Part shown: positions 1-64,000 of the stretch, piece by piece | Layout: each line of letters opens with the position of its first letter | Position numbering within the stretch: position 1 is the stretch's first letter | Source of the DNA: Halorubrum depositum | GTDB lineage: Archaea > Halobacteriota > Halobacteria > Halobacteriales > Haloferacaceae | Assembly: GCF_007671725.1 (NCBI RefSeq) | Contig: NZ_VCNM01000001.1 | Span: forward strand, 1,364,001-1,428,000 | Direction: 5' to 3' | DNA length: 64,000 bases | Position numbers and translations under genes: made by a program | Notes under the pieces: model-generated | Seen by the model: the letters and a program-made list of their open reading frames with translations, nothing else | Told to the model about the DNA's origin: nothing | Databases searched by the model: none

Positions 1-1
1 G

Positions 2-160
2 GTCGTGTGGGTCGGCGTAATCAACTGGCGGTACCCCGGCGGGTGGGTCAAAGCGGCCATCGTCGGCGGCGGCGCGTGGGTCGCCGCGCTCGTCGTCCTG
101 TTCGTCGTCAACTCCGTGTTCGGTCTCGGTGTCGGCGCGTTCGGCGTCCCCGGGGCGTGA
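2..160 (+). CDS. C-terminal end of a membrane protein (partial)
   Basis: This reading frame is open from the window edge to a TGA at 158-160 and encodes 52 residues. It has a short polar stretch (NWRYPGGW) followed by one hydrophobic helix rich in Val, Ala and Gly, ending FGVPGA. The helix length suits a single membrane span, so this is probably the last span of an integral membrane protein whose body lies upstream of the window. The family cannot be named from this fragment. A competing frame starting at base 7 is Arg-rich and lacks the haloarchaeal acidic bias, so it was rejected. Confidence 0.5.
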   Translation, partial: VVWVGVINWRYPGGWVKAAIVGGGAWVAALVVLFVVNSVFGLGVGAFGVPGA

Positions 161-329
161 GTCGGCGGAAAAGGGCGCCGCTTCAGCTCCGGGGCCCGCC
201 CGCTCCGGACCAGTCGCCGTCCGTTCTTCGAATGACGGCTCCTGCCGCACGGTCGCGGAGCGGGTTATTTGGCTCTGGTGAGACCCTTATAATCTGATAC
301 AAACTGCGTGCGCGATACAGAGGATGTAG

Positions 330-569
330 TCAGCGGACGATTAGGAACTCATCCACATCATACTCTCGACTGCTGTTTAGGTTCCTGAGGTACGGAGCAT
401 CAGTCCCTGTGAGGAAGAACCGATAATGACCTCCTCGGTTCCCCTCAACTTCGAATGAATTTTCGGAGACTTCTGTAACTGTTTGGGCGTGTTTTCGTCC
501 ATTCCAAATAATCTCGCTATCTAGCTCTACTGTCTCCATTTCATTCAGTATCTCTGACTTAGATTGCAT
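330..569 (-). CDS. Small hypothetical protein in a low-GC island
   Basis: Encodes 79 residues beginning MQSKSEILNEM, with acidic and polar content, many Asn, and a C-terminal half rich in aromatic and beta-type residues (YRFFLTG). An in-frame ATG at 611 exists, but an AT-rich TATA-like element on this strand near 590-602 sits about 28 bp before the ATG at 569, which favours a leaderless start there. The base composition is clearly lower in GC than the flanking genes, suggesting recent acquisition. I do not recognise the family. No partner gene is evident; tatC downstream on the same strand is about 170 bp before this gene's stop in coordinate terms only after a non-coding gap. Confidence 0.5.
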   Translation of the reverse strand: MQSKSEILNEMETVELDSEIIWNGRKHAQTVTEVSENSFEVEGNRGGHYRFFLTGTDAPYLRNLNSSREYDVDEFLIVR

Positions 570-611
570 GCTTTGTGCTCCCGATTCACTTTTAATAAAA
601 TGTTGTCCCAA

Positions 612-737
612 TCCTCAGTGGTCGGAAAGGACGGAGTGAACGATTCGCGCCCTCTATTCAGCAGAACGCTGAGAACAGATCACCAATTGAGCACGTCAAC
701 AGAGCCGTCTAGTTGAAAATCCGAGGACGCGTCCCGA
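612..737. other. Non-coding gap with lower GC
   Basis: This stretch lies between the small low-GC gene and the end of tatC. It has no convincing ORF on either strand. It contains the AT-rich upstream region of the small gene and otherwise nothing I can name. Confidence 0.4.
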
Positions 738-1931
738 TCAGTTCCCGGTCCAGCGCAGCACCGCGAGCGTCCCCTCGTAGAGGACGATCATCGTGAGCGT
801 CACGATGATCGGCGCCATCCCGGTCGGGTCCGGGCTGAACAGGAACGCGATCCCGAGGAACGCCCCCCAGAACAGCAGGCGCTTCGCCTCCAGCCACTGG
901 CGGGTGACGAGGTTCATCATGATCGCGAGCATGATGAACAGCGGGATCTGGAAGACGATCGCCATGAACGCGAGCATGATGACGATGAGGTTGAACGTCT
1001 CCGCGAGCCCGAACGCGATCGTCGCGGCGTCGGAGGTATAGGTGGTGAAATACGAGAAGATCGCGGGCAACACGAGGAAGTGCGCGAACGCGATGCCGAT
1101 CCCGCCGAGGACGAGGCTCGTCGGGACAGCCGCGAGGTAGTAGCGCCGCTCGTTCTCGTAGAGGCCGGGCTTCATGAAGCGGTACGTCTGGTAGACGAAC
1201 GCCGGGAGCCCGACGACGACGCCCGCGAGCCCGGCGACCTTCAGCCGCGTGAGCGGCAGTTCGAGGGGGCCGTACAGCCGCGGGCGATTCATCGTCGGCT
1301 CGGGGATGTGGTAGCTCCAGAAGTAGTTGATGAGCTCCGTCGACTCCGTCACGACGACGAGCGTCGCGAGCCCGCCGAAGAGGAAGACGACGGCGAGCCG
1401 CCGCATCATCTCCTCGATGTGGGCCGCCAGCGGCATCTCCTCGTCCGACTCCGGCGCGTCTAATCCCTCGAAGGAGTCGTCGGTGCCGTCGTCCGCGACC
1501 GTCGCGTCCTCGACCGCGCCGGCGGCGGCCGCGTCCCCCGCCGTCGCCGCCGTCCCGCCGTCACCGAGACTCTCCGCGGCCGCGTCGGCGTCGTCGGGGA
1601 CGAAGGGCGGGTCGTCGGGGTCCTCGCTCGCGGCTTCGTCGCCCGCCTCACCGGTGGCGTCGTCAGCGTTGTCCGCCTCGTCGGCGTCGTCTTCAGCGCC
1701 GACCTCGTCCTCGCCGGAAGCGTCCGCATCGTCGGCCTCATCCGCGCTCGAGGCGCCGTCGACTTCGGGCGTGACCTCGGGAGACACCTCGGATTCGACG
1801 GGGTCCGCCCCGTCGGAGTCCGGCTCGTCCCCGTCCGCGTCGGTGCCGCCGCCGTCGCTGGTGGCGTCGTCGGCGACCGAGTCGTCCTCGGGGGCCGATG
1901 GCTCGTCGCGCGACCGGTCCGAGTCGTCCAT
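738..1931 (-). CDS. tatC: Twin-arginine translocase subunit TatC, single-domain (TatCo type)
   Basis: TatC is the receptor of the Tat pathway, which exports folded proteins; haloarchaea send most secreted proteins by this route. The first ~165 residues are an extreme Asp/Glu/Ala-rich cytoplasmic extension. The TatC domain follows from about residue 165, with the conserved start PLAAHIEEMMRR, six hydrophobic spans and the late motif FLFSPDPTGM. The 397-residue length is long for TatC only because of the acidic extension. It is divergent from the double-TatC gene, as in other haloarchaea (tatCo next to tatCt). The exact start is uncertain because the extension is low-complexity. Confidence 0.93.
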   Translation of the reverse strand: MDDSDRSRDEPSAPEDDSVADDATSDGGGTDADGDEPDSDGADPVESEVSPEVTPEVDGASSADEADDADASGEDEVGAEDDADEADNADDATGEAGDEAASEDPDDPPFVPDDADAAAESLGDGGTAATAGDAAAAGAVEDATVADDGTDDSFEGLDAPESDEEMPLAAHIEEMMRRLAVVFLFGGLATLVVVTESTELINYFWSYHIPEPTMNRPRLYGPLELPLTRLKVAGLAGVVVGLPAFVYQTYRFMKPGLYENERRYYLAAVPTSLVLGGIGIAFAHFLVLPAIFSYFTTYTSDAATIAFGLAETFNLIVIMLAFMAIVFQIPLFIMLAIMMNLVTRQWLEAKRLLFWGAFLGIAFLFSPDPTGMAPIIVTLTMIVLYEGTLAVLRWTGN

Positions 1932-2053
1932 TCACTTCACCTACGCGACCGGGTGATTATAGGCCTTTTCGGATGGAGCCGAGCTCGACCGGGGCTCGCG
2001 GCGCGCGAGGCGGGTCGAAAAGGTTGATAACGGGGACGGACTTCCACTCCCGT
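1932..2053. promoter_or_regulatory. Divergent tatC/tatC2 promoter region
   Basis: This 122-bp gap separates the two divergent tatC starts. It contains an AT-rich patch (gattatagg, about 1953-1961) that could serve the left gene and a weaker one (aaaaggttgataa, about 2018-2030) about 25-35 bp before the ATG at 2054. Both fit haloarchaeal TATA positions. Shared regulation is an inference. Confidence 0.5.
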
Positions 2054-4303
2054 ATGGCGAGTGCCCTCGACGAGGATACCCAGCAGTCGCTCGCGGAGGG
2101 ACGCGAGTCGGCGAAGGCGTTCCTCCGGTCGATCCAGAAGGACCTTCAGAAGGTGTTCGTCGTCTTCCTGCTGGGCTTCCTCGCGACGTTCTGGGCGCTC
2201 CGCGTGTACGTCTGGGAGTTCCTGTACACCGTCACGAAGTCGAACATGTCGCCCGCGGTCGCCGCCGAGGCCGACGTCATCGCGACCACCCCGTTCGAGG
2301 TGATCCTCCTGCAGGCGAAGATCGGGCTGATCGTCGGCGCGATCACCGCGATCCCGCCGCTGATCTACGTCTCCCGCGACGAGCTCCGCGCCCGCGGCGC
2401 GTGGCCGCAGTCGCCGATCCCGCGCTGGAAGCTCGCGGGGATTGCCCTCCTCGGCGGCGGCCTCTTCACCGTCGGCGTCGGCTACGGCGTCTACGCCTTC
2501 TTCCCGATCATGTTCTCCTTCCTGGCCGGCTTCGGGCTGGAGGCCGGGATTCAGCCCACCTACTCCATCGTGATGTGGACGGAGTTCATCGTCTTCCTCT
2601 CGCTGTCGTTCGGGCTCGCCGGCCAGATGCCGCTGCTCATCACCGGGCTCTCGTACTCCGGGATCGTCCAGTACGAGACGTTCCGCGACAAGTGGCGCTA
2701 CGCGGTCGTCGCCATCTTCGTCTTCGGCGCGGTGTTCTCGCCGCCGGACCCGTTCACGCAGCTGATGTGGGCGTTCCCGCTGATCGCCCTCTACGGCTTC
2801 AGCCTCTACCTCGCGAAGCTCGTCGTGACGGCCCAGCGGAGCTCCGACCGCATCGACGTGCTCGGCGCGGCGCGGAACCACTGGAACGTCGTCGGCGGCG
2901 CGGCCGTCCTCGGCGGCGGGCTCGTGTACGCCTTCTACGAGTACGGCGGCCGGACCGCGTTCAACGACCTCCTCCGGCTCGCCAACAGCGACTGGCGCTT
3001 CCTCGAACCGGGCGCCGGCCTCGGCGTCGACCCCGCGACCGCCGCGGGGATCTACGCCGCCGTGTGGGCGCTGGCGTTCGTCGCCGTCGCGACGCTCTGG
3101 GCCGTCTACGCCGACCTCGACACGACGAGCGCGGGGTACCAGTACGGCGACCCGGCCGCCATCGACGTGGGCGAGCTCGACGCCGCCGGCGTGCGGGCAG
3201 CGCCCGCGGCCGCCTTCGCGGAGATGGACGAGGGGGAGTCGCTCTCGCTCGCGCAGGCCGCCATCGACGACGACGACCCGGAGAAGGCGCAGGCGATCCT
3301 CGACCGCTTCGACGAGGTGAACGGGGACGGAGAAGACGGCGACGAGAGCGACGACGCGGACGCGACCGGATCGGGCGGCGACGGGGGGGCAGGCGACGCG
3401 GGCGGCGCCGGCGGTCAGGGCGGCCAGGGCGGCCTGGTGGGCACGATGCAGGATCGGACCTCCCGCGCGAGCTCGACGTTCCTCTCCGAGCTCACCGACG
3501 GCGAGGAGGAAGAGGCCGAAGACGACATCGGCGGCTACTACACGGACCTGAAGTTCATCTTCGACTCGCTGCGCTCGCGGTCGTTCCGGCTCGTGGCCGT
3601 CTTCGGGAGCGTGATGGCGGCGGCGTTCACGTGGCTGTACCTCGGCGGCCTCGCGACCGTGCGCAACGACCTCGAGTCGCGTGTTCCGGCCGAGATCGAG
3701 GGCGGGATCAACATCATCACGCTCCACCCCGTCGAGGCGCTGATCTTCATGGTGAAGTTCTCGATCCTGCTCGGGATCGTCGCGGTGTTCCCGGTCGCGC
3801 TCTACTACGCGTGGCCGGCCCTGCGCGACCGCGGCTTCGTCGCCGGACGGATCTGGAAGGTGTACCTCTGGGCGGGCGCGCTGCTCGGCGGGCTGCTCGG
3901 CGGCTTCGCGCTCGGCTACGCCTACATCGCGCCGGGGCTTATCGGCTGGCTCGTGACCGACGCGCGGCTCGCGGACATGGTGATCACCTACCAAGTGAGC
4001 GACTTCCTCTGGCTCGTCGTCTACACGACGATCGGGATCGGCTTCCTCGCCGACATCCCGATCCTCATGATCCTGCTGAACAACGCGGGCGTCCCCTACC
4101 GCGTCTTCCGGGAGCGCTGGCGCGAGGTCACCGTCGGGATCATGCTGTTCGCGGCGGTGTTCACCCCCGCGGACGTGATCACGATGATCCTCGCGACCCT
4201 CCCGCTGATGGCGGCGTACGGGGTCGGCGTGGGGGTCCTGTTCCTCGTCACGTTCGGCGGGCGCCGGAACCTCTCGCCGCCCTCCAGGGTCATCGAGCCC
4301 TGA
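2054..4303 (+). CDS. tatC2: Double-domain Sec-independent translocase TatC (TatCt type)
   Basis: This 749-residue protein fuses two TatC units, an arrangement known from haloarchaea. Unit 1 spans about residues 25-260 and contains the FSPPDPFTQ motif. A middle region with extra hydrophobic segments leads into an acidic, Gly-rich cytoplasmic linker around residues 385-490. Unit 2 starts near residue 495 (YYTDLKFIFDSLRSR) and ends with AAVFTPADVITM. The ATG at 2054 was chosen because it gives the usual short hydrophilic N-terminus (MASALDEDTQQSLAEGRE); the open frame upstream runs through the intergenic region and overlaps the divergent gene. With the divergent tatC it probably makes up the cell's two TatC receptors. 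Confidence 0.93.
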   Translation: MASALDEDTQQSLAEGRESAKAFLRSIQKDLQKVFVVFLLGFLATFWALRVYVWEFLYTVTKSNMSPAVAAEADVIATTPFEVILLQAKIGLIVGAITAIPPLIYVSRDELRARGAWPQSPIPRWKLAGIALLGGGLFTVGVGYGVYAFFPIMFSFLAGFGLEAGIQPTYSIVMWTEFIVFLSLSFGLAGQMPLLITGLSYSGIVQYETFRDKWRYAVVAIFVFGAVFSPPDPFTQLMWAFPLIALYGFSLYLAKLVVTAQRSSDRIDVLGAARNHWNVVGGAAVLGGGLVYAFYEYGGRTAFNDLLRLANSDWRFLEPGAGLGVDPATAAGIYAAVWALAFVAVATLWAVYADLDTTSAGYQYGDPAAIDVGELDAAGVRAAPAAAFAEMDEGESLSLAQAAIDDDDPEKAQAILDRFDEVNGDGEDGDESDDADATGSGGDGGAGDAGGAGGQGGQGGLVGTMQDRTSRASSTFLSELTDGEEEEAEDDIGGYYTDLKFIFDSLRSRSFRLVAVFGSVMAAAFTWLYLGGLATVRNDLESRVPAEIEGGINIITLHPVEALIFMVKFSILLGIVAVFPVALYYAWPALRDRGFVAGRIWKVYLWAGALLGGLLGGFALGYAYIAPGLIGWLVTDARLADMVITYQVSDFLWLVVYTTIGIGFLADIPILMILLNNAGVPYRVFRERWREVTVGIMLFAAVFTPADVITMILATLPLMAAYGVGVGVLFLVTFGGRRNLSPPSRVIEP

Positions 4304-4382
4304 CCGGCGCGGGGGTCGATACCGACCGAGCGCCGCCGCGACCGACGAGTATTCCCGCGCGCGCACGCTAAGAGCGGACGAA

Positions 4383-7334
4383 ATGAGCAAGGACTACATC
4401 GAGGTCCGCGGCGCCGAGGAACACAACCTCAAGGACCTCGACGTCCGGATCCCGCGCGAGGAGTTCACCGTCGTCACCGGGCTCTCCGGGTCGGGGAAGT
4501 CGTCGCTCGCGTTCGACACGGTGTACGCCGAGGGACAGCGCCGGTACATCGAGTCGCTGTCGGCGTACGCCCGCAACTTCCTCGGACAGATGGACAAACC
4601 GCAGGTGGAGGCCGTCGAGGGACTCTCGCCCGCGATCTCCATCGACCAGAAGAACGCCGCGAACAACCCGCGCTCGACCGTGGGGACCGTCACCGAACTG
4701 CACGACTACCTCCGCCTGCTGTACGCCCGGATCGGCACCCAGTACGACCCCGTCACGGGCGAGGAGGTCGGCGAGCAGTCCGCCCAGGACATGGTGGCGC
4801 AGATCCTCGAACTCCCCGAGGGGACCCGCGCGAAGGTCGCCGCACCGGTCGTCCGCGACCAGAAGGGCGCCTTCGAGGACCTGTTCGAGGAGCTCGTGAG
4901 CGACGGGTACGCCCGCGTCGAGGTCGACGGCGAGCCCGTCGACCTGACGCTCGACGACCCCGAGCTCGACCAGAACTACGACCACACGATCGACGTGATC
5001 GTCGACCGCGTGACCGTCTCTCCCAACGCCCGCTCGCGGATCACCGATTCGGTCGAGACCGCCTTAGAGGAGGCCGGCGGCGCGCTCAAGCTGATCGTCC
5101 CGGACCCGCCCGAGGACGTCCCCTTCGCCTCCAACACGCGCTCGACCGGGTCGCTCGCCGAGGACGCCGACGGCGACGACCGGCTGGTCGTGGAGTTCTC
5201 CGAGGAGCTCGGCAACCCCAACTCCGACTTCCAGTTCTCCGAGATCGAGACGCGCTCGTTCTCCTTCAACAGCCCGTACGGCGCCTGTCCCGAGTGCGAG
5301 GGGATCGGCTCCACCAAGGAGGTCGACGAGGGCCTCGTGATCGAGGATCCCTCCAAACCCCTCAAGCACGTGTTCGAGCCGTGGAGTTACGACCGCACCT
5401 ACTACTCCCGCCAGCTCGACAACGTCGCCGACCACTTCGGCGTCTCGCTGGAGACGCCCTTCGAGGAGTTAGACGAGGCGATCCGGCGGCAGTTCCTCTA
5501 CGGCACCGACGACCTCGTCCACTTCGAGTGGACGACGAAGAACGGGACCCGCGAGAAGACCGAGCGCTTCGAGGGCGTCATTCCGAACTTAGAGCGCCGT
5601 CACGTCGAGACCGACTCCGAGCGCGCCCGCGACCACATCGAGGAGTTCATGGCCGTGACGACGTGCCCGGAGTGCGAGGGCACCCGCCTGAAAGAGCAGT
5701 CGCGGCACGTCCTCGTCGACGGCACCCCGATCACCGAGGTGAACCGGATGTCGATCGCCGACGCGCGCGCGCACTTCGAGGGGATGGAGGCGCGGCTCGG
5801 CGAGCGCGACACGACGATCGCCGAGGAGATCCTGAAGGAGATCCGCGCGCGGCTCGGCTTCATGGAGGAGGTCGGTCTGGAGTACCTCACGCTCGACCGC
5901 GAGGCGTCGACGCTCTCGGGCGGCGAGAGCCAGCGCATCCGGCTCGCGACGCAGGTCGGCTCCGGGCTCGTCGGCGTGCTGTACGTCTTAGACGAGCCGT
6001 CGATCGGGCTCCACCAGCGCGATAACGACCGCCTGCTCGACACGCTCACCGGGCTCCGAGACCTCGGGAACACCCTCGTCGTCGTCGAGCACGACGAGGA
6101 GACGATGCGCCGCGCCGACGAGATCATCGACATGGGGCCCGGCCCCGGCAAGCGCGGCGGCGAGGTGGTCGCGCAGGGCGACTTCGACGACATCGTCGCG
6201 GCCGACGAGTCGGTCACCGCCGACTACCTCGCGGGCCGGAAGGAGATCCCCGTGCCGGAGGAGCGCCGCGAGCCGGACGGGGAGCTGACGGTGCGGGGCG
6301 CCCGCCAGCACAACCTCAAGGACCTCGACGTGTCGATCCCGCTCGGCACGCTGACGACCGTCACCGGCGTCTCCGGCTCCGGGAAGTCGACGCTGGTCCA
6401 CGACGTCCTTTATAAAGGACTCGCCCGCGAGATGAACGACAACACCTCCGTCGACCCCGGCGAGCACGACGCGATCGAGGGGATCGAGGGGGTCGAGACG
6501 GTGCGGCTCATCGACCAGTCGCCGATCGGCCGGACGCCCCGTTCGAACCCGGCGACGTACACCGACGTGTTCGACTACGTCCGTGAGCTGTTCGCGGAGA
6601 CGAAGCTCTCGAAGCGCCGCGGCTACGAGAAGGGCCGCTTCTCGTTCAACGTGAAGGGCGGGCGCTGCGAGGAGTGCGGCGGTCAGGGAACCGTCAAGAT
6701 CGAGATGAACTTCCTCTCGGACGTGTACGTCCCCTGCGAGCAGTGCGGCGGGGCGCGCTACAACGACGAGACGCTCGACGTCACGTATAAGAGCGCGACC
6801 ATCTCCGACGTGCTCGACATGAGCGTCGACGAGGCGTACGACTTCTTCGAGAGCCACCAGGGGCTCCAGCGCCGGCTGAAGCTGCTGAAGGACGTCGGGC
6901 TGGGCTACATGGAGCTCGGCCAGCCCTCCACCACGCTCTCCGGCGGCGAGGCCCAGCGCGTGAAGCTCGCCGAGGAACTCGGAAAGAAGGCGACCGGCGA
7001 CACCCTCTATCTGCTCGACGAGCCGACGACGGGGCTCCACAAGGAGGACGAGCGCAAGCTGATCGACGTGCTCCACCGCCTCGTCGACGGCGGCAACACG
7101 GTGGTCGTCATCGAACACGAGCTCGACTTGGTGAAGAACGCCGACCGCATCGTCGACCTCGGGCCCGAGGGCGGCGAGGGCGGCGGCGAGCTCGTCGCGA
7201 GCGGGACCCCGGAGGCTGTGGCCCGCGAGGAGGATTCCCACACCGGGCGGTACCTGCGCGACCTGCTCCCCGACGTCGAGATCGCGGGGCCGCGCGACGA
7301 CCGCCGGAAGCCCGCGGCCGCGGACGACGACTGA
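4383..7334 (+). CDS. uvrA: Excinuclease ABC subunit A (UvrA)
   Basis: UvrA is the damage-sensing ATPase of nucleotide excision repair and works with UvrB and UvrC. The 983-residue protein has two ABC ATPase halves: Walker [10 protein letters not shown] near residue 34 and GVSGSGKST near residue 660. ABC signature sequences are [14 protein letters not shown] near 505 and [14 protein letters not shown] near 850. Zinc-binding motifs CPECEG and CEECGG..CEQCGG are present. Full length for the family. In archaea uvrABC is typical of mesophiles and haloarchaea, thought to have been gained from bacteria. uvrB and uvrC are not in this window. Confidence 0.98.
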
Positions 7335-7419
7335 ACGCTCCTCTCTCCGCACGGGTCGTCCCGCCGTCCGTCCGCGGCGACCCGCACCTTGATACCGCGG
7401 CGCGCCGTCGCTCCGAGCG

Positions 7420-7800
7420 ATGCGAGAGATCACGACAGACGACGTGCCGGAGGCCCTCGGTCCGTACTCGCAGGGGATCGTCTCCGGCGATACGGTCCAC
7501 GTCTCCGGGAAGACGGGCGTGGACCCCGACACGGGCGAGGCCCCCGACTCCGTGGCCGAACAGACGACGCAGACGCTCGAAAACGTCGCCGCGATCCTGG
7601 AGGCGGCCGGGACCACCTCGGACGCGATCGTGTCGGCGACGGTCTACCTCACCGACATGGACGACTACGACGCGGTGAACGAGGCGTACCGGTCGTTCCT
7701 CTCGGCGCCGTACCCGGCGCGGACGTGCGTCGAGGTGTCCCGGCTCCCCGCGCCGCTCGACGTCGAGATCACGGTCACGGCGGAGCTCGGCGACGACTGA
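7420..7800 (+). CDS. RidA/YjgF family enamine/imine deaminase
   Basis: RidA proteins hydrolyse reactive enamine or imine intermediates formed by PLP enzymes. The 126-residue length is typical. The conserved N-terminal APYSQ-like motif appears as LGPYSQGI near residue 13, and the catalytic Arg/Glu signature near residues 102-108 reads PARTCVEVSRLP, followed by DVEITVTA. It stands alone, downstream of uvrA by 85 bp on the same strand. The family includes members of other or unknown function, so substrate is not claimed. Confidence 0.9.
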   Translation: MREITTDDVPEALGPYSQGIVSGDTVHVSGKTGVDPDTGEAPDSVAEQTTQTLENVAAILEAAGTTSDAIVSATVYLTDMDDYDAVNEAYRSFLSAPYPARTCVEVSRLPAPLDVEITVTAELGDD

Positions 7801-7857
7801 GGGCGGCACCCGGCGAGGCGCGGCCGCGTCGCCGGCGAGCCGGAGGGGGCTCCCGGC

Positions 7858-9852
7858 TCAGAACTTCTCCAGTAAGTCCCCGTAGAAGTCGGTGTCGCGG
7901 TCGCCGGCGAGCTTCTCGACGATGAGCTCCGGCGTCGACCGCGCGAGGTGCCCCTTCTTCGGGGAGCGGTTCACCTGCAGTTCGCCGTCGACGAGCCCCT
8001 CGGCCTCGATCCCGTCGACGGCGACGTCGAAGTCGGCGGCGTCGCGGATCTCGCGGGCGAGGTGGGAGACGAAGACGGCGGTCGCGTCCTGGCCGTCGAG
8101 CGCTTCGAGGATGCCGGCGATGATCTTCGCGGAGGCGCCGGGCTCCGTGATCGACTCCAGCTCGTCGACGAGGACGAGTCGGCCGTCGGCGCCCTCGACG
8201 AGGTCGCCGAAGTCGCGCAGCGTCGCCTCGAACGCGCCCGCGTCGAGGGTGCCCTGCGACTTCGCGTAGTAGTGGACCTCCTCGAAGCGCTCGACGGTCA
8301 CCGACGCGGCGGGCACGGGCATCCCCATCTGGGCGAGGACGACGACGAGCGCCACGAGGTCGAGCGTGGAGGTCTTCCCGCCGGAGTTGACGCCGGAGAG
8401 GAGCGTCGCGCCCGACACGGCGTAGTCGACCGGCTCGGCGTCGGCGAAGTCGACGTCGAGGAGGGGTGAGCGGCCGCCCTCGATCCGGAAGCCCGCGTCG
8501 CCGTCGGGGCCCGCGTTCGGCCCGACCACCTCGGGCATGACGCAGTCGAAGTCGCGGGCGAACCGCGCGATCGCGAGCTCGACGTCGAGTTCGAGGGCGT
8601 CGCGGACGAGCGCCTCCACCGGCTCGCGGAGGTCGCCGAGGTCGCTCGCCAGCTCCGCCTTCAGCCGGGCGGCCCGCCGGTCGCGCGACGCGGCGAGCTC
8701 GGTGCGGAGCCGCGAGACGGCGCTCTCGTCGTGGTCGACCGGGAACGAGGGGTCGTCGCCGAAGACGCGGTCGGCGAGCTCCGCCTCCTCCGGCTCCAAG
8801 CGGAGCGCGTCCGCGAGGTGTTCGCGGGCGCGGGCCATCGCCTCGTCGTACTCGTCGGCCAGCTCGCGGTCCAGAAGCGAGTCGACGCGGGCGCCCTGCT
8901 CGACTAAGGAGAGGAAGTCGGTCCCCTCGATGGTCACGTCGCGCTCGCGGATCGCCTCCCTGAGGCGGTCGTCGGCGACCGACTCCGCGGTCGACACCGC
9001 GGCGTCGAGGTCGTCGACGGCGGCGGTGAGTCGCTCCAGCTCCTCGTCGCCGACGATCGTCCCGTCGTCGTCGAGCCGCGCGAGGGCGTCGCGGAGGGCG
9101 TCCGTGTCCGCGGCGGATGAGAGGGCTGCCGCCTCGTGGACCGCCGCGGCCGCCTCCAGCCGCTCGCGGTTCGCGGCGAAGAAGGCGAGCAGGCGCTCGG
9201 GGACGGTCTCCGCGGGCTCGTCGAGGGCGTCCGGCCGGACGTGGACGTCGCCCTCGACGTCGAGCCCGGCGAACTCCTCGTCTAAGACGATCACGGTCGC
9301 GTACGATCGGGCGAGCTCGGAGACGTCGCGGGCGTTCTCGACGGTCTCGACCGAGAGCTCCGGGACCGCGGACTCAGCGCGGGCGAGCGTCTCGGCGTCG
9401 GCGGTCGCGAGACAGCGGTCGCGCACCCGGACCGTCGGCGGGTCCGTCAGGGGTTCGACGCCGGCGAGCGCCTCGCGGACCGCGGGGTCGGGGTCGCGCT
9501 CGACCGCCGCCTCGACGAACGACTGCGCCTCGTCGATCCGCGAGGCCGAGGCGCTCGGGTAGAACGTCTCCAGCCGCTTGGCGGCGTAGTCGGTGACGGT
9601 GCGCTCGCGCAGCAGGTCGATCGCCTCCCGGTACACCTCGCGGGCGCGGTCGGTCGCCAGCACGCGGCCGTCGTCGCCGTGTCGCCGGCGGATCGCGCCG
9701 CGGGCGATCCGGGCCGCGCGGGCCTCGTTGACGCCGGGCGCGCGGGCGATCGCGGCGACGTCGCCCGACTCGACGGTCCCGGCCGGGTCGTCGAGCTCGC
9801 GCAGCGCGTCAGCCGTCTTCGCCCCGACGCCGGGGATCGCCTCCAGCTCCAT
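7858..9852 (-). CDS. MutS-family ATPase with N-terminal helix-hairpin-helix (MutS2/MutS5-like)
   Basis: The 664-residue protein begins with a helix-hairpin-helix-like motif (IPGVGAKTADAL, residues 6-17, and a second copy near 40-50). It continues with a long helical, charged middle region like the MutS clamp/lever, and ends with a MutS-type ATPase: Walker A GVNSGGKTST (about residue 510), Walker B LVLVDELESITEPGAS, and the HLAREI switch. There is no recognisable mismatch-recognition domain, and no Smr nuclease domain at the end. This matches archaeal MutS-like proteins of uncertain role rather than the classical MutS1. Convergent with the RidA gene. Confidence 0.85.
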   Translation of the reverse strand: MELEAIPGVGAKTADALRELDDPAGTVESGDVAAIARAPGVNEARAARIARGAIRRRHGDDGRVLATDRAREVYREAIDLLRERTVTDYAAKRLETFYPSASASRIDEAQSFVEAAVERDPDPAVREALAGVEPLTDPPTVRVRDRCLATADAETLARAESAVPELSVETVENARDVSELARSYATVIVLDEEFAGLDVEGDVHVRPDALDEPAETVPERLLAFFAANRERLEAAAAVHEAAALSSAADTDALRDALARLDDDGTIVGDEELERLTAAVDDLDAAVSTAESVADDRLREAIRERDVTIEGTDFLSLVEQGARVDSLLDRELADEYDEAMARAREHLADALRLEPEEAELADRVFGDDPSFPVDHDESAVSRLRTELAASRDRRAARLKAELASDLGDLREPVEALVRDALELDVELAIARFARDFDCVMPEVVGPNAGPDGDAGFRIEGGRSPLLDVDFADAEPVDYAVSGATLLSGVNSGGKTSTLDLVALVVVLAQMGMPVPAASVTVERFEEVHYYAKSQGTLDAGAFEATLRDFGDLVEGADGRLVLVDELESITEPGASAKIIAGILEALDGQDATAVFVSHLAREIRDAADFDVAVDGIEAEGLVDGELQVNRSPKKGHLARSTPELIVEKLAGDRDTDFYGDLLEKF

Positions 9853-9987
9853 CTACTCGCGGCTATCGCGGCAACGCGCAAAAGGATGGGGGGTCGCCAT
9901 CGGACCTGGACGAGCGGATTCCGGTCGGCGGATCGGTTTCGAGCCGCGGCCGACGCGCTTTTTCCCGCCGCCCCCGAACGCGGGGCC

Positions 9988-10944
9988 ATGAGCCACCACA
10001 CCCTCGCCGCCGACGGGGACGAACTCGACCCGGAGACGGCGGCGAAGGCGGCGGCCGCGCGCGACGCCCTCGGCGAGCGCGACGGCGTCCTCGTCGCCTT
10101 CTCGGGCGGCGTCGACTCCGCGGTCGTCGCCGCGATCGCGCGCGACGCCCTCGGCGACGACGCGGTCGCGTGCACGGCGCGGAGCGAGACCCTGCCGGCC
10201 GCGGAGCTCGACGACGCGAATCGAGTCGCGGGCGAGATCGGGATCCGCCACGAGACCGTGACGTTCTCCGAGCTCGACGACCCGAACTTCGTCGCCAACG
10301 ACGGCGACCGCTGTTACCACTGCCGGACGATGCGGCTCGGCCGAATGTACGATGCGGCCAAGGAGCTGGGTATCGGCACCGTCTGCGACGGGACCAACGC
10401 CGACGACCCCGGCGAGGGGCACCGCCCCGGCCTGCGCGCGGTCGAGGAGCTGGACGTGTTCTCGCCGCTGCTGGACGCCGGAATTTCGAAGGCGGAGGTC
10501 CGCGAGATCGCCGAGGCGTACGACCTGTCGGTCGCCGACAAGCCGTCGATGGCCTGCCTCTCCTCGCGGATCCCGACCGGGCTGGAGGTGACCGAGGCGC
10601 GGCTGACCCGCGTGGAGAAGGCCGAGCGGGTGCTCCGCGAGTGGGGGTTCGAGGGGTTCCGCGTCCGCGACCACGACGGGCTCGCGCGCGTCGAGATCGC
10701 CCCGGACGAGCTGGAGCGCGCGCTCGATCCGGCGTTCGCCGACGCGGTCCACGAACACCTCTCCGACCTCGGCTTCGACTACGTCACCCTCGACATGGCC
10801 GGCTACCGGACCGGCAGCGTGAGCCCGGGCGGTGAGGGAGGCGAAGGAGCCGAAGGAGGCGCGGACGGCGAGGGAGGCGAGGAGGATGACGGCGACAGCG
10901 ATGGGGGCGGCGACCTCGACCTCGGGCGGCAGTACCCGCGCTGA
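9988..10944 (+). CDS. larE: LarE-like ATP-dependent sacrificial sulfur transferase
   Basis: LarE activates a pyridine carboxylate and donates sulfur from its own cysteine when making the nickel-pincer cofactor. Features are the PP-loop FSGGVDSAV (about residue 36), the CYHCR motif near residue 105, TNADD near 128, and KPSMACLSSRIPTG near 180-195. The C-terminal tail after residue ~270 is a low-complexity Gly/Glu/Asp run ending RQYPR. The ATG at 9988 gives the usual length (318 residues); the frame is open further upstream but overlaps the divergent mutS-like start. No larB or larC is nearby, so a role in another sulfur transfer is possible. Confidence 0.85.
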   Translation: MSHHTLAADGDELDPETAAKAAAARDALGERDGVLVAFSGGVDSAVVAAIARDALGDDAVACTARSETLPAAELDDANRVAGEIGIRHETVTFSELDDPNFVANDGDRCYHCRTMRLGRMYDAAKELGIGTVCDGTNADDPGEGHRPGLRAVEELDVFSPLLDAGISKAEVREIAEAYDLSVADKPSMACLSSRIPTGLEVTEARLTRVEKAERVLREWGFEGFRVRDHDGLARVEIAPDELERALDPAFADAVHEHLSDLGFDYVTLDMAGYRTGSVSPGGEGGEGAEGGADGEGGEEDDGDSDGGGDLDLGRQYPR

Positions 10945-11043
10945 GCGGCGGACGCGTGCGGCCCGTGGTGAGGGGCCACCCGCGTTATCACCCGTGAGAG
11001 CCCGACGCGAACGCTTATTAGGAGTGTTGAGGAACCGACAGCT

Positions 11044-11247
11044 ATGAGCGAGGCACAGACGCTCGCGATCATCGCCGGCGGCGTCGGCGGGTCCGTCGGC
11101 GCGTTCGTCGGCGTCGCGGTCGGCGGGAGCGCGCTCACGGCGACGCTGACGACGCTCGTCGTCGCGCTGCTGGTCGGCGGGGCGGTCGTCGCGAGCGCGG
11201 TCATCGCCGGCGACGTGGCGTTCCTCGCGGACGCCGACGGCGAATAA
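11044..11247 (+). CDS. Small two-span membrane protein, unknown
   Basis: Encodes 67 residues with two hydrophobic Gly/Ala/Val helices, about residues 5-30 and 33-55, and an acidic tail ADADGE. A TATA-like sequence (cttattagg, about 11013-11021) lies about 25 bp upstream of the ATG, which supports a leaderless gene. It is followed at once by repeat element A. No function is recognisable. Confidence 0.6.
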   Translation: MSEAQTLAIIAGGVGGSVGAFVGVAVGGSALTATLTTLVVALLVGGAVVASAVIAGDVAFLADADGE

Positions 11248-11731
11248 GTGAGACGGGAACACGGAGTCGCTCGTTTATAAGCGGACAGCTGCGGATCGTC
11301 GGTGAACATCTCCAAAGCCCCAGCCTCGAGGGCTCGCGCGGCTCGCTGCGCGCTTCAGTCGCTCGCTACGCTCGCTCCTTGCAGTGCTTGCGTCGCCGTG
11401 CTTCGCCCTCGCGGCAGCGAGGCGCTTCGCGCCTCTGGCAGCCGGCGGCAAAGCCGCCGGCGACTGCCCCTTTGAGTCCCATCCCGCACAGCAACCGCAG
11501 CCTCACACCTCCCCAACCTCGTCGCTCGCTTCGCTCGCTCCTCCCTCGCGCACGCTCCTCGTGGCCGCCACGGGCGGCCACTCGGAGGCGCGCGCCACCG
11601 CGATCCTGAGTTCCGATCGATCACCACCGACACTCAGGGCTACTTATAAATCAGATCGACAGTCAACGGTCCGCGGATCGATCGAAAAACGAGAACGGGA
11701 CTGCGGCGTCGGACTCGGCGTCCGCCGCGCC
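11248..11731. other. 484-bp intergenic region
   Basis: Apart from repeat copy A and its flanking AT-rich patches there is no supported gene. The AT-rich patch TTTATAAGC at 11274-11282 lies about 25 bp before the conserved GGTGAA start of the element and could be a promoter for a transcript of it. The right patch CTTATAAATC lies beyond the end of mdh, which converges on this region. Confidence 0.5.
11301..11602 (+). repeat. Mosaic hairpin element, copy A
   Basis: First of three related intergenic elements. Anchor 1 is CTCCAAAGCCCCAG (11310-11323). Anchor 2 is GACTGCCCCTTTGAGTCCC (11462-11480), followed by a conserved arm resembling CGCAGCCTCACACCTCCCCA. The end block GCGCGCCACCGCG is near 11590-11602. 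Between anchors are copy-specific hairpins: 9 bp with AAA loop (11441-11461), 7 bp with TTC loop (11419-11435) and 9 bp with a 3-nt loop (11561-11581). TTATAA-type AT-rich sequences flank both sides (11274-11280 and about 11643-11650). No ORF here looks real. See findings. Confidence 0.85.
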
Positions 11732-12646
11732 TCAGGCGATCTTCTCGTACTGCTCGGAGAGCTTCTCGGCGGCCTCGTCGAGCAGGTCGGCCTCGTACTC
11801 GTCGAGGTCCCACTCGACGACCTCCTCGACGCCGTTCGAACCGAGCTTCGCGGGAACGCCGAGCGCGGTGTCCTCGTAGCCGAACTCGCCGTCGAGCACG
11901 ACCGAGCAGGGGAGCACCTCGCCGGTGTCGTTCAGGATCGCCTCGACCGTGTGCGCGACGCCGGTGGCCGGACCCCACTGCGTAGCGCCCTTCCGGCTGA
12001 TCACGTCCATCGCCGACTCCTGGAGGTCCGCGAGGATCTGCTCTTTCTCGTCGGCGTCGAAGGCGGGGTCGCGACCGTCCACGCGAACCTTCGAGAAGAC
12101 GGGCGCCTGCGCGTCGCCGTGCTCGCCGAGGATCGTCGCCTCGACGTTCTTCACGGGCGCATCGAAGCGCTCGGAGAGGACGTAGCGGAAGCGCGCGGAG
12201 TCGAGCCGCCCGCCGAAGCCGACCACCTTGTGGCGGTCGCGGTCGCCCGCCTCGTACAGGTGGCGGTTCAGCAGGTCGACCGGGTTCGAGGTGGTGACGG
12301 TGACGAAGTCGTCGTTGTGCTCGGCGACGGAGGAGCCGATGTCCTCCATGATGGGCGCGTTGTCGCCCGCCAGGTCGATCCGGGTCTGCCCCTCCTGCCG
12401 CGGGATCCCGGCCGTGATCACGACGACGTCCGAGCCGGCGGTGTCCGCGTACTCGCCCTGCCGGACGGTCGTGTTCGAGTCGTAGGCGATCCCGTGGTTC
12501 GTGTCGGCCGCCTGCCCAATCGTCGTCTCGCGCTGGTCCGGGATGTCGACGAAGACGAGCTCGTCGACGACGTCGCGCAACGCGAGGTTGTAGCCGGCCG
12601 CGGCCCCGACGGTCCCCGCCGCACCGATGACGCTCACTTTTGTCAT
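11732..12646 (-). CDS. mdh: Malate dehydrogenase (LDH-like family)
   Basis: Catalyses NAD-dependent interconversion of malate and oxaloacetate in the TCA cycle. The 304-residue length matches haloarchaeal MDH. The N-terminus has the Rossmann motif [11 protein letters not shown] (about 8-18). The substrate loop is [13 protein letters not shown], where the Arg at the discriminating loop position favours malate over lactate. Later conserved parts are TTSNPVD, the Arg in [10 protein letters not shown], and the catalytic His in LGEHGDAQ. It is the haloarchaeal tetrameric LDH-like type. The gene is on its own. Confidence 0.95.
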
Positions 12647-12796
12647 ACCGTCTGAAACCGCGGTCGGCCGGCGAGTAAACGTTTCGGAACCTCGTGATCG
12701 GTCGCGTTGGACGGGAGCGGCGGCGGCAGTGCGGGGCGCCGACCGCGCCGAACCGTCGCGAAAACCCTAACTCCCGCGGCCGCGCACTCCCACTCA

Positions 12797-13390
12797 GTGC
12801 CGACGTTCCGCTACCCGTGTCCCGGCTGTCGGACGACCAACAGCCTCCACGACTCCGACTGCGACTTCGAGGGCGTGAGCTGGCCGACCATCGAGAAGGC
12901 GTACACGGATCTTCTGACCGTCCTCACCGCCGAGCCCGACGGGATGGCCGAGTCCACGCTGCGCGAGGCGGTCCACGGCGAGTGGGGCGGGCTCCACAAG
13001 GCCGCGCTCGACGCCTTGGAGCGCGAACAGCGGGTCGTCGAGGAGGGGGGCCGACTCCGGCTGCTCACCGCCGCCGAGTTCAAGGAGCTAGTCTCCGAGC
13101 CGACCCGCGACCCCATGCGGACCGTCTACGAGTACGGCTCCGTCCCGGGCTGCCACGACAACGCCGTCTTCGCGATGGTCGCGTGGTACGAGATGGTCGG
13201 GCTCTCGTGGCCCGAGACCCGCGAGAACGTCGTCGAGTGGCTCCGCGAGTCCGGCGCGTGGGACCGCGGCGGCTTCGAGGAGTCGACCCCCGAGGAGCTC
13301 GTCGACGCCAAGCGCCACGTGTACGACGAGGGGTACGGCTGGAAGGAGAAGGGACAGTCCGCGAAGCGCGTCATCGAGCGCCACCTGTAG
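12797..13390 (+). CDS. Conserved haloarchaeal protein with N-terminal zinc-like motif
   Basis: Using the GTG at 12797 the protein is 197 residues and starts VPTFRYPCPGCRTTNSLHDSDC. The pair CPGC and HDSDC looks like a small metal site. Middle residues ~20-90 look like a winged-helix region (AEPDGMAESTLREA...LEREQRVVEEGGRLRLLTAAE). The C-terminal part is rich in Trp (WYEMVGLSWPETRENVVEWL). The frame is open upstream to an ATG at 12707, but that extension is basic and low-quality. I infer a nucleic-acid-related role only weakly; the family is not named. Confidence 0.75.
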   Translation: MPTFRYPCPGCRTTNSLHDSDCDFEGVSWPTIEKAYTDLLTVLTAEPDGMAESTLREAVHGEWGGLHKAALDALEREQRVVEEGGRLRLLTAAEFKELVSEPTRDPMRTVYEYGSVPGCHDNAVFAMVAWYEMVGLSWPETRENVVEWLRESGAWDRGGFEESTPEELVDAKRHVYDEGYGWKEKGQSAKRVIERHL

Positions 13391-13424
13391 CCCGGTTTAA
13401 GTTCCTTCGCGGCGTCTCGCCACC

Positions 13425-14834
13425 GTGACACACCCGGAGGCCGGCTCGGCGTCGATCGAAGCAGACGCCCTCGACGACGCCGACGTCGCGGCGGAAACCG
13501 GCGACGGCCCGCCGCATCCCCCCGCCGTCGCCAACCCGCGGCGCGCGCTCGCGGTCGTGATCGGCGTCGTGTTCATCGATCTCGTCGGCTTCGGGATCGT
13601 GATCCCCATCCTCCCATTTTACGTCAGATCCTTCGGCGTCAGCGACGCCTTCATCGGCCTGCTCGCGGCGTCGTACTCGCTCGCGCAGTTCCTCGCGGCG
13701 CCCACGCTCGGCCGGCTCTCGGACCGGATCGGGCGCCGACCCGTCCTCCTCGCGTCGCTGGCGACCGCCGGCGTCGCGTGGGTGACGTTCGGTTACGCCG
13801 GCGAGTCGGGCGCGCGGTTCGGGACCGCCGCGGCGCTGGGGACGCTGTTCGCCTCGCGGACGCTCGCCGGGGCGATGGGCGGCAACATCGCCGCCGCGCA
13901 GGCGTACGTCGCCGACATCACGCCGCGGGACCGGCGGGCGGGCGCGCTGGGGCTCGTCGGCGCCTCGTTCGCGCTCGGCTTCGTCTTCGGCCCGGCGATC
14001 GGCGGCCTGCTCGCCGCCGACCCCGTGGTGGCCCGCGCCGACGCCCTCTTCCCGGCGTTCGTGCCGGCGACGGCGTACTCCCTGCCGAGCTTCGCGGCGG
14101 CGGGGATGAGCTTCCTCGCGGTCGGCGTGGGGGCCGCCTTCTTGGAGGAGCCGAGGCGGACGCGGCCGGCGGGGGACGCGGACGGCGCCCGGGCCGGGCG
14201 GACGACCGCGATCGGCCAGTTCCGCGACGCGCTCGCCTCGGTCGCGCTCCGGCCGCTGACGGTCGCGTACTTCGTCGTCGCCGTCGCGTTCGCGGGCGTG
14301 CAGGTGATGTTCATCCCGTACGTCGCGGACGCGTTCGGCTACGACGCGACCGCGGCGGCGTTCCTGCTCACCTACGTCGGCGTCCTCGGCGCGGTGAACC
14401 AGGGTGTCCTCGTCGGGCGGCTCTCGCGGATCGTCCCCTCGCGGACGCTCGTCTCGGCCGGGTCGGTCGTCCTCGGCGGCGCGCTCGTCGCCATCCCTGC
14501 GACCGGGCTCGTCGACCGGTCGCTGGGGGACGTCGCTCTCGGCGGACCGACGTGGCTCACGCTCCCGCTCGTCGCGCTGCTCGTCGCGCTCGCGGCGCTC
14601 TCGCTCGGGAACGCGCTCGTGAACGTCTCGCTCGCGACGCTCGTCTCCGCGTCGGCCGACGACGCGGAACAGGGGGCCGCCTTCGGAGTGACGCAGGGCG
14701 CGTCGAGCCTCGGCCGGACCGTCGGCCCGCCCCTGATGGCCGTCCTCTACACCGTCGCCGTCGCGTCCCCGTTCCTGATCGGCGCGCTCCTCCTCGTGCC
14801 CGTGGCGGTCGCGTTCGGGCGGTCGGCGAGGTGA
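13425..14834 (+). CDS. MFS transporter, drug-exporter-like
   Basis: A 469-residue major facilitator with about 12 hydrophobic spans. After a ~40-residue hydrophilic N-terminus, span 1 carries FIDLVGFGIVIPILPFY, the signature of tetracycline/multidrug antiporters. The loop motif GRLSDRIGRRPVLL between spans 2 and 3 is diagnostic for MFS. Span 5 carries ASFALGFVFGPAIGG. The GTG at 13425 is about 30 bp after a TATA-like gtttaagtt (13394-13402), which supports a leaderless start. Substrate unknown. Confidence 0.9.
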   Translation: MTHPEAGSASIEADALDDADVAAETGDGPPHPPAVANPRRALAVVIGVVFIDLVGFGIVIPILPFYVRSFGVSDAFIGLLAASYSLAQFLAAPTLGRLSDRIGRRPVLLASLATAGVAWVTFGYAGESGARFGTAAALGTLFASRTLAGAMGGNIAAAQAYVADITPRDRRAGALGLVGASFALGFVFGPAIGGLLAADPVVARADALFPAFVPATAYSLPSFAAAGMSFLAVGVGAAFLEEPRRTRPAGDADGARAGRTTAIGQFRDALASVALRPLTVAYFVVAVAFAGVQVMFIPYVADAFGYDATAAAFLLTYVGVLGAVNQGVLVGRLSRIVPSRTLVSAGSVVLGGALVAIPATGLVDRSLGDVALGGPTWLTLPLVALLVALAALSLGNALVNVSLATLVSASADDAEQGAAFGVTQGASSLGRTVGPPLMAVLYTVAVASPFLIGALLLVPVAVAFGRSAR

Positions 14835-14910
14835 GCGGGGGACGAGGTGAGCGGGGAGCGGAGAATCGCCGCGATAGCTTTACGCCGCGCGTCTCCCTCG
14901 TGACTGACAG

Positions 14911-16710
14911 ATGCTCGACCTCGTTCCCGCGTGGCCCGCCGTCGGTTCGCTCGCCGGCGGGGCGGGGGCGCTCGGCCTCGCGCTGGCGATCCGCGAACAC
15001 CGGGGTCGCCCGGGGGTCGACTGGTTCCTCGGCGTGTTCGCCGCACAGGCGACGTGGTGTCTCTCGTACGGCCTCGGCCTCCTCGTCGCGGACCCGACGC
15101 TCCGGGCGGTCCTGGAGGGGACGACGTGGCTCGGGATCGTCTGGACCGGGATCGCCTTCCTCGGCTTCGCGCTGGAGTACACCGGCCGGAGCGACGTGGT
15201 CCGGAGCCGCCTCTTCGCCGCGGTCGTCGGCTTCGGGCTCCTCTCGACGGCCCTCCTCGCCACGAACCCGCTTCACGGGGCGTTCTGGACCGGGTTCGAG
15301 ATCGACCCCGCGTTCGGCGTCTCCACGGCCTCGTACGCGTTCGGCCTCTGGGCGTACCTCGTCGTCGCCGTCGAGACCGTGCTCGTCGCCAGCGCCGTCT
15401 TCCTCCTCGTCGACACTCTGCTCAGCTACGGCCCGCTGTACCGCCGGGAGAGCGCGGCGGTCGCGCTGAGCTCGCTGCCGCCGGGACTTGCGCTCGTCGC
15501 GTGGACGCTGGAGCTCGGGCCGGTGCCGCAGCTCCAGCTCGCCCCCCTGATGTTCGTCCCGCACGTGCTGCTGGACGCGTACGCGTTCGACCGCGCGGAA
15601 ATGTTCGACCGTAACCCGACGACCAGCCGCGCCGCGGAGCGCACCGCGATCGACGACCTCGCCGACCCCATCGTCGCGCTCGCGCTCGACCGGCGCGTCG
15701 TCCGGCTCAACCCCGCGGCCGAGGCGCTGCTCGGCGCCGACGCCGAAACCGCCCGCGACCGCCCGCTGGACGCGTTCCTCGACCCCTCGGTCGGGACGGG
15801 CGGGGAAGGCGACGAGGGCGAGGAGGGCGGCGCCCGCGAGACGGTCGAGGTCGACGCCGGCCACGGCGCAGGGCGCCGCACGTACGCGGTGTCGGCCTCG
15901 CCGCTGACCGACCCCAGCGGGACGCGCGTCGGCTACACGGTCGTCTTCTCCGACGTGACGGAGCGGGAGCGGCGCCGCCAGCAGCTGGAGGTGTTGAACC
16001 GCGTTCTCCGGCACAACCTGCGGAACGACGCCGGCGTCGTCCACGGCTACGGCGGGCTGCTCGCCGACCGCCTCGAGGACCCCGAGCTGGCCCGGATGGC
16101 CGACGCGATCGAGCGGCGGTCGGGCGCGCTGGCCGCGCTCGGGGAGAAGGCCGGCACCGTCGAGCGGCTCCTCGCCGACGGGGCGGCGAGCGCGGTCGCC
16201 GTCGACGAGCTCGTCGAGGGCGTCGTCGCCGAGACGCGCGAACGCGAGCCCGACGCGACCGTCGAGTTCGACGCGGAGCGGGACCCGGAGGCGGGAGGCG
16301 GCGAGCGCGCTTGGGGCTGGACCACCCGCGTGAGGGCCGACGCGCTCCGCGCGGTCGTCGAGAACACCGTCGAGAACGCCGTCGTCCACCACGACGGCGA
16401 GGGCGTCGAGCGCGCTGACGGCGGTCCGTGGGTCCGGGTGACGCTCGGGCGGGAGGGCGGCGGGGGTGGGGAGACGGACGGCCCCGCCCGGTTCCGCCTC
16501 ACCGTCGCCGACGACGGCCCCGGCATCCCCGACCACGAGGTCGAGGCCGTCGAGTCCGGGCGGGAGACCGCGCTCGAACACGGCTCCGGGCTGGGACTGT
16601 GGGTGGTCGCGTGGGGGGCCGCAGCGGTCGGCGCCGACGTCGACTACGCCGAGCGCGAGCCGCGCGGGACGGCTGTGACGGTGTCGATACCGGTCGTAAA
16701 CGAGGAGTGA
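14911..16710 (+). CDS. Membrane histidine kinase with PAS domain
   Basis: A 599-residue sensor kinase. Residues 1-215 form about seven membrane spans of the N-terminal 7TM sensor type common in haloarchaea. Residues ~240-355 form a PAS domain (DPIVALALDRRVVRLNPAAEALL... GYTVVFSDVTERER). The His box is near 365 with NRVLRHNLRND, the haloarchaeal HisKA type. The ATPase domain follows: N box VENTVENAVVHH, G1 DDGPGIP, G2 GSGLGLWVV. There is no response regulator beside it, so partner and signal are unknown. A TATA-like atagctttac lies about 30 bp before the ATG. Confidence 0.92.
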   Translation: MLDLVPAWPAVGSLAGGAGALGLALAIREHRGRPGVDWFLGVFAAQATWCLSYGLGLLVADPTLRAVLEGTTWLGIVWTGIAFLGFALEYTGRSDVVRSRLFAAVVGFGLLSTALLATNPLHGAFWTGFEIDPAFGVSTASYAFGLWAYLVVAVETVLVASAVFLLVDTLLSYGPLYRRESAAVALSSLPPGLALVAWTLELGPVPQLQLAPLMFVPHVLLDAYAFDRAEMFDRNPTTSRAAERTAIDDLADPIVALALDRRVVRLNPAAEALLGADAETARDRPLDAFLDPSVGTGGEGDEGEEGGARETVEVDAGHGAGRRTYAVSASPLTDPSGTRVGYTVVFSDVTERERRRQQLEVLNRVLRHNLRNDAGVVHGYGGLLADRLEDPELARMADAIERRSGALAALGEKAGTVERLLADGAASAVAVDELVEGVVAETREREPDATVEFDAERDPEAGGGERAWGWTTRVRADALRAVVENTVENAVVHHDGEGVERADGGPWVRVTLGREGGGGGETDGPARFRLTVADDGPGIPDHEVEAVESGRETALEHGSGLGLWVVAWGAAAVGADVDYAEREPRGTAVTVSIPVVNEE

Positions 16711-16764
16711 GAAACCGCGTCCGGCGAACGTCAGAAAGTGTCGCTTTCGACCGTTTCAGCCGCC

Positions 16765-17508
16765 TCAGTCGCTTTGTATTCTCGGGGCGAGCATGAAAGT
16801 AACGTGCCCGAGCCCCTCGGCGAACCCGTAGTGGAGCTTGACGGGGAACTCCTCGCCGAGCTCGATGGTGACCTCGGCGTCGCCGGGGATCGCCTTGTTC
16901 ATGTCCTTCAGGTAGTCGAGGCTGAACAGGGAGTCAGCGGGGCCGGCGGTGAGCGCGATGAGGTCCTCGCGGGTGAGCTCGAGGTCGACGTCGTCGGTGT
17001 CGCCCTCGGCCTCGATGAAGAACGCCTCGTCGGTCTCGTCGACGCGCAGGCGGATGTGGTCCGAGACCATGTCGGCGGCCTTGATCCCGCGGTCGATCTG
17101 GGCGCCCTCGACGACGATCTCGGCGGCCAGGTCGAGGTCCGGGATGTCCGGCTCCTGGCGGATGGAGTCGGGGTCGATGAGCGCGAGGGTGTACGAGAGG
17201 CCGTCGATCTCGATGTGGAGCTTGCGGGTCTCCTCGTCGAGTTCGAGGTGGATCAGGTCGCCGGAGTTGGCCATGCCGGCGATGTCCTCCAAACGGGCGA
17301 GGTTGACGCCGATGACGCCGCCGTCGGCCTCGTACGACTCGAACGCCGCGGCTTCGAGCGTCAGGTCGACCATACCCACGTTGGCGGGGTCGACGGCGCG
17401 GATCGAGAGCTCCTCCTCGTTCAGGCGGATCTTACACTCGTCGACCAGCACGCTCACCGAATCGAGCGCGTCCTGAAACGTCGACGCGCCCACGATGGCC
17501 TTGAACAT
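16765..17508 (-). CDS. pcn: DNA polymerase sliding clamp (PCNA)
   Basis: PCNA is the ring-shaped clamp that tethers DNA polymerases, ligase and FEN1. The 247-residue protein starts [18 protein letters not shown] and has two clamp domains of about 120 residues each. Conserved features are [13 protein letters not shown] near residue 38 and the late segment [25 protein letters not shown]. The C-terminus is short. It is a homotrimer in euryarchaea. An oligo-T/A patch (CCTTTTTAGG on this strand, 17532-17541) about 27 bp before the start is a TATA candidate. Confidence 0.97.
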
Positions 17509-17569
17509 ATACGTTCGGCTAGGGCGGTATCACCTAAAAAGGCACCCGATCGGACCGTCACGGAAACGC

Positions 17570-17902
17570 TCAAAGCGACCGGATGAGGCGGGCGACGACG
17601 ACCGCGAGCGTCGCCAGCGCCCGCCACAGGCGGAGCCGCTCGAGCCGGTACGCGAGAGGCTCCTCGTCGCCGTCGTCCGCGTCCGGATCGTCAGGCGGAT
17701 CGACCCCGTCCCGGGACTGGGGCGGCGCCGGCCCGGTCGCGGGCGGTTCCTCGCCGCGATCGCGCGAGTCGCCGTCGCAATCTCTGGGATCGTCGCCGCG
17801 GTCCCGCGAATCGTCGCCGCGATCCCACCGGTCGTCGCTGTGCTCGGTCTCCGATTCGACGATCGGTTCCCTCGTCGGGGGCGCGGGTATCTCGTCGTGC
17901 AT
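17570..17902 (-). CDS. Acidic hypothetical protein with a C-terminal membrane helix
   Basis: The likely start MHDEIPAPPTREP gives 110 residues. The first ~80 are hydrophilic and repetitive with RDRGDD-like repeats (four imperfect copies of DDxRDRG). The last ~25 (LWRALATLAVVVARLI) form one hydrophobic helix, so a tail-anchored membrane protein is plausible. It sits upstream of pcn on the same strand, about 62 bp before the pcn start. The low-complexity repeats make coding prediction uncertain. Confidence 0.45.
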   Translation of the reverse strand: MHDEIPAPPTREPIVESETEHSDDRWDRGDDSRDRGDDPRDCDGDSRDRGEEPPATGPAPPQSRDGVDPPDDPDADDGDEEPLAYRLERLRLWRALATLAVVVARLIRSL

Positions 17903-18060
17903 GGAACTCGCGGCCGGAGGGCGGCCGCACACGACGGTACGGAGTTAATTTATAAATATTCGAGCCGAATCCAAAGTGGAACTGAAAGTCGTCGGCCCGC
18001 CGCGGGGAGTCGGCCCGCGGGGAGTCGACCGCGCCGGGTCGGGCGCCCTCGGCGACGCGC

Positions 18061-19440
18061 TCAGATCAGCGGTTCGACGATCTCGCGGCCCTCGGCGAGC
18101 AGCTCGTCGACCGCCTCCTCGCCGTCGGCCTCGGCGTACACCCGGAGCTTCGGCTCCGTTCCGGAAGGGCGCACGAGCAGCCACGAGCCGTTCTCTAAGA
18201 GGAGCTTGAACCCGTCGAGCGTGACGACCTTCGCGACCCCGTGGCCGCACACCGACTCGGGGATGTGGTCTTCCAGCTCGTCGAGGACGCCCGCCTTGCG
18301 ATCGTCCGGGCAGTCGAGCGACACCTTGCCGGCCGCGATGTGGCCGTGCTCGTCGAGGAGGCGGTCTACGCGCTCGTCGAACGGCTCCGCGGCGTGGGTG
18401 CCCGCGGCGAGCAGCGACATCAACACGCCGTCCTTCTCGCGGACGTGGCCGCGGAGGGTGAAGCCGCCGGACTCCTCGCCGCCGAACAGCGCGTCGTGCT
18501 CCCCCATCGCCTCGGCGACCCACTTGAAGCCGACCGGGGTCTCGTACACTTCCTCGCCGTGCGCCTCGGCGATGCGGTCGACGAGGAACGTCGTGGAGAC
18601 GGTCCTGACGGCGGGCCCGGCGTCGTCCTCCAGCAGCCGGTCGTAGCAGGCGGCGTAGAAGAGGTTCGCGTCGAGCACGCCGCGCTCGGGGGTGACCACC
18701 GCGATCCGGTCGGCGTCGCCGTCGTTGGCAACCCCGAGGTCGACGTCGCTGTCGGGGTCGGTGACGCGGTCGGCCAGGGCTTCGAGGTGCTCCGCGCTCG
18801 GTTCGGGCGAGTCGCCGCCGAACGTCACGTCGCGCTCGCAGCGGAGCCGGACGACTTCGGCGCCGGCCGACTCGAGGAGCGCGTCGGTGACGCCGCGCCC
18901 GCTCCCGTGCATCGCGTCGTACGCGACCGTGAGCCCGTCGAGGTCGGCGCCCACGAGCTCGCGGGCCGCGTCCGCGTGGGCACTCACGAGGTCGACACGG
19001 GAGATCTCGCCGCGCTCGGCCTCGGGGAGGAGGTCGGGCTCGGCGAGCCGGTCGACCACGTCCTCCGTGACGTCCGGGAGCGCGGGCGCGCCGTCGTGCG
19101 GGATGAACTTCACGCCGTTGTACTCGGGCGGGTTGTGCGAGGCGGTGACCATGCAGGCCCCCGCCAGCCCGCGGTCGACGATGGCGTACGCGATCACCGG
19201 GGTGGGGACGTCGCGCTCGGGGAGGATGACGTCGAAGCCGTTGCCGGCGAGGACCTCGGCGAGGCTCTCGGCGAACCCCTCCGAGGTCTCGCGGGCGTCG
19301 TAGCCGACCGCGACCGGCTCGTCGTGACCCGCCGCGTCGAGGTGATCGGCGACCGCCTGCCCCACGATCCGCACGCGCTCGTCGGTGAACGTGTCGAGCG
19401 TCGCCCGCCAGCCGTCCGTGCCGAAGGAGATCTGGTCCAT
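18061..19440 (-). CDS. Phosphohexomutase (phosphoglucomutase/phosphomannomutase family)
   Basis: Interconverts hexose 1- and 6-phosphates, feeding sugar-nucleotide and glycan synthesis. The 459-residue protein starts MDQISFGTDGWRA. The active-site serine loop is MVTASHNPPEYNG (about residue 100), the metal-binding loop is DGDADRIAVV (about 240), the sugar-binding loop is GGEESGGF (about 320), and the phosphate-binding loop near the end is VRPSGTEPKLRVY. It could be PGM, PMM or phosphoglucosamine mutase; the sequence alone does not settle which. The start at 19440 was chosen because it matches the family N-terminus. Confidence 0.93.
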   Translation of the reverse strand: MDQISFGTDGWRATLDTFTDERVRIVGQAVADHLDAAGHDEPVAVGYDARETSEGFAESLAEVLAGNGFDVILPERDVPTPVIAYAIVDRGLAGACMVTASHNPPEYNGVKFIPHDGAPALPDVTEDVVDRLAEPDLLPEAERGEISRVDLVSAHADAARELVGADLDGLTVAYDAMHGSGRGVTDALLESAGAEVVRLRCERDVTFGGDSPEPSAEHLEALADRVTDPDSDVDLGVANDGDADRIAVVTPERGVLDANLFYAACYDRLLEDDAGPAVRTVSTTFLVDRIAEAHGEEVYETPVGFKWVAEAMGEHDALFGGEESGGFTLRGHVREKDGVLMSLLAAGTHAAEPFDERVDRLLDEHGHIAAGKVSLDCPDDRKAGVLDELEDHIPESVCGHGVAKVVTLDGFKLLLENGSWLLVRPSGTEPKLRVYAEADGEEAVDELLAEGREIVEPLI

Positions 19441-19548
19441 GTCGACACCGTCGGCGGCGGGGACAATAAGGTCCGGTGCCGGTCGCGAACCTTGCGGGCC
19501 CCAGACGGGACTCGTCGCGCTTTTGCGCGCGCGGGTCGAAGGACGGGC

Positions 19549-20079
19549 ATGACTCGAATCGTCGCCGTCTCCGGGAGCCGGAGCGCGGACAGCACCACGC
19601 GGGCCGCGCTGAACGTCGCGCTCGACGCCGCGGCCGACGCCGGCGCGGAGACCGGAATGATCGACCTCGGCGCGGTCGACCTCCCGCTGTACCACCCGGA
19701 CGAGGACGCGCAGGGCGACAGCGAGGCGCTGACGCGGCGGGTGCGCGAGGCCGACGGCGTGATCGCCGGGACCCCCGTCTACCGCGGCTCCTACTCGTCG
19801 ACGTTCAAGAACTTCCACGACTTCTGCGGCTCCACGGAGTACGAGAACACCGCGGTCGGCCTGCTGGCGACCGCCGGCGGCGGCTCCTACGGCGGGACGC
19901 TCGAACACCTCCGGTCGACGTTCCGGAACGTCCACGCCTGGACCGTCCCCCACGAGGTCGGGATCCGCGGGGCGTCGGGCGTCGTCGACGAGACGGGGAT
20001 CCGCGACGACGACGTTCGGCGGCGCACGGAGCGGCTCGGCCGGGTCGTCACGGATCACGCGGTGCGACTGCGTCGGTAG
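19549..20079 (+). CDS. NADPH-dependent FMN reductase family protein
   Basis: A 176-residue flavodoxin-like protein. It starts MTRIVAVSGSRSADSTTRAAL, with the GS-R-S FMN phosphate loop. It also has DLPLYHPD near residue 45, PVYRGSYSSTFKNFHD near 78, and a GGGSYGG loop near 110. These fit the NADPH-dependent FMN reductase/azoreductase superfamily. Divergent from the phosphohexomutase; the AT-poor intergenic region shows gcgcttttgcg (19518-19528) as the only TATA-like patch. Electron acceptor unknown. Confidence 0.88.
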   Translation: MTRIVAVSGSRSADSTTRAALNVALDAAADAGAETGMIDLGAVDLPLYHPDEDAQGDSEALTRRVREADGVIAGTPVYRGSYSSTFKNFHDFCGSTEYENTAVGLLATAGGGSYGGTLEHLRSTFRNVHAWTVPHEVGIRGASGVVDETGIRDDDVRRRTERLGRVVTDHAVRLRR

Positions 20080-20176
20080 CGCGGTAGCGGCGGTAGCGGC
20101 AGCGCTCTCGCCGCCCCGACGCCGACCCGCCGCCCTTTTGACCGCCTCGCGCTTACGGCGCCCATGACCGAACCGG

Positions 20177-20722
20177 GTGACGACGACCGTGTCCGCTAAC
20201 CGGAAGGGCGACCGCCGCGAGCGCGAGCTGGTGAACGCCCTCGACGAGGCCGGGTTCGCCGTGATGCGCGCGCCGGCCAGCGGCGCCGCGACCGAGCGGG
20301 AGCTCCCTGACGTGCTCGCCGGCGACGGCGAGACGTTCTACGCCATCGAGGCGAAATCGAGCGCGGGCGACCCGATCTACCTCACCGGCGAGGAGGTGGA
20401 GGCGCTCCTCTTCTTCGCGCGGAACTTCGGCGCGAAGGCGCGGATCGCGGTGCGGTTCGACCGCGAGGACTGGTACTTCTTCCACCCGGGCGACCTGTAC
20501 ACCACCGACGCGGGGTCGTACCGCGTGAAGAAGGAGACGGCGCTCGCCGACGGCACCGACTTCCCCGAGTTCGTCGGCGAGACGGAGAAGGTGACGCTCG
20601 GCGAGGTGGGCGAGGAAGGCGGAGGCGACGGGGTCGATCCCGAACTCGAAGAGCGCCGGGAGATCCTGACGGCGGTGCGGGACGGGCACATGCCAGTCGA
20701 GGACGCGCTCGACGTGTTATGA
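20177..20722 (+). CDS. hjc: Holliday junction resolvase Hjc
   Basis: Hjc cleaves four-way DNA junctions in recombination. The archaeal core is [13 protein letters not shown], then the nuclease residues ELPDVLAG (Asp) and YAIEAKSS (Glu-x-Lys), as in the restriction-endonuclease-like fold. The C-terminal ~45 residues ([16 protein letters not shown]...) are a haloarchaeal-type acidic extension. The start is not settled: GTG at 20177 gives 181 residues, GTG at 20189 four fewer. An ATG at 20164 opens an 11-codon frame in another phase that stops at 20197-20199. See finding. Confidence 0.9.
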
Positions 20723-20795
20723 CGGTCCGAAACGCGGGAGAGGCGCGCCCCCGGACCCACTCGCTTATCCCTCGCGGCGCCGAACTCCCACGCGA

Positions 20796-21806
20796 ATGAG
20801 CGAGGAGTTCGTCCTGCTCGAGCCCGACGACCAGCCCGGCGACGAGTGGGAACAGCTGGACGTCTCCGACACGGAGGCGGACCGGATCGCCCGCCGGCAG
20901 GACCGGGAGTTCGACGAGTTCCGCAAGCGGATCAAAGACACCGAGCAGTTCAAGCTCCAGGAGTCGGTGTTCGACGACGCGACGCTGGCAGCGGTGTACA
21001 AGCTCGTGCAGGACGGCTACGTCGACGCCTTCGGCGGGCCGGTGTCGACGGGGAAGGAGGCGAGCGTCTTCGAGGCGCTCGGCGGACAGGCGGGCGAGCG
21101 ACCGGAACCGGGGTCGGCTGCCGCCGGCGGCGGGCCGGATGGCGTCACGCCGGAGCGCGAGGTCGCCGTGAAGGTGTACCGGATCAACTCCTCGAACTTC
21201 CGGCAGATGCGCGACTACCTCGAGGGCGACCCGCGGTTCGAGGGGATCGCGAGCGACAAGAAGGCGGTCGTGCTGGCGTGGACCCGCAAGGAGTTCGCGA
21301 ACCTCAAGCGGGCGCGCAAGGCCGGCGTGCGCGTCCCCGAGCCGATCGCGGTCCAGCGGAACGTCCTCGTGATGGAGCTGGTCGGCCACGCCGAGGACCG
21401 CGCCCGGCGGCTGAACGAGGTCGACGTGGAGAACCCGGAGACCGCCTACGAGGTCGTCCGCGAGTACATGCGCCGGCTCTACCGCGCCGGCCTGATCCAC
21501 GGCGACCTCTCGGAGTACAACATGATCATCCACGACGGCGAACTGGTGATCATCGACCTCGGGCAGGCCGTGACGGTCCACCACCCGAACGCCGGGGAGT
21601 TCCTCCAGCGGGACTGCGAGAACGTGGCGACCTTCTTCACCCGGGAGGGGATCGACGTCGACCCCGACGACCTCCGCGCGTACGTGACGGAACCGGAACC
21701 CGATCCGAGCGGGGAGCCAGAGCCCGACCCGAGCGGGGAGCCAGAGCCCGACCCGAGCGGGGAGCCGGAGTCGGGCGGGGAAGCTGGCACCGAGCCAAAC
21801 GAGTAG
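20796..21806 (+). CDS. rio1: RIO1-type serine/threonine protein kinase
   Basis: RIO1 is an atypical kinase/ATPase that acts in small-subunit maturation. Features in order: the ATP loop STGKEASVFEA (about residue 85), the lysine strand REVAVKVYRINSSNF (about 125), the catalytic HGDLSEYNMI (about 235) and the metal-binding IIDLGQAV (about 250). Between loop and lysine is a Gly/Pro/Glu-rich insertion of about 25 residues. The C-terminus has three exact-length repeats of EPDPSGEP. A KH protein follows, a neighbour pair seen in archaea and linked to ribosome biogenesis. Confidence 0.95.
   Translation: MSEEFVLLEPDDQPGDEWEQLDVSDTEADRIARRQDREFDEFRKRIKDTEQFKLQESVFDDATLAAVYKLVQDGYVDAFGGPVSTGKEASVFEALGGQAGERPEPGSAAAGGGPDGVTPEREVAVKVYRINSSNFRQMRDYLEGDPRFEGIASDKKAVVLAWTRKEFANLKRARKAGVRVPEPIAVQRNVLVMELVGHAEDRARRLNEVDVENPETAYEVVREYMRRLYRAGLIHGDLSEYNMIIHDGELVIIDLGQAVTVHHPNAGEFLQRDCENVATFFTREGIDVDPDDLRAYVTEPEPDPSGEPEPDPSGEPEPDPSGEPESGGEAGTEPNE
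21696..21767 (+). repeat. 24-bp tandem repeat, three units, inside rio1
   Basis: Three 24-bp units (21696-21719, 21720-21743, 21744-21767) encode EPDPSGEP each. The units are almost identical, with differences mainly in the first. This is an in-frame coding repeat near the C-terminus. Confidence 0.9.
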
Positions 21807-21909
21807 ATCTCAGCGCTTCGGCGCTGAACCGCCGAGTATCCCCCGTCACGCGACCACACACCCGGAGCCGGCGGACACGCTTAAAAGGCTTCGCCGGGTA
21901 TTCCGACGT

Positions 21910-22452
21910 ATGCAACACGTGACGGTTCCGCAGGACCGTATCGGCGTCGTCATCGGCGCCGGCGGCGAGACGATGCGGGAGATCGAAGAGCGGGCGAACG
22001 TGCGGATCGACGTCGACTCGGAGTCGGGCAGCGTCGCCATCGAAGAGCGCGACGACCCCGTGGCCGCGATGGTCGCGCCGGACGTGATCAAGGCGATCGG
22101 ACGGGGGTTTACCCCGGAGACGGCGCTGTCGATCCTCGACCACGACCTCCGGACGCTCGATCTGATCGACCTCTCGGAGCACACCCGGAACGACAACGAC
22201 CTCCAGCGCAAGAAGGGTCGTATCATCGGCGAGAACGGACGGACCCGGGAGCTGCTGGAAGAGCTGTCGGGCGCGAACGTCGTCGTCTACGGATCGACGG
22301 TCGGCGCCGTCGGCCAGCCCGAGGAGCTGGAAGTGGTGCGTCGGGCCGTCGGGATGCTGCTGGACGGCGCCCCCCACGGCGCGGTGTACTCGTACTTAGA
22401 GCGGATGTCGAACGAGCTCGACGACGACGTGAGCTTCAACGCGCCGGGGTAA
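21910..22452 (+). CDS. KH-domain RNA-binding protein (Dim2/Pno1-like)
   Basis: A 180-residue protein with two KH domains. KH1 starts MQHVTVPQDRIGVVIGAGG, with GAGG as the GXXG loop. KH2 is near residue 97 with KKGRIIGENGRTRELLEE, with GENG as the GXXG loop. This matches archaeal Krr1/Dim2/Pno1-type proteins that help assemble the small ribosomal subunit. Its position just after rio1 supports that role. A TATA-like gcttaaaagg (about 21879-21888) lies about 25-30 bp upstream. Confidence 0.9.
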   Translation: MQHVTVPQDRIGVVIGAGGETMREIEERANVRIDVDSESGSVAIEERDDPVAAMVAPDVIKAIGRGFTPETALSILDHDLRTLDLIDLSEHTRNDNDLQRKKGRIIGENGRTRELLEELSGANVVVYGSTVGAVGQPEELEVVRRAVGMLLDGAPHGAVYSYLERMSNELDDDVSFNAPG

Positions 22453-22520
22453 TCGAACGCGTTCCTCGGTGTCGCGGTTGGCGTCGTTATTTGTTTATAT
22501 GCATCTGTTACCGGCGGTTC

Positions 22521-22732
22521 GGTGAAGACCGGCAAAGCCCCAGGCGCGATTCCCGCTCGCGATGCTCGCGGGAATCGCGACTACCCCTTTGAGTCCCGCC
22601 CCGCTCCGCACGGCACCGCACCTCAGGCCTCCCCAGCCTCGTCGGCCGCCCTCCGCTTCGCTCCGGGCGACCGACTCCCTCGCACCGGCGGTTCGCGGCC
22701 CTCCAGGCCGCTCACCGGGGCACGCCACCGCG
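22521..22732 (+). repeat. Mosaic hairpin element, copy B
   Basis: Second copy, same orientation as A. It has GGTGAA at 22521, anchor 1 CAAAGCCCCAG (22533-22543), anchor 2 GACTACCCCTTTGAGTCCC (22579-22597), the arm CCGCACCTCAGGCCTCCCCAGCCTCG, and the end block CACGCCACCGCG (22721-22732). The inter-anchor segment is a single 12-bp perfect stem CGCGATTCCCGC / GCGGGAATCGCG (22545-22556, 22568-22579). A second stem pairs 22641-22651 with 22665-22675, and a third pairs 22695-22700 with 22706-22711. TTATAAAT follows at 22739-22746. Confidence 0.85.
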
Positions 22733-22772
22733 CTTCTGTTATAAATGCCTACGCTCCGGCTCTCGATCTGTT

Positions 22773-22871
22773 ATTCTATATAAACACCCGTGATAACGAG
22801 CCACATACCGGGCGAATACCGGCCACCGTGGTGCGGTTTCGCACGACCTGAACGAAGGGTTTATATAGAAT
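22773..22871 (+). promoter_or_regulatory. Thermosome promoter with inverted duplicate TATA element
   Basis: The box TTTATATA at 22860-22867 lies about 26-33 bp before the thermosome ATG at 22893. The 13-bp string GTTTATATAGAAT (22859-22871) is repeated exactly in inverted orientation at 22773-22785 as ATTCTATATAAAC, with 73 bp between. The proximal copy is the thermosome TATA box. The distal copy faces the opposite way, toward repeat B. See finding. Confidence 0.75.
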
Positions 22872-22892
22872 CACAAACAATCAGAGGTTGTA

Positions 22893-24578
<1,686 letters not shown>

Positions 24579-24936
24579 AGTTCGGATAGGACACACCACC
24601 CCCATACCGACCGCAGCCGCTTCGCCGAACCGACCCGCCGACCGACCGTCGCGCGCCCCTTCGGGCCTCGACGACGCGCGATTTTTATCGACGACTGACC
24701 GCGGAGCCGGCGGCTCGTCGCCCGCGACGCCGACCCGTTCGTCTCACCCGTCACGAGCCGAGCGGTCGTCCGACCGACACGACGATAACACCGGTGTCAC
24801 CACCCGACACGAGGGTTCGCGAGCCGTTAAGTGTCGTCCGCTCCTCGGATCGAACACGAGACGGACCCCGGCCGCTCTCGACGTGGACTCGCCCACGGAG
24901 AGGCGCACCGCGGTCCCGATTCGCGTTCACTTCACC
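24579..24936. other. 358-bp intergenic region, no gene seen
   Basis: Between the thermosome stop and the LUD gene. A T-rich patch (gcgatttttatcg, about 24679-24691) about 100 bp after the thermosome stop could end transcription or be a TATA box. A second patch (gccgttaagtg, about 24822-24832) is the nearest TATA-like element to the LUD gene, giving a leader of roughly 80 nt. The frame of the LUD gene is open throughout but has poor coding character. Confidence 0.4.
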
Positions 24937-25593
24937 ATGCCACAGCAGAAAGCCGACTACGCAGACGACACGACGATCGACGACGCGCTCGACCAACTTC
25001 CCGACGACGAGACCGTCGAAGCGGCGGTCGCAAACCTCGAGGCCAACGGGTTTGATGTCGTCGTCGTCGACTCCGCGGACGAGGCGCTGGAGGCGGTCGA
25101 AGCGCAGATCCCCGCGGGCGCGTCCGTGATGAACGGTCACTCGACGACGCTGGAGGAGATCGGCTTCGACGACCTCCTGAGCGAGGGCGACCACGAGTGG
25201 GAGAGCCTCCCGGACGAGATCTGGGGCATCGACGACGACGCCGAGCGACAGGCCGCGCGCCGGAAGGCCCAGACGGCGGACTACTTCCTCGGCGGGATCA
25301 ACGCGATCGCGGAGACGGGCGAGCTCGTCGCCGCCGACCTCTCCGGCAGCCGAGTCGGGGCGTACCCGTTCGCCGCCGGCAACGTGGTCATCGTCAGCGG
25401 CGCGAACAAGATCGTTCCCACCCTGGACGACGCGCTCGACCGGCTGGAGTCGGTCGCGTACCCGCTGGAGAACGAGCGCGCACAGGAGGCGTACGGGGTC
25501 GAGTCGTCGATCGCGAAGCAGCTCATCTACCGACAGGAAGCCGAGGAGGGTCGAACGACAGTCGTCCTCGTGCGCGAGCAGCTCGGGTACTGA
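24937..25593 (+). CDS. LUD-domain protein (lactate-utilisation LutC-like)
   Basis: A 218-residue protein of the LUD superfamily, which includes LutB/LutC. It begins MPQQKADYADDTTIDDALDQ. Typical features are GASVMNGHSTTLEEIGF near residue 62, the QTADYFLGGINAIAETGEL block near 111-130, and GNVVIVSGANKIVPTLDDAL near 148-168. Stand-alone LUD proteins occur widely; without LutA/LutB neighbours a lactate role is not shown. The ATG at 24937 matches the domain start. Confidence 0.85.
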   Translation: MPQQKADYADDTTIDDALDQLPDDETVEAAVANLEANGFDVVVVDSADEALEAVEAQIPAGASVMNGHSTTLEEIGFDDLLSEGDHEWESLPDEIWGIDDDAERQAARRKAQTADYFLGGINAIAETGELVAADLSGSRVGAYPFAAGNVVIVSGANKIVPTLDDALDRLESVAYPLENERAQEAYGVESSIAKQLIYRQEAEEGRTTVVLVREQLGY

Positions 25594-25633
25594 ATCCGGG
25601 CGGTCGTCCGACTCCGCGGACCCGCCGCGACCG

Positions 25634-25831
25634 TCAGAACACCACGTTCGCGACGATCGCGGTCCCGATGACGCCCATCGCTCCGAGGAACACGTACCGG
25701 ACTTTTCCGTTGACGCTCGCCCGATCCGTTCGGCGGCGGTCGAAGAGCGCTACCCGGAGTCCCTTCGACGGGTCGTCGTCGGACACGGAGTCGTCGTCTC
25801 CCCGAGCGTCCCGGAACCAATCTCCGATCAT
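25634..25831 (-). CDS. Small membrane protein, unknown
   Basis: From the ATG at 25831 the protein is 65 residues (MIGDWFRDARGDD...). An acidic N-terminus is followed by one hydrophobic helix (YVFLGAMGVIGTAIVANVVF) ending at the C-terminus. It converges with the LUD gene. The palindromic AT-rich motif at 25872-25892 lies about 40-60 bp upstream of the start, so it may be an operator for this gene. Family unknown. Confidence 0.6.
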   Translation of the reverse strand: MIGDWFRDARGDDDSVSDDDPSKGLRVALFDRRRTDRASVNGKVRYVFLGAMGVIGTAIVANVVF

Positions 25832-25871
25832 ACCTACTGCCAGCGAGCGGTGCGTATTAGTTGTTTTGATG

Positions 25872-25892
25872 GTATATACCGATAGTATATAC
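25872..25892. promoter_or_regulatory. Operator-like motif GTATATAC-N5-GTATATAC
   Basis: Two identical self-complementary octamers GTATATAC (25872-25879 and 25885-25892) are separated by CGATA. The inner 13 bp ATACCGATAGTAT match the motif found at 26014-26026 (reverse strand) and 26972-26984. It lies just upstream of the 65-residue membrane protein gene. Confidence 0.6.
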
Positions 25893-26013
25893 ATTCGTTA
25901 ATCGCCGACTACCGCACTAACGACACCGGAGTATCCCCCCGACTTCGGAGCGCATGCGCGGCGTCGTGGATCTGGACGGATATGACACCATGAAAAGGTT
26001 AATTAATATTTAG

Positions 26014-26026
26014 ATACTATCGGTAT
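26014..26026. promoter_or_regulatory. Operator-like motif ATACTATCGGTAT
   Basis: This 13-bp site is the reverse complement of the core at 25876-25888, with 13 of 13 bases identical. It sits next to an AT-rich stretch at 26001-26015 that could be a promoter. Confidence 0.55.
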
Positions 26027-26205
26027 ATCACAGCCGCGATCGGTATCGGGTCCGGCGCGGATCTCGGAGGACACGATCGACACGTGAGCGGACGTATCCG
26101 GGTTCACGCGGCAAAATACGAGAAAATAAGCCAACATTAACGAGAATAGTTGGTGAAACTATCAGTTCAAAAGCTATATATGAATTTAGTTGCAAATCTG
26201 AATCA

Positions 26206-26478
26206 ATGGATAACACGCTGGGACAAACCGGCGAGGAGCTGATGAGCGCGGACGAGGACGCTCCCGAGCTCGACTGGGCCGTCGTCAAGTCGCTGATGGA
26301 CGCGCAGGCGAACACGAACACGTCGCTCGAACGCTATCTCCTCTACGTCACCCACGACGAGTTCGACCTCGACGACCAGCACATGGAGCGGTGTCTCTCG
26401 CAGGCGATCACGCACCACGAGCGCGCGCTGGAAGACCTCAGGGTCGCGCGAGAGCTGGTCGTCGAGGGCGCCGACTGA
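26206..26478 (+). CDS. Small acidic helical protein, unknown
   Basis: Encodes 90 residues, MDNTLGQTGEELMSADED..., predicted mainly helical with no membrane segment. A segment around residues 58-86 (HMERCLSQAITHHERALEDLRVARELV) looks like a long amphipathic helix. A strong TATA box (ctatatatg, about 26174-26182) lies about 28 bp before the ATG. It precedes the wHTH gene on the same strand by 84 bp. Function is unknown. Confidence 0.65.
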   Translation: MDNTLGQTGEELMSADEDAPELDWAVVKSLMDAQANTNTSLERYLLYVTHDEFDLDDQHMERCLSQAITHHERALEDLRVARELVVEGAD

Positions 26479-26562
26479 GAGAACGCGCCCGGCGTGTATA
26501 GTTTACACGTCGTGTCTCTCTGTTCATAAGGATATATATAGGACCACGTCGGTTATCAGGTG

Positions 26563-26862
26563 ATGCGGTTGACTGTCCCCACTGATTTCGAGATCTTGCA
26601 GATCCTCTCGAACGGGAGGCGCAACAACGCCATCAACATCGCCGCCCATCTCGACAAGAACCGGTCTTACGTCAACACCCGCCTCCCGGTGTTGGCCGAT
26701 TACGGGCTGCTGGACCGCGTCGGGCCGGCGCCGAACAGCGGGCTGTACGAGATCACGGAGAAGGGACGGATCGCGGCGAGTCACCGGGCGGAGTACGAGG
26801 ACGACGACGTCGACTTCGAGGCGCTGATCGAGCGCAAGCTGGCGGAACACGCCGAGGAGTGA
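26563..26862 (+). CDS. PhiH1-repressor-like winged-helix DNA-binding protein
   Basis: Encodes 99 residues with a winged-helix fold: DFEILQILSNGRRNNAINIAAHL, then the recognition helix KNRSYVNTRLPVLADYGLL, then the wing DRVGPAPNSGLYEITEKGR. This resembles the haloarchaeal family related to the phage PhiH1 repressor, which is common on chromosomes. A TATA box GATATATATA (26531-26540) lies about 25-30 bp before the ATG at 26563, which supports a leaderless start rather than the GTG at 26560. Targets are unknown; the ATAC-N5-GTAT sites nearby are candidates. Confidence 0.8.
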   Translation: MRLTVPTDFEILQILSNGRRNNAINIAAHLDKNRSYVNTRLPVLADYGLLDRVGPAPNSGLYEITEKGRIAASHRAEYEDDDVDFEALIERKLAEHAEE

Positions 26863-27292
26863 GCGTCGGTCAGACTCGCGCGGGAACGGACGGCGAGTGA
26901 GACGCGGTCGCGTGAGTACTGAAAACGCCACCCGACGAGCGACGAGCTCGGGTCGACAGGGGCGCCGATAGATACCGGTAGTATATCTCGGTTTGATCGG
27001 AGGCGTGTCCGCGCGACGCGCGTGACGCGACCGAATTCTCCGCTTGTTGTCACCCGGAAACAGCGTTAACAGCCGCTTAAAACGGCGTTTTTCGCGTGTT
27101 CGACGCAGAGCGAGCGACGGCTTCGTCGATCGGTGACGGCCGCCGCGTCCGGCGATTTTACCGGTAGTTAGCGACAGCATATACTGACGGTAGATATAAG
27201 TGGTTAGCTAGAAAATGTGACAACTGCAACGTGAAGTGGTTACTCGAACGCGATGGCGGAGTACAGAGCGGGGTGATTGCACATCAGTGGCG
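26863..27292. other. 430-bp intergenic region with regulatory motifs
   Basis: No supported gene. It holds an ATAC-N5-GTAT site (26972-26984), a weaker ACCGGTAGTTA patch (27160-27170), ATACTGACGGTAG (27181-27193), and a TATA-like gatataag (27193-27200). A T-rich patch (cggcgtttttcgcg, about 27081-27094) may end a transcript. The region lies upstream of the RHH gene and the S-layer-type gene. Confidence 0.5.
26972..26984. promoter_or_regulatory. Operator-like motif ATACCGGTAGTAT
   Basis: One base differs from the core at 25876-25888 (ATACCGATAGTAT). It keeps the ATAC-N5-GTAT form. Confidence 0.5.
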
Positions 27293-27460
27293 ATGACAGA
27301 CGACAACAGCGGGGACGACACCGCGGACCTGACGCGGACGACGATCGAGTTGGACCGCGAGGTCTGGCGGGAGGTACGTTCGGACGCCGTGGCGGACGGC
27401 GCCAACGTCTCCGAGAAGCTCGAGGAGGTCCTCGTCGACTACTACGGACTCGACGCATGA
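27293..27460 (+). CDS. Ribbon-helix-helix (CopG-like) small regulator
   Basis: Encodes 55 residues. A short acidic head (MTDDNSGDDTADL) is followed by a ribbon strand TRTTIELDREVWREVR, helix A, and a second helix around GANVSEKLEEVLVDYYGL. This is the size and pattern of RHH/CopG DNA-binding dimers. It ends 100 bp before the S-layer-type gene, and no obvious TATA box lies in that gap, so the two may share a transcript. Could also be an antitoxin, but no toxin partner is visible. Confidence 0.7.
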   Translation: MTDDNSGDDTADLTRTTIELDREVWREVRSDAVADGANVSEKLEEVLVDYYGLDA

Positions 27461-27560
27461 CACGAGGATCCGACGCCCGCGACGTATCCGTCGTGACCCG
27501 AACGACCGAGGCGAATCGCGCGACGACCGACACGCAGACGACAGATTACACACACACTAC

Positions 27561-30500
27561 ATGACAGACGGTAACAACCGGAAGAAGGCGCAAGCGGTCT
27601 TCTTCTCGCTCGTGATGGTGCTCTCCATGGTGGGGGGCTCCGTGGCGCTTGCGGGGAGTGCGGCCGCATCTCCTGACGGAAGCATGCTGAGTGATACGAT
27701 CGCTCAGCCGGGAGATGAGGTCACAATATCCGGAGATTACTCCGGTGACTACAACGGCGAATCGCTCTATGTGACGGTGGACAAGAATCAAGATGGAAGT
27801 ACGGTTAACGCCTCCTTCCAGATTCCTGGTCCAAACATCGATGAAAATGGCTCGTTTGAGTACGAGGCAGACGTAGATGGTGAGCTCGGGCTTGAAGACG
27901 GAGATGAGTCTGACATTTACGTTGCTGAAGACCAAAGTACGCTCCTCAATTCGGCAGGCACCTTGACTGTCGACGGTACCGCACCCGAATTCGGGAACGT
28001 TACACCCGAGTCAGACGTTAACGAGGCAAACGCCGAGGAGATCACGCTCGAAGTGAGTGACGAGACCACGAGCGTGGACAATCTCATCGTCACGGTCACG
28101 AACGGTAATGAGGAAGTGACCTGGGAGATCAACCCTGATTCCGACGAAACCGATGGCGTGAGCTTTGCCGACGAGACGCTCACTATCACGCCGGGTTCAG
28201 GCGACGTCCCGGCACTCAGCGCTGACAATACCTACAACGTCGACGTTACGGCCGAGGACACAGCAGGCAACTCGGATAACACGAACTTCAACGTCGATGT
28301 TACCAGCGCAGAGCCGAGTTTCACGCTCGATACGGTACCGGAGACGCCGGACGATCCGACCAACAACGAGAACGTAACCGTGACGGCAACCGTTGACGGT
28401 GGCGACTACGCCATCGACAATTCGACGGTTTCGCTGACCGTCCTAGATGAGGACGGCAACACGGTTGCGTCTTACGACGAGAGCGACTCCAGCGTCTACG
28501 AGAACGTCTCGCTGACTGAGAAGAAACTCACGCTCGATCCTGACGCGAATAACGAGAACGTCTCGTCGTACGCAGACGGGAGCTATTCGTTCGAGGTCAC
28601 TGCGACGAACAACATCAGCAATGCCAACACGACCACGTACGAGGACGTGTTCACGGTAGACACGACCTCTCCCGAAATAACTGACGTTTCGGTGACGAAC
28701 ACGCCGATCCTAGAGGACACGGCCAGTTCTCAGGTCGTGATCACGTTTGCCGAAGAGGACGTCGACGTGACCACCATCGACGCGACGGTGAACACGGGCG
28801 ACGGCACTGAAGCCCTGTCCGGCGGCGCTGACTTCGATGTTGACGAGAACGTCGCCATCGCCGATCTCTCGCTTGGCAATGGCGCGTACACTAACGTTGA
28901 GAACGACTCTGCGATCGTCAACGTCACCGCTGCTGATGACGAGGCCGGCAACGCACTGGCCAACCCGAACGACTCCGATAGCAACCAGACGTTCGCTATC
29001 GATACCCTGGGTCCCACGGTGTCCGTCAACCAGGGGAACCTCGACACGGCGGTTAGCGGTCTCATCAACGTCACTGGAGAAGTGAGCGTTGAGGACGCTG
29101 ACGGCAATGAGCCGCACTACGTCGTCGTTACCGACGATGGAGAACACGTAATCGACGACCCGAGAGACCTCGACACGACCGAACTACCTGAGGGCCAGCA
29201 CGTCCTCAGCGTGAGCGTCGAAGACGACTCGGGCAACTATGACAGCGCGGAACAAGACTTCACCGTCGACAACGTCGATCCGACTATCGAGTACGTCGGC
29301 AGCGATCCCATTTCGGGTGACGTCGATGTCGAGGACGCGTTCGATATCCACGACGCCGGAACGGCCGACGTCAGCTACAGTTGGAGCGTCGACACCGACG
29401 CGAGTGAAGACGGATTCGTGAACGGAGACGGCACGTCGTTCAACGTGAACGACGTCGGCGAAGGTGACTACAAGCTGGTAGCCACTGTCACCGAACACGA
29501 TGGTTCGACGACGGAGACCGCAGACGTTCGCGGCTCCACCCTGGATATCGAAACCGCGACGCTGACATCCGACGGCAGCAACGTCACGGCGACGGTCGAG
29601 TCGGACCTGCCCCTCGACAGCCTCGATGTGCGGATCCCGACGACCGACGAGCACTTCGATCAGTCCAATACGAGCTTCAGTCTCGATGACTTCGAACCGA
29701 CTGAAAACGAGAACGAACTGACCGTCGAGACGTCGCGTGACGGCGAGTACACGCTCGTTGTCGACAGCGCGACGTCCGGAGATCAGGTCTACGAAGGTGG
29801 TGCGAGCGATTCCACGATCGTTGACTCTGAGGCTCCGTCGCTCGTCGACGCCGACGTCATCGGGGTCGACAGCGGCCAGTCACAAGTCGAGCTCAAGTTC
29901 TCCGAACCGCTAGCGACGACCTTCGACGGAGGAGATGTTTCCTTCGAGAATGACCGCGCGGTCGACATCGGTGGCAACATCGACAGTGCGACCGGGACTG
30001 CGGTCATCACGTTCGACCGCGAGATCCAGACCGGGGACGACCCCGAACTGGTCATCGACGCTGATTCGTACACGGACGCCAACGGCACGTCGAATCAGGA
30101 AGATGTCGAAGTCGTCGACAGCGCGGAACTCGACCTGACCGAGGGCGCGAACTTCGTCTCCGTTCCGGTGGAGACGGGCGCCGTCCCTCTCGATGAGGTC
30201 GACACCTCGAACGTCGACGCCATCTGGGCGTACGACGACGGCGAGTGGGAGAGCTTCGATCCCGACGCCGACGAGAACGACTTCGACGCGCTCGAAGCCG
30301 GCCAGGGGTACGTCCTCTACGCCGACTCCGACACGACCGTCGACGTCCGCGGTTACACGGTCATCGCGAGCAACACCGACGACGGTCCGACCGCGCCCGC
30401 AGTGGAGAACCTGCAGGCCGGCTGGAACTTCGTCGGTCACTTCCAGGAAGGCACGCAGTCGGCAGACCGCGCACTGACCACTGTCGATCAGGTCAGCGAA

Positions 30501-31979
30501 GTCGGTGTGCTCGGCCAGGCCAGCCAGTACTCCGTTCAGACGGTCGACGCGCTGGAGCCCGGCGAGTCTTACTGGGTCTTCGTCGAGTCCAACGACCAGT
30601 ACGTCCGGACGACCTACGAGAACGCTGACCAGAGCGCGGCGCCCTCGGTGACGAACGTTAATGTCACCGACGGTGACGACGAGATCGTCACGACCGGCGA
30701 CACGGTAACCGTGAGCGCCGACGTCGTTGACGACAACCTGCAGGGGGTCTTCGTCGACGCGTCACCGCTTGGCGGCACCGATAATGTCGAACTCACTCCC
30801 GACGGTGGCGACACCTACTCCGCCTCCTTCGATGTCGGTAGTGAGGGTCCGGTCGCTTCTGACGGAGAAGTGAATCTCACTGTCGTCGCGTTCGACGATG
30901 GCGGCGTCTCGAGCTTCGGTGAAGACGGTGTCACTGTTCCCGAACAGGTCGACACCGTCTCGATCGACGACGTCAACGCCGAAGACGAAGTCGTCAACGT
31001 CACCGTTGAGGACACGAACGGTGTCGCATCCGCGGAGCTGATCTTCAACGGTAGCGACGACACCGAACAGGTCGTCGCTAGCTTGAACAATGGTCTCACC
31101 GAGGGTGAGAACACAGTCGATGTCAGCGGGCTGGCCGCTGACAACTACGACATCGAACTGAACGTCAGCGACTCGGTCGGTAACGAGGCGACCGACACTG
31201 ATTCGATCAGTCTGACGACCAGCGGTGACATTGCGGTCACCGGCGGAGACGTCAACACGAACCCAGTTCTGGCTGAAGATAGTATTGACAACCACGAATT
31301 CACGTTCACGGCTGAGAACGTGAGCCAAGACGGTGACACTGACGAGTTCTGGCTGACCTTCCCGGACGAAGTGACGGTCGACGTCAACGGTGTTAATCCT
31401 GCTGGGACAGATGTGACTGTCTCCCAGGGTCCCGAGGTCCGGAGTGTCGATAGCGGCGATAACAATGCCATCTACTTCCAGCTCGACGCAGACGGTGGCG
31501 ACACCTACACGACCGACGTGACTGTCGATGCGGGTACTAACGTGTACCCCGAAGGAGACCACGATGTCAACGTCTCCGTCGTCGACAGTGACGGTGACAC
31601 AGTCGATAACTCGACGATTGTGACCGTGAACTCTGACGGTACTGCTCCGCAGTATGTCAGTGCCTCCGATAACGGCACGGTTGACGGTAACACCACCCTG
31701 AATGTCACGCTGAACGACAGCGTGTCCGGGCTCAACGCGAGCACGATCGACTCTGGCGACTTCAACGTGACCAACCAGAGCGGTGCTGGTGACACGAACG
31801 TGCTCTCCAGTATCAACACGGATGGTGTGACCGACGGAGAGACCGGAGATCAGATCGTCGTGCTCACTCTCGATGGTGACTACAGCAGTGACGACCTGCA
31901 GGTCGCAATCGAGGGTGAGATCGAAGACGGGGTTGGGAACGCCCTGACAAGTGGAACCCAATCCATAACGCGCTCCTAG
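27561..31979 (+). CDS. S-layer-type surface glycoprotein with Ig-like domains
   Basis: A 1472-residue secreted protein. Residues 1-36 are a signal peptide of the haloarchaeal surface-glycoprotein type (KKAQAVFFSLVMVLSMVGG), cleaved near ALAGSAAAS. The rest is a chain of Ig-like beta domains (repeated GTAPEFG / TSPEIT / GPTVSV / DPTIEY starts). A globular domain lies about residues 855-1020 (LTEGANFVSVPVETG ... LQAGWNFVGHFQEGT), then more Ig-like domains follow. More than twenty N-X-S/T sequons suggest heavy N-glycosylation. It is longer than the classical ~830-residue haloarchaeal S-layer proteins and ends ...TQSITRS with no PGF-CTERM or final membrane helix. GC is lower than in neighbours and varies along the gene. 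Confidence 0.88.
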   Translation: MTDGNNRKKAQAVFFSLVMVLSMVGGSVALAGSAAASPDGSMLSDTIAQPGDEVTISGDYSGDYNGESLYVTVDKNQDGSTVNASFQIPGPNIDENGSFEYEADVDGELGLEDGDESDIYVAEDQSTLLNSAGTLTVDGTAPEFGNVTPESDVNEANAEEITLEVSDETTSVDNLIVTVTNGNEEVTWEINPDSDETDGVSFADETLTITPGSGDVPALSADNTYNVDVTAEDTAGNSDNTNFNVDVTSAEPSFTLDTVPETPDDPTNNENVTVTATVDGGDYAIDNSTVSLTVLDEDGNTVASYDESDSSVYENVSLTEKKLTLDPDANNENVSSYADGSYSFEVTATNNISNANTTTYEDVFTVDTTSPEITDVSVTNTPILEDTASSQVVITFAEEDVDVTTIDATVNTGDGTEALSGGADFDVDENVAIADLSLGNGAYTNVENDSAIVNVTAADDEAGNALANPNDSDSNQTFAIDTLGPTVSVNQGNLDTAVSGLINVTGEVSVEDADGNEPHYVVVTDDGEHVIDDPRDLDTTELPEGQHVLSVSVEDDSGNYDSAEQDFTVDNVDPTIEYVGSDPISGDVDVEDAFDIHDAGTADVSYSWSVDTDASEDGFVNGDGTSFNVNDVGEGDYKLVATVTEHDGSTTETADVRGSTLDIETATLTSDGSNVTATVESDLPLDSLDVRIPTTDEHFDQSNTSFSLDDFEPTENENELTVETSRDGEYTLVVDSATSGDQVYEGGASDSTIVDSEAPSLVDADVIGVDSGQSQVELKFSEPLATTFDGGDVSFENDRAVDIGGNIDSATGTAVITFDREIQTGDDPELVIDADSYTDANGTSNQEDVEVVDSAELDLTEGANFVSVPVETGAVPLDEVDTSNVDAIWAYDDGEWESFDPDADENDFDALEAGQGYVLYADSDTTVDVRGYTVIASNTDDGPTAPAVENLQAGWNFVGHFQEGTQSADRALTTVDQVSEVGVLGQASQYSVQTVDALEPGESYWVFVESNDQYVRTTYENADQSAAPSVTNVNVTDGDDEIVTTGDTVTVSADVVDDNLQGVFVDASPLGGTDNVELTPDGGDTYSASFDVGSEGPVASDGEVNLTVVAFDDGGVSSFGEDGVTVPEQVDTVSIDDVNAEDEVVNVTVEDTNGVASAELIFNGSDDTEQVVASLNNGLTEGENTVDVSGLAADNYDIELNVSDSVGNEATDTDSISLTTSGDIAVTGGDVNTNPVLAEDSIDNHEFTFTAENVSQDGDTDEFWLTFPDEVTVDVNGVNPAGTDVTVSQGPEVRSVDSGDNNAIYFQLDADGGDTYTTDVTVDAGTNVYPEGDHDVNVSVVDSDGDTVDNSTIVTVNSDGTAPQYVSASDNGTVDGNTTLNVTLNDSVSGLNASTIDSGDFNVTNQSGAGDTNVLSSINTDGVTDGETGDQIVVLTLDGDYSSDDLQVAIEGEIEDGVGNALTSGTQSITRS

Positions 31980-32046
31980 GGGAATCTAGCTTAATTTCTC
32001 ACCTCCCCAAATTTATCGCACAAATAACATACTGATGCTACATACC

Positions 32047-33468
32047 ATGGAAAACACATCAACGATACTACGGCTCTTGGTCGTAGCCGTCGCGCTCGCG
32101 ACGCTCGTCGGCGGGGTCGCTGCGCCGGTCGCGGCGCAGAGCGACGGCCCGCCACAGCCGCCGAACCGCGTCTACGGTGACGTGGTCGACGACGGCGGCA
32201 GCGCGGTCGCCGGCGTGACGGTCGAAGCCGTCTACGACGGCGAGACGGTCGCGTCCACCGAGACCGACGCCGACGGGTACTACGACTTCCAAGTCTCCAA
32301 CGAGGACAACTCGCTGGAGGCCGGCGACGAAGTCGAGATCACCGCCGGCGGCGCCTCCGACACCATCACCTGGGAGTCGGGCGCCTCCGAGCGCCTGGAC
32401 CTCTCCGGCGCCGAAGCACCGCCCGACGACGGCGGTGACGGCTCTGATGGCGGAGACGGCTCCGACGGCGGCGACGGTACTGACGGCGGTGACGGTTCCG
32501 ACGGCGGTGACGGTTCCGACGGCGGAGACGGCACTGACGGCGGCGACGGTTCCGACGGCGGAGCTGGCGGTGGCGGTGGCGGCGGCGGTGCCGGCACCGG
32601 CGGCGGCACGTCCGACGTGCAGCCGCCCGAACCGCCGGCCGACGTCGACGTCGAGGCCGACGAAACGGCCGACCTCGTCACCGACGACGAGACCGGCACG
32701 ACCACGGCCACGTTCGGCGAAGACAACGCGGTCGAGTCGGTCACCTTCGGCTTCAGCGCCTCCGGCAGCGTCAACGCCCGGACGCTGAGCGCGGCGCCGG
32801 ACGAGACCGGGCCCGCGCCCGGCTCCGCCGCGACCGTCGCGCAGATCACCGTGGGCGACGCGCTCCGGAACTCCGAGGCGACGGTCCGCAAGCGCGTCAC
32901 GCGCGAACGGCTCTCGGGGATCGGCGCTGACCCCGAGGACCTCACCGCCTTCCGCTTCGCGGACGGCGAGTGGCAGGCCCTCGACACCGAGGTCTCCGGC
33001 GAGACCGACCAGCGCGTCGTCATCGAGTTCGAGACGCCCGGCTTCTCGTACTTCGCGGTGAGCGCGACCGGCGAACCGACCGCCGCGATCGACGCCCCGA
33101 GCGAGGTCGAAGCCGGCACCGAGGTCACCCTCGACGCCTCCGGCTCCGAGACCGAGTACGGCGAGATCGACTCGTACGACTGGTCCGTCGACGGCGAGAG
33201 TCTCAGCGGCGAGACCGCCACGACGACCCTCGACGAGGCCGGCGACGTCAGCGTCGAGCTGACCGTCACGAACGACGCCGGCGAGACGGACACCGCGTCC
33301 GCGACGATCACCGTCGCACAGGCCGGCGACGACACCGGCGACGACGGCGCTGACGGCGCCGACGGCGGCGACGGCAGCACCGACGACGGGATTCCCGGCT
33401 TCGGCCCGCTCGTCGCGCTCGTCGCGCTCGTCGCGGCCGCGCTGCTCGCGACGCGTCGGAACGACTGA
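32047..33468 (+). CDS. PGF-CTERM surface protein with PGF-pre-PGF and PKD domains
   Basis: A secreted protein of 473 residues from the ATG at 32047; ATG 32035 would add four residues. A TATA-like TTTATC (about 32011-32016) lies in the right place for either. In order: a signal peptide (LLVVAVALATLVGG); a carboxypeptidase-regulatory-like beta domain (~35-115); a GGDGSDGG repeat linker (~125-175); a domain like PGF-pre-PGF (~195-335); a PKD domain (~340-425); and a tail with PGFGPLVALVALVAAALLA then RRND. That last part is the PGF-CTERM signal recognised by archaeosortase A. It follows the S-layer-type gene by 67 bp. Confidence 0.9.
   Translation: MENTSTILRLLVVAVALATLVGGVAAPVAAQSDGPPQPPNRVYGDVVDDGGSAVAGVTVEAVYDGETVASTETDADGYYDFQVSNEDNSLEAGDEVEITAGGASDTITWESGASERLDLSGAEAPPDDGGDGSDGGDGSDGGDGTDGGDGSDGGDGSDGGDGTDGGDGSDGGAGGGGGGGGAGTGGGTSDVQPPEPPADVDVEADETADLVTDDETGTTTATFGEDNAVESVTFGFSASGSVNARTLSAAPDETGPAPGSAATVAQITVGDALRNSEATVRKRVTRERLSGIGADPEDLTAFRFADGEWQALDTEVSGETDQRVVIEFETPGFSYFAVSATGEPTAAIDAPSEVEAGTEVTLDASGSETEYGEIDSYDWSVDGESLSGETATTTLDEAGDVSVELTVTNDAGETDTASATITVAQAGDDTGDDGADGADGGDGSTDDGIPGFGPLVALVALVAAALLATRRND
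32433..32555 (+). repeat. Coding repeat of GGDGSDGGDG units
   Basis: Short imperfect units encoding Gly-Gly-Asp-Gly-(Ser/Thr)-Asp are repeated in frame to form the flexible linker. This is protein low complexity, not a CRISPR array. Confidence 0.8.
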
Positions 33469-33499
33469 AAAGCCCCGTTCGACCACCCGCGTTCTCCCG

Positions 33500-33505
33500 T
33501 TTTTT
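33500..33505 (+). terminator. Oligo-T terminator candidate
   Basis: Six T residues follow ctcccg, about 32 bp after the stop of the PGF-CTERM gene. Oligo-T runs of this kind terminate transcription in archaea. Confidence 0.5.
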
Positions 33506-33637
33506 CGCGCCCACGAGCGACCGGTGTAGTGAGCGCGACCTTTGGCCCGCGTAGGCGGCGACTTACGCGCGGGCCGCACTGGAAATCATAAATTAAGAGA
33601 TGCATACTGATACGACAGGCAACGGTCCGTGCAAGGC

Positions 33638-34471
33638 ATGGGGTCAGTGGGTTCACGTCTGTTATCTCGGGGGCGGCGCTTGGTCGAGGCGGTCGGTCTT
33701 ACGCCGATAATAAGGCCGCTGTACGGGCGATGGAGCGACCTCCGATACCGGATGGCCGGCGACAGCTACGACGTCGAAATCGGACGGGCCAGTGCGCGGT
33801 TCGGTATCCCGACGCGAAACGAGTGGACGGATTTCCGGACGATCGAGGAACGACCGGTCCTCGACCACCTCGTGTCGAACCTCCGCGACGACGACGTCTT
33901 CTACGACGTCGGCGCCAATCTCGGACTCTACTCGTGTATCGCGGCGGACGTGGTGACCGGCCCCGTCGTGGCGTTCGAACCCCACCCCGACAACGCCGAT
34001 CGGCTCGAAGACAACGCCGCCCTCAACGGCGCCGACGTCTCGACCTACCGGCGTGCGCTCGCCGACTCCACGGGGGAGGCGGAGCTCGCGCTCACGCTGG
34101 ACAAAGTCGGATCGGCCGGCCACACGCTGGTGTCCGACTGGGCCGCGGGCGACGATCGCATCACGGTCCCGAAGGTCCGCGGCGACGAACTCATCGACCG
34201 GGAGGGCCTCCCGCGTCCGACCGTACTCAAGATAGACGTGGAGGGCGCCGAACGGGCGGTCCTCGACGGATTGGAGTCGACCCTGTCGCGCCCGGACTGC
34301 CGATCGGTGTACTGCGAGACCCACGCGGAGCGACTCGAGAAAGAGGGGAGCTCGGTGGCGGACGTCCGCGCCGCGCTCGAATCACACGGGTTCTCCCTCA
34401 CCGAGTTCTCCGTTCGGGAGGGGAAAGGGGAGTCGATGCTCGTCGGGACGAAATCGAGCGGCGCGAAGTGA
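33638..34471 (+). CDS. FkbM-family methyltransferase
   Basis: A 277-residue SAM-dependent methyltransferase; a GTG at 33629 would add three residues. The SAM-binding motif is VFYDVGANLGLYSC (about residue 90), then VVAFEPHPDNADRLEDNAALN (about 113-133) and LKIDVEGAE (about 200), the FkbM family hallmarks. Such enzymes O-methylate sugars or natural products. Its position two genes after an N-glycosylated surface protein suggests methylation of S-layer glycans, which is inference. No glycosyltransferases lie nearby. A TATA-like cataaatta at about 33587-33595 lies 40-50 bp upstream. Confidence 0.88.
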   Translation: MGSVGSRLLSRGRRLVEAVGLTPIIRPLYGRWSDLRYRMAGDSYDVEIGRASARFGIPTRNEWTDFRTIEERPVLDHLVSNLRDDDVFYDVGANLGLYSCIAADVVTGPVVAFEPHPDNADRLEDNAALNGADVSTYRRALADSTGEAELALTLDKVGSAGHTLVSDWAAGDDRITVPKVRGDELIDREGLPRPTVLKIDVEGAERAVLDGLESTLSRPDCRSVYCETHAERLEKEGSSVADVRAALESHGFSLTEFSVREGKGESMLVGTKSSGAK

Positions 34472-34696
34472 GCGGTGCGGTCCGACGGGATTCGAAGAGA
34501 CCTGTCGCTCGCGGACTGCTCGCCGCGAGAAGTACGGGCCGGGAGGGATCCACGCGAGCGAAGCGAGCGTGGAGCCAGTCGGACCCACAGGGTACGACTG
34601 GATTCGAACCACGGTCACTCCGCAGGCTCCGTTCCCTGATTCGAATCCCTCCTGCCGGTTCACTCGACGGTTCGCGCTGCTCACCGTCTCGTTGCA
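34472..34696. other. 225-bp tRNA-end scar region
   Basis: A non-coding stretch between the FkbM gene and tRNA-Lys. It holds the 16-bp duplicate of the tRNA 3' end, three T-loop-like GATTCGAA motifs and the inverted repeat CCACGC/GCGTGG around 34550-34572. It looks like overlapping remains of tRNA-targeted integrations. No integrase gene is present. Confidence 0.55.
34534..34549. repeat. Duplicate of the tRNA-Lys 3' end (att-like repeat)
   Basis: Sixteen bases ACGGGCCGGGAGGGAT are identical to 34696-34711, which covers the 3' acceptor end of tRNA-Lys. The copies are direct repeats 162 bp apart. T-loop-like GATTCGAA motifs also occur at 34489-34496, 34601-34608, 34638-34645 and inside the tRNA at 34709-34716. 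Confidence 0.7.
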
Positions 34697-34770
34697 CGGG
34701 CCGGGAGGGATTCGAACCCCCGACCGTCCGGTTAAAAGCCGGACGCTCTCCCTAACTGAGCTACCGGCCC
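34697..34770 (-). tRNA. tRNA-Lys (anticodon UUU)
   Basis: A 74-nt cloverleaf on the minus strand. The acceptor stem is GGGCCGG / CCGGCCC with discriminator G, and the D arm is GCTC...GAGC. The anticodon stem TCCGG/CCGGA encloses the loop CTTTTAA, giving anticodon TTT. The T loop is TTCGAAT with stem GGGGG/CCCTC. No intron and no encoded CCA. A TATA-like element on this strand (aacgtttatcc, about 34799-34809) lies about 30-35 bp upstream. Confidence 0.95.
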
Positions 34771-34892
34771 AGACACGAATCGGTACGGACAGACCACGGA
34801 TAAACGTTTAGAAACCACCCACGGCGAGGCCGAGGCGATCTCGCGTCCGGCGGATCCGAAACGGTTTCCCGGCCGCCGCCGTCGCCGCGAGC

Positions 34893-36215
34893 ATGGACTT
34901 CGACATGCGCGCGTTCGCCGCCGACTGCTGTCGGTTCGCCTCCACCGCCGGCGAGGAGGCGGCCGCGGCCGACTTCGTCGAGGGGCGACTCGACGACCTC
35001 GGCTTCGAGACGCACGCGTGGGACGCCGACCCCGACCTCCTCGCGGGCCACCCCTCCTTCCCGGACGACCTCGACGAGGCGGACGTGGCGGGGCGGAAGA
35101 GCGTCGGCGGCGTCCTCGAACTCGGCGGTGCGACGGCGGCGGACGAGGGGGACGCCGCCGACGCGCCCACGGTCGTGCTGAACGGCCACATCGACGTGGT
35201 CCCGGCCGAGCCCGCCGAGTGGTCGAGCGATCCCTTCGAGCCGGAGTGGGGCGGGAGCGACGGCGAGGGCGACGGTGAGACGCTCACCGCCCGCGGCGCG
35301 GCGGACATGAAGTCGGGGGTCGCGGCGTGCGTGGGCGCGGCGCTCGACGTCCGGGCGGCGGCCGAGGCCGGGGGGCTCGACCTCCCGGAGAGCGGGCTTC
35401 GGGTCGTCGTCGAGGCGGTCGCGGGCGAGGAGGACGGCGGGTACGGCGCGGCGACCGCGGCGCTCGCGAACCCGTACCCCTTCGAGCGCGACGCGGCGAT
35501 CGTCGCGGAGCCGACCGAGCTGCGCCCCGTCGTCGCCACCGAGGGGTCGGTGATGGCGCGGCTGGAGCTGACCGGGCGCAGCGCGCACGCCGCCACGCGC
35601 TGGCGCGGCGAGGACGTCCTCCCGCGGTTCGAGGCGATCCGCGGGGCGTTCATGGACCTGGAGACGGAGCGCGGGGAGTCGGTGACCCACCCCTTATACG
35701 CCGAGTTCCCGGTGCCGTGGCCGGTGGTCTGCGGGACCGTCGAGGCGGGGTCGTGGGCGTCGACGGTGCCGGCGACGCTCGCCGCGGAGTTCCGGATCGG
35801 GGTTGCGCCCGGGGAGACGGTCGACGAGGTGGAGGCGGCGTTCCGCGAGCGGCTCGACGCGGTCGGCGCCGAGGACCCGTGGCTGCGCGAGCACCCGCCG
35901 ACGTTCGAGCGCTTCTCGGTGCAGTTCGAGGCGAGCGAGGTCGCCGTCGACGAGCCGATCGTCGAGGCCGCGCGGGCGGGGCTCGTCGACGCCGGCCTCC
36001 CGAACCCGGAGCCGACCGGGGCGACCTACGGCGCCGACTCCAGGCATTACGTCGCGGCGGGGATCCCGACCGTGCTGTTGGGGCCGGGGACGGTCACGGA
36101 GGCGCACTACCCCGACGAGACGATCGCGTGGGACGAGGTCGAGAAGGGACGGGCGGCGATCGCGGCCGCGGTCGGCCGGTTCGCCGAGGGCTACTCCGAC
36201 GCGCCGGCGAAGTAG
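34893..36215 (+). CDS. M20-family metallopeptidase (ArgE/DapE type)
   Basis: A 440-residue zinc amidohydrolase that removes acyl groups from amino acids or cleaves peptides. Metal-binding and catalytic motifs in order: NGHIDVVPA (about residue 95), ARGAADMKSG (about 135), AVAGEEDGGYG (about 180), and the late TYGADSRHYVAAGIPTVLLGPG (about 375-396). The dimerisation domain sits in the middle (LTGRSAHAATRWRGEDVL). Substrate is not determined by these motifs. Its last 25 bp overlap the end of the convergent 221-residue gene. Confidence 0.9.
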   Translation: MDFDMRAFAADCCRFASTAGEEAAAADFVEGRLDDLGFETHAWDADPDLLAGHPSFPDDLDEADVAGRKSVGGVLELGGATAADEGDAADAPTVVLNGHIDVVPAEPAEWSSDPFEPEWGGSDGEGDGETLTARGAADMKSGVAACVGAALDVRAAAEAGGLDLPESGLRVVVEAVAGEEDGGYGAATAALANPYPFERDAAIVAEPTELRPVVATEGSVMARLELTGRSAHAATRWRGEDVLPRFEAIRGAFMDLETERGESVTHPLYAEFPVPWPVVCGTVEAGSWASTVPATLAAEFRIGVAPGETVDEVEAAFRERLDAVGAEDPWLREHPPTFERFSVQFEASEVAVDEPIVEAARAGLVDAGLPNPEPTGATYGADSRHYVAAGIPTVLLGPGTVTEAHYPDETIAWDEVEKGRAAIAAAVGRFAEGYSDAPAK

Positions 36216-36856
36216 TCGTCGAGCGCCTCGGCGACGAGCGCGCCGGGCTCGACGTTCCGATTCGAGGCGCGGCGCCGGAGCTCCACGTACGTGTCGAGGG
36301 GGAGCCGGAGGCCGATGTGGCCGAGCTCGACGCCCGCGTCGCGGACCGCGCTCTCGACGTCGGCGCCGTCGTTGACGGCGGAGGCGATAGAGCGCACCTC
36401 GCGGACCGTGAGGTCGCCGTCGATGGCCGCCCACGCGAGCAGGTAGCGGTCGGTGCCGCCGAGGCGCGCGACGTGTTTGGCCGCGCTGGGCGCGATCCGG
36501 CCGCCCGCGACCTGGCGGCGGATCGCCTGCGGGAGGTCGTGGACGCGGGCCCACTTGCGGATGAACGCCACGGAGACGTCGTCGCCCGCGCGCTCGGCGG
36601 CCGCCTTGTACGAGCCGACGCCGCGGACCAGGGCCGCGCACGCGGCCGCCCCGCGCAGCATTAAGACGTTGTCCTCGTCGCCGACGTCGCCGGCGGCGAA
36701 GCGGGCCACCGTCTCCGCCGCCTCGGCCACGCTCTCGGGGTCGTCGGGGTCGAAGCCGACCGCCTCCGCGGCCCGCTCGCCCGTCACCTCGGGGTCGGCC
36801 CGGACGACGGGCTCGCCGACGGGAGAGCGTCGGTCCGCGCGGGAGTCCTCGTTCAT
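36191..36856 (-). CDS. Conserved haloarchaeal protein, possible DNA-binding regulator
   Basis: A 221-residue protein starting MNEDSRADRRSPVGE. Residues ~70-150 look helical, with a ParB/HTH-like stretch (YKAAAERAGDDVSVAFIRKWARVHDLPQAIRRQVAGGRIAPSAAKHVARLG). The C-terminal ~45 residues (HIGLRLPLDTYVELRRRASNRNVEPGALVAEALDDYF) look like a ribbon-helix-helix fold. Both suggest DNA binding, by inference. It converges with the M20 gene and overlaps it by 25 bp. I know of similar haloarchaeal proteins but not of a defined function. Confidence 0.75.
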   Translation of the reverse strand: MNEDSRADRRSPVGEPVVRADPEVTGERAAEAVGFDPDDPESVAEAAETVARFAAGDVGDEDNVLMLRGAAACAALVRGVGSYKAAAERAGDDVSVAFIRKWARVHDLPQAIRRQVAGGRIAPSAAKHVARLGGTDRYLLAWAAIDGDLTVREVRSIASAVNDGADVESAVRDAGVELGHIGLRLPLDTYVELRRRASNRNVEPGALVAEALDDYFAGASE

Positions 36857-37068
36857 ACCCCCATCTTCGGACGTACACACATAAGCGACCGGCACCGGGG
36901 CAGGATTCGCTCACGACCGGGACGGACCGCGAGAAACCGGGAAACCGCCGACAGCGACCCGGAGCGAGCGACGACGCCCCGACGGAGACGACGCGATATA
37001 TAAGCGATCCGCGGAGTGGCGTCACAGATATTCGGGAGCGGGCGGCGAGCGCCGACGAATCTCGATGG

Positions 37069-37821
37069 CTAAACCCCGTCCGCCGCCTCCTGTGCCTCCC
37101 GCAGCGTGAACTCGCCCTCGTACAGCGCGGTGCCGACGACGACGGCGGCCGCGCCCGCCTCCTTCAGCGCGACCACGTCTTCGACGGTCGCCACGCCGCC
37201 GGAGGCGATCACGGGGACGTCGACGGCCTCGACCACGCCCGCGACCGCCTCGCGGTCGACTCCGGCCAACTGACCCTCGACGTCGACATTCGTGAACAGG
37301 ATCGCGCCCGCGCCGAGTTCCTCGTAGCGGGCGGCCGCCTCCGCGGGGTCGAGGCCGGTCCCCTCCGTCCACCCGCTCACGACGACCTCGCCGTCCCTCG
37401 CGTCGAGGCTGACGACGACGCTCCCGTGGTGAGTTTCGTCGATGTCGGCGACGATCTCGGGCGTCTCGACCGCCGCGGTCCCGAGGATCACGCGATCGAG
37501 CCCGAGGTCGAGGAGCTCGCGCGCTCCCTCGGCGGTCCGGATGCCGCCGCCGAGCTGGAGGCCGACCTCGTCCTCGCCGTCCCCGCCGACCGCCTCGACG
37601 ACGGCCTCGATCGCGTCGGCGTTGACGCGCTCGCCCTCGAACGCGCCGTCGAGGTCGACGAGGTGGAGCGTCCGCGCGCCCGCCTCGATCCAGCGCTCGG
37701 CGGCCTCGACCGGGTCGCCGTACCGCTTGCCCGTGCCGCGCTCGCCGCCGACCAGCTGGACGACCTCGCCGTCCTGTACGTCGACCGCCGGGATCACCTC
37801 GAACTCGGGGAAGCCGCTCAT
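37069..37821 (-). CDS. hisA: Phosphoribosylformimino-AICAR phosphate isomerase HisA
   Basis: Catalyses the fourth step of histidine synthesis, an Amadori isomerisation. The 250-residue TIM barrel starts FPEFEVIPAVDVQDGEVVQLV, with the catalytic Asp in VDVQDG. Phosphate-binding motifs are QLGGGIRTAEG (about residue 80) and VIASGGVATVEDV (about 205). Residues GTAAVE and SLDARDGEVVVSGW fit HisA. hisB lies about 9 kb away, so the his genes are dispersed here. Start at 37821 fits the family. Confidence 0.95.
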   Translation of the reverse strand: MSGFPEFEVIPAVDVQDGEVVQLVGGERGTGKRYGDPVEAAERWIEAGARTLHLVDLDGAFEGERVNADAIEAVVEAVGGDGEDEVGLQLGGGIRTAEGARELLDLGLDRVILGTAAVETPEIVADIDETHHGSVVVSLDARDGEVVVSGWTEGTGLDPAEAAARYEELGAGAILFTNVDVEGQLAGVDREAVAGVVEAVDVPVIASGGVATVEDVVALKEAGAAAVVVGTALYEGEFTLREAQEAADGV

Positions 37822-37914
37822 ACCCGTCGGGAGTCGCGGGCGGGGATTAAACGGGTCGGTTCGGGCGGGAAGCGGCCGCCGAGGCGCGGCGGCCGCGACG
37901 GCTCGCTGCCGGCC

Positions 37915-38736
37915 TCACTCCACCGAGACGATCAGCGCGGAGATCTCCTCGTCGAACGCGGCGGGATCGGTCGCGAGCGCCTCGGCGGTCTCCGCGTCGG
38001 CGATCGATTCGACGACGGTCTCGCCGTCGATCGACCCGGGGACCGCGTCGCCGAGCACCGCCGTGACCGCCTCGGACGGGAACGCGCCGCCGGCCACGAG
38101 CACGTCGGTGCCGTCGTGCCAGACGGCGAGCCGCGCCGTGACGTCCACGGGCTCGTCGACCGCCGTCGTCGACCCGTCGGGCAGCGGGACCTCCCCGTCG
38201 ATCGCGAACTCGCCCTCGAAGCGCCACGCGGTCGCGGTGTGGCCGCCGGTGACCGTCGTGGTCCCCTCGTCGACCTCCTCGAGGTCCTCGATGCCGGCGT
38301 TCCGGAGCTGCGCGCGGAAGGCGTCGACCGCGGCCGTCTCCACCTCCGTCATCAGCCGGTCCCGGCCGACGCCGGCCGGGAGCCCGTCGAGCGCGGGTCT
38401 GAGGTCGATCCGGGTCGCGAAGAACACCACCGGCGACCCGCTGGCGTCGAACGTCTCGTCGAGCGCCTCGGCGACCGAGACGTACTCGTAGATCAGCGTG
38501 CGTTCGAGCGCGCGCACGGTCACCGGGCCGTACGCCTGCTCGAACACCGTGCTCTCCGACTCGTCGAGGAGCCGCCAGCCGTCGTCGATCCGGTCGCTCG
38601 TCACGGTCGGCTCCGGCACCGGCCCGTCGCGGGTGCCGAGACAGCCCGCGAGGCCGACGGCCGCGGCGCTCGCGCCCGCGGCGAGCAGTCGACGGCGCGT
38701 GGTTCCGGTCGCGTCTCCCGTCGTCGGTTCGGTCAT
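37915..38736 (-). CDS. Tat-exported lipoprotein, conserved in haloarchaea
   Basis: A 273-residue protein with a twin-arginine signal TTRRRLLAAGASAAAVGLAGC. The lipobox LAGC puts the modified Cys near residue 32. The mature part starts LGTRDGPVPEPTVTSDRIDDGW and has no catalytic motif I recognise; it may belong to a haloarchaeal lipoprotein family of unknown function (DUF6517 is a guess). It diverges from the ABC-transporter operon, with 136 bp between starts. A TATA-like element on this strand (gatttacgag, about 38755-38764) lies about 25 bp upstream. Confidence 0.8.
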   Translation of the reverse strand: MTEPTTGDATGTTRRRLLAAGASAAAVGLAGCLGTRDGPVPEPTVTSDRIDDGWRLLDESESTVFEQAYGPVTVRALERTLIYEYVSVAEALDETFDASGSPVVFFATRIDLRPALDGLPAGVGRDRLMTEVETAAVDAFRAQLRNAGIEDLEEVDEGTTTVTGGHTATAWRFEGEFAIDGEVPLPDGSTTAVDEPVDVTARLAVWHDGTDVLVAGGAFPSEAVTAVLGDAVPGSIDGETVVESIADAETAEALATDPAAFDEEISALIVSVE

Positions 38737-38774
38737 ACCTCCCCGGAACGCGCGCCCTCGTAAATCGGTGTCGA

Positions 38775-38800
38775 CGGCGGTATCGCGCGTGATACCGCCG
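38775..38800. promoter_or_regulatory. 10-bp inverted repeat between two divergent genes
   Basis: CGGCGGTATC (38775-38784) and GATACCGCCG (38791-38800) form a perfect 10-bp inverted repeat with a 6-base spacer. It lies about 40 bp upstream of the lipoprotein start and 75 bp upstream of thiB. Because both genes point away from it, a terminator is unlikely, so an operator is more plausible. Confidence 0.5.
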
Positions 38801-38843
38801 GCCCCTCCGCTCGGTCCTTCCCGTCGCCACCGACACGGATCCC

Positions 38844-38872
38844 TTATAACTACTCGGTGTGACAACCCAGTA
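38844..38872 (+). promoter_or_regulatory. thiB promoter and overlapping palindromic operator
   Basis: The TATA box TTATAA (38844-38849) lies about 25 bp before the ATG at 38873. Directly after it, 38851-38872 form an imperfect palindrome: TACT.GG at one end and CC.AGTA at the other, around GTGTGACA. It covers the likely transcription start. Binding there would block the leaderless transcript. See finding. Confidence 0.6.
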
Positions 38873-40210
38873 ATGACAGACGACACGGACTCGGCCACCG
38901 GTCCGAACGCGGTCATCGACGAAGGCGCGGCGACCGACGGTGACGCGGCTCTCGACGACGGCCCGAGCGCGCCGCGGACGCGACCGGGGGCCGACCGGCG
39001 GACGCGTCGACGGTTCCTCGCGCTCGGCGGCGCAGCCGGCGCGCTCGCGCTCGCCGGCTGCAGCGCGCAGCGGACCGGCGACGACGGGAGCGACGGCGGC
39101 TCCGACGACGGGAGCGACGGCGAGGACGGAGCGAACGAGTCCGACGGCGACGACGGGTCGGACGACGGGGGAGACGACGAGGAGACCCCCACGCTGACGG
39201 TCGCGACGTACACCAGCTTCATCGACGCCCCCTCGGTGAGCCCGGGCGAGTGGCTCAAAGAGGAGTTCGAGTCGCGGTTCGACGCCGAACTGGAGTGGGC
39301 GACGCCCGACAACGAGCTGAACTACTACGTCGAGCGCGCCGCCTCGGGAGTGTCGGTCGACGCCGACCTCTACGTCGGGCTCACCACGGACGACCTCGTG
39401 CGCGTCGACGACCGGCTCGACGACGACCTGTTCGCCGAGCGGGGCGAGGTGAGCGGGTTCGGCGACGTCCGCGAGGGGCTCCTCTTCGACCCGTTCGACC
39501 GCGCGGTCCCCTTCGACACCGGCTACGTGAGCCTCGTCTACGACGGCACGTCGATAGAGGCCCCGGAGACGTTCGACGGGCTGCTCGCCGACGAGCACTC
39601 GGGCGCGCTCATCGCGCAGAACCCCGGCGGCTCCTCGACGGGGCGCTCGTTCCTGCTGCACACGATCCACCGCTTCGGCGACGGCGGCGTCGCGAGCGAC
39701 GGTGACGGCGAGGCTGTCGAGGGCGGCGACGGCGACCCCGACTACGACTACCTCGACTACTGGGCGGACCTCCAGGCCAACGACGTGCGGGTGCTCGGCT
39801 CGTGGGACGACGCGTACACCGCCTGGAGCAACGGCGAGGCGCCGATGGTCGTCTCCTACTCGACCGACCAGGTGTTCGCGGACATGGAGGGCGCGAACTT
39901 AGAGGAACACCGGATCCGATTCCTGAACGACCAGGCGTACGCGACCCCCGAGGGGATGGCCGTCTTCGCCGGCGCCGACGAGCCCGAGCTCGCCCGCGAG
40001 TTCATGTCGTTCATGCTGGAGCCGGAGGTGCAAGGGGAGATCGCCCAGCGCAACGTCGCCTTCCCCGCGACCGACACCGCGACGCTCCCCGAGGACTACG
40101 CCGAGCTCGCGAAGGAGCCGGCCGAACCGGTGACGTTCACGTACGACGAGCTCCAAGGCTCGGTCAGTGAGTGGATCGACGCCTGGGAGCGGCAGTACGC
40201 CGGGAACTGA
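38873..40210 (+). CDS. ABC transporter substrate-binding lipoprotein, ThiB family
   Basis: A 445-residue Tat lipoprotein. The long acidic N-terminus is followed by RRTRRRFLALGGAAGALALAGC (twin Arg plus lipobox near residue 63), then a Ser/Asp/Gly linker, then the binding domain from about residue 105 (TLTVATYTSFIDAPSVSPGEWLKEEFESRF). Later features YDGTSIEAPETFDGLL and EAPMVVSYSTDQVF fit thiamine-binding ThiB-like proteins. It starts a three-gene operon with the permease and ATPase. Thiamine or its phosphates are the likely cargo by family; not proved here. Confidence 0.87.
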   Translation: MTDDTDSATGPNAVIDEGAATDGDAALDDGPSAPRTRPGADRRTRRRFLALGGAAGALALAGCSAQRTGDDGSDGGSDDGSDGEDGANESDGDDGSDDGGDDEETPTLTVATYTSFIDAPSVSPGEWLKEEFESRFDAELEWATPDNELNYYVERAASGVSVDADLYVGLTTDDLVRVDDRLDDDLFAERGEVSGFGDVREGLLFDPFDRAVPFDTGYVSLVYDGTSIEAPETFDGLLADEHSGALIAQNPGGSSTGRSFLLHTIHRFGDGGVASDGDGEAVEGGDGDPDYDYLDYWADLQANDVRVLGSWDDAYTAWSNGEAPMVVSYSTDQVFADMEGANLEEHRIRFLNDQAYATPEGMAVFAGADEPELAREFMSFMLEPEVQGEIAQRNVAFPATDTATLPEDYAELAKEPAEPVTFTYDELQGSVSEWIDAWERQYAGN

Positions 40211-40220
40211 GGGCGACCGC

Positions 40221-42038
40221 GTGACGGACCGTCGCAGCGACGGCGGCGCGAATCGCCGTCGCACGCGCGCTCTCCGCGACCGGCTCGAGGGGCGCCTCCT
40301 GACCGCGCTCGCGGTCGCCACGAGCCTCACGCTCGTCGCCGCCTTCTACTACCCGGTCGGCACGGTCCTGATCGAGGCGGTCGTCGTCGACGGGGCGGCC
40401 ACGCTCTCGGTGTTCGCCGCGCTGCTGCGCGACCCCTTCTACTTCGGCGAGCTCGCCCGGCTGTTCGCGGGGGAGTCGCCGCTCGCGGTCGCGCAAGCCT
40501 ATCTCGGGCCCGACCGCCGGCTCGGGATCGTCGGCTTCACCGCGTATCAGGCCGCGCTGTCGACGGTCGCCAGCGTCGCGCTGGGGCTCCCCGCCGCCTA
40601 CCTGCTCGCGCGCTTCGAGTTCCCCGGCCGCCGGACGCTGCGGTCGCTGACGATCGTCCCGTTCGTCCTCCCGTCGATCATGGTCGCGGTCGGCTTCGTC
40701 GCCACGTTCGGCACCAACGGGACCCTGAACGCCGTCCTGTCGGCGCTCGGGCTCCCGCCCGTGGACCTGATGTTCACCCTTCAGGCGATCGTGATCGCCC
40801 ACGCCTTCTACAACGCGCCGCTCGTCGCCCGGGTGACGACCGCGGCGTGGGAGTCGGTCGACGCGCGCGCGGTCGAGACCGCCCGGAGCCTCGGCGCGGG
40901 GCCGACCCGGGCGTTCTACGACGTGGTCGCGCCGCAGGTGTACCCCGCCGTCCTGACGGGCGCGGCGCTCACCTTCGTGTTCACGTTCGGCACCTTCCCC
41001 ATCGTCCTCGCGCTCGGCGGGTTCGAGCTGGCGACGATCGAGGTGTTCGTCTACCGGCTCGTCCGCGACCTGAGCTACGCCGAGGCGGCCGCGCTGGCGA
41101 TCGTCGAGCTCCTGATCTCGCTCGGGGTCCTCCTCGCGTACCTGCGCTACGAGGCGCGGAACACGGTCAGCGCGCGCGGCGCCCGCCCGCTCCCGCGCAA
41201 GCGCCTGCTCCCCGCGGCGCCGAGCGCGCGGGAGGTGCTTCCCCGCGTCGGCCTCGCCGCCTACGGCGTCGCCGTGGGGGTCCTCTTCCTCGCGCCGATC
41301 GCCTCGATGGTCCTCGCGAGCGTCACGGGCGGCGACGGCGCGCTCACGCTGGATCACTACCGGTTCCTCGTCGACCGCCAGCAGACGGGGGCGGCGTTTC
41401 AGGTGCGACCGTGGCCCGCGATCCGCAACTCGCTCGCGTTCGCGTCGGCGTCGACGCTGATCGCCCTCCCGATGGGGGTCGTCGTCGCCGTGCTGACGAC
41501 GCGGCGGTACCGCGGGCGGAAGCTGGTCGACGCGGCCGCGATGGCGCCGCTCGCCGTCTCCGGAATCGTCGTCGGTCTCGGACTCCTCCGCGGGCTCGTC
41601 TTCGGCGTCGAGGTCGCGGGGTGGCGGATCGCGGCGTCGGGCGCGGTCGCCATCGTGGTCGCGCACGCGGTCGCGGGCTACCCCTTCGTCGTCCGGACGG
41701 TCGCGCCCGGGCTGGAGGGACTGGACCGCTCGCTGGTCGAGTCGGCGCGAGCGCTCGGCGCGTCGCGGGCGCGGGTGATCCGCGACGTGGAGCTCCCGCT
41801 CGTGTGGCCCGGCGTCGTCGCGGGCGCGGCGTTCGCGTTCGCCATCTCGATCGGCGAGTTCACCGCGACGGTGGTGCTCGCGACCGGCGCCGACGCGTAC
41901 ACGATGCCGGTCGCCATCGAACGGTTCATCGGGCGTCGGCTCGGACCGGCGACCGCAATGGGCGTCGTCCTCCTCGTCGTCACCGGGCTCAGCTTCGTCG
42001 TCATCGAGCGGCTCGGAGGTGAGCACCGTGGACTTTGA
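40221..42038 (+). CDS. ABC transporter permease, ThiP type (two permease halves)
   Basis: A 605-residue permease with about 12 spans. It has two homologous halves, each carrying an EAA-type loop. The first is EtaRSLGAGPTRAFYDVVAPQVYPAVL (about residue 215). The second is ESARALGASRARVIRDVELPLVWPGVV (about residue 510). The GTG at 40221 gives a plausible N-terminus; a GTG at 40167 would overlap thiB. Only 10 bp separate it from the thiB stop. The next gene starts 20 bp before its stop, so translation is coupled. Confidence 0.87.
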   Translation: MTDRRSDGGANRRRTRALRDRLEGRLLTALAVATSLTLVAAFYYPVGTVLIEAVVVDGAATLSVFAALLRDPFYFGELARLFAGESPLAVAQAYLGPDRRLGIVGFTAYQAALSTVASVALGLPAAYLLARFEFPGRRTLRSLTIVPFVLPSIMVAVGFVATFGTNGTLNAVLSALGLPPVDLMFTLQAIVIAHAFYNAPLVARVTTAAWESVDARAVETARSLGAGPTRAFYDVVAPQVYPAVLTGAALTFVFTFGTFPIVLALGGFELATIEVFVYRLVRDLSYAEAAALAIVELLISLGVLLAYLRYEARNTVSARGARPLPRKRLLPAAPSAREVLPRVGLAAYGVAVGVLFLAPIASMVLASVTGGDGALTLDHYRFLVDRQQTGAAFQVRPWPAIRNSLAFASASTLIALPMGVVVAVLTTRRYRGRKLVDAAAMAPLAVSGIVVGLGLLRGLVFGVEVAGWRIAASGAVAIVVAHAVAGYPFVVRTVAPGLEGLDRSLVESARALGASRARVIRDVELPLVWPGVVAGAAFAFAISIGEFTATVVLATGADAYTMPVAIERFIGRRLGPATAMGVVLLVVTGLSFVVIERLGGEHRGL

Positions 42039-43182
42039 GCGGTCGGCCACCGACGCCGCGGCCGAGGCGACGTCCGCCGGATCGTCGGCGGGCGATCCCG
42101 ACGCTCCGCCCGCCGTCGATCTCGACGGCGTGACGAAGCGCTACGGCGACGCGGCCGCCGTCGACGACGTGAGCCTCCGGGTGCGCGAGGGGGAGTTCTT
42201 CACCCTGGTCGGCCCCTCGGGCTGCGGGAAGACGACGACGCTCCGGCTGATCGCGGGGTTCGAGGAGCCGACCGCCGGAACGGTCCGCTTCGGCGGCGAG
42301 TCGGTCGCCGGCGTGCCGCCGGAGGACCGCGACGTGGGCGTCGTCTTCCAGAACTACGCGCTGTTCCCGCACATGACCGTCGGCGAGAACGTGGGCTACG
42401 GGCTCAACTTCGCCGACCCGCCCGAGGGGATCACCCGCGAGGAGCGCGTGACGGAGCTGCTCGAACTGGTCGACCTCCCGGACACCGCCGACCGCGAGCC
42501 AGAGAGCCTCTCCGGCGGGCAACAGCAGCGCGTCGCGATGGCGCGGGCGCTCGCGCCCGGCCCCGACCTCCTCCTCTTAGACGAGCCGATGAGCGCGCTC
42601 GACGCGCAGCTCCGCGAGCGGCTTCGGGTGCAGGTCCGGAAGATTCAGTCCGAACTCGGGATCACGACCGTCTACGTCACCCACGACCAGGAGGAGGCGC
42701 TGGCGATCTCCGACCGGGTCGCGGTGATGCGCGACGGGGCGCCCGAGCAGGTCGCGCCCCCGCGGACGGTGTACCGCGAGCCGGCGACCCGGTTCGTCGC
42801 CGAGTTCGTCGGCGACAACAACGTCTTCGCGGGCCCTGTCACGGCCGTCGAGGAGGAGGATGCGGCCGACGGTGCCCCCGCGGTCGCCGCCGTCGACGCC
42901 GGCGGCGAGACGCTCCGGGTCGCGGTCGATGACGCTTCCCGCGTCGCCGTCGGCGACCGCCTCGCCTTCTGCGTCCGCCCGGAGTACCTGCGGATCGACG
43001 GCGGCGAGAGCCGGATTCGGGCGACCGTCGCCAGCGCGGAGTTCCTCGGCGAGACGACGCGGGTGACCCTCGACTGGGGCGGGCGCGACCTCGTCGTCCG
43101 GACGCGGGACCCCCTCTCCGGGGAAGTCGTCGTCGGCTTCGACCCCGGGGACGCGCACGTGATCGGCGTCGACGGGGCGTGA
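42019..43182 (+). CDS. ABC transporter ATPase, ThiQ/PotA type
   Basis: A 387-residue ATPase with a 35-residue Ala-rich head. The Walker A motif is [10 protein letters not shown] (about residue 65), the signature is [15 protein letters not shown] (about 160), and Walker B is [12 protein letters not shown] (about 180). A C-terminal TOBE-like regulatory domain follows from about residue 265. It starts at GTG 42019 inside the permease end (20-bp overlap). It is the last gene of the operon. By fold it could serve thiamine, iron or polyamine uptake; the neighbouring ThiB-like protein favours thiamine. Confidence 0.88.
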
Positions 43183-43674
43183 CGAGGATTAGTTATAACT
43201 AAATCTGCGGTGGCGCGCGCCTCTGAGCGGCCGCCTTTGGCGGCCGCGAGGAGCGCGTGCGAGGGAGCCCGCGGCCGCCGCTGGCGGCCGCGGCGAGGTT
43301 GGGGAGGCGTGAGGCTGCGGTGCGGTGCTGTGCGGGGCCGGGACTCAAAGGGGCAGCCGTGGGGCGGGCGCAGGGGACGCAAGCACCGCAGGAGCGAACG
43401 AAGTGAGCGATCGAGGAGCGTGGTTCGAGACGCCGGAGGCGTCTCGTCATCACGAAAGGCGCGGAGCGCCTTTCGAACGACAGCGAGCGTGCGCCCGCCC
43501 CACGGCTGGGGCTTTGGAGGTGTTATCTGCGGATTCATCGCTCACGTACAGCCTCACGGCTGGGGCTTTGGAGGCGTCTCCCGTCGACCCGTCGTCAATC
43601 TCCCTATCGCCGCCGCTCGCGTCAACCAAGTATAGCGGCGACACCCATTACCGGCCCGAACCCCTACCCCGCGT
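43183..43674. other. 492-bp intergenic region
   Basis: Occupied almost entirely by repeat copy C. An AT-rich self-complementary patch AGTTATAACT (43191-43200) lies at the edge next to the ABC operon. From 43575 to 43674 nothing else is recognisable except the AT-poor upstream region of the next gene. Confidence 0.5.
43207..43574 (-). repeat. Mosaic hairpin element, copy C
   Basis: Third copy, inverted relative to A and B. Read on the minus strand, the order is: anchor 1 CTCCAAAGCCCCAGCC (43505-43519); a large insert; anchor 2 CTGCCCCTTTGAGTCCC (43340-43356); the arm CAGCCTCACGCCTCCCCAACCTCG; and the end block GCGCGCCACCGC (43207-43219). The insert is closed by a perfect 19-bp stem (43354-43372 with 43490-43508). 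Inner hairpins: 9 bp, GGA loop (43426-43446); 10 bp, GGA loop (43453-43475); 10 bp, GCT loop (43270-43292); and 9 bp, TTT loop (43227-43247). Anchor 1 is duplicated (43501-43520 and 43555-43574). Confidence 0.85.
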
Positions 43675-43932
43675 ATGGCCTCGGAGTCGTGTTTCGTCTG
43701 CGAGCGGTCCGTCAGAATTGCCGGCGGGATCGGCGACCTGTGGAACTTCGCGTTCGAGTCGACGCAGGGGATGACGCTCGAACTGACCGACGGCACCGAG
43801 TTCTTCCTCTGTTTCGAGTGCATGGAGGCGCTCCCTGACGACCACGAGCCCACCGAGGCGGACGTCGCCGACCTCCGCGAGCGCACCGATCCCGTCGAGG
43901 AGGACGGGAACGACTTCTGGCACTGGCGATAG
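43675..43932 (+). CDS. Small zinc-finger-like protein, unknown
   Basis: Encodes 85 residues starting MASESCFVCERSV. Two cysteine pairs, CFVC near residue 6 and CFEC near residue 44, could bind one zinc ion. The intervening region is hydrophobic and aromatic (GDLWNFAFESTQGMTLELTDGTEFFL). The tail is acidic and ends DFWHWR. It is a conserved-looking haloarchaeal small protein; function is unknown. Confidence 0.65.
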   Translation: MASESCFVCERSVRIAGGIGDLWNFAFESTQGMTLELTDGTEFFLCFECMEALPDDHEPTEADVADLRERTDPVEEDGNDFWHWR

Positions 43933-44019
43933 GGCGCGATCCGACGCGCGGACGCCACACCTCGTTTTCGAGCGTACCACAAGGAACATACTGCCTCGCG
44001 ACCCGATACGATCCATCAG

Positions 44020-45141
44020 GTGGATCCCGTGACGAAGAAACGCGAATACCGAGACGACTACGACGACAAGACGCTGTACATCCCCGGCCCGACGGAGGTC
44101 CGCGACGACGTCATCGAGGCGATGACGGAGTCGCCGTTCGGCCACCGCATGGACCGGATGACCGACCTGTACACGACCATCGTCGAGGACACGAAGGAGT
44201 TCCTCGGAACCGACAACGACGTCGTCATTCTCACCGCCTCCGGCACGGAGTTCTGGGAGGCGTCGACGCTGAACCTCGTCGACGAGAACATCCTGGTGCC
44301 GACCTGCGGGAGCTTCAGCGAGCGCCACGCCAACGTCGCCGAGCGGCTCGGGAAGGACGTCGACCGGCTGGAGTACGAGTGGGGCGAGGCGGTCAAACCC
44401 GAGGACATCCGCGAGGTCCTCGAATCGACCGACAAGCACTACGACGTGGTCGCGACCGTGATGAACGAGAGCTCCACGGGCGTCCGCAACCCGATCGAGG
44501 AGATCGGCGACGTCGTCGCCGACTACCCGGACACGTACTTCGTCGTCGACGCCGTCTCCGCGCTCGGCGGGGACTACGTCGACATCGACGAACACGACAT
44601 CGACGTCATCTTCGCGTCCACCCAGAAGGCGTTCGCGATGCCGCCGGGGCTCGCCGTGTGCGTCGTCAGCGACGACGCCTACGAGCGCGAGGTCGAGAAA
44701 GGGACCTCCTCGTGGTACGGCGGCTTCCGGCGCACGATCGACTACTACGAGCGCAAGGGCCAGACCCACTCGACGCCCGCGATCCCGATCATGTTAGCGT
44801 ACCGCAAGCAGATGAAACACATGCTCGAGGAGGGCCACCGCGCCCGCGACGAGCGTCACCGCGAGATGACGGAGTACGTCCACGACTGGGCCGCCGAGCA
44901 CTTCGCGATGTTCCCCGAGGAGGGGTACGAGTCCCAGACGGTCGCCTGCATCGAGAACACCCGGGGGATCGACGTCGCGGCGACGATCGAGGAAGTCAGC
45001 GAAGAGTACGACATGGCGTTCTCGAACGGGTACGGGTCGCAGCTCGGCGAGGAGACGTTCCGCATCGGTCACATGGGCGAGCACACGGTCGAGAGCGTGA
45101 AGGAGCTCACGGACGCGATCGAGGACGTCGCCGGGCTGTAG
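44020..45141 (+). CDS. Class V aminotransferase (serine/alanine-glyoxylate type)
   Basis: A 373-residue PLP enzyme. It starts with LYIPGPTEVRDDV, the substrate-binding start of the alanine-glyoxylate/serine-pyruvate family. ASGTEFWEA lies near residue 75, the PLP-binding Asp in FVVDAVSALGGDYVD near 180, and the PLP lysine in FASTQKAFAMPPG near 205. Late Arg in RIGHMGEHT (about 347) binds the carboxylate. Reactions of this family include glyoxylate detoxification and serine catabolism; the specific substrate is open. GTG start. Confidence 0.9.
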   Translation: MDPVTKKREYRDDYDDKTLYIPGPTEVRDDVIEAMTESPFGHRMDRMTDLYTTIVEDTKEFLGTDNDVVILTASGTEFWEASTLNLVDENILVPTCGSFSERHANVAERLGKDVDRLEYEWGEAVKPEDIREVLESTDKHYDVVATVMNESSTGVRNPIEEIGDVVADYPDTYFVVDAVSALGGDYVDIDEHDIDVIFASTQKAFAMPPGLAVCVVSDDAYEREVEKGTSSWYGGFRRTIDYYERKGQTHSTPAIPIMLAYRKQMKHMLEEGHRARDERHREMTEYVHDWAAEHFAMFPEEGYESQTVACIENTRGIDVAATIEEVSEEYDMAFSNGYGSQLGEETFRIGHMGEHTVESVKELTDAIEDVAGL

Positions 45142-45170
45142 CGCGGCCGGACGCTTTTACATAAACGCGG

Positions 45171-45497
45171 TTACTCGTCCGACCGCGGCTCGACGAGGTC
45201 GATCCGGTACCGTCGCCCGCCGGCGTCCGTCTCCTCGACCCCGACGACGACGAACGAGTGGTCGCCGACGTCGACGATGTCGCCCGGCGAGAGCGGGCCG
45301 TCCGGTCCGGGCTCGCCGCGCCGTCGACGGTTCCGACGCGCCCGCCTCCCGTCCTCGCCCTCCCGCTCGCCGTCCACCGCGGCTGGTCCGACGCCGATGA
45401 CGGCGCGCTCGGCGGCGACCGCGCGGGTCCAGAACGCGTCCGACGGCGGCTGCGGTTCCAACAGCGCCGCGAGCTCCTCCCTCCCGAGTCGCTTCAT
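45171..45497 (-). CDS. Small protein with a beta-rich C-terminus, unknown
   Basis: Encodes 108 residues, MKRLGREELAALLEPQPPSDAFWTRAV... An Arg-rich middle (RRARRNRRRRGEPGP) separates a helical N-terminus from a beta-rich end (GDIVDVGDHSFVVVGVEETDAGGRRYRIDLVE). It lies 10 bp after the DUF424 gene on the same strand, so it is probably the last gene of a TPR-DUF424 operon. Function unknown. Confidence 0.65.
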   Translation of the reverse strand: MKRLGREELAALLEPQPPSDAFWTRAVAAERAVIGVGPAAVDGEREGEDGRRARRNRRRRGEPGPDGPLSPGDIVDVGDHSFVVVGVEETDAGGRRYRIDLVEPRSDE

Positions 45498-45507
45498 ACG
45501 GGCCGGG

Positions 45508-45828
45508 TCACAGCCAGAGCAGTTGTGCGTGTCGGGTTTCGCCGACCTCGAGCACCGTCTCCTCGTCGACGAGCCCGGCCTCGACCGCGACGCCGACGGC
45601 CTCGCTCCCGACGATGTTCGCGACCTGCGCGCGGCCGAGCCCGGCGACGACCTCCTCGGCGCTCGCCTCGACGGCCTCCTCGCCGCCGTAGAACTCCTCG
45701 GTGACGTCGAGCGTCACGGCGCCGTCCTCGTACGTCTCGCCGAGGCAGTCCGCGTCGCAGACCGAGACGAGCCTCCCCTCCGCGGTCTCGCGCTCGCGGA
45801 GGAGCATCCTCGGGGCCCGGTCGCCCAT
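45508..45828 (-). CDS. DUF424-family protein
   Basis: A 106-residue archaeal protein: MLLRERETAEGRLVSVCDADCLGETYE, then VTEEFYGGEEA, then ANIVGSEAVGVAVEAGLVDEETVL and the end VGETRHAQLLWL. These match the archaeal DUF424 family, whose role is unknown. The ATG at 45828 follows the TGA of the TPR gene by one base (TGAgATG), typical of translational coupling; an internal ATG at 45807 would match a shorter N-terminus. Confidence 0.85.
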   Translation of the reverse strand: MGDRAPRMLLRERETAEGRLVSVCDADCLGETYEDGAVTLDVTEEFYGGEEAVEASAEEVVAGLGRAQVANIVGSEAVGVAVEAGLVDEETVLEVGETRHAQLLWL

Positions 45829-45829
45829 C

Positions 45830-46756
45830 TCAGAAGCCCTCGGGCCCCTCGCCCTGGAGCTCGCGCTCCGGGGCGTCGGCCGACTCGCCGCGCTCGCCCG
45901 GCTGTCCGCCGCGGCCGCCCCGGCCGCCGCGGCCGCCCGCCTGTCCCCCCGGACCGCCGGCGCCACCGCGACCGCCCTGCCCGCCCCGCCCGCCCGGTCC
46001 GGGCGCCTGTCCGGTCTGTTCCTCGACCATCTGCTCTTCGGCCTCGCGGCGGATCTCGTCGGCGCGGTCGGCGACCTCCTCGGCCTGCTCGTGCTCGCCG
46101 GCCTCTTCGAGGGCGCGCGCCTTCTCCTCTAAGACGCCCGCGCTCCGGTAGCCGAGGCGGATCGCGTTGTCGAAGCAGGTGACGGCGTCCTCGGCGAGCC
46201 CGCGCTCGACCAGCAGGAACCCCCGGTTGTACCACGCCTCGGCGAAGCGCGGGTCGGTCTCGACGGCGCGCTCGGCGTGCTCGAGCGCCTGCTCGGTGCG
46301 GCCGAACTCCCACAGCGCGTACGCGAGGTTGGTCTCGGCGGTCGCGGCGTGCTCGGAGTCGTCGTCGATCCGCAGCGCCTCCTCGTAGGCGCCGATCGCC
46401 TCGTCGTACTCCTCTAACTCCGCGTGGGCCGCGCCCTTGTTCACCCACGCCTCCTGGGCCTCCAGCGAGTCCTCCTCGGCGAAGTGGGCGGCGCGCTCGA
46501 ACGTCTCCGTCGCCTCTTCGAAGCGGTTGATCCCCATGTACGAGAGGCCGACGTCGATGAGCCGCTCGACGTCGATCGCGTCGCTCTCGACGTTGCGCCG
46601 GTCGAGGATGTCGGTCAGCACGCGGGAGTCGACGGGGTCGACCGTGTTCGGGTCGGCGTCGATCTCCTCGGGGTCGAGGGTGAACTCCTCGTAGTCGGCG
46701 TCGACGCCCTGCCCCGCGGAGAACTCGTGGCGGTCGCCGTCGCGTTCGTCGGTCAT
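45830..46756 (-). CDS. Tetratricopeptide-repeat protein with Gly/Arg-rich tail
   Basis: A 308-residue protein. After an acidic head, residues ~70-225 form about four or five TPR units (DVGLSYMGINRFEEATETFERA, NKGAAHAELEEYDEAIGAYEEAL, NLAYALWEFGRTEQALEHAERAV, NRGFLLVERGLAEDAVTCFDNAI). The C-terminal ~70 residues are Gly/Arg-rich RGG-type repeats, which often bind RNA or scaffolds. It heads an apparent operon with DUF424 and the 108-residue gene. Start MTDERDGD is preferred over an upstream ATG at 46777. Confidence 0.85.
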   Translation of the reverse strand: MTDERDGDRHEFSAGQGVDADYEEFTLDPEEIDADPNTVDPVDSRVLTDILDRRNVESDAIDVERLIDVGLSYMGINRFEEATETFERAAHFAEEDSLEAQEAWVNKGAAHAELEEYDEAIGAYEEALRIDDDSEHAATAETNLAYALWEFGRTEQALEHAERAVETDPRFAEAWYNRGFLLVERGLAEDAVTCFDNAIRLGYRSAGVLEEKARALEEAGEHEQAEEVADRADEIRREAEEQMVEEQTGQAPGPGGRGGQGGRGGAGGPGGQAGGRGGRGGRGGQPGERGESADAPERELQGEGPEGF

Positions 46757-46932
46757 ATACCCGGTTTTGACGGTCACGACGCGTAAGGGTTGCGTCGCCG
46801 ACCGAACGGGGAGGTCGCTGTCGGCGACGGCGCGGCGAACGCCTCCACCGCTCCGGCCGAGACGTGCGCTCCCTCCGGCTCGGACCCCGCCACACCCGCA
46901 ACCGACTTACGAATCGGCCGCGACGGGCCGGT

Positions 46933-47529
46933 ATGAGCGAGCACGACCGGACGGCCGCGGTCACCCGCGAGACGAGCGAGACGACGATCGAGCTCACCCT
47001 CGCGGTCGACGGCGACGGCGACGGCGAGGTCGACACCGGGATCGGCTTTTTCGACCACATGCTGGCGTCGTTCGCCAAGCACGGTCTCTTCGACCTGACG
47101 GTCCGCTGCGACGGCGACACCGAGATCGACGACCACCACACCGTCGAGGACGTGGCGATCTGCCTCGGCGAGGCGTTCGACGAGGCGCTCGGCGAGAAGC
47201 GCGGCATCCGACGGTACGCCGACCGACGGGTCCCGCTCGACGAGGCGGTCGCGAGCGTCGTCGTCGACGTGGCCGGGCGCCCGTACTACGAGTTCTCGGG
47301 CGAGTTCTCCCAGGAGTCGGTCGGCGAGTTCACCAGCGTCATGGCCGACCACTTCGCGCTGTCGTTGGCGCACAACGCCGGCCTGACGCTCCACGCCGCG
47401 GTCGAGCGCGGCGACAACGCCCACCACGAGGTCGAGGCGCTGTTCAAGGCGCTCGCGCGGGCGCTCGACGACGCGACGCGGCTCGACGAGCGCCGCAGCG
47501 ACACGCCGAGCACGAAAGGGGAGCTGTAG
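46933..47529 (+). CDS. hisB: Imidazoleglycerol-phosphate dehydratase HisB
   Basis: Catalyses the sixth step of histidine synthesis, dehydrating imidazoleglycerol phosphate with Mn2+. The 198-residue protein has the paired metal motifs [13 protein letters not shown] (about residue 38) and [11 protein letters not shown] (about 68), then [18 protein letters not shown] (about 138) and [21 protein letters not shown] (about 158). The N-terminal phosphatase domain found in some bacteria is absent. The ATG at 46933 fits the family. Confidence 0.96.
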
Positions 47530-47622
47530 CGAAGCGCCCGCCCCGCGCGGTCGACCGGCGGCCGACCCCCGCCACCGCCCCGTTCCGACGGTTTAAATCG
47601 GGTCGGGACCCACCCTCCACCA

Positions 47623-50106
47623 ATGCAACCGAGTTCGCTCTCCGGGCTCCCCGCGGGCGTCGGCGAGGCGCTCGAAGCGGAGGGCGTCGCCGAGCTGTAC
47701 CCGCCCCAGGCGGCCGCGGTCGAGGCCGGCGTCGTCGACGGCGAGAGCCTCGTCGCCGCGGTGCCGACGGCCTCCGGGAAGACCCTGATCGCCGAGCTCG
47801 CCATGCTGTCGGCGATCGAGCGCGGCGGAAAGGCGCTGTACATCGTCCCGCTGCGCGCGCTTGCCAGCGAGAAGAAGACCGAGTTCGAGCGCTGGGAGGA
47901 CCACGGCGTCACGGTCGGCGTCTCCACCGGCAACTACGAGTCGGACGGCGAGTGGCTGGCTACCCGGGACATCATCGTCGCCACCTCGGAGAAGGTCGAC
48001 TCGCTGATCCGCAACGGCGCGCCGTGGATCGACGACCTCACCTGCGTCGTGAGCGACGAGGTCCACCTCGTCGACGACCCGAACCGCGGCCCGACCCTCG
48101 AAGTGACCCTCGCGAAGCTCCGGAAGGTGAACCCCGGGCTCCAGACGGTCGCGCTCTCGGCGACCGTCGGCAACGCCGACGTCATCGCCGACTGGCTCGA
48201 CGCCGGGCTCGTCGAGTCCGACTGGCGACCCATCGACCTCCGGATGGGCGTCCACTTCGGCAACGCGGTCGACTTCGCCGACGGGAGCAAACGGGAGGTC
48301 CCCGTCGAGCGCGGTGAGGACCAGACCGCCCGGCTCGTCGCCGACGCGCTCGACACCGAGGAGGACGGGCAGGGCGGCTCCTCGCTCGTCTTCGTCAACT
48401 CCCGGCGCAACGCGGAGTCGTCGGCCCGGAAGCTCACCGACGTCACCGGGTCGCGACTCACCGACGACGAGCGCGACCGCCTCCGCGAACTCGCCGAGGA
48501 GATCCGGGGCGTCTCCGACACGGACACGTCGGAGGACCTCGCCGACGCCGTCGAGCAGGGGTCGGCGTTCCACCACGCCGGGCTCGCGAGCGAGCACCGG
48601 TCGCTCGTCGAGGACGCGTTCCGCGACCGGCTCATCAAATGCATCTCCGCGACGCCCACCCTCGCCGCCGGCGTCAACACCCCCGCCCGCCGGGTGATCG
48701 TCCGCGACTGGCGCCGCTACGACGGGGAGTTCGGCGGCATGAAACCCCTCGACGTGCTGGAGGTCCACCAGATGTGCGGCCGCGCCGGGCGGCCCGGGCT
48801 CGACCCGTACGGCGAGGCGGTGCTGCTCGCGAACGACGCGGACACCAAAGAGGAGCTGTTCGAGCGGTACCTCTGGGCCGACCCCGAGCCGGTCCGGTCG
48901 AAGCTCGCCGCCGAGCCGGCCCTCAGAACCCACGTGCTCGCCACCGTCGCCTCCGGGTTCGCCTCCACCCGCGACGGGCTGCTCTCCTTCCTCGACAACA
49001 CCCTCTACGCGACGCAGACCGACGACGAGGGACGGCTCGCGGCGGTCACCGACACCGTCCTCGACTACCTCGCCGTCAACGGCTTCGTCGACCGCGACCG
49101 CGACGGCGGGAGCGAGGGCCTGACCGCGACCGGCATCGGCCACACCGTCTCGCGGCTCTACCTCGACCCGATGAGCGCCGCGGAGATGATCGACGGGCTC
49201 CGCTCGGTCGGGGCGTCCGGGAGCGCCGGGAGCGTCGGTGCGGGAGGCGACGACGAGGGGGAGTTCGTCATGACCGCCGAGGGCGACGGAGACACCGACG
49301 AGCCCGGGTTCGGGACGTACACGCGGGCCGGCAAGGAGGGCGGGGCGAACGACGACTCCGACGCCGCGAGCGATTTCGACGAGTCCAGCGACGACGCCGA
49401 CGCCGCTCCCGAAGTCACCCCGCTCGGCCTCTACCACCTCGTCAGCCGCACTCCCGACATGTACGAGCTCTACCTGAAGTCGGGCGACCGCGAGGAGTAC
49501 ACCGAGCTCTGCTACGAGCGCGAGACCGAGTTCCTCGGCGACGTGCCCTCCGAGTACGAGGACGTGCGCTTCGAGGACTGGCTCGCGTCGCTGAAGACGG
49601 CCCGCCTGCTGGAGGACTGGGCGAACGAGGTCGACGAGGACCGCATCACCGAGCGGTACGGCGTCGGCCCGGGCGACATCCGCGGGAAGGTCGACACCGC
49701 CGAGTGGCTGCTGCGCGCGGCCGAGACCCTCGCGCGCGACGTGGAGGGCGTCGACGGTGACGTCGTCGTCGCGGTCCGCGAGGCCCGCAAGCGGATCGAG
49801 TACGGCGTCCGCGAGGAGCTGCTCGACCTGGCCGGCGTCCGGAACGTCGGCCGGAAGCGCGCCCGCAGGCTGTACGAGGCCGGCGTCGAGGGCCGCACCG
49901 ACCTCCGCGAGGCCGATAAGGCGGTCGTGCTCGGCGCGCTCCGCGGCCGCGAGCGCACCGCCGAGCGCATCCTCGAACACGCGGGACGCGAGGACCCGTC
50001 GATGGACGACGTGCGGCCGGACAAGTCGGCCTCGGCGGCGGCGACCGCCGGCTCCGCGAGCGACGAGAGCGGCGACGGGCAGGCGAGCCTGGGTGATTTC
50101 GAGTGA
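47623..50106 (+). CDS. hel308: Hel308 superfamily-2 DNA helicase
   Basis: A 3'-to-5' helicase acting at stalled forks. The 827-residue protein begins with a Q-motif-like region ([16 protein letters not shown]). Walker A is [13 protein letters not shown] (about residue 47), motif II DEVHLV (about 145), motif [11 protein letters not shown] (about 182) and motif [12 protein letters not shown] (about 385). The later winged-helix and ratchet domains follow, with a helix-hairpin-helix near 725-755 ([20 protein letters not shown]). A low-complexity haloarchaeal insertion lies about residues 530-600. The next gene overlaps its end by 4 bp. Confidence 0.95.
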
Positions 50107-50696
50107 GCGACGCTGAGGCCCTCGGCGACGACGGAAGCGACGGTACACCCCCCGACCCGCCGACGCCGCCGCACCGCCTCGTCCGCGGAACGGTCGCCAT
50201 CGACGACCTCGACGCCTTCCTCGCTCGGCTCGACGCCATCGATGCCGAGACCGGCACGGTCGTGCAGGCGTTCGACGCCGACCTCGTCGTCTCCGACGCC
50301 CACCTCGGCGCCGCGACCCGCCTCGCCGCCCGGGCGATCGCCCGCGACGAGGCCGTCGCGCGCGACCCGGGCGTCGAGGTCATGCTGTACGCGGCCGGCC
50401 GCCGGCAGATCGACCGCGCGCTGACGCTCGGCGTCTCCGAGGGGGATCAGCGCGCGGTCGTGCTCGTCGCCGACTTCGGCGGCGTCCCCGGGGCGGGCCG
50501 ACCCGCCGCGGACCTCGACGCGGCCGAGCGCGCGGTCGCGGAGCTGACGACCGACGCGGGCGCCGACGACGACGGGTTCGACGCGGACCGAGTCAGGGAG
50601 TTCTTCGACGTCTCCGACCGCGAGCTCGCGGCGACCGCCGGCGACCTGGCCGACGTGGTCCGCGAGCGCGTCGCGCTGCTCGACGTCGAGAAGTGA
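50103..50696 (+). CDS. cgi121: KEOPS complex subunit Cgi121
   Basis: Cgi121 helps the KEOPS complex make t6A on tRNAs; it binds Bud32 and tRNA. The 197-residue protein has a Pro/Asp-rich head, then the core [21 protein letters not shown] and [19 protein letters not shown], followed by [24 protein letters not shown], the family core. It starts GTG at 50103 inside the hel308 stop (4-bp overlap, GTGA), indicating translational coupling. Other KEOPS genes are not in the window. Confidence 0.85.
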
Positions 50697-50878
50697 TCGG
50701 GAACACGGGTGAACGGTTCGCATACCCCTTCGTTTCTACTGGAAACCGCAGTACGTGAGCGGCGTTTGATTCCAGGCGAAGGAACGCATCGAAGGGAACG
50801 TGGCGATCCACGCGAAACGGACCCCCGCAAACGAAACGGAGCGGGCCGCCACGGTCGAAGGAGGGCGAACCGCGAGAA
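50697..50878. other. 182-bp gap, nothing seen
   Basis: No ORF on either strand has good coding character, and I see no terminator, repeat or RNA structure in this stretch. Confidence 0.4.
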
Positions 50879-50951
50879 TAGTCCATCCTGGATTCGAACC
50901 AGGGTCGTTGCCCCCAGAAGGCAACAGGATTGGCCACTACCCCAATGGACT
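50879..50951 (-). tRNA. tRNA-Gln (anticodon CUG)
   Basis: A 73-nt cloverleaf on the minus strand. The acceptor stem is AGTCCAT / ATGGACT with discriminator A. The anticodon stem TTGCC/GGCAA encloses the loop TTCTGGG, giving anticodon CTG. The T arm is CCTGG-TTCGAAT-CCAGG. No intron, no encoded CCA. It lies convergent with cgi121, 182 bp after that gene's stop. Confidence 0.95.
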
Positions 50952-51165
50952 GTGCGCACTCACCGATAGCCTATGCGTGTTTGTAAGCGTTGCGCGTCGC
51001 CGGCCCTCTGTCACGCGTTCACAGGCGGAGACGGAGCGACGGACACCGCCGAGTCCACGGGCCGGTCCGGGTCCGCCCCCGCCGGCGGCGTCGATCGAGT
51101 CGGCGTTGATCGACGAACGTGCGTATATCGATGCGTTTTACTCGACTGAATAGCCACGAAGCTGT

Positions 51166-51774
51166 ATGTACGTCGGACGATTCGTCGTCGTCGCTCCCGG
51201 AATCGGTGCCTACCGCGTCTCCTCCCGCTCGTTCCCGAATCGGCGCGTGCTCGACCGCGACGGGACGCTCACGGTGGGGCCGACGCCGGACGCCCCGGAG
51301 ACCGACAACCCGTACGTCTCGTACAACTGCGCGCGAGCGGTTCGGACGCCGACGGACGAGCCGCTGGCGGTCGTCGGCAACGGCTCGCACGTCGACCCGA
51401 TCGCGGAGAAGCTGGAGCTCGGGTACCCGGCGCGCGACGCGCTGGCGACCCCGCTGCTCGCGCTCGACTTCGAGAAGGACGACTACGACACGCCGCGGAT
51501 CGCCGGCGTCGTCGGGAGCGAGACGGCGACGATCGGCGTCGTCCGCCGCGACGCGCTGCTCGTCGAGGCCGTCGACGAGCCGACGATCGTCGCCACCTAC
51601 GAGACCGACAGCCCGGAGCCGTACGCGCTCGAAGCGGTGGAGGCCGACGCGCCGGACGCGGGCGCGGCGGCGAGCGAACTCCTCGGCGCCGACTTCGAGC
51701 ACCCGGTGTGCGCCGCGGGCGCGACCGTCGACGGCGACGGCGTGACGCTGGCGTTCGACAACGGCGACGAGTAG
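51166..51774 (+). CDS. purO: Archaeal IMP cyclohydrolase PurO
   Basis: PurO closes the ring of FAICAR to make IMP, the last step of purine synthesis in many archaea. The 202-residue protein begins [26 protein letters not shown] and has [12 protein letters not shown] (about residue 45), [12 protein letters not shown] (about 68) and [16 protein letters not shown] (about 95-110), all typical of PurO. A TATA-like gttttactcg (about 51132-51141) lies 25-30 bp upstream of the ATG. Confidence 0.93.
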
Positions 51775-51897
51775 GGGCGGCCGCGACGGGGGCGGCGGAG
51801 CCGCCCCCGCCGCTCCCCCACTCCCGCCTCCCGACACCCGCACCGACCGCCTTTCCGACTCCCGACGCCTTTTGCCCGCGGCGGTCGACCCCTTCCC

Positions 51898-54048
51898 ATG
51901 GAGCGCGTCACCGCGGCCGACTACCACGACATCGCGAAGCCCGCCGACCCGCGGATCTCGCCCGACGGGGACCGGGTCGCCTTCCTGCGACGCCAGCCGA
52001 CCGACGACGAGGCGTACGAGTCGACGGTGTACCTCGTCGACGTCGCGGGCGGCGACCCCCGCCGGCTCACGCTGGCCGAGGGCTCCGACGCGGAGCCGCG
52101 CTGGAGCCCCTCGGGCGACCGGATCGCGTTCACCTCGACGCGGGGCGCCGCCGACGACCGCCAGCAGCTGTGGGTGCTCCCGGTCGACGGCGGCGAGGCC
52201 CGACGGGTCACCGACGTCGTCGGCGGCGTCTCGGAGATCGCCTGGTCGCCCGACGGGGAGCGGATCGCTTTCACGCAGTCGGTGACCGCCGAGGACCGCG
52301 AGGAAGATCGGGACCTTTCGGTCCCGGAGGAGTACGAGCCCGAGGAGCACCCCAATCCTCGCGTGATCGACCGGACCGTCTACCGCTCCGGCCAGCGGTT
52401 CTTCGACGGTCGGCGCTCCGGCGTCTACGTCGTCGACGCGGACGCGGCGGTCGAGGGCGCGGCGGCGTCCGGCGCCGCCGAGGGCGTCGAGCGGGTGACC
52501 GACCGCGACGCCGACTTCGCCGCGCCCGACTGGGGGGACGCCGACACGCTCTACTTCGCCGAGGAGGTCGGCGACGATCCGGACGACTCGTCGGAGATCG
52601 CGATCCTCGCGCACGACTTCGAGACCGGCGAGACGGAGCGCGTCCACACGACGACCGGCTGGGGCGCCGCGATCGCGGCGACCGCGGACGGGCGAGTGGC
52701 CTTCACCCACGCGGAGCCCGAGCGGGTGTCGATGCGGCCGGTCGACCTCCGCGTCGTCGACCGCGAGACGGGCGCGGTGACCGACCTCACCGGCGAGATC
52801 GACCGCGGGCTCGGCGGCGAGGCCGCGCCGCAGTGGGGCCCCGACGACGCGACGCTGTACTTCGCGACCCCCGACGAGGGGAGGACGGCGCTGTGGCACG
52901 TCCCGGCCGACGGGAGCGCGGCCCCCGAGCGACTCGTCCGGCCGGGGACCGTCTCCGGCGCGACCGTCGGCGGCGACGACGGCGCCGGCCCGGGGGAGGT
53001 GACCGTCGCGTTCGCCGCCAGCGAGTCGGACCACCCGGGCGACGTCTTCGCGCACGACGCGTGGCGCGGCGAGACGGCGCGGCTCACCGAACTGAACGCG
53101 GAGTACCTCGCGGGACGCGAGATCGGCGAGCCGGAGGAGATACGGTTCGAGTCGGACGGGACGGAGATCCAGGGGTGGGTGTTGACGCCGTCGGGGTTCG
53201 ATCCGGACGGCGAGGCGGTCGACGGGGCGAACGGCGAGACGGACGACGAGTACCCCCTCGCGGTCGAGGTCCACGGCGGCCCCCACGCGATGTGGTCGAC
53301 CGCGGGGACGATGTGGCACGAGTTCCAGACGCTCGCGGCCCGCGGCTACGTCGTCTTCTGGTCGAATCCGCGCGGCTCGACCGGCTACGGCGAGGCGTTC
53401 ATGCAGGCGATCGAGCGCGACTGGGGCGAGGTGACGCTCTCGGACGTGATGGCCGGCGTGGAGACGGTCGCGGAGCGCCCGTACGTCGACGAGACGAACG
53501 CCTTCCTCACCGGCGGCTCCTTCGGCGGGTTCATGACGGCGTGGACGGTGGGACAGACGGACTACTTCCGCGCGGCCGTCTCCCAGCGCGGCGTCTACGA
53601 CCTCACCGGCTTCTACGGCTCGACCGACCGGGCGTACAAGCTCGTCGAGGGCGATTTCGACACGGTGCCCTCCGAGGAGCCCGGCTGGCTGTGGGAGCGG
53701 TCGCCGACGGGCCACGCCGACGACGTCGACACGCCCACGCTCTTGATCCACAGCGAGGACGACACGCGAACGCCGATCTGCACGGCGGAGCTGTACCACC
53801 GTATCCTCCGGAAGAACGGCGTCGACACGCGGTTCGTGCGCTATCCGCGCGAGGGCCACGAGCTCTCGCGCTCCGGTGAGCCCGGTCATATCGTCGACCG
53901 CATCGAGCGGATCGCCCGCTGGTTCGACGGCTACTCCGAGCACCACGACGCGCCGCGGGCGCTCGACCGCTCCGACGAGGAGGGGCTGAGCGCCGGGGGC
54001 GACGGGGATAGCGAGGAGGTAGGAAAGGCTGACAGCGACGGCGAGTAA
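51898..54048 (+). CDS. S9-family serine peptidase (prolyl oligopeptidase/acylaminoacyl type)
   Basis: A 716-residue two-domain peptidase. Residues ~1-430 form a beta-propeller with WD/Tol-like blades (PRISPDGDRVAFLR, PRWSPSGDRIAFTS, IAWSPDGERIAFTQ). Residues ~430-690 are an alpha/beta hydrolase with the nucleophile in GGSFGGFMTAW, the acid Asp in HSEDDTRTP, and His in REGHELSR. No signal peptide, so it acts in the cytoplasm, probably on short peptides. The tail after ~690 is low complexity. Confidence 0.92.
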   Translation: MERVTAADYHDIAKPADPRISPDGDRVAFLRRQPTDDEAYESTVYLVDVAGGDPRRLTLAEGSDAEPRWSPSGDRIAFTSTRGAADDRQQLWVLPVDGGEARRVTDVVGGVSEIAWSPDGERIAFTQSVTAEDREEDRDLSVPEEYEPEEHPNPRVIDRTVYRSGQRFFDGRRSGVYVVDADAAVEGAAASGAAEGVERVTDRDADFAAPDWGDADTLYFAEEVGDDPDDSSEIAILAHDFETGETERVHTTTGWGAAIAATADGRVAFTHAEPERVSMRPVDLRVVDRETGAVTDLTGEIDRGLGGEAAPQWGPDDATLYFATPDEGRTALWHVPADGSAAPERLVRPGTVSGATVGGDDGAGPGEVTVAFAASESDHPGDVFAHDAWRGETARLTELNAEYLAGREIGEPEEIRFESDGTEIQGWVLTPSGFDPDGEAVDGANGETDDEYPLAVEVHGGPHAMWSTAGTMWHEFQTLAARGYVVFWSNPRGSTGYGEAFMQAIERDWGEVTLSDVMAGVETVAERPYVDETNAFLTGGSFGGFMTAWTVGQTDYFRAAVSQRGVYDLTGFYGSTDRAYKLVEGDFDTVPSEEPGWLWERSPTGHADDVDTPTLLIHSEDDTRTPICTAELYHRILRKNGVDTRFVRYPREGHELSRSGEPGHIVDRIERIARWFDGYSEHHDAPRALDRSDEEGLSAGGDGDSEEVGKADSDGE

Positions 54049-54052
54049 GCCC

Positions 54053-54430
54053 TCACTCCCGGTCGTCCGGGTCGAACGCGTCGATCGCCGCGTGGACGCC
54101 TTCGACCCACTCGTCGAGCGCGTCGTGGAGCCGCTCTTTCGCCTCCGGGACCGGGATCGCGGTGTACTGGTAGACGTATCCGCCCGAGTCGAGCAGCCGG
54201 CGGCGACGCTCGACGAGCCCCTTGTCCCGCAGCGTCGACAGCGAGCGGTTCACGTTCGATCGGTCTCGGTCGAGCGTCTCGGCGAGCTCGGCGACGGTGC
54301 TCCCCGGGTGATCGAGCAGCGTCAGGTACGTGCGGCTCTCGTGGTCGCGGACGCCGAACACGCAGGAGAGCACGTGCTCGAACGAGGGGGAGACGTCGCC
54401 GACGAGGTCCTCGATCTCGGGGTCGCTCAT
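54053..54430 (-). CDS. Winged-helix transcriptional regulator
   Basis: A 125-residue MarR/TrmB-like regulator. The wHTH lies about residues 24-82: ESRTYLTLLDHPGSTVAELAETLDRDRSNVNRSLSTLRDKGLVERRRRLLDSGGYVYQY. The C-terminal helix (VPEAKERLHDALDEWVEGVHAAID) probably dimerises. Regulators like this are numerous in haloarchaea. It converges with the S9 peptidase (4 bp apart). Targets unknown. Confidence 0.85.
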   Translation of the reverse strand: MSDPEIEDLVGDVSPSFEHVLSCVFGVRDHESRTYLTLLDHPGSTVAELAETLDRDRSNVNRSLSTLRDKGLVERRRRLLDSGGYVYQYTAIPVPEAKERLHDALDEWVEGVHAAIDAFDPDDRE

Positions 54431-54521
54431 GGGCGCCGTTCGACTGCGGTCGGGTTAAAAGTCGTCATCGGCGGCAGTCGGCGTCGAGCGGCGGATGCGG
54501 CGAGCGGACCCGGCCGAGCGC

Positions 54522-54764
54522 TCAGGCGTCGGGGTCGGCGTACCCCATCCGGTCGATACAGCCGCGCATCTCGTCTTCCTCCGCGTGCCGGTGGAGGTTC
54601 GTCGGCGTGTCGCAGTGGTACGTCTCACCGTCGTAGCGGAGCACGACCTCGTGGCGGCCGCCCGCGAGCTCGACGTCGACGAGGATCCGACGGCCGTCGT
54701 TGAGCGCGTCGATTATCTCGTCGGCCGACAGTTCGCCGGCCTCGACCCGGAGTACCTCGCTCAT
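54522..54764 (-). CDS. Small conserved protein, unknown
   Basis: Encodes 80 residues: MSEVLRVEAGELSADEIIDALNDGRRILVDVELAGGRHEVVLRYDGETYHCDTPTNLHRHAEEDEMRGCIDRMGY. It looks like a small alpha/beta protein with a possible metal site (YHCDTPTNLHRH, DEMRGC). I recognise it as a widespread type of haloarchaeal small protein without a known role. It lies 52 bp after the 233-residue gene on the same strand. Confidence 0.7.
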   Translation of the reverse strand: MSEVLRVEAGELSADEIIDALNDGRRILVDVELAGGRHEVVLRYDGETYHCDTPTNLHRHAEEDEMRGCIDRMGYADPDA

Positions 54765-54816
54765 GGGCCTCCTTCGCGGGTCACCGAATTAAAACCGTGC
54801 GTGTCGCTCGCGGGGG

Positions 54817-55518
54817 TCACGTCATCGTCGAGTCGGGACCGCCCTCCGTCTCCGGGGGTTCGACGCCCTCCGCGGCGGCGACGTCGTCCGTGCGCTTCTC
54901 GGTCTCGACGTGCCAGCGGTCGATCTCCGACTCGTACTCGTCGAGGATCCCGCTCACTTCGGCCTTCAGCTCGTCGTCGTTGACGTTCACCTCGAACTCG
55001 AACGTCTCGCCGTCCTCGCCGCGGCCGACCTCCTGGATGTTGGCGCTGACGAGCTCGTTGTCGAAGTAGTACGGCGCCATCTGCGTCATCACCTTGCGGT
55101 ACACCGTGTCCTCCACCTTTCGGAGCGCCTTGCGGCTGGCCGAGTCGGCCGCGCGGGCGACGTGGCCGATCGACTCGCCCCAGCTCTCCATCGCGCTCTC
55201 GGTGTCGTTTTCCTCGACCTTCTCGTAGGACTCGGTGAGCTTCTCGCCGGCCGTCTGGAGGTCGTCGCCCGGCGTCTTGCCGGCCTGTTCGCCCTCGCCC
55301 TCGGCGACGGACGCCTGCTCGGCGGTCTTCGCCGACACGTCCTCGTCGATGCGCTCGTGGGACTTCGGGCGCCAGTCGTCGAACTCGTAGAACGCGTCGC
55401 CGTCGGCGCCCGTCTCGCGGAGCGCCAACGCGATTCGCTCGCCGTGTTCGACCACGTCGCCCCAGTCCCCGCGCACCTTGAAGCCGGAGATGCTCTCTTC
55501 CATCGCGTGGACGCCCAT
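54817..55518 (-). CDS. Conserved haloarchaeal cytoplasmic protein, unknown
   Basis: A 233-residue soluble protein, MGVHAMEESISGFKVRGDWGDVVEHGERIALALRE. The middle is helical and charged (KLTESYEKVEENDTESAMESW); the C-terminal half has ALRKVEDTVYRKVMTQMAPYYFDNELVSANI and an acidic end. I believe similar proteins are annotated as DUF5828, but I cannot verify this. The start at 55518 follows a TATA-like gcgtataag on this strand (about 55529-55537). A second ATG five residues later (MEESISG) is also possible. Confidence 0.75.
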   Translation of the reverse strand: MGVHAMEESISGFKVRGDWGDVVEHGERIALALRETGADGDAFYEFDDWRPKSHERIDEDVSAKTAEQASVAEGEGEQAGKTPGDDLQTAGEKLTESYEKVEENDTESAMESWGESIGHVARAADSASRKALRKVEDTVYRKVMTQMAPYYFDNELVSANIQEVGRGEDGETFEFEVNVNDDELKAEVSGILDEYESEIDRWHVETEKRTDDVAAAEGVEPPETEGGPDSTMT

Positions 55519-55601
55519 ACGAAACGAACGCGTATAAGTCTCTCCGACCTGACGTGAGCCCGCGCACGCCGGCGATGGTCCGCGGCCGGCGCTCTCCCGG
55601 C

Positions 55602-55835
55602 CTACTTCCCGTACGAGAGCCGGCGGCCGAGCGCGTCGACCCGGTCTTTGAGGTCGCTGAGGAACCCTCCCGGCGAGATCTTCCGGAACGACGACTCGTC
55701 GACCTCGATGCGCTCGCCGACGAACGGGTCGTGGTCGGCGCGCTCTTCCGGCTCCTTGCCGCCGTTCACCGCGCCCACGACGGTCGACATCGAACACCGT
55801 CCGCACGCCTCCGCTTGGATCTCCTCGTCGGACAT
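55602..55835 (-). CDS. Small hypothetical protein with CxxC motif
   Basis: Encodes 77 residues: MSDEEIQAEACGRCSMSTVVGAVNGGKEPEERADHDPFVGERIEVDESSFRKISPGGFLSDLKDRVDALGRRLSYGK. There is one CGRC pair near residue 11 and a basic C-terminal helix. It lies 83 bp upstream of the 233-residue gene, same strand. Function unknown. Confidence 0.6.
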   Translation of the reverse strand: MSDEEIQAEACGRCSMSTVVGAVNGGKEPEERADHDPFVGERIEVDESSFRKISPGGFLSDLKDRVDALGRRLSYGK

Positions 55836-55981
55836 GGGACTCTCTGGATAACGATCGTGTTCGACCGGCTTAAAACCCGGCGTCGGAACCGCTACGCCAC
55901 GTCCTCGACCGGTAGTGTTCCTCCGGAACCGACCGACGCCGGCCCGACGACCTTTTTAATCGCTCCGTGGAATGAGTTCAC

Positions 55982-56362
55982 ATGGGATACCGCGTCGTCG
56001 ACACGGACTCCGTGGAGCCGAAGCCCGATCGCCCCTGCGAGTGCCGGAAGCTCTCCGAGCCGGGCGGGCTGGACTTCACGGCGATCAACCGGTTCCGCGC
56101 CGAGCCGGGCGAGCAGCTCCCGCTCGCGTATCACTACCACGAGACCCAACAGGAGGCGTTCTACGTCCTCGACGGGAGGCTCTCGATCGAGACCCCGGAG
56201 GGGACCTACGAGGTGCCCGCGGACGACCTGTTCGTCGTCGACCCCGAGAGCCCGCAGCGCGCGTACAACGCGGCCGACGCCGACGGCCCCGTGACCGTGC
56301 TCGCGATCGGCGCGCCGCCCGCCGACGGCGACGCGGTCGCGTACGATCCGAACGATGAGTGA
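55982..56362 (+). CDS. Cupin-domain protein
   Basis: A 126-residue single cupin. The metal-binding motif is LAYHYHETQQEAFYVLDGRLSI (His-x-His...Glu) about residues 48-70, and the second cupin motif is DDLFVVDPESPQRAYNA about 83-100 (the usual His there is replaced by Gln). It starts after a TATA-like ctttttaatc (about 55951-55960), about 25 bp upstream. The next gene begins inside its end (8-bp overlap). Confidence 0.85.
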   Translation: MGYRVVDTDSVEPKPDRPCECRKLSEPGGLDFTAINRFRAEPGEQLPLAYHYHETQQEAFYVLDGRLSIETPEGTYEVPADDLFVVDPESPQRAYNAADADGPVTVLAIGAPPADGDAVAYDPNDE

Positions 56363-56987
56363 CGCGGCCGGCGGCGGGGGGGACGACCGCCTCGATCCCG
56401 AGGAGCTGCCGGCCGAGATCCGCGAGGCGGTCCCCGACTACGACGACGAGTACCTCGACCGGGTCTCAGACCGGCTGATGTACAGCTACGACCTCGACGA
56501 AGACGTCGTCGTCGACGGCGAGCGGTTCGAGCTGACCGCCGAGATGCGGATGCGCAACCAGAAGCAGTTCCTCCACCCCGCGCTGAGCTACGCGGACCAC
56601 GACGTGATGGAGTACCTGTTCGCCCGGCGCGTCGCCGCCCCGACGGTCGGGGAACTGGAGCGGCTCGTCGAGTTCGCTCACGGCGTCGCCGACGAGCGCG
56701 TCGATGGGAACGAACAGCACTACGGCACCGACGTCACGGTCGTGCTCGTCGCCGACCGGATCGCGAAGGACGTCGCCGAGTTCGTCGGCGGGTTCCGCGA
56801 CCGGACGCTGCTGAAGTTCGGCTACTACGGCCACTACGAGGTGAACCTCGTCGTCGTCGCGCCCGACGAGGAGCGGCTCGTCGCCAGCGAGGCCGCGAGC
56901 AGCGCCGAGGCGCTCCGGCTGTGGGAACCGGTCGAGAAGCCGGACGACGGGATCTTCTCCAAGTTCGCGAAGCGGTTCTGGCGGTAA
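56355..56987 (+). CDS. Conserved haloarchaeal protein, unknown
   Basis: A 210-residue soluble protein starting inside the cupin gene, so co-translated with it. Its C-terminal half has beta/alpha features: YGTDVTVVLVADRIAKDVAEFVGGFRDRTLLKFGYYGHYEVNLVVVAPDEE, then a helix-rich end with GIFSKFAKRFWR. I do not recognise a named family. The coupling to the cupin suggests a shared process. Confidence 0.75.
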   Translation: MSDAAGGGGDDRLDPEELPAEIREAVPDYDDEYLDRVSDRLMYSYDLDEDVVVDGERFELTAEMRMRNQKQFLHPALSYADHDVMEYLFARRVAAPTVGELERLVEFAHGVADERVDGNEQHYGTDVTVVLVADRIAKDVAEFVGGFRDRTLLKFGYYGHYEVNLVVVAPDEERLVASEAASSAEALRLWEPVEKPDDGIFSKFAKRFWR

Positions 56988-56994
56988 TCGGAGC

Positions 56995-57000
56995 AAAAAA
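56995..57000 (-). terminator. Oligo-T terminator candidate for cstA
   Basis: Six A residues on the plus strand (T run on the minus strand) lie about 44 bp beyond the cstA stop codon and just after the end of the convergent 210-residue gene. Confidence 0.5.
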
Positions 57001-57043
57001 GAGATTTCGAAAGGCGAAACGGTACCGCGGAGCGGCGTCGCCC

Positions 57044-58897
57044 TCAGTCGTCGCTCGGCTCGGCCGCGGGCGCCTCGCCGCTCCGCACCGACCGGAGGTT
57101 CCCGACCCCGATCCGGACGAGCGACAGGGCGATGTAGATCAGCGCGAGCCCGAGGATCATCTGCGCCGCGGACGAGAGCTGCGCGCCGAGCGTGCCGGCG
57201 CCGCCCTGGATGAGGTTGACGTAGAGGTTGTTGTACAGCGCCACCCACGTCAGCCCGAGCACGGTGATCGTCACCATGATCGCCATCGGCACGCCGGTGG
57301 AGACGAGCTGCTTCGACTCGTCCCAGTTGGCGAGCCACACCGTCGCGGTCAGTAGCGCGAGCGCCGCGAGCAGCTGGTTCGCGCCGCCGAACAGCCCCCA
57401 CAGCGTCTGCCACTGCCCCGAGATGACGAGGACGTACGCGATGCCGATCTGGATGACCGGGTTCGTGTACCGCCCGCGGGCGGCCGCTCCGATACCGCCG
57501 GAGAGCCCGGAGACGGTCATGCCGTCGTCCATGCCGACGATCTCCTCCATCATGTACCGACCGAGGCGGACCGCCGTGTCCGTGGAGGTGAGGAGGAAGC
57601 TCACCAGGACGAGCGCCATGAAGACGCTGCCGATGGCCTGCGGGATTCCGAAGCTGGTGAGGATGATCCCGCCGCCGGTCGCGAAGTTCGGCAGCGCGCC
57701 GCCGATGCCGCCGGCGGCCGCGTCACCGGCGAAGCCGGCGACCGCGAGCGTCGACAGCGCGAGGGCGCCGAGCAGCCCCTCGCCGAGCATCCCGCCGTAG
57801 CCGATCAGGCGGGCGTCGCTCTCCTTGTTGAGCTGTTTCGAGGTCGTCCCCGACGAGACGAGCGAGTGGAACCCGCTGATCGTCCCGCACGCGATGGTGA
57901 TGAAAAGCAGCGGGAACAGCGGGAACAGGCCCGCCGCCTCGATCCCCCAGAACCCCTCGAAGACGCCGATCGAGGAGTCGATGACGAGCGGCTGGCTCGA
58001 CGTGCCGAGGATCGTGCCGACGATGACCGCCAGCACGCCCCCGCCGACGCCGGTGTACAGCAGGAACGACGAGAGGTAGTCGCGCGGTTGGAGCAGCACC
58101 CACACCGGGAGCGCGCTCGCGATGCCGGCGTACACCATCACGATCGGGACCCAGCCGGCGGCGTTACCGCCCAGCGCCGCCGCGCCGGGGACCCAGCTCC
58201 CCGTGCTCCCGCTGAACAGGACGAACGTCCCCGCGGGGTGGCTCCCCTCGGCGAGCTCGAACAGCGCGAACGGGTACTGGATGCCGACCCAGACGCCGGC
58301 GAACACGCCGGCGACGAACAGGACCGTCCCCGGGACGAACGGCCCGTTCAGCTGGTAGAGGTACACCCCGAACGCGAGCGCGAGCAGGACGTAGATCGTG
58401 CTCGCGGTCGTCACCTGCGGGAACGCGTTGAACACGATCCCCACGACCAAGGCGAACACGGCGACGACGAGGATGATGGTGAGGAACGCGAACCACAGCA
58501 GCAGGTTCTTCCCCCGCTCCCCGACGTACTGCCCCACGATGTATCCGATCGAGCGCCCCTCGTGGCGGATCGAGCTCGACAGCGAGATGAAGTCGTGGAC
58601 CGCGCCCATCAGCGGGTTGCCGATCGCGATCCACAGCATCGCCGGGACCCACCCCCAGATCGCCCCCGCCGTGATCGGACCGACGATCGGCGCGCCGCCC
58701 GCGATACTCGAGAAGTGATGCCCCAGTAGTACCGGTTTCTTCGACGGTACGTACTCCTGTCCGTCCTCGTACTTGTGCGCCGGCGTCTCTCGCTCGTCGT
58801 CGAGCTCGACGAACCGCGAGAGGTACCGCGAATACCCCATGTATCCGACGGTGAACGTTCCGAGGACCGCGACCATTATCCATATTACGTTTGTCAT
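57044..58897 (-). CDS. cstA: Carbon-starvation protein CstA family (peptide/pyruvate permease)
   Basis: A 617-residue membrane protein with about 16 hydrophobic spans. It starts MTNVIWIMVAVLGTFTVGYMGYSRYLSR. Landmarks are PSKKPVLLGHHFSSIAGGAPIVGPI and LWIAIGNPLMGAVHDFISL early on, and SGFHSLVSSGTTSKQL late, all typical of CstA. It is linked to peptide or pyruvate import. The start at 58897 was chosen over one 19 codons upstream that falls in AT-rich leader. Confidence 0.93.
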   Translation of the reverse strand: MTNVIWIMVAVLGTFTVGYMGYSRYLSRFVELDDERETPAHKYEDGQEYVPSKKPVLLGHHFSSIAGGAPIVGPITAGAIWGWVPAMLWIAIGNPLMGAVHDFISLSSSIRHEGRSIGYIVGQYVGERGKNLLLWFAFLTIILVVAVFALVVGIVFNAFPQVTTASTIYVLLALAFGVYLYQLNGPFVPGTVLFVAGVFAGVWVGIQYPFALFELAEGSHPAGTFVLFSGSTGSWVPGAAALGGNAAGWVPIVMVYAGIASALPVWVLLQPRDYLSSFLLYTGVGGGVLAVIVGTILGTSSQPLVIDSSIGVFEGFWGIEAAGLFPLFPLLFITIACGTISGFHSLVSSGTTSKQLNKESDARLIGYGGMLGEGLLGALALSTLAVAGFAGDAAAGGIGGALPNFATGGGIILTSFGIPQAIGSVFMALVLVSFLLTSTDTAVRLGRYMMEEIVGMDDGMTVSGLSGGIGAAARGRYTNPVIQIGIAYVLVISGQWQTLWGLFGGANQLLAALALLTATVWLANWDESKQLVSTGVPMAIMVTITVLGLTWVALYNNLYVNLIQGGAGTLGAQLSSAAQMILGLALIYIALSLVRIGVGNLRSVRSGEAPAAEPSDD

Positions 58898-59058
58898 GAG
58901 TAACCCTGCCTCACAAACGCGGTTTGGAAACAGCGTATTAAGTATTATCTTCAAACGTGATAGAAACGCGATTCAGCGGAAGAAACACCGACGAAGGGGG
59001 GCCACAGCGGTTCGTTTCGCCTGAGTGTACTTTGATTACACCCCGACCGGAACGGTTC

Positions 59059-60036
59059 TTACTCGCGCGCGCCCACGGGCGGCCCCGTCTCGACGTCGAG
59101 CGCGGCCGCGACCTCCGAGAGCACGTCGCCGCGCACCTCCCGCGTTCGCGACTCGATCTCGGCGACCAGCGGCGGGTCGAACTCCTCGCGGACCTGGTCG
59201 AGACGATCGCGCTCGGTCGCGACCTTCTCGCGGAGGTAGCTCGCGCCGCGTCCCTCCTCGTCGTCGTCCGGAGACGGAGTGAGCTTGTTCGCCACGAGCC
59301 CCCGGACGTGCAGGTCGCGCTCGGTGAACCCCTCGATCGCTCGGCCCGTCTCGTTGACCGACAGCTGGTCGGGGTTCAACACGAGGAAGAAGGCGGCGTC
59401 GGACCGCATCGTGTCGCCCGCAAACTCGAAGAACTCCTTGCGGCGCTGGAGGCGTTCGAGGACGGGGTCGCCGTCCATCAGGCGTCGCGGCTCCATGTCG
59501 CCGATCGCGGCCTTCTCGAACAGGTCGATCGACTGCTTGCGCTTGTACAGCAGCCGGTCGATCCAGTCGCCGAGGAACTCCGGGAGCCCGAGCAGCCGCA
59601 GCGTCGACCCGGTCGGCGCGGTGTCGAAGACGACCCGGTCGTACGGCTCGCTCTCGTCGCGCATCACGCCCACGAACGCGTCGAAGAGGGCGGCCTCGTA
59701 CGCGCCCGGCGTCCCGTGCGACATCTCCAGCTGCCGGTTGATCTCCGAGACCATCGCCGCCGACACCTGCTCGGAGAGCCCCTCGCGGATCTCCTGGAGG
59801 TGCCGCTGCATCTCGTCGTCGGGGTCGATCTCCATCGCGTCGAGCCCCTCGACGCCGTCGACCGACTCGGGGTCGTCGCCGAACTGCTGGCCGAACACGT
59901 CGGACACCGAGTGCGCGGGGTCGGTCGAGACGACGAGGGTCCGCAGCCCGGCGTTCGCACAGCGGTAGGCGTACGCGCAGGAGACGGTGGTCTTGCCGAC
60001 GCCGCCCTTCCCGCCGAAGAAGACGAACTGCTCCAT
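59059..60036 (-). CDS. Get3/ArsA-type ATPase
   Basis: A 325-residue P-loop ATPase. The deviant Walker A is GGKGGVGKTT (about residue 8), then STDPAHSVSDVFGQ (switch I), the FDTAPTG motif (switch II, about 145) and the A-loop-like ADA...LVLNPDQLSVNET. It matches archaeal Get3 homologues, which target tail-anchored membrane proteins, and ArsA arsenite ATPases. The ATP-binding parts alone do not decide; no ars genes are nearby, which favours Get3. Its ATG overlaps the stop of the upstream 98-residue gene (TGATG). Confidence 0.9.
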   Translation of the reverse strand: MEQFVFFGGKGGVGKTTVSCAYAYRCANAGLRTLVVSTDPAHSVSDVFGQQFGDDPESVDGVEGLDAMEIDPDDEMQRHLQEIREGLSEQVSAAMVSEINRQLEMSHGTPGAYEAALFDAFVGVMRDESEPYDRVVFDTAPTGSTLRLLGLPEFLGDWIDRLLYKRKQSIDLFEKAAIGDMEPRRLMDGDPVLERLQRRKEFFEFAGDTMRSDAAFFLVLNPDQLSVNETGRAIEGFTERDLHVRGLVANKLTPSPDDDEEGRGASYLREKVATERDRLDQVREEFDPPLVAEIESRTREVRGDVLSEVAAALDVETGPPVGARE

Positions 60037-60332
60037 CAGAAGTGGTACTGCTGGCCCTTCCGTTCCATGAGGCTCTCGCGGTCCCACAGCCGCCGCTCCC
60101 ACGCCTCGAACTCGTCTTCGAGGTACGGGAGCAGCTCGGCGGTGTAGTACGAGACCGGCGAGGGGATGCCGAACGCGTCCGGGAAACACGCGAGCATGAA
60201 CTCGTCTTCCACGTCCTCGGCCTCCTTCTCGATCTTCTCGTAGGCCGGGTGCGTGATCATCCCGTGGTAGAGGCCGGCGAGCCACTCCTCGAGCGCGGCT
60301 CGGAACGTTTCGATCCGATCGGCGACTGTCAT
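60036..60332 (-). CDS. Small helical protein coupled to Get3/ArsA
   Basis: A 98-residue mostly helical protein (MTVADRIETFRAALEEWLAGLYHGMITHPAYEKIEKEAEDVEDEFMLACFPDAFGIPSPVSYYTAELLPYLEDEFEAWERRLWDRESLMERKGQQYHF), rich in aromatic and acidic residues. Its stop overlaps the Get3 ATG by one base. This tight coupling suggests a stoichiometric partner. I do not know a name for the family. Confidence 0.8.
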   Translation of the reverse strand: MTVADRIETFRAALEEWLAGLYHGMITHPAYEKIEKEAEDVEDEFMLACFPDAFGIPSPVSYYTAELLPYLEDEFEAWERRLWDRESLMERKGQQYHF

Positions 60333-60373
60333 TATCGGTCGTGACGGTCGGGGCGTGTTAAAAGCTGTCGCGG

Positions 60374-60443
60374 TCGCGCGTCGGGCGATCGGGAGCGGGT
60401 CGCGCGTCGGGCGATCGGGAGCGGGTCGCGCGTCGGGCGATCA
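60374..60443. repeat. 26-bp tandem repeat, 2.7 units
   Basis: Units at 60374-60399 and 60400-60425 are identical (TCGCGCGTCGGGCGATCGGGAGCGGG). A third 18-base partial unit at 60426-60443 runs into the stop codon of the 71-residue gene. The repeat lies between that gene and the 98-residue gene. Confidence 0.85.
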
Positions 60444-60656
60444 GGCCGAGTTGCCGTCGGCGGCCAGTTCAGTCTGCGGCTCGTCGGACTCGCCCGCCTC
60501 CTCCCCGTCGTCGAGCTCCGGCTGTTCGTCCACGTCCGGAGTCGGCGAGTGCGCCTCCCCACCGAGCGCGCCCCAGACGAGGTACAGCATCGCGACGACC
60601 ATCAGGACGGTCACCACGATCGCCGCGATCCCTGCCGCCGACACGTACTGGAACAT
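60441..60656 (-). CDS. Small single-span membrane protein
   Basis: Encodes 71 residues with one N-terminal helix (IAAIVVTVLMVVAMLYLVWGALGG) and an acidic cytoplasmic or external tail. Its stop codon sits inside the partial unit of the 26-bp tandem repeat. It is divergent from the CobW gene. Function unknown. Confidence 0.7.
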   Translation of the reverse strand: MFQYVSAAGIAAIVVTVLMVVAMLYLVWGALGGEAHSPTPDVDEQPELDDGEEAGESDEPQTELAADGNSA

Positions 60657-60841
60657 GGTCGCCGGTGCGGGGGCGCGACGTATCAACGTATCGGCTTCCG
60701 ACGAACGAAGGGAGAGACGGGCCCCGACCCCGGCGAGCGCGACGTTCCCGCGTCCGGCGAGCGCGACCGTTCTCGCATCCGGCGAGCGCGACCGCTTCCG
60801 CCGCCGCGACGTTGAAGGGCCCCGCACACCGACCGCCTCGC

Positions 60842-62089
60842 ATGGACGACGACCGGATCCCGGTGACCGTGCTCTCGGGGAGCCTCGGGGCGGGGAAGAC
60901 GACGCTGTTGAACCACCTCCTGCGGAACGCCGGCGATCGCGACATCGCGGTGCTGGTCAACGACATGGGCGACGTCAACGTCGACGCCGAGCTGATCGCC
61001 GAGGAGTCCGAGGTCGACGTCGAGGGCGTCACGGAGCTGTCGAACGGCTGTATCTGCTGCGAGCTCCAGGACGACTTGGAGACCGCCGTGGTGCGGCTCG
61101 CGAACGAGCGCTCCTTCGACAACCTGGTCGTCGAGTCGTCGGGCATCTCCGAGCCCGCGCCGGTCGCGCGGCTGTTCACGACCGAGTCGCGCGCGGCGGC
61201 CCGCTACCGGGTCGACGCGCTGGTGACCGTGATCGACACGCGCCGGTTCCTCGACGCCTTCGCCGGCGACGACGTCCCCGAGCGCCGCGTCGCCGCGGAC
61301 GACGAGGAGGCGGACCGACCGCTCTCGGACCTCCTCGTCGAGCAGGTCGAGGTGTCGAATCTGGTGGTCTGTAACAAGGCCGACCTCTGTACCGACGCGG
61401 AGACGGACGAGGCGATCGGGCTCGTGGGCGCGCTGCAGCCGGGCGCGGAGACGGTCGTCGCGGAGTTCTCCGCGGTCGACCCCGACCGGGTCCTCGACGT
61501 CGGGCTGTTCGACGCGGGCGAGCTCGGCGACCTGCCGGGGTGGAAGCGGGCGCTGGCGGCGGGTCACGGCGACCACGCCGATCACGACGGCGGAGAACAC
61601 GGAAGCGACCACGCCCACCGCCACCCGGACGAGGTGTACGGCGTCGGCTCCTTCACCTACCGCCGCCGCCGGCCGTTCCATCCGGACCGGATCGCCGGCG
61701 TCCTCCGCGACCTCCCCCCCGAGGTCGTCCGCTCGAAGGGGACGCTGTGGGTCGCGGGCACGGACCAGCGCCAGCAGGTCGGGCAGGCCGGCGCGTCGGT
61801 GCGGGTCAAAGCGCTCGGGCCCTGGATCGCGAGCCTCCCCGAGGTCGAGCGCGACATGCTTCGGTCGAACCGACCGAACCTCGACTGGGACGACGAACAC
61901 GGCGACCGCCTGACGGAGTACGTCGTCATCGGCACGGGCATCGACGAGGCGGCGATCCGCGAGCGCCTCGACGACGCGCTCGTCACCGACGAGGAGTGGG
62001 CGGCCGTCGGGGAGGGCGAGAGCGAAGCCGACGACGAGTTCCCCTTCGCGACCGAGCAGGGCGAGGAGCTGGCGCTCCGGGAGCCGTGA
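60842..62089 (+). CDS. CobW/COG0523 G3E GTPase, metallochaperone-like
   Basis: A 415-residue GTPase. Walker A is GSLGAGKTTLLNHLL (about residue 14), the zinc motif is NGCICCELQDDL (about 68) and the NKxD motif is VVCNKADLC (about 175). A His-rich loop (HGDHADHDGGEHGSDHAHRHPD) occupies about residues 240-262, and the CobW C-terminal domain follows to the end. These features fit zinc or cobalt metallochaperones. The ATG at 60842 is preceded by imperfect repeats of GGCGAGCGCGACC at about 60723-60799. Confidence 0.92.
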   Translation: MDDDRIPVTVLSGSLGAGKTTLLNHLLRNAGDRDIAVLVNDMGDVNVDAELIAEESEVDVEGVTELSNGCICCELQDDLETAVVRLANERSFDNLVVESSGISEPAPVARLFTTESRAAARYRVDALVTVIDTRRFLDAFAGDDVPERRVAADDEEADRPLSDLLVEQVEVSNLVVCNKADLCTDAETDEAIGLVGALQPGAETVVAEFSAVDPDRVLDVGLFDAGELGDLPGWKRALAAGHGDHADHDGGEHGSDHAHRHPDEVYGVGSFTYRRRRPFHPDRIAGVLRDLPPEVVRSKGTLWVAGTDQRQQVGQAGASVRVKALGPWIASLPEVERDMLRSNRPNLDWDDEHGDRLTEYVVIGTGIDEAAIRERLDDALVTDEEWAAVGEGESEADDEFPFATEQGEELALREP

Positions 62090-62137
62090 GGAGGGACGTG
62101 AGGAGGAGCGTCGAATCGCCGGACTGAGTCGGCGAGC

Positions 62138-62377
62138 TCAGCAGGCGCAGCCGGTCCCGCTCGCGCGCTCGAACCGCATCGAATCCCCGCAGTCGGGACA
62201 GGTCGGGGTCCCGTCGCCGTCGCGGTCGAGCCCCTCCGCGTCGACGTCGACGTCCCGGACCCGCACGCCGCAGTCGTCGCACCAGTACGACCCCTCCGAG
62301 CCGTCGTTGCCCGCGTTTCCGGGGGCGCGCTGCGTCGATCCCGCCATCACGTCCGTCACGGTGTCGAAGATTCCCAT
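62138..62377 (-). CDS. Zinc-ribbon protein
   Basis: From ATG 62377 the protein is 79 residues (MGIFDTVTDVMAGSTQ...); ATG 62401 would add eight. It carries a zinc ribbon with CDDC near the middle and CPDC near the end, then a final CAC. The type is widespread in haloarchaea. It converges with the CobW gene. Function unknown. Confidence 0.75.
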   Translation of the reverse strand: MGIFDTVTDVMAGSTQRAPGNAGNDGSEGSYWCDDCGVRVRDVDVDAEGLDRDGDGTPTCPDCGDSMRFERASGTGCAC

Positions 62378-62473
62378 GAACGATCGTACGAGTTTCGCCA
62401 TCTTAGTCTCCCGGTGATGTGTGAACGGTACGCACAGCCGCGTTCCCGGCGGACGTCGCGGCCGGAGCGGGAG

Positions 62474-62800
62474 TCAGAGCAGCGGAACGGTGAGCGCGAC
62501 GATCAGGACGCCGAGCGCCATCCCGGCGTACAGGAGCCGTTCGAACCGCGGGCCCGGCGGGAGCGGGCCGGCGTCGAGCGGCGGCGCACACCGGACGAGC
62601 TGCTGGTAGGCGATCCCCGTCGCGGCCGCGAACGCCAGCGTCGACAGCGCCAGCGACGCCGCGAGCGTGAGCCCGTACGAGAGGCCGTATATCGGGCCGA
62701 ACGAGAGCGCGAACGTGAACGCGAGCCCGGCGGTGACGAGGAACGGGACCGGGTCCACCCGGTCTCCGTGTCGGTTGTGAACGAGTGCCTCGACGCCCAT
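62474..62800 (-). CDS. Three-span membrane protein, unknown
   Basis: A 108-residue protein with three hydrophobic spans (about residues 19-36, 44-64 and 89-107) and a short loop with QLVRCAPPLDAGPLPPGPR. It is divergent from the 71-residue gene on the other strand. No family is recognised. Confidence 0.6.
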   Translation of the reverse strand: MGVEALVHNRHGDRVDPVPFLVTAGLAFTFALSFGPIYGLSYGLTLAASLALSTLAFAAATGIAYQQLVRCAPPLDAGPLPPGPRFERLLYAGMALGVLIVALTVPLL

Positions 62801-62859
62801 GGCGGACGTACGGGCCCCACGGACAAAGAGCTAAGTGCCGGTCTCCCACGAGGTTCCGT

Positions 62860-63075
62860 ATGAGCGAGGAGCCGAGGGGGATCCGCGAGGGCGTCGAGGA
62901 CTCGAAGGGGGACCCGCGGCTGATCCTCCTGATGAACGCGGTCCTGTCCGCGTGGTTCGGATGGACCGTCGTCTGGGGGCTCGACCGGCTCGGCATGGCC
63001 GCGCTGAACGCGCCGAACGTCGCGGCGCTCGCGCTGGTCATCTTCGGGGTGACGTACGTCGCGGTGTTGCGGTGA
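62860..63075 (+). CDS. Small membrane protein, unknown
   Basis: Encodes 71 residues, [42 protein letters not shown]..., with two hydrophobic segments (about 22-40 and 48-68). It begins about 28 bp after a weak AT patch (gagctaagtg, 62828-62837). It lies 100 bp before upp on the same strand. Function unknown. Confidence 0.65.
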
Positions 63076-63175
63076 GTCGGTCGGGAGGCGACGAGGGGGA
63101 CGCCGAGGCGGACGCGAACGCGCCGGCGGACGGGGGTCGCCACGTTTTAAGCCGACTGCGGTCCCTCTCCCGACA

Positions 63176-63850
63176 ATGACGATCGAAGACCGCGACGACG
63201 CGTACCTCATCACGCACGCGCTGGCGAAGGACACCCTCTCGCGGCTCCGGGACGTCGAGACCGAGCAGGTCGCCTTCCGGAAGGGGCTCGTGAAGCTCGG
63301 CCGCATCTGCGGCTACGAGATCATCGACGGCGCGATGGAGACGGAGTACGTCCCGGTGGAGACCCCGCTGCAGGAGACCACCGGCGAGCGCGTGAAGGGG
63401 CTCGACGACGTGGTCATCATCAACGTCCTCCGGGCCGCGACCCCGTTCGTCGAGGGGCTCCTGAAGGCGTTCCCCCGGGCGAAACAGGGCGTCATCTCCG
63501 CCGGCCGCGACGAGGAGGCCGGGATGACCGACGGGGAGTTCCCGATCACCATCGACTACGTGAAGCTGCCCGAGATCGGCCCCGACGATACCGTCATCGT
63601 CGCCGACCCGATGCTCGCGACCGGCTCGACGATGTGCGCGGTGCTCGACCACGTCCTCGGGGACGCCGACGACTTCGAGGACCTGTTCGTCCTCTCGGCG
63701 GTCTCCGCGCCCGACGGGCTCGTCCGCGTGAGCGAGCAGGTGCCCGAGGCGAAGCTGCTGACCGTCGCGATCGACGACTACCTCGACGACGACGGGTTCA
63801 TCGTCCCCGGGCTCGGCGACGCCGGCGACCGCGCGTTCCGGACGGTCTGA
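63176..63850 (+). CDS. upp: Uracil phosphoribosyltransferase
   Basis: Salvages uracil to UMP using PRPP. The 224-residue protein begins [26 protein letters not shown]. Typical UPRT features are the [16 protein letters not shown] segment near residue 85 and the PRPP motif [14 protein letters not shown] near residue 140. The late [20 protein letters not shown] closes the uracil site. A TATA-like acgttttaagc (about 63143-63153) lies about 25 bp upstream of the ATG. Confidence 0.95.
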
Positions 63851-63933
63851 GCCGGACGCCGGCGACCTCGACGCTCGCACTCGGCCTCCGCGGGCCGACG
63901 TACTTTTAAGAGCCGTCCCCGCGACCGATCGGT

Positions 63934-64000
63934 ATGAGCAACGCGCCGACGACCGAGCCGTGCGACGACTGCGGCGAGCCGACGACGGACGCGCTCGCGC
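63934..64000 (+). CDS. N-terminus of a possible zinc-ribbon protein (partial)
   Basis: The ATG at 63934 starts an open frame that leaves the window after 22 residues: MSNAPTTEPCDDCGEPTTDALA. The CDDC pair suggests a zinc ribbon. A TATA-like acttttaaga (63902-63911) lies about 25 bp upstream, which supports a real gene. Nothing more can be said. Confidence 0.6.
   Translation, partial: MSNAPTTEPCDDCGEPTTDALA

Follow-up and report, generated by a model that had tools for sequence, protein, structure and literature searches.

Analysis of a 64,000-nt stretch of the Halorubrum depositum genome (the window) revealed a real and unusual intergenic element that is apparently undescribed; no description of it was found in the literature searched, which does not prove that none exists. 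With a probability of roughly 0.7, this element is a BOX/MITE-type intergenic repeat, non-autonomous, dispersed and modular, that has spread through the genus Halorubrum. A conserved linker scaffold carries three hairpins (H1, H2 and H3) whose stems change freely and whose arms stay complementary, followed by a tandem tail. Smaller palindromic modules occupy a preferred site in it. Species differ in which sites of the repeat are filled and which are empty, and both orientations occur at one site.

Layout of the window copy

The copy in the window is a modular repeat of approximately 390 bp (43189-43577), beginning at about 43189; the stretch described in the earlier note (43340-43574) covers no more than its 3′ half. 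In the family, the order of parts is a TTATAA-type end, H1, H2, a G-rich linker, a long H3 and one to eight tandem tail units of 51-63 bp (Table 1 for the window). When the anatomy was compared over 41 places of the same genome, from stretches fetched around copies, the 5′ part consisted of the TTATAA-type end, GCGGTGG, H1, GAGGGA, H2 and GAGGCTGGGGAGGYGTGAGG with the G-rich linker, and the 3′ part of GGGACTCAAAGGGGCAG (5′ arm of H3), an apical part, CTGGGGCTTTGGAGG (3′ arm) and the tail. A covariance model built from 21 equal-length H1 hairpins (R1, covering H1 only) matched three family copies in the window.

Table 1. Features of the three family copies, in window positions
Feature	Position	Strand	Remark
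Left end TTAGTTATAACTAA	43189..43202	+	TTTATAAATA-type in most copies
Hairpin H1 with GA/GA internal loop, and linker GAGGGA	43207..43266	+	R1 match E = 1.7e-9; pair counts
Hairpin H2, 28-nt allele, arms complementary	43267..43294	+	
G-rich linker GAGGYTGGGGAGGYGTGAGG...GGGACT, conserved	43295..43345	+	
Hairpin H3, arms 43346-43372 / 43490-43516, including the 19-bp perfect stem	43346..43516	+	
Nested 60-bp two-hairpin module TGGTTCGA...TCATCA...TCGAACGA	43421..43480	+	Same insertion site in 6/57 copies
Tail unit 1, 54 bp, start doubles as 3′ arm of H3	43497..43550	+	Compare tail arrays in a relative
Tail unit 2, conserved part, degenerate beyond	43551..43577	+	
Second family copy	11305..11605	-	R1 match 11542-11601
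Third family copy, degenerate	22529..22731	-	R1 match 22676-22731

The base-for-base pairing of a 19-bp closing stem (43354-43372 with 43490-43508), pointed out in the earlier note, was borne out, as were two inner stems with GGA loops, one of 9 bp (43426-43434/43438-43446) and one of 10 bp (43453-43462/43466-43475). The arms of H3 extend beyond the perfect stem and are 89% complementary over 27 nt, with 117 nt between them. In folding against 200 dinucleotide shuffles, the z score was -6.8 as DNA and -4.9 as RNA, and none of the shuffles was as good. An exact second copy of the 20-bp sequence CACGGCTGGGGCTTTGGAGG (43501-43520) does lie at 43555-43574, as part of a 27-nt repeat at 93%, and the tail motif in the window exceeds chance expectation.

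This duplicated end had been read as either a nested insertion or replication slippage. Slippage is supported for the tail, and insertion holds instead for the inner module. A tandem tail unit accounts for the duplicated end, and the 20-bp duplication was identified as a two-unit tail, not as a target-site duplication. In the relative G021, the unit GGCTGGGGCTTTGGAGGTGTTCGCCGTCGATCC...TATTTATAARCGAGC forms arrays of two to eight units spaced exactly 57 bp apart. Five or six units are identical in some of these arrays, and such arrays fit slippage. Over all fetched loci, 57 bp accounted for 69 of 100 unique tail spacings; the window copy has two units at a 54-bp step. Spacings were multiples of three in 94 of 100 unique units because there are few length classes, and a coding tail was rejected, as codon-position entropy lacked a wobble pattern and stops occurred in 10 to 57 of 69 units, depending on the forward frame. 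On the reverse strand of L154, near 2306-2360, the linker stretch CAGCCGCAACCGCACCTCACGCC occurs three times in tandem, a further sign of slippage within the element.

The inner module was present in six of the 57 parsed copies, always in the same place and orientation; the remaining 51 lacked it and typically read GAGCG-CAGCGAG across the site. Matches to it also lie in unannotated parts of plasmids from Haladaptatus, Natrinema, Natribaculum and others, where the rest of the element is missing. These comparisons identify the inner two-hairpin piece as a haloarchaeal module of its own, 60 bp long, that was inserted in H3. Like SMR-A of Haloquadratum (PMC3119063), it is small, has inverted ends (TSGTTCGA), lies inside the palindrome of another element and shows no target duplication. 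In contrast to SMR-A, which measures about 110 bp, it is about 60 bp long, has two variable-stem hairpins and is spread over many haloarchaeal genera.

Other inserts were seen as well. Different two-hairpin modules lie inside the element at L102, L106, L107 and L127 of the same genome and at L228 and L231 of G021, examples being CGTTCACGAGAGC...GCTCTCGTGAGCCAATCAGAACGC...GCGTTCTGATGACG and GCCGGCGGC...GCTGCCAGAGGCGC. A longer insert in the G-rich linker, from near TCCCGCGAGC...GGGAGCACGGAAG to GTCTTCCGG, was observed in several copies from different species (L171, L221, L233 and L111). At L155, the nested 60-bp module is itself interrupted by a stretch resembling an insertion-sequence fragment.

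Copies in the genus and occupancy of shared sites

A search with the 235-bp region hit 69 pieces of the same genome and matched 48 of 52 genomes of the genus. At E <= 0.01, R1 had 73 matches in the same genome, against 71 at E <= 0.001; 35 Halorubrum genomes had 3-149 copies each among the matches listed, and two single-contig relatives had 141 and at least 150 matches. In an order-level sample (R1, E <= 1e-4), 28 of 293 genomes matched; 19 of these were Halorubrum, and the other nine had one to five weak matches each. Related stretches lie near the flanking gene in H. aidingense, H. lipolyticum, H. kocurii and H. yunnanense, among others. No phage matched the element by blastn, and no viral contig matched the linker pattern exactly.

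All 41 own-genome places examined were within or bordering intergenic gaps, as placed by gene calls from a rough amino-acid-composition method. The neighboring genes were convergent at 13 places, co-directional at 19, divergent at eight and undetermined at one, with no preference.

At the window locus, an altered element was found in L017, L018, L020, L030 and L035, and no element in L016, L026 and L029. H1 and H2 are nearly the same in L030, with a different H3; more distant carriers of the element differ in H1 and H2 as well. The 19-bp stem and the inner module of the window occur in none of the relatives compared at this locus. The hairpin turnover proposed in the earlier note thus holds up, since relatives at the locus carry other H3 stems, rather than the same one, or lack the element.

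Two further shared sites were compared, with orientation and occupancy counts read by eye from printed sequences. At the L098 site, about ten genomes carry the element in the + orientation and L154, L155 and L159 in the - orientation; a few have deletion remnants and about eight have short empty gaps. At the L114 site, L166, L168, L171 and L179 carry it in the + orientation and at least ten others in the - orientation, and L178 and L194 are empty. Opposite orientations at a shared site could reflect in-place inversion or repeated insertion. TTATA, mostly as TTATAA, was found at the stop of the neighboring gene in 13 of the 14 filled sites with both flanks placed; the exception was L184 (TTAGAG), and two empty sites had TTACAG.

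Apparent constraint on the folded strand

The stem sequences vary among copies, and the complementarity of their arms is kept. For H1, 97.5% of cells were paired, compared to at most 60% with slid partners. Double-sided changes in H1 numbered 38 against a shuffled mean of 12, and none of 500 shuffles was as high; related sequences may inflate this shuffle control, and the partner sliding is a separate check. Arms paired better with their own partner than with a swapped one in both H3 (0.93 vs 0.73) and H2 (0.64 vs 0.51).

Internal 2x2 loops on the + strand were GA/GA in 168 of 180 cases, flanked by several pair combinations, and triloops were GNA in 51 of 87 cases and TNC in one. Wobbles in H1 and H2 comprised 22 G.T and two A.C, in nine and one distinct contexts, respectively; over all helices including H3, the two were equal at 34 each, with recurring H3 contexts supplying much of the A.C count. 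The one-strand GA/GA loops, the GNA triloops and the G.T excess in H1 and H2 are read as constraint on the folded + strand. Therefore, a folded single strand appears to be under constraint.

It is known that GNA triloops closed by C-G form DNA mini-hairpins of extraordinary stability (GCGAAGC type), and a use of such hairpins has reportedly been described in a published study. Based on this stability as DNA, the evidence leans weakly to a strand that acts as single-stranded DNA, with RNA also possible. Tentatively, the repeat could represent an archaeal class of dispersed elements under selection for the folded single strand itself, with the tandem G.A loops and GNA triloops kept on one strand and the stems replaceable; this would suggest a putative protein that recognizes the fold and moves or uses it.

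The strand-specific conserved loops, the covarying helices and the excess of G.T over A.C in H1 and H2 would also be expected of a multicopy family of structured non-coding RNA genes, each copy having its own archaeal promoter (TTTATAAATA) and giving a three-armed RNA of ~330 nt. A TATA-like hexamer was present upstream of H1 in 56 of 93 copies, against a shuffled mean of 2, and in many copies lies 11-14 nt before the H1 flank. However, 37 of the 93 copies lack the hexamer, and with this distance and the usual archaeal spacing, transcription would start inside H1 and cut the basal stem. The TTATAA-type sequence is found at both ends, species differ in whether a copy is present, absent or inverted, and no curated Rfam covariance model matched at its gathering threshold, the matches being far below it. 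An RNA gene family is therefore unlikely.

Stable hairpins stand right behind stop codons at several loci, as in an element that acts on transcripts between genes as a terminator, attenuator or RNase target; this reading is rather improbable, however, as neither convergent genes nor one orientation is preferred and opposite orientations occur at the same gene boundary.

Mobilization and known repeat systems

The termini resemble each other weakly: the left end scored 15.0 against the reversed right end of the same copy, 15.3 against ends from other copies and 12.1 against shuffled ends; the best single copies aligned over 20-29 terminal columns, and the mean score is only slightly above shuffled. 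No clear target-site duplication was seen at two sites compared with empty sites, and neither a transposase nor any other partner acting in trans came to light. Replication-linked orientation was rejected, as runs and excursions did not exceed shuffles on four contigs; orientation does not track chromosome position, which leaves strand-biased insertion unsupported.

The PATEs of Haloquadratum walsbyi are tied to IS605-type transposons (PMC3119063). The Halorubrum repeat is likewise haloarchaeal, palindromic and devoid of a transposase gene, is a target of smaller mobile repeats and has core deletions between short repeats. It is very improbable that the repeat is such an IS605-derived, palindrome-associated element moved by Y1 transposase: palindromes near the ends, the lack of a clear target duplication and nested small modules recall the Haloquadratum PATEs and SMRs (PMC3119063), but this genome has one TnpB and no Y1, and copy number was unrelated to Y1 number across 35 genomes (rho = -0.11, p = 0.54; median of 91 copies in genomes without Y1). 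Y1/IS605 mobilization was rejected on these grounds, although past mobilization is possible.

A non-autonomous repeat of the BOX/MITE type would have been dispersed by trans-acting machinery whose target is the folded strand or the TTATAA-type ends. Each copy would later change through tail-unit slippage, the insertion of modules, deletions within it between short repeats and hairpin exchange with other copies. Such exchange is probable because hairpin alleles are common to different loci.

BOX of Streptococcus pneumoniae is a modular short interspersed repeat with many copies, an internal module in variable tandem number, strong predicted folding, repeats inserted into one another and slow turnover (PMC3049150). 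The Halorubrum repeat resembles it in its many intergenic copies, modularity, variable-number tandem module (the tail unit), strong predicted fold and nested repeats, a likeness that implies no sequence relation. Unlike BOX, it has an archaeal host, hypervariable stems that are kept complementary, and GA/GA loops and GNA triloops that mark one strand.

If this reading is true, the repeat would be a genus-wide haloarchaeal counterpart of the bacterial BOX repeats, at a density that reaches about one copy in 20 kb. Hairpin replacement, slippage of tail units, nested insertion and opposite orientations at common sites can be read from it with unusual clarity, which would make the origin of structured archaeal intergenic repeats directly testable.
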